The notes beneath the pieces were generated by a model, which was not told where the DNA came from, did no database searches, and saw only the letters and a program-made list of their open reading frames with translations. A stretch of 13,844 nucleotides of DNA from a bacterium (GTDB lineage Bacteria; NPL-UPA2; JAGMAN01): positions 1 to 13,844 of the forward strand of contig JAGMAN010000050.1 in assembly GCA_023130215.1 (NCBI GenBank), given 5' to 3'. A program made the translations under genes and the position numbers. This document shows, piece after piece, positions 1-13,844 of this stretch. The first letter of the stretch is position 1. Each line of letters opens with the position of its first letter.

Positions 1-102
1 GGAGATAGTGTTTACTACCGCTCAACCAATTCGCATAAAGCGGTGAACATTGGAAAGAAAAAAGCAGATATACTGTGGGTTATCTTCACTGCCTCGTCAT
101 GA
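1..102 (+). CDS. C-terminal fragment of a cupin-domain protein (5' end outside window)
   Basis: Reading frame 1 is open from the first base to a TGA at 100-102 and gives 33 residues. They begin GDSVYYRSTNSHKAVNIG and end with a hydrophobic strand (ILWVIFTASS). The pattern G-D-[SV]-x-Y, then a histidine about ten residues later, then N-x-G and a final beta strand, is the usual last part of a cupin barrel. It resembles in particular the C-terminal cupin of XRE-type (HTH plus cupin) regulators. The histidine would be the second-motif metal ligand of the barrel. Only the tail is visible, so an N-terminal DNA-binding domain cannot be confirmed and a stand-alone cupin is equally possible. Confidence 0.6.
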   Translation, partial: GDSVYYRSTNSHKAVNIGKKKADILWVIFTASS

Positions 103-138
103 TGGTATTATTTTTTTGATGTGATTGCTAAGTATTTC

Positions 139-152
139 TTAGTATTTACTAA
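139..152. repeat. Short perfect inverted repeat in the gap after the cupin gene
   Basis: TTAGTA-TT-TACTAA is a perfect 6-bp inverted repeat with a 2-bp spacer. The ten bases just before it (129-138) are a similar copy of its left part, TAAGTATTTC against TTAGTATTTA. Such a palindrome in an AT-rich gap could be an operator, but it is short and no -35/-10 pair is placed convincingly around it, so the role is a guess. Confidence 0.3.
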
Positions 153-261
153 ATCATACTGTGCAACAGCCTGCAAGGAAAATGGGTTGGCATCATCTAC
201 ATACAGGTATAATAGTCGCAAGTTAAGAAATGATGAGGTATGATTGCTATGGTGTTTGCAG

Positions 262-295
<34 letters not shown>

Positions 296-301
296 CTCTA
301 A

Positions 302-447
302 GAAAAGTTTAGCCTTGATGCCTCAGAGGTTATATCAAGGCATCTTTAACCAGGGCCCAGATTTCTTGCGGAGGAAACGCAGAGTTTGGGTTTTTTGCTT
401 TTCCAGGCCTAATAATAAATCTGGATATAGACATTGCAGAAGTGGAG
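302..447 (+). pseudogene. Possible frame-broken 5' part of the sigma-54-like/GIY-YIG gene
   Basis: No single frame is open here, yet protein-like pieces follow one another in different frames and lead into the gene at 434. Frame 1 (about 379-447) ends with FPGLIINLDIDIAEVE just before TAA at 448. Skipping one base there continues directly as KEHARFVGRV in the frame of the downstream gene. Just upstream, frame 2 (362-394) gives FLAEETQSLGF, which would join the frame 1 piece if the T-run at 391-396 had one more T. Frame 0 (348-365) gives NQGPDF. This suggests a longer ancestral N-terminus with several one-base indels, either real decay or assembly error at homopolymers. It is inference: the fragments are short and have not been compared with homologues. 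Confidence 0.35.
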
Positions 448-1612
448 TAAAGAACACGCACGGTTTGTTGGCAGGGTTATCTTTGCCAATTTTCTCAAGC
501 TGCCCCTGGGAAGCTATAAGAATATTATCGAAGAGGTGGAGAGTTCAGCCATTTTTAAGAAATTGTCAAGAGACGGAGGTAATCACGAGGGCAATAATAG
601 CTCTGCAATAATTATAAAACGCCTTTCAAGGTCAGGTATATCTCATGAGAAAACAGGCAGATCGTCTAAGGCAATCGCTGAGATAGTAAAAAGCAATAAG
701 GATTTCAGTGTCAGATATGCATATAACGGGTTTAATAAAATATACAGTATTCGTAGAACTCCACATTTAAAGCTCTTTTACAAATTGAGGCGTATAGGCT
801 CAAGGAATGAGCTTACACACAAAATAATAGAAGGGCTCATTGAACATCAAAAGGAGTTCTTGAGCACAGGGAACCCGGTTGATTTAGTGCCGTTCAGTCA
901 GGTTCAACTTGCTAACTGGCTAAATGGGAATGAATCATCCAAAATACATATTAGCTGGATCTCAAGACTTGTAAATAAGCTTTCAGCAATTGTACCTTCT
1001 GGTGAGGAAAAGATATTAAGGTCGTTCTTTCCAACCCAAAGGGATATAAATAAAAGACTTATAAAACAGCTCCTTGACAAAGAGAATGAGGATATAGAGT
1101 CTGGAAGGTTAAAGAGACCCTTAACAGACAACAAGATAAGGGCTAAGTTAGAAAAAGAATATGGGCTCTCACTTTCCAGATGCACAGTGGGTCATTGCCG
1201 GAAGGATATGGGGATTCCTCCTGCGAAGAGAAGGCTTTCAGGATATAAATATCCGCCTCTTTCAGCGAATTTCTCGATGCTTTATCCTTTGACAATTGAA
1301 TCAGTCCAGAGCAATGCTCCGTCTTGCCCGGGGATTTATGAGTTTCGGCTGAATAGCAGAGAGATAGAGTATCCTGAGGGCAAGACAAATATTGTTTACA
1401 TCGGGAGAACTATGAATATCAATAAGAGGCTAAGAGAACACCTGGGACGGAAGAGCAAGAATCATCATATAAAAGGTTTCCTGAAAAAGGAGAAATGTCT
1501 TTTCAGGTATATTCAGTTTTTGAAGAACTGGAAGGAAGAAGAAGGAAAATTATACGATCTCTTCGTCACAACCTATGGTGCATCACCCTATTGTAACAGG
1601 GTAAGGCCGTAA
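434..1612 (+). CDS. Sigma-54-like DNA-binding region fused to a GIY-YIG nuclease domain
   Basis: The protein has 392 residues. Residues about 128-268 follow the C-terminal half of RpoN. EHQKEFLSTG (137-146) matches the Q-x-x-F-F-x-x-G element. A helix-turn-helix lies at about 156-184, with HISWISRLVNK where sigma-54 has ESTVSRVV. The stretch VPSGEEKILRSFF (187-199) follows. PLTDNKIRAKLEKEYG leads into SRCTVGHCRK (248-257), aligned with the RpoN box ARRTVAKYRE; R249, T251, V252 and R256 are kept. Residues 299-392 form a GIY-YIG domain: GIY (300-302), YIG (322-324), R332, H336, E370 and N388, so the active site looks complete. The glutamine-rich activator-response region I of sigma-54 is absent. 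The start is doubtful: stops lie just upstream (410-418, 428), TTG at 434 has no clear ribosome-binding site, and there is no in-frame ATG before residue 259. The N-terminus may therefore be truncated. Residues 41-59 and 61-81 look like an imperfect repeat (K-x-L-S-R-x-G-x-x-H-E). A nuclease aimed at sigma-54-like promoter DNA is an inference. Confidence 0.75.
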   Translation: MQKWSKEHARFVGRVIFANFLKLPLGSYKNIIEEVESSAIFKKLSRDGGNHEGNNSSAIIIKRLSRSGISHEKTGRSSKAIAEIVKSNKDFSVRYAYNGFNKIYSIRRTPHLKLFYKLRRIGSRNELTHKIIEGLIEHQKEFLSTGNPVDLVPFSQVQLANWLNGNESSKIHISWISRLVNKLSAIVPSGEEKILRSFFPTQRDINKRLIKQLLDKENEDIESGRLKRPLTDNKIRAKLEKEYGLSLSRCTVGHCRKDMGIPPAKRRLSGYKYPPLSANFSMLYPLTIESVQSNAPSCPGIYEFRLNSREIEYPEGKTNIVYIGRTMNINKRLREHLGRKSKNHHIKGFLKKEKCLFRYIQFLKNWKEEEGKLYDLFVTTYGASPYCNRVRP

Positions 1613-1673
1613 TTATCAATATCTTCGTTTAGAGCTGGTAATTGACAAGGGTTAATAAATAGGAGAATTGCCA

Positions 1674-2102
1674 ATGACAAAAACATACACAGGGCAGGAA
1701 AGAAGAAAATATCCCCGTGTGGAAGAAGAATGGGGATTGCTCTACAAGGCTTCCAAAGCCACGGAGATTAAAAGTTCTTCCACAAAGAATATAAGCGGCG
1801 GTGGAATCTGCTTTGAAGCTGAGGGGCACATTTCTCCCGGAGATGTTTTAGAAATTCAGGTTAACAAGCCAATTGGTGGTGGGTTAAAAGCTACGCTACC
1901 CATACATGCTGATGCGAAAGTTATCTGGATAAAGCAAACTGAAACTGGAAAATATAGATTAGGGTTGCAGTTTGTCGATATGAAGGACAAATATCAGAAG
2001 GAAATCATCAGGAATGTGAAAGAGCAGCTTAAAATTAAGGAAGAGAGAAGTAATGGGAATAAACCGGAGGTGCCTTATGTACAGCAAAGAAGAAGAGATT
2101 AA
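1674..2102 (+). CDS. PilZ-domain protein (probable cyclic-di-GMP receptor)
   Basis: This 142-residue soluble protein is essentially one PilZ domain. It carries both binding motifs of the family. The first is RxxxR near the N-terminus (RKYPR, 11-15). The second is [DN]xSxxG in NISGGG (39-44), followed by a beta-barrel pattern up to GLQFVDM at about 97-103. These residues grip cyclic-di-GMP in characterised PilZ proteins, so binding is likely here. A charged helical tail follows (about 104-142). The ATG at 1674 is preferred because AGGAG at 1661-1665 sits eight bases upstream; a TTG at 1668 is too close. Its last 26 bp overlap the HD-GYP gene, so the two are probably co-translated. The output target cannot be read from the sequence. 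Confidence 0.88.
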   Translation: MTKTYTGQERRKYPRVEEEWGLLYKASKATEIKSSSTKNISGGGICFEAEGHISPGDVLEIQVNKPIGGGLKATLPIHADAKVIWIKQTETGKYRLGLQFVDMKDKYQKEIIRNVKEQLKIKEERSNGNKPEVPYVQQRRRD

Positions 2103-3240
2103 GCAACTCAAAAGACAGCTTGAGATAGAGCATACAAAGCTGCAGCATGTTTATAGTATAAGCCGGGAAGCTATAGATATCTTAACTTCACAAAAGGGAG
2201 ACAAGTTAAACTTAATTCTACAGGTAATTGTCAACAAAGCCACAGAGGACCTGGATTCAGAAATTGGCTCTATTCTCCTTTTTGAACCAAAGTCAAATGT
2301 GATGACCATGCATGCGGCTAAAGGCCTGGAAGAAGATATAATTAAAGAAACCCATCTTAAAACAGGCGAGAGGATATCCGGCTGGGTTGCTCAACACAAA
2401 GAAGCCATTTTAGTCCTGGATGTGGAAAAAGACCCCCGCTTTGCCAGGCGCAGCCATGAAAGATACTATACGAAATCTTTAATAAGCGCACCCATTAAAA
2501 TAAACCACAAAGTATTGGGTGTCATCAATGTCAACAATAAACGCAATCGCCAGCCCTATGAGCAGGAAGACCTTGATCTCCTGGAAGCATTAGCGGCTCA
2601 ATCAGCATTAGTGATAAGCAATGTCAATCTTTATAATGAATTACAAGAGTTATATATGAACACAATCGAAGCCCTGACAGAAGCTGTTAATGCCAGGGAC
2701 CATTATACAAAAAGCCATTCTGAACACGTCACTCAATATGCTGTGGCCATTGCTAAAGAGATGGGGCTGTCTAAACATGAGATTGAAGTCGTTGAAAGAG
2801 CAGGCAAGTTACATGATATCGGCAAAATCGGTGTTCATGATTACATACTGACCAAACCAGGCAAATTGACTGAAGAAGAGTGGGAAAACGTAAAGACTCA
2901 TGCTTTGAAGGGAGCAAAGATCTTAGAACCTCTTGGTTTCTTGGATGGTGTTATTGAAGTCGTCAGGCAGCACCACGAAAGATACAACGGGAAGGGCTAT
3001 CCTGACAATAAACAGGCTGGTGAAATTCGCATTGAAGCCAGGATTATGGCTGTGGCTGATGCCTTTGATGCTATGACTACAGAAAGACCTTATGCCAGAG
3101 CTTTAACAAAAGAAGAAGCCATTGGGGAGTTAAAGAAGGAATCGGGAAAACAGTTTGATCCTGAAGTGGTAGAGGCATTCTTAAGGGTTCTGGGGAAGAA
3201 GCATGAATGGGGAATTAAGGCTAAGGGTGAGCAAGACTAG
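2077..3240 (+). CDS. GAF plus HD-GYP domain protein (probable cyclic-di-GMP phosphodiesterase)
   Basis: The 387-residue protein has a short N-terminal coiled-coil-like helix (about 4-25). A GAF sensor domain follows (about 40-183, including TGERISGWVAQHKEAILVLD and LGVINVNNK). The C-terminal HD-GYP domain spans about 195-373. Metal and catalytic motifs are intact: H217, HD at 246-247 in KLHDIGKIG, HHERYNGKGYP at 299-309 with GYP at 307-309, and D328 in the VADAFDAM helix. HD-GYP enzymes hydrolyse cyclic-di-GMP, and the GAF domain should tune this in response to a ligand or partner. There is no membrane segment, so it is cytoplasmic. The ATG at 2077 is chosen because GGAGG (2066-2070) lies six bases upstream, inside the PilZ gene; the ATG at 2053 lacks this. 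Eraser and receptor thus form one unit. Confidence 0.9.
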   Translation: MYSKEEEIKQLKRQLEIEHTKLQHVYSISREAIDILTSQKGDKLNLILQVIVNKATEDLDSEIGSILLFEPKSNVMTMHAAKGLEEDIIKETHLKTGERISGWVAQHKEAILVLDVEKDPRFARRSHERYYTKSLISAPIKINHKVLGVINVNNKRNRQPYEQEDLDLLEALAAQSALVISNVNLYNELQELYMNTIEALTEAVNARDHYTKSHSEHVTQYAVAIAKEMGLSKHEIEVVERAGKLHDIGKIGVHDYILTKPGKLTEEEWENVKTHALKGAKILEPLGFLDGVIEVVRQHHERYNGKGYPDNKQAGEIRIEARIMAVADAFDAMTTERPYARALTKEEAIGELKKESGKQFDPEVVEAFLRVLGKKHEWGIKAKGEQD

Positions 3241-3460
3241 ATAGTAGTGTTTCTGAGGATGCGGAGAAAGGAAGGGATAAACCCCAAAAATCCTATTTTT
3301 TCTTGATTTTCATCCCCTTGTCTGTTAAAATTCCAACATACGGTGAAACAGCACTGCTTCGCGGTAGATGGAAAATCGGAAATCGCAAATTGCGACCGGT
3401 TCAAAGAAAGTTATTAGGGCCACCATCAGAGCCCAAAAGGGTGATAGGTTTCTTGAAAAG

Positions 3461-3868
3461 ATGGGTAAGCGGAGAAGGGCGAGAGAAGTAGCTTTGCAGG
3501 TCCTCTATGAAATGGAGGTCGCCAGGAAGAAGCCAGAGGAGACTTTATCCGGCTTCTGGGAGAATTATCCCTGCAAGGAAGAAGTTCGCTCCTTTGCCAT
3601 AAAACTGGTCACCGGAACCATAGAGAATTTATCCTCCATTGATGCTCTATTGAGAAAACATGCTGATAACTGGGACATCGGTCGCATGGCTTCGGTGGAT
3701 AGAAACATTCTCAGGTTTGCTTCTTATGAACTTCTCTTCTTAGATGAAATTCCTCCCAAGGTAACCATAAACGAGGCCATTGAGATTGCCAAGAAATATT
3801 CTACTCAGGACTCTGGCCGGTTCGTAAACGGCATTTTAGACACAATAAAAGATGAAAAACGACCATAG
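3461..3868 (+). CDS. nusB: Transcription antitermination factor NusB
   Basis: NusB binds boxA RNA with NusE (ribosomal protein S10) and promotes processive transcription of rRNA operons. The 135-residue all-helical protein is of normal family length. It shows the conserved N-terminus RRRAREVALQVLYEME (4-19), the central VDRNILRFASYELLF (79-93), IPPKVTINEAIEIAKKYS (97-114) and the C-terminal FVNGILD (121-127). The frame is open further upstream to an ATG at 3368, but the extra 31 residues are basic and low in pattern. NusB proteins normally begin with the RRxAR element, so ATG 3461 is preferred although its ribosome-binding site is weak. The last 17 bp overlap the PHP gene, suggesting coupled translation. 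Confidence 0.92.
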   Translation: MGKRRRAREVALQVLYEMEVARKKPEETLSGFWENYPCKEEVRSFAIKLVTGTIENLSSIDALLRKHADNWDIGRMASVDRNILRFASYELLFLDEIPPKVTINEAIEIAKKYSTQDSGRFVNGILDTIKDEKRP

Positions 3869-4670
3869 CGAAAGATGGGTTGACCTCCATATCCATACTC
3901 ACTTCTCTGACGGGAGTTTCTCTCCGGATGAGGTTGTCAAGCGTGCTCTCAAGAACAATTTATCTGCCATTGGCATCACTGACCACGATAGTGTCAACGG
4001 GGTAGAGCCAGCCATTGCCTCGGCATCCAAGTATCAACTGGAGATAGTTCCCGGAGTAGAGCTGACGGCAGAAAAGAATAATAAAGAAATCCACATGTTA
4101 GGCTACTATGTTGACTGGCAAGACAACAAGTTTCGGGCTAAATTAACTGAATTGCAAGAGATAAGAAGTGAGCGAGCCGAGAAGATGGTTGGGAGGCTGA
4201 AGCAGTTTGGGGTGGATATCTCCTTTCAGGATGTGCAGAAGCTGGCTGGGGTAGGAGCTATTGGACGGCTTCATTTAGCCCGGGTTATTATTCAGGCTGG
4301 ATATGTTAATTCAGTGGAGGAAGCCTTCCGGAGGTATATTGGTGATAACTGTCCATCTTATGTTAAAAAATATAGATTTACTCCCAGGGAAGCAATAGAT
4401 GTAATTGCAGGAGTAGGGGGCATTCCCGTTTTAGCTCATCCCGGTATACTGAATAGCGATGAATTGATTCCTCAATTGGTCAAAGATGGTCTTAAGGGGA
4501 TTGAAGTCTATTATATTAATCAGGATGCAGATAGATATCGGAGCTTAGCTCAAGAATATGGTCTTATCCCCACCGGTGGTTCCGACTGCCATGGTCCGGC
4601 TAAGGGCAAGATTCTCATGGGGAAGATTAAGCTTCCTTATGCCATGCTGGAGAGGTTGAAAGAAGGTTGA
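3852..4670 (+). CDS. PHP-family metal-dependent phosphoesterase (TrpH/RnaAM-like)
   Basis: The 272-residue cytoplasmic protein has all four PHP motifs. These are HIHTHFSDG (13-21; H13, H15, D20), ITDHDSVNG (42-50; D44, H45), E70 with H81, and VLAHPG (193-198; H196) together with GGSDCHG (242-248; D245, H247). These residues bind the trinuclear metal centre. The insertion after motif II, with GAIGRLHLARVIIQAGY (135-151) and a PSYVKKYRF segment, is typical of the YciV/TrpH group. Characterised members remove the 3' phosphate from 3',5'-bisphosphonucleotides and trim RNA 5' ends, so this activity is plausible. The start inside nusB has no strong ribosome-binding site and probably depends on coupling. 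Its 3' end overlaps the convergent ispH by 34 bp. Confidence 0.88.
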   Translation: MKNDHSERWVDLHIHTHFSDGSFSPDEVVKRALKNNLSAIGITDHDSVNGVEPAIASASKYQLEIVPGVELTAEKNNKEIHMLGYYVDWQDNKFRAKLTELQEIRSERAEKMVGRLKQFGVDISFQDVQKLAGVGAIGRLHLARVIIQAGYVNSVEEAFRRYIGDNCPSYVKKYRFTPREAIDVIAGVGGIPVLAHPGILNSDELIPQLVKDGLKGIEVYYINQDADRYRSLAQEYGLIPTGGSDCHGPAKGKILMGKIKLPYAMLERLKEG

Positions 4671-5533
4671 AAAAGTGGCTGTGTTTTAATTTTCCTCATC
4701 ACCTCCTCAATTACCCAGTCCGGCGTTGAGGCACCGGCGGTAATTCCCACTTTTTCCTTACCCTTGAGCCAGTGCAAATTTATTTCCTGGGCCGTTTCAA
4801 TGTGATGGGTCTCGGTTCCAGTCTGTTCACTGACCTGGGCGAGGCGACGAGTATTGGCACTCTCATATCCTCCCAGGACGAGCATGAGGTCCACCTGCCT
4901 GGCTAAATTTAAGGTGGATTGCTGTCGCTTGCGGGTAGCTTCACAGATGGTATTAAAGATTTTTATCTCCTCTGCCCTTAGCGCCAATTCTCCTACCACC
5001 ATCTTAAAATTTTCCATTGACTGGGTGGTCTGTGAGAGAACACCAATTCTCTTTCCTGCTTCCAGTTCCCTTGCCTCATCAGGACTTTCCACAACCACTG
5101 CTCCCTTGCCAGCGAAGCTGAGGAGGGATTTGACCTCGTAATGGTCCCTCTCTCCCACTATCACCACAGTGTAACCTTCATCCCGAAGAATTTTAGCTAA
5201 ATCCTGAACTTTTTTCACCAAAGGGCAGGTAGCATCTACAACCTCCAAGCCTCTCTTCCTGGCTCCAGCGAGCACAGAGGGTGAAGCTCCGTGAGAACGA
5301 ATGATTAGGCGTCCACCTTCAACTTGATTTAAATTTTCAATGACCTTCACTCCTCTTTGTCCGAGCTCATCCACTGCCTGAGGATTATGAATAAGTGGGC
5401 CCAGGGAATAGACTCCTCCTTCGCTTGCTGCAGCACTCGTAAGACGTGTCTTTTTGGCTGCCTGGAAGGCTAACTTCATTGCCCGCCTAACACCAAAGCA
5501 GAACCCGGAATGGGAAGCCAGTTCAATCTCCAT
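4637..5533 (-). CDS. ispH: 4-hydroxy-3-methylbut-2-enyl diphosphate reductase IspH
   Basis: IspH is the last enzyme of the MEP isoprenoid pathway. It reduces HMBPP to IPP and DMAPP using a [4Fe-4S] cluster, so the organism probably makes isoprenoids by the MEP route. The 298-residue protein has the three cluster cysteines in normal context: C12 in GFCFGV, C103 in VDATCPLVKK and C197 in NTICEATRKRQ. Substrate-binding elements are H81 in RSHGASP, H131 and E133 in ERDHYEV, SQTTQS (167-172), S225 and N227 in ESANTRR, and S269 in GAST. The ATG overlaps the end of plsC by 11 bp (translational coupling). The last 15 or so residues (KTQPLFQPSF and on) extend past the usual family end and are encoded where the gene runs into the opposite-strand PHP gene. 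Confidence 0.95.
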   Translation of the reverse strand: MEIELASHSGFCFGVRRAMKLAFQAAKKTRLTSAAASEGGVYSLGPLIHNPQAVDELGQRGVKVIENLNQVEGGRLIIRSHGASPSVLAGARKRGLEVVDATCPLVKKVQDLAKILRDEGYTVVIVGERDHYEVKSLLSFAGKGAVVVESPDEARELEAGKRIGVLSQTTQSMENFKMVVGELALRAEEIKIFNTICEATRKRQQSTLNLARQVDLMLVLGGYESANTRRLAQVSEQTGTETHHIETAQEINLHWLKGKEKVGITAGASTPDWVIEEVMRKIKTQPLFQPSFNLSSMA

Positions 5534-6134
5534 CTGTTAACTTTTTTATTTCCTCTATTATCTTATCACTTATAGCCTGATATGCCTGCCGTCGATTCTT
5601 AGGCTCTGGGAACTCTTTCAAGAAGATGGGTTTACCAAACCGAATCTTGATTCTGTGCGTTCTAATCCAGTGGGCATCTACCGGCAAAGCTCTTTCACTG
5701 CCCACTATGAGAGTGGGGATGACTGGTGCCCGGGAGCGGAAAGTGAGCATACCTGCCCCCGGATGGCCAGGTTGTAGCTTCCCATCCAGGCTTCGCCTTC
5801 CTTCTGGAAAGACAAGCAGCAGGTCACCCCTTCTTAGTATCCTGAAAGCCTTCTTTATCGCTTTTGGGTCAGGGCTACCCCTTTTCACTGGAAAGGCATT
5901 AAGGTGTCTGATTAACCATCCAAGCACAGGAATAGCGAAAAGGTCATCCCTGGCCATATAGTATATAGGACGTCGGATAGCCGCCCCTATGGCTACCGGG
6001 TCGAGGAAGCTTATGTGATTTGGAGCAATTATAGCAGGCCCCTTCTTCGGTATATTCTCTTCCCCCTCCACCCTCAAACCGAAGAGAAGTTTAAAAAGAA
6101 TAAAGCAGGTGATGGAAGCAAAAGAGTAAAACAT
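5523..6134 (-). CDS. plsC: 1-acyl-sn-glycerol-3-phosphate acyltransferase
   Basis: The enzyme adds the second acyl chain to lysophosphatidate, making phosphatidic acid for membrane lipids. The 203-residue protein starts with a hydrophobic segment (about 3-20) that probably anchors it to the inner face of the membrane. The four acyltransferase blocks follow: NHISFLD (39-45; catalytic H40 and D45 of HX4D), VKRGSPD (83-89), FPEGRRS (109-115) and VIPTLIVG (138-145). The length is normal for the short bacterial PlsC group. It lies between cmk and ispH, an arrangement common in bacterial cmk clusters. A GAGG three bases before the ATG at 6134 is close for a ribosome-binding site, so a slightly different start is possible, but the membrane segment argues for this one. 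Confidence 0.92.
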   Translation of the reverse strand: MFYSFASITCFILFKLLFGLRVEGEENIPKKGPAIIAPNHISFLDPVAIGAAIRRPIYYMARDDLFAIPVLGWLIRHLNAFPVKRGSPDPKAIKKAFRILRRGDLLLVFPEGRRSLDGKLQPGHPGAGMLTFRSRAPVIPTLIVGSERALPVDAHWIRTHRIKIRFGKPIFLKEFPEPKNRRQAYQAISDKIIEEIKKLTDGD

Positions 6135-6137
6135 TAA

Positions 6138-6154
6138 CCTCGCTACGCTCAGGG
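6138..6154. repeat. Possible REP-like motif between cmk and plsC
   Basis: On the - strand the gap reads CCCTGAGCGTAGCGAGG, which resembles short CCCTGAGCG-type intergenic repeats found many times in some bacterial genomes. Only one copy is visible here, and the ends pair only weakly (CCT with AGG), so the identification rests on resemblance. Its last bases would also be the only ribosome-binding-like sequence for plsC. Confidence 0.2.
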
Positions 6155-6184
6155 AAATCCTAAACTCTAAACAAACACAAAATC

Positions 6185-6853
6185 CTAATTCTCCCTAATA
6201 TATTTCAGTATCGCAGAGACCTCTTCCTCAATTCTCATCTCAGTGGAGTCAATAACAATGGCTCCTTCAGCTATTTTTAGAGGAGCAATCTCCCGACCTT
6301 CATCTTCATTGTCACGAACCTTAACTTCCTTCTCCACCTGCTTGAGGTCGACTTTATGCTCTCTGGCACTGAGTTCCTTGAACCGCCGTCTGGCTCTCTC
6401 TTTCAGAGAGGCATCTAAATAGAATTTGTAATCTGCCTGGGGAAAAACAACCGTTCCAATATCTCTTCCTTCTACAACTACTGCGCCCTGCCTGCCCATC
6501 TCCCGCTGAATGTTAACCATCCTTTCCCGCACCCCAGCTAACCTGGCCAGGTAAAAGACATTATTGGTCACCTCAGGAATCCTGATCTCCCCGGTGACAT
6601 TTTGACCGTCAACATAGACTTCCAGTCCATCTTCTGCTTTCCTGAGCTCGACCTCAGTCTCAACGGCCAGCCTGACCAGCGCCTCTTCATCTTTTAAATT
6701 AACACCATTCCGCATAGCTTTCCAGGTAACCGCTCGGTAGGTGGCTCCGGTATCAATGTAAAGATAATTTAGATGCTTGGCTACTAATTTGGCAATGGTG
6801 CTTTTCCCTGAACCAGCCGGCCCATCAATGGTAATGGTCAATTCCCTCTTCAT
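6185..6853 (-). CDS. cmk: Cytidylate kinase
   Basis: Cmk phosphorylates CMP and dCMP with ATP, recycling CMP from lipid and RNA turnover. The 222-residue protein has the P-loop GPAGSGKST (11-19), the CMP-binding segment YIDTGATYRAVT (32-43), VVVEGRDIGTVVFP (125-138; GRD at 129-131) and YLDASLKERARRR (145-157). The lid motif RDNEDEGREIAPL (180-192) ends in the usual acidic strand VIDST (200-204). Length and order match the family. The ATG at 6853 lies two bases after the aroA stop, so the two are translationally coupled. The aroA-cmk pairing is widespread in bacteria. Confidence 0.95.
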   Translation of the reverse strand: MKRELTITIDGPAGSGKSTIAKLVAKHLNYLYIDTGATYRAVTWKAMRNGVNLKDEEALVRLAVETEVELRKAEDGLEVYVDGQNVTGEIRIPEVTNNVFYLARLAGVRERMVNIQREMGRQGAVVVEGRDIGTVVFPQADYKFYLDASLKERARRRFKELSAREHKVDLKQVEKEVKVRDNEDEGREIAPLKIAEGAIVIDSTEMRIEEEVSAILKYIREN

Positions 6854-6855
6854 AT

Positions 6856-8148
6856 TTAATAAACAGCGATTCTCTCAAGGGTATCCATGAACTTTGGGAA
6901 AGAGGTATTAATGCAATCGGTATTGGTGACTGTGGTCTCTCCCTCAGCCACCAGCCCAGCCACCGCCATAGCCATGGCCATGCGGTGGTCGCCGAAGCTG
7001 TCCACCTCGGTTCCAATTAAGTGTCTTCCACCCTGGATGATTAACCCATCCTCCCCTTCCTCTACCCTGGCCCCCAACTTAGTTAAATTAGTAGCTAAAG
7101 CCCTCAGCCTATCCGTCTCCTTAACGCGTAGTTCAGAGGCTCCTCTAATCTGCGACCGCCCCTTAGCCACGGTGGCAGCAACAGCAATGGCTGGGATCTC
7201 ATCTATTATTCGCGCGATCACCTCACTATCCAGATCTATCGGCTGTAGCTCATTCCCCTCCACGGTTATATCTGCCATCGGTTCAACGAGATTCTCCCTT
7301 ACCTGAGAAAGGCTTATCTTAACTCCTATGGTCTCCAGGGTCTTCAAGATTTCTTTTCGAGTGGGATTGATTCCCACATCAGTAATGGTAACCCGGGAGC
7401 CGGGTATCATACCTGCGGCTACCATAATAAAAGAGGCTGAAGATATATCTCCGGGAACAGTGAGGCTCTGCCCGGTTAATTTAGGCTTCCCCCTGACCGA
7501 TACTCTGAGACCATCTACTGCCACCTCTGCCCCAAATAGCTTCAGCATCCTCTCCGTATGGTCTCTGGATTTGGCTGGTTCAGTGACTGAGGTCTCTCCC
7601 TCTGCATAGAGACCAGCTAAGAGAATAGCTGACTTAACCTGAGCACTGGGGATAGGACAGTGGTAATTAATGGGCTTCAAATTTCCTCCTCTGATGGTCA
7701 GGGGAGCTAAATTTCCCTGGTCAGGCCCAGAAATAAGAGCCCCCATCTCCTTCAATGGCTCAGTCACCCTTTTCATAGGCCTTTGCCTGAGACTGTCATC
7801 ACCAGTGATGATAGCTGAGAAGTTCTGTCCAGCCAGTATCCCCAGAAGAAGGCGCATGGTCGTTCCCGAGTTGCCCACATCCAGGATATCGCCTGGCTCA
7901 GATAAGCCACTTAATCCCTGCCCAAATATGCTCAGCCTCTCACTTCCCATCCCTTCTATCTTGATCCCCATGGATTGAAAAGCCCTAACTGTATTCAGAC
8001 AATCTTCAGCATTGAGGAAACCCTCTACCTCTGTCTTCCCCTCAGCTAAAGCCCCGATCATCACCGCCCGATGAGAAATAGACTTATCCCCGGGAACTTT
8101 AATCTTCCCTTCCAATCTCTTAACAGGTTTAATCTTTAGATTCCCCAT
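6856..8148 (-). CDS. aroA: 3-phosphoshikimate 1-carboxyvinyltransferase (EPSP synthase)
   Basis: The enzyme transfers enolpyruvate from PEP to shikimate 3-phosphate, the sixth step of the shikimate pathway. The 430-residue protein contains PGDKSISHRA (19-28; K22), LDVGNSGTTMRLLLG (89-103), DDSLRQRPMKRV (117-128), SRDHTERML (194-202), VPGDISSASF (231-240), D316/E317 in IIDEIPA, RVKETDRLRA (341-350; E344) and GDHRMAMA (386-393). The NSGTT glycine loop and the SRDHTERML block match the Bacillus/Gram-positive type (class II) rather than the E. coli type with NAGTAMR; this is my reading of motifs, not a tree. A 50-bp gap separates it from tyrA upstream, and the ribosome-binding site is weak. Confidence 0.96.
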   Translation of the reverse strand: MGNLKIKPVKRLEGKIKVPGDKSISHRAVMIGALAEGKTEVEGFLNAEDCLNTVRAFQSMGIKIEGMGSERLSIFGQGLSGLSEPGDILDVGNSGTTMRLLLGILAGQNFSAIITGDDSLRQRPMKRVTEPLKEMGALISGPDQGNLAPLTIRGGNLKPINYHCPIPSAQVKSAILLAGLYAEGETSVTEPAKSRDHTERMLKLFGAEVAVDGLRVSVRGKPKLTGQSLTVPGDISSASFIMVAAGMIPGSRVTITDVGINPTRKEILKTLETIGVKISLSQVRENLVEPMADITVEGNELQPIDLDSEVIARIIDEIPAIAVAATVAKGRSQIRGASELRVKETDRLRALATNLTKLGARVEEGEDGLIIQGGRHLIGTEVDSFGDHRMAMAMAVAGLVAEGETTVTNTDCINTSFPKFMDTLERIAVY

Positions 8149-8198
8149 GCTTTTAACTACACTTACTCAGTTAATTCCCTGACCAAACTTTTCACAGC

Positions 8199-9068
8199 TT
8201 ATCCCAGTTGATCTCGTAGCGCCTTGGCTCTTTCAAGTTCCCCGAGGAGCGCTGTCTTGTCTTCTTCCAGGATGCATTCTTTCATTCCATCAATTAGAGT
8301 CATTAACCTATCTATCATAGCGGCTATGTTCTTCTTATTAGTGAGGCAGATGTCTTGCCAAAGTTGCGGGGAGGAACCTGCGATGCGGGTAGTATCTTTG
8401 AAGCCGCTAGCTGCCAGGGATAGAATGCGCTCATCTTTCTCCTTCAGTTCACCCACTAAATTGACTAAGGCGCTGGCCACGAGGTGGGGCAGATGGCTGA
8501 CTGCCGCTACTAAGAAGTCATGCTCCTCCGGCTTCATTACTAAAACCTCTGCTCCTATACTCTCCCATAAAGACCTAACTACATCTAAAGACTCGGACGA
8601 ACTCTTCTCTCCCGGAGTCAAAATGCACACACTTTTCTCAAATAGGTCCGCCTCGGCGGATTCCGCTCCCCTCTTCTCCGAACCGGCCATTGGATGTCCA
8701 CCTACGAATGAGACTGCCTTCGGCTTGTGCCCTTTGGGGTGCAGTATCTTATCCACTTCCTTTACAATCTGTTCTTTAGTGCTCCCTACATCAGTAATAA
8801 TGGCTCCCTGAGGAAAGTGGGAGAGCATTCTTTTAACCATCTCAGGGATTATATCTACCGGAGTGGCTACTATGCATAAATCAGCGTCTTTCATTCCCTC
8901 TTCAAGGTCAAGAGTTGCCCTGTCCACTGCTCCCAATTTTAGAGCCTCATCTATGGACTCCTTCCGGCGGCCAATTCCAATAACTTCTTTAACCAGATGC
9001 CTCTTCTTCAGAGCCAGTCCAATTGAGCCTCCAATAAGGCCCACACCAACGATGGCTACTCTTTTCAT
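8199..9068 (-). CDS. tyrA: Prephenate (or arogenate) dehydrogenase
   Basis: The enzyme oxidatively decarboxylates prephenate (or arogenate) on the way to tyrosine, using NAD(P)+. The 289-residue protein starts with a Rossmann fold (GVGLIGGSIG, 8-17) and has TDVGSTKEQI (92-101), GGHPMAGSEKRG (123-134; H125 in the catalytic position), SHLPH (191-195) and ASGFKDTTRIAGS (220-232; R228). The C-terminus is helical and ends without the ACT domain found in many feedback-inhibited Gram-positive homologues. Tyrosine inhibition through an ACT domain is therefore not expected. The start at 9068 follows the dehydroquinate synthase stop by three bases. Prephenate against arogenate preference cannot be decided from the sequence. 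Confidence 0.93.
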   Translation of the reverse strand: MKRVAIVGVGLIGGSIGLALKKRHLVKEVIGIGRRKESIDEALKLGAVDRATLDLEEGMKDADLCIVATPVDIIPEMVKRMLSHFPQGAIITDVGSTKEQIVKEVDKILHPKGHKPKAVSFVGGHPMAGSEKRGAESAEADLFEKSVCILTPGEKSSSESLDVVRSLWESIGAEVLVMKPEEHDFLVAAVSHLPHLVASALVNLVGELKEKDERILSLAASGFKDTTRIAGSSPQLWQDICLTNKKNIAAMIDRLMTLIDGMKECILEEDKTALLGELERAKALRDQLG

Positions 9069-9071
9069 TCG

Positions 9072-10064
9072 CTACTTCTCAACTACCGTCTCCTCGATCT
9101 TTATTCCAAAATGCCTTCCCGGTTCTTCTAAATAGGCTAACACCAGGCTGCCTTTCTTTAAAGCCACCACCGAGATCGGCTTCCCCTCAGGATTAACCAA
9201 TCTTATCGTCTCCGCATTCTGGAGAATGAGGCTGATTCTGCGCTTTTTCACTTTACCTTCTACCAGTAGCAGAGGTCGTCTTTCCACCTTTGCCCTTCCT
9301 ACCACCGCCAACTGAGTTCTACCCTGATGACTAACAATCAAGGTCTCATCTCCTGCTTTAAGCTCAGATAAATATTTAGTCTTTCCTCCCGGCAAAAGGG
9401 TATAGGCATGCACCGGACCAGCATTTACCCGGAAAGGTCTCGGCTCAACATAAGGATTCTCCACACTCTCTGAGTGGATTAAGAACATGGCACTGCTGCT
9501 ATTTCCCACTAACATCCCTTCTCCGATTCTCATGTTGGTGCAGGTATCAATGCAGACCCTATCCCCTAAGCCAAGGGATTTGACCTTAGTTACCTGAGCT
9601 ACTTCCAATTTGAGCTTCTCGGCTACATTCTTCACTGAACTCACCGTCTTCTTAATCTCATTTAGATTAGTCGTCTTTAAAAGGATCCCGTCTACTCCTT
9701 TCTCAAGAGCTCCTAAAGCCGTCTTTGCCTCTCGGCTGCTTCCCACCTCAACGAAGAGACCTTCCGTCTGAGCAATTAAGTTCTCTAAGGGAATTATCTT
9801 CCAGTCTTTCATCTTCAGGATGAGGGTCTTGGATTTACTTAATTTAACGGCTTCCTCTTCATCTTCCTTACCCCTTATCTCAAATTGGATGACATCTTTC
9901 CCCAATTTTATATCTCCGTCTTTGGCTACCGTCTTTATCAAACCTAATTCCCTGACATTCTCTCCATACCCCTCTGCTACAACCAGAGCATCCGCCCCGC
10001 TCTCTAAGGCAGTGATAGCCACCTGCTTGTTCCAGGGAGAGCAGTTAACCCATACCTTCTTCAT
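9072..10064 (-). CDS. 3-dehydroquinate synthase II (archaeal type, MJ1249 family)
   Basis: This family converts 2-amino-3,7-dideoxy-D-threo-hept-6-ulosonate to 3-dehydroquinate by NAD+-dependent oxidative deamination and cyclisation. It replaces the classical AroB, to which it is not related. The 330-residue protein carries the family's hallmark stretch from LVGNSSSAMFL (185-195) through VENPYVEPRPFRVNAGPVHA (201-220). It also has SLGLGDRVCIDTC (163-175) and the N-terminal VWVNCSPWNKQVAITALESG (4-23). The C-terminal beta-rich part includes ELKAGDETLIVSHQGR. Archaeal members are often slightly longer. It starts five bases after the ADH synthase stop, and the two act in consecutive steps, so a shared transcript is almost certain. 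No classical aroB is present in the window. Confidence 0.93.
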   Translation of the reverse strand: MKKVWVNCSPWNKQVAITALESGADALVVAEGYGENVRELGLIKTVAKDGDIKLGKDVIQFEIRGKEDEEEAVKLSKSKTLILKMKDWKIIPLENLIAQTEGLFVEVGSSREAKTALGALEKGVDGILLKTTNLNEIKKTVSSVKNVAEKLKLEVAQVTKVKSLGLGDRVCIDTCTNMRIGEGMLVGNSSSAMFLIHSESVENPYVEPRPFRVNAGPVHAYTLLPGGKTKYLSELKAGDETLIVSHQGRTQLAVVGRAKVERRPLLLVEGKVKKRRISLILQNAETIRLVNPEGKPISVVALKKGSLVLAYLEEPGRHFGIKIEETVVEK

Positions 10065-10069
10065 ATCTC

Positions 10070-10864
10070 TTAGCCCTTCAGTTCCTTCATTGCCTCCTCT
10101 ATGGAGGCCTTCTCATGCACCATCCTTCCAATAGCTCTGATCATGGCAGTAGGGTCTTCGTGCTGGAATGCATTCCGTCCAATGGACACTCCAGCCGCCC
10201 CTGCCTTTAGGGCCCCATCTACCATCTCCAATATATCTTTATCTGTCTCTACCTTCTCACCCCCGGCGATGACCACCGGAACCGGGCAGCCCTCTACCAC
10301 TTCCCGGAAACTCTTAGCGCTTCCAGTGTAGTGGACCTTAACTAAGTCGGCTCCCAATTCTGCTCCCACCCGGGCGGCGTGCTTTATAAATTTAACATCG
10401 AACTCATTCTTGATCTTCTCCCCCCGTGTATACATCATGCTCAGAAGAGGCATTCCCCATTCCTGGCAGGTCCTGGAGATTTCGGCAAGATGCTGAAGCA
10501 TTATCCCATCGGTCTCTGCTCCTAAATTGATATGGATAGAGATAGCATCTGCGCCTAACTTTATGGCTTCCTCCACTGTGCAAACGGGAACCTTGGCATC
10601 GGGGTCAGGGCTCATGGTAGTGCTGCCAGATATATGAATGATCAGTCCCACATCCTTGCCCCTTCCTCGGTGGCCGGACTTTACCAGTCCCTTGTGCACA
10701 ACGATAGCATTGGCTCCTCCATTTACTACCTTATCAATGGTTGTCTTTATATCCTTCAGCCCATCAATTGGCCCCTGGGTTACGCCGTGGTCCATGGGAA
10801 TGATGACTGTCCGACCTGAGTTCCGATCTATTATTCTCTCCATTCTAATGGCTTTACCTACCAT
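10070..10864 (-). CDS. 2-amino-3,7-dideoxy-D-threo-hept-6-ulosonate (ADH) synthase, MJ0400 type
   Basis: This DhnA-type class I aldolase condenses aspartate semialdehyde with 6-deoxy-5-ketofructose 1-phosphate, the non-classical entry to aromatic biosynthesis. The 264-residue TIM-barrel protein has [14 protein letters not shown] (23-36; D25), MMYTRGEK (143-150; Y145) and [11 protein letters not shown] (172-182; K176, the Schiff-base lysine). As I recall the Methanocaldococcus enzyme, its residues D33, Y153 and K184 match these with a constant offset of eight. The C-terminal phosphate-binding pattern is VIAGGEK and [10 protein letters not shown]. Fructose-bisphosphate aldolase of the same fold is the main alternative, but the adjacent dehydroquinate synthase II makes that unlikely. 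AGGAGG lies eight bases before the ATG, the strongest ribosome-binding site in the operon. Confidence 0.92.
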
Positions 10865-10891
10865 AATGCTTTCCTCCTATTTAATAAGCAC

Positions 10892-10914
10892 ATCACTTAG
10901 AGAAGCTAAGTGAT
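10892..10914 (-). promoter_or_regulatory. Leader hairpin next to the ADH synthase ribosome-binding site
   Basis: ATCACTTAG and CTAAGTGAT form a perfect 9-bp stem around a five-base loop. Four more pairs (10888-10891 with 10917-10920) can form across a two-base bulge. It ends about ten bases before AGGAGG of the ADH synthase gene, so it could affect translation or transcription of the aromatic genes downstream. No T-run follows on the - strand, so it is not a simple terminator. Confidence 0.5.
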
Positions 10915-10926
10915 AAGTGCGAATTA

Positions 10927-10962
10927 CCCCCCCTGCTTTCTTGCGAAAGCAAGAAGGGGGGG
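10927..10962 (-). repeat. Strong GC-rich hairpin between aspartate kinase and ADH synthase
   Basis: A C7 tract (10927-10933) pairs with G7 (10956-10962), and TTCTTGC (10938-10944) pairs with GCAAGAA (10949-10955). The loop is four bases (GAAA on the + strand), and the only interruption is a four-base bulge at 10934-10937. Fourteen pairs with a homopolymer outer stem look like an interspersed intergenic element or a barrier hairpin more than a normal terminator, since no U-run follows in either direction. Confidence 0.6.
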
Positions 10963-10970
10963 CAAGTTCA

Positions 10971-10987
10971 GACATACAACTTATGTC
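10971..10987 (-). promoter_or_regulatory. Small hairpin after the aspartate kinase stop
   Basis: GACATA and TATGTC form a perfect 6-bp stem with a five-base loop, 27 bases beyond the aspartate kinase stop codon. It is the first of three consecutive hairpins in this gap. Alone it is weak; its interest is the series. Confidence 0.35.
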
Positions 10988-11013
10988 GTCTTTGGACTCC
11001 ATAAATTGTGTCT

Positions 11014-12384
11014 TCACTTGATAAACTCCTCATGTAGAGCTTTCATGGCTTTGCTACTGTCAGGACTCTTAATGACGAAGGTGAGGGCGACATCTGAGCC
11101 TCCATCAGAGATGAGTTCAACATTCACACCAGCCTTGGCTATTGCGGTGAAGGCCTTGGCGGCGATGCCCCTCGTCTCCCGTAGTCCTTTTCCCACAATG
11201 CAGATTAAAGAGATATCGCCGGTGGTAGAGATATCCTGAATTCCTCCTTCTTTCATCCCCCTCAGTGAATTCAGGGCTCCTCTCACATCTTGAGCGTCCA
11301 CAATCACAGAGAAGCTGGCCATAGAGGCCGCCATAGTGTAGACGTTGACTCCCGCCGAACTCAAAGCAGTGAAGACCCTGCCTGCCAATCCCGGAGTATA
11401 AGCCATAGCCGGACCGGCTAAGTTCACCAGGGAAAGACCCGGCCTCATGGCCACGCTTCGCACCACCCACTCAGACTTCTCCTTTACTTCTTGAATCAGA
11501 GTTCCTTCCTCATTGGGAGCAAAGAGGTTCTTCACCCGAATGGGAATCCCCCTCATCATGGACGGTTCCACGATGCGAGGATGAAGAACCTTAGCTCCGA
11601 AATAAGCTAACTCTGCGGCTTCCTGGTAACTCATGAGCGGTATCCCCCGGGCCTCCTTTACTACTTTAGGGTCAGCGCTCATGAAGCCAGGCACATCCTT
11701 CCACACTTCTAAGACCTCCGCCTTAAGAGCATAGGCGATGATAGCAGCACTGTAATCGCTGCCTCCTCTCCCGAAGGTGACGGCTCGGCCATCCTGGTCG
11801 CAGCCAAAATATCCGGTGATTACTGGAACGGCACCTTTCTCTATCTGCGGTTTAATTGTCTTCTGCAAGTTACTTTCCACCTCGCTTAGGAGGGCAGTAG
11901 CCCGGCCGAAAGCACCATTGGTAATGAGGCCAATTTCATCAGCATTGAAAGCGATGGAACTCAGTCCCTTATCTCGCAGGGAAGCCGCTAAAATGGGAGC
12001 CGAGAGCCTCTCTCCAAAACTCACCACATAGTCTCGAGTCCTATCAGTGACTTCCTCGGTATAAGCGATGCCGTAAAGGACCCTCTCCAACTTAGCCATT
12101 TTATTTTTAAGCTCAGCCAGGGCCTCAGTCAGGATTTTCTTATCTGAAATGAGCCCGGAGACCATCTCCTCGTGCTGCTTCTTCAATCCAGCCATGAGAG
12201 GCCTGATAGCCTTTTCATTCTCTTCTACCTCTTTGAGCATCTGGTGAAGGCTGTCAGTCACTCCACTCAAAGCGGAGACAACCACGGTTATTCTTTCTGC
12301 CTGATGGGATACTATCACTTCCACGACCTTCAAGACGGTAGCCGCATCACGGAGAACTGCCCCACCAAACTTCATTACTTTCAT
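11014..12384 (-). CDS. lysC: Aspartate kinase
   Basis: The enzyme phosphorylates L-aspartate, the first step toward aspartate semialdehyde, lysine, threonine and methionine. Here it also feeds the ADH synthase encoded next. The 456-residue monofunctional kinase has KFGGAV (5-10), SFGERLSAP (122-130), TFGRGGSDYSA (203-213), VWKDVPGFMSADPK (227-240) and AELAYFGAKVLHP (257-269). Two C-terminal ACT domains follow (about 315-385 and 390-456). Two points differ from the usual pattern. The N-terminal motif is KFGGAV rather than KFGGTS. The ACT ligand strands read AASMASFSVIV and SDGGSDVALTFVI rather than the familiar QGSSE-type sequence, so feedback control by lysine or threonine may differ. The ATG overlaps the hisC stop as ATGA, with GGAGG seven bases upstream. 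The separate asd gene is not in the window. Confidence 0.94.
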   Translation of the reverse strand: MKVMKFGGAVLRDAATVLKVVEVIVSHQAERITVVVSALSGVTDSLHQMLKEVEENEKAIRPLMAGLKKQHEEMVSGLISDKKILTEALAELKNKMAKLERVLYGIAYTEEVTDRTRDYVVSFGERLSAPILAASLRDKGLSSIAFNADEIGLITNGAFGRATALLSEVESNLQKTIKPQIEKGAVPVITGYFGCDQDGRAVTFGRGGSDYSAAIIAYALKAEVLEVWKDVPGFMSADPKVVKEARGIPLMSYQEAAELAYFGAKVLHPRIVEPSMMRGIPIRVKNLFAPNEEGTLIQEVKEKSEWVVRSVAMRPGLSLVNLAGPAMAYTPGLAGRVFTALSSAGVNVYTMAASMASFSVIVDAQDVRGALNSLRGMKEGGIQDISTTGDISLICIVGKGLRETRGIAAKAFTAIAKAGVNVELISDGGSDVALTFVIKSPDSSKAMKALHEEFIK

Positions 12385-13466
12385 ATCGCTTCCTCCAAAG
12401 CTTTAATAAATTTCTCATTCTGCTGGATCGTGCCGATGGTAACCCGGATGAAATCAGGTAGACCGTACATCCCCATTGGACGAACGATTATTCCTTCCTG
12501 CATCAGCTTCTGGGAGATAGCCTTTCCATCCTGCTTGAGGTCAATTAAGATAAAATTAGCCTCAGAGGGAACATAGGAAATTTTCAGCTTATCCAACTCC
12601 TCATAAATAAAATCCTTCCCTTCCCGGTTAATGCTGCTGCTGCGCTCTATGTGCTCTTTATCCTTGAGGGCGGCCAGGGCGGCTACCTGGGCCAGACAGT
12701 TAGTATTAAAGGGCTGACGAACTCGATTCATATCCCTGATTAAATCTTCCCTGGCAACGCCGTATCCGATCCGGAGTCCAGCTAAACCATATATCTTGGA
12801 GAAAGTGCGAAGCGTTATGACATTTCGCCCCTGCCGGACATAGTTAATGGTCTGGGGGAAATCGTCTCTAATGATGTATTCATAGTAGGCCTCGTCAAAG
12901 ACTACGATGACCTCATCTGAGATTTTATTCATGAATGTCCCCACTTCCTCATCGCTGACCATCGTCCCGGTAGGATTGTTGGGATTAGCAATGAAGACCA
13001 ATTTTGTCTTATCATTTACTGCCTTCCCCATGGCCACTAAGTCGTGAGTGAAATTTCTCAAATTTACTATCCTGCATTTCCCATTCATCACCTTAACAGC
13101 TATCTGGTAGATGATAAAAGCCGGCTGAGCGATAACTGCTTCTTCATCTTCATTGAGAAAGGTTTCTACAATCATCCTGATAATCTCATCTGAGCCATTG
13201 CCAAGGATTATATTCTCCTCTCCCACATTTAAGTGCTCAGCCAATGCCCTCTTTAAGTAGTAAGCACTTCCATCCGGATAGAGGTTAGTGTCGCTTATAG
13301 CTTGCCGCATGGCCTCAAGTGCTTTGGGTGAAGGACCCAGGGGATTCTCATTAGAGGCCATCTTAACGGCTTCTTTAATTCCCAGCTCCCTCTCCACCTC
13401 TTTAATTGGCTTCCCGGGTGGATAAGGTTCAATCTCTAAGATATTTTCCCTCACCAATTGTTTCAC
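12381..13466 (-). CDS. hisC: HisC-type aminotransferase (histidinol-phosphate or aromatic)
   Basis: This fold-type I PLP enzyme has 361 residues from the GTG at 13466. Motifs are ASNENPLGPSPKAL (37-50), GNGSDEII (89-96), NPNNPTG (161-167; N165), FDEAYYEY (190-197; D191, Y194), TFSKIYGLAGLRIGYG (221-236; PLP lysine K224) and R341 in RVTIGT. The GTG is chosen because AGGAAGG lies just upstream and the protein then begins like other HisC proteins (RENILEIEPYPPGKP). The open frame reaches 13601, but the extra 45 residues overlap the chorismate mutase gene and look non-coding. There are no other his genes nearby, and it lies between chorismate mutase and the tyrosine genes. It may therefore transaminate phenylpyruvate, hydroxyphenylpyruvate or prephenate as well as, or instead of, histidinol phosphate, as known for the hisC in the Bacillus trp-aro operon. 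Confidence 0.88.
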   Translation of the reverse strand: MKQLVRENILEIEPYPPGKPIKEVERELGIKEAVKMASNENPLGPSPKALEAMRQAISDTNLYPDGSAYYLKRALAEHLNVGEENIILGNGSDEIIRMIVETFLNEDEEAVIAQPAFIIYQIAVKVMNGKCRIVNLRNFTHDLVAMGKAVNDKTKLVFIANPNNPTGTMVSDEEVGTFMNKISDEVIVVFDEAYYEYIIRDDFPQTINYVRQGRNVITLRTFSKIYGLAGLRIGYGVAREDLIRDMNRVRQPFNTNCLAQVAALAALKDKEHIERSSSINREGKDFIYEELDKLKISYVPSEANFILIDLKQDGKAISQKLMQEGIIVRPMGMYGLPDFIRVTIGTIQQNEKFIKALEEAI

Positions 13467-13518
13467 TTGTGTCCTTCCTCCGAGCTTCCTAAAACGTAAG
13501 CTCTGTAGAGTTTCGGCA

Positions 13519-13830
13519 TTAGCTGTGAGCGGATTTTTTCTTGCCGCTGTCCGCCTGCTTCTCCAGGGAGAGAGCGGCCGACATAATCTCCCGGTAGACA
13601 TCTCTTACGGCCTGATTGGGGAGAGGCCCTTTATTCTCTTTCAACAGTCTCCGGTAGACCTTTTTCTCCCGGTTAGGAACATAATATCTTCTCTTCTCCC
13701 TGGCCTTGATCTTGCCCACCTCAAGGGCCAATTTGGTCCTCTTATTGATAAGTGCTAAAATCTTCGTGTCCAGCCTATCTATCTGCTGACGTAATTCCTT
13801 CAGGCTCGGCGCACTCATGTCCAACCCCAT
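13519..13830 (-). CDS. Chorismate mutase, AroQ type
   Basis: The enzyme rearranges chorismate to prephenate, the branch point to phenylalanine and tyrosine. The 103-residue all-helical protein is a stand-alone AroQ domain. Key positions align with the E. coli P-protein mutase: R14 in LKELRQQIDRLD, R31 in INKRTKLALEVGKIK, K42, and R54 with E55 in PNREKKV. Glutamate 90 falls where E. coli has Q88, a substitution known in other AroQ enzymes. The last 12 residues are a charged tail. The ATG at 13830 has AAGG five bases upstream; the ATG at 13818 would remove only four residues. No prephenate dehydratase or DAHP synthase domain is fused. It is the first gene of the run visible here, 14 bases from the window edge, so the operon may begin further upstream. 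Confidence 0.92.
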   Translation of the reverse strand: MGLDMSAPSLKELRQQIDRLDTKILALINKRTKLALEVGKIKAREKRRYYVPNREKKVYRRLLKENKGPLPNQAVRDVYREIMSAALSLEKQADSGKKKSAHS

Positions 13831-13844
13831 CTTTGCCTTTTTCC

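Follow-up and report, generated by a model that had tools for sequence, protein, structure and literature searches.

The window analysed here, a stretch of 13,844 nucleotides of a bacterial contig, encodes what is by sequence a sigma-54 DNA-binding domain joined to a GIY-YIG nuclease domain. The gene belongs to a family of sporadic occurrence that lies in signalling operons, frequently splits PAS-domain genes and is accompanied by microsatellites that start directly after a TTGC motif. On balance, the protein is probably a free-standing, site-specific, homing-type GIY-YIG endonuclease with sigma-54-derived targeting that travels together with a PAS target marked by the repeat. The domain with which a sigma factor reads promoters would thereby have been reused to aim a nuclease, and this nuclease is tied to microsatellites beginning exactly at a -12-like TTGC in PAS sensor genes. 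The original prediction knew of no described protein of such architecture, and a published description of a GIY-YIG/sigma-54 fusion, or of the linkage of such a nuclease to repeats or PAS genes, was likewise not found in the open-access literature.

A sigma-54 DNA-binding domain joined to a GIY-YIG domain

The open reading frame at 434-1612 is preceded by an in-frame stop codon at 428-430, and the features of its product and surroundings are listed in Table 1. Pfam matched the protein to Sigma54_DBD (PF04552, E 1.9e-13) over residues 119-267, equivalent to positions 16-158 of the 160 in the profile, and to GIY-YIG (PF01541, E 4.6e-6) over residues 317-368, both above the gathering cut-off. The NCBIfam model rpoN_sigma matched residues 120-267 (E 3.8e-13, far under the cut-off for the full-length protein), and a comparison with the PDB aligned RpoN (5ui5) across residues 122-267 (E 5.6e-7). 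Pfam, NCBIfam and PDB thus agree on the two modules in one protein that had been proposed from the letters of the sequence. The nuclease residues picked out at that time, G300, Y302, Y322, G324, R332, E370 and N388, are present and were invariant when 11 homologues were compared; they include the catalytic Tyr, Arg, Glu and Asn of GIY-YIG enzymes, and the protein is predicted to be catalytically active. An AlphaFold model made with three sequences had a mean pLDDT of 38 and was unusable.

Table 1. Positions of the nuclease gene, its parts and its neighbours in the window
Feature	Position	Strand	Remarks
-24/-12-like element TGCTATG-GTGT-TTGCA	245..260	+	directly before the repeat; -24 half 5/7 against TGGCAYG
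(AAGC)8.5 microsatellite	262..295	+	sole strong tandem array of the window; 139 bp before the nuclease gene
Sigma-54-DBD / GIY-YIG nuclease gene	434..1612	+	392 aa, TTG start; dN/dS 0.20 against L002
N-terminal helical region, residues 1-45	434..568	+	also found in sigma-54-like proteins without GIY-YIG; may be a remnant of region I
Sigma-54 DNA-binding domain, residues 119-267	788..1234	+	PF04552 E 1.9e-13; PDB 5ui5
RpoN-box equivalent SRCTVGHCRK, residues 248-257	1175..1204	+	alignment to PDB RpoN chains and family alignment
GIY-YIG catalytic domain	1331..1609	+	Pfam match; catalytic residues invariant in the family
PilZ (c-di-GMP receptor) gene, downstream of the nuclease gene	1668..2102	+	PF07238 E 8e-13
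GAF-HD-GYP-type signalling gene, downstream	2053..3240	+	HD_5 E 9.5e-39, GAF E 1.4e-16

The family shares with RpoN the homologous domain consisting of ELH-HTH and RpoN box, and the TTGC at the side of the repeats resembles the -12 element (PMC2725144). In contrast to RpoN, neither the window protein nor any nuclease member tested has a Pfam match to the core-binding domain (Sigma54_CBD), and the activator-interacting region I (AID) had no Pfam match in the nuclease members tested. As the core-binding domain is absent, the window protein is not a sigma factor, and with no recognisable activator-interacting domain either, the family cannot act as a normal one. The earlier statement that region I is missing is less than certain: the Pfam profile has no match, but in hhalign the N-terminus of the window protein resembles the region I of true RpoN at a non-significant E of 0.035. 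The same ~45 residues are related to the N-terminus of sigma-54-like proteins that have no GIY-YIG domain (hhalign 96.6%, E 6e-10). These GIY-less relatives occur in genomes G035, G123 (twice), G345 and G182, have the N-terminal ~40 residues in common with the nucleases and are possibly unusual sigma factors. At loci L033, L034, L035, L091 and L092 they are 365-405 aa long, with a DNA-binding domain, a nuclease-like N-terminus and no Pfam core-binding match, and the one at L091 adjoins PilZ, PAS, NtrC-type and HD-GYP genes.

The canonical RpoN box is ARRTVTKYRE (PMC2725144). It had been noticed that a cysteine replaces an arginine in the window copy, which is the case, but the change from R to C is confined to this protein; at this position the relatives carry R or H, and across the family the consensus reads S-R-R-x-[IV]. 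Because only the window copy is changed, the idea that the altered box shifts the target is weak. The question whether the host also has rpoN could be answered: the genome carries a separate full-length rpoN with AID, CBD and DBD, truncated at the C-terminus where its contig stops, together with at least four sigma-54 activators.

Distribution, gene splitting and transfer of the family

The search for homologues with both domains in one protein, which had been recommended, was successful. Beside the window, 16 related loci were collected (17 in total), from several phyla and three plasmids. They include the gene of Ca. Euphemobacter frigidus (L002, 53% in the best segment), plasmid homologues from Sulfuricystis, Diaphorobacter and Arcobacter, and homologues in genomes G029, G046, G075, G101, G336 and G368; five further members came from the phylum of G336, and a nuclease fragment was found in a contig from a viral collection (L059). 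The nuclease is present in 7 of the ~387 genomes searched, the gene is absent from both congeners of the window genome (G000), and a search for further members in the small phyla of G101, G029 and G075 gained little. The family is under purifying selection, with dN/dS values of 0.20 between the window and L002, 0.31 for L038/L039 and 0.42 for L031/L046. Copies that are frameshifted or have no RpoN box were seen at L031, L046, L108, L110 and L032. In four nuclease genes a -1 frameshift lies at a run of 8-9 A (L031 8690-8760; L046 4239-4310; L108, minus strand, ~8670; L110, minus strand, ~5390), at two different places, namely between N-terminus and DNA-binding domain and in the linker to the GIY-YIG domain, and may represent programmed slippage, phase variation or decay. 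The gene of G046 has lost most of its DNA-binding domain; ~1.1 kb downstream of this degenerate copy lies a second fragment of the nuclease C-terminus, 58% identical (L029 5404-5511, minus strand), which indicates a decayed second copy.

At the loci read, the nuclease gene is located within or beside operons with PAS, GAF, histidine kinase, GGDEF/EAL, HD-GYP or chemotaxis genes. At ten of them (L031, L032, L046, L059, L090 and L108-L112) it directly precedes an ORF that starts inside a PAS domain, and at those split loci for which the upstream side was also read, the sensor ORF before the nuclease ends within the same PAS domain. The junctions are translationally coupled: those at L032 are ATGA and GTGA overlaps, and at L031 and L046 the terminal GGAGGA codons of the nuclease form the ribosome-binding site for the next ATG. 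When the two halves at L090 were joined, a PAS_7 match spanning the joint was obtained (E 5e-4, under the Pfam cut-off), and neither half alone matches. All PAS-splitting copies lie on one side of a single branch of the tree (support 69/67).

The gene is horizontally transferred. In the clade with split genes, G101 and G368 (different phylum) are nested among members of the G336 phylum, with supports of 96/97 and 99/96. The plasmid loci L038 and L039, which lie in unrelated contexts, have one block of 3.9 kb and 82% identity in common, consisting of the nuclease and EAL genes, and this pair is the only block around the gene that the two plasmids share. Between L111 and L112 the nuclease and the target gene are 85% alike and the likeness stops ~100 bp beyond the target gene. 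Among G029, G336 and G607, one of the PAS domains with a tract shows 73-78% identity, the nucleases of these genomes being far more diverged. Of the congeneric loci L031 and L046, the latter is without ~1.7 kb of the former (L031 9733-11448 versus L046 5279-5351), one end of the difference being 44 bp downstream of the GAA array; this indel end falls just after the conserved PAS sequence DITERK. The tract-bearing plasmid protein at L038 6126-8675 is a protoglobin-PAS-PAS-GGDEF-EAL protein of the oxygen-sensor type.

Microsatellites that begin at TTGC

The unit of the array in the window, GCAA, matches that of arrays beside the plasmid homologues, and 22 arrays of at least 4 units were found in 15 of the 17 loci, all on the strand of the nuclease and at distances from 34 bp to 2.4 kb. 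They are (GAA)n or (GCAA)n, and almost all of them are found in sensor genes of the nuclease operon that encode PAS domains. Outside PAS domains the unit is GCAA, which applies to the window and to both beta-proteobacterial plasmids, where the array is at the start of the EAL gene that follows the nuclease. No arrays were present in control loci amounting to ~204 kb, which comprised relatives lacking GIY-YIG, GIY-only relatives and half of each plasmid, and in the two plasmids (~200 kb) the only arrays with a unit of 3 or 4 are the two at each nuclease locus. The poly-glutamate stretches in the neighbouring PAS genes are encoded by pure GAA codons, even where the host uses GAG about half of the time, and they occupy two distinct positions of the PAS fold.

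From six loci, the rule YTTGMR(GAA)7 was framed and then scanned over 386 genomes. It matched in 4 of these (G029, G075, G101 and G368), and every match adjoins the nuclease; the association of tract and nuclease has a Fisher value of 3.8e-8, with physical proximity not counted. Six members that were found by protein alone after the rule had been framed served as a held-out test: (GAA)6-12 was seen in G336, G607, G616, G612 and G608, and TTGCAGAAGCA(GAA)4 in G586. There are two exceptions. At the Arcobacter locus (L040) the only array is (ATCTT)4.6, which lies 43 bp before the gene, and in G046, where the nuclease is degenerate, the homologous PAS site is TTTACA(GAA)2, with no tract. This PAS gene of G046 is a partial analogue of an empty allele; a search for an intact nuclease-free allele of a split PAS gene found none. 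GCAA arrays are also found where there is no nuclease, in ordinary phase-variable loci (G364), and on account of the hsdS-like gene of that genome they were rejected as a nuclease marker of their own, not being specific. In the gene concerned, (GCAA)13.5 encodes ASKQ repeats (L093 1469-1522) in a protein that resembles the specificity subunit of type I restriction enzymes, the nuclease being absent.

The arrays start directly after TTGC, or TTGA in G029, and that of the window, with TTGCAGAA, stands just after TTTGC. Most of the TTGC elements are inside coding PAS sequence and outside promoters. Under a null of synonymous codons at the coding sites, the probability of TTG[CA] was 10^-6.2 and that of pure GAA 10^-33, values which treat the loci as independent and are optimistic given their homology. 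Further upstream, nearly all sites have G at -9 and A at -7, and L030, L038, L039, L111 and L112 have GG-N10-GC or GG-N10-GA. This pattern is similar to the sigma-54 consensus, mrNrYTGGCACG-N4-TTGCWNNw (PMC2725144). The sites at the arrays match its -24 half at 4.75 of 7 positions, versus 1.99 for random TTG[CA] sites; with the amino acids fixed in a synonymous-codon control this drops to P 0.03, and therefore the case rests on the TTGC and the tract. A -12-like element at the arrays is supported at the DNA level; the -24 half is suggestive, its match being largely explained by the encoded amino acids.

Among relatives, the lengths of the arrays vary, with 6.5 versus 5.5 units of GCAA and 7 versus 8 of GAA in L038/L039, and 7 versus 6 in L111/L112. 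At both L038 and L039 the stop codon of the nuclease overlaps an ATG, and within ~14 codons of it (GCAA)n puts the EAL gene out of frame.

Probable homing and its alternatives

The reading of the protein as a homing endonuclease would bring these features together as follows. The targeting module would be a DNA-binding domain of the ELH-HTH/RpoN-box type that comes from a sigma-54-like protein, and the nuclease would reside in, and move with, PAS signalling operons (histidine kinases, GGDEF/EAL or HD-GYP proteins). It would recognise the -12-like TTGC within PAS genes or next to them, probably in combination with a degenerate -24 half site, and cut nearby. The microsatellite that starts at the TTGC, in frame as (GAA)n in PAS domains or as (GCAA)n outside of them, would then mark the target in nuclease-bearing alleles. 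Most simply, it would arise when a native GAA-GAA slips as a break near the TTGC is repaired, the expanded allele being kept together with the nuclease, and the repeat may also protect the site by a changed spacing between the positions of binding and cutting. We infer the cleavage of DNA and its exact position, the repeats as a result of the cutting, and the homing. Two of the roles suggested in the original prediction agree with the observations. One is a nuclease aimed at -24/-12-like DNA, since TTGC elements stand immediately beside the repeats; the other is a homing-type or mobile element with a borrowed promoter-binding module, since the gene is sporadic, transferred between lineages and splits PAS genes.

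Precedents are the Seg enzymes of T4-like phages (SegA-SegG) and MobE (PMC2988022). SegA-SegG likewise combine a GIY-YIG core with a separate DNA-binding part, are free of introns and co-oriented with the host genes, lie hundreds to thousands of bp from the presumed site, and have overlapping start/stop junctions (PMC2988022). They differ from the window family, in which cleavage is predicted, in that the latter is found in bacterial chromosomes and plasmids, has a DNA-binding domain derived from sigma-54, and has PAS targets and a microsatellite. The gene of MobE, in nrdA of phage Aeh1, also interrupts a host coding region, leaving it as two adjacent ORFs (PMC2988022), but MobE is an HNH enzyme, whereas the window family is GIY-YIG and the gene that it splits is a PAS sensor.

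The main rival of homing is a domesticated device for repeat instability, in which the nuclease would cut the TTGC-anchored repeat and keep it unstable, so that its length tunes a PAS sensor (GAA) or switches a downstream signalling gene (GCAA) as in a contingency locus. In a further-reaching form of this account, the sigma-54-derived domain would bring the GIY-YIG nuclease to a TTGC site, where it would both create a microsatellite in neighbouring signalling genes and keep it unstable, a dedicated and locus-specific module acting as a targeted sensor mutator, which we hold to be possible, if rather unlikely. The tracts are all in signalling genes, their lengths vary among relatives (L038/L039, L111/L112), and both plasmids have the classical layout of phase variation, with (GCAA)n near the start of the EAL gene; as in contingency loci, a tetranucleotide repeat is placed just past the start codon, and its copy number shifts the EAL reading frame, a feature seen in L038 and L039. 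However, differences in length between species are no proof of fast switching, and the sporadic occurrence, horizontal movement, gene splitting and degenerate copies look selfish. Ordinary contingency loci, moreover, need no dedicated nuclease, whereas here one is adjacent, trinucleotide tracts are found inside folded PAS domains and the TTGC junction is fixed. Since the tracts are seen only in cis, a simple passenger relationship is possible too, in which the repeats would be ancestral features of PAS cassettes co-travelling with the nuclease and have no mechanistic link to it. The tract of the split-PAS clade could indeed have come with the cassette from one origin, and one tract-bearing PAS domain is as similar between phyla as described above, but tracts are found in several places that are not homologous (two positions of the PAS fold, gene starts, an intergenic region), in two units and always after TTGC, and nuclease-free genomes are without them, which makes such a coincidence improbable.

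Even less probable is a transcription regulator at -24/-12 promoters, or a competitor of RpoN, in which the GIY-YIG domain is merely structural. In its favour are the sigma-54-like DNA-binding domain and the sigma-54 regulon of the host, but the catalytic GIY-YIG residues are all invariant and the TTGC elements are mostly in coding PAS sequence; competition with RpoN, which had been considered at the outset, gained no support from a neighbourhood made up of signalling genes. The least credible reading is that of a defence or anti-plasmid nuclease, also among the early suggestions: a nuclease with a DNA-binding domain that is found on plasmids would suit it, but its neighbours are signalling genes and no defence genes are among them, and the PADLOC match is negligible (fragments at E 0.005-0.03). 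A group I or II intron or an intein was rejected because the flanking frames differ and the junctions leave no room for a ribozyme, and no Rfam match at the gathering threshold was obtained in 115 kb (the window and 7 loci). A phage origin was rejected as well, given that a protein search of viral_contigs gave no relative, phage records matched only rpoN and PHROGs matches were negligible, and so was a transposon, since no inverted or direct repeats of 10 bp were seen at the ends of the shared blocks of L038, L039 and L111. If the nuclease does make the repeats, some simple-sequence repeats, and poly-glutamate insertions in sensor domains, would have a direct origin that can be tested, and selfish endonucleases would be seen to reshape signalling proteins in a new way.

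Two further observations concern other parts of the window. At its very start (1-102, plus strand, frame 1), a terminal peptide resembles the C-terminal end of an XRE-cupin regulator (cf. L091 6038-6592), the gene being cut by the contig end. On the minus strand, positions 9072-10864 encode an archaeal-type early shikimate pathway, namely 3-dehydroquinate synthase II and ADH synthase, and in this bacterial genome these genes form a cluster with those for TyrA, AroA, aspartate kinase and HisC.
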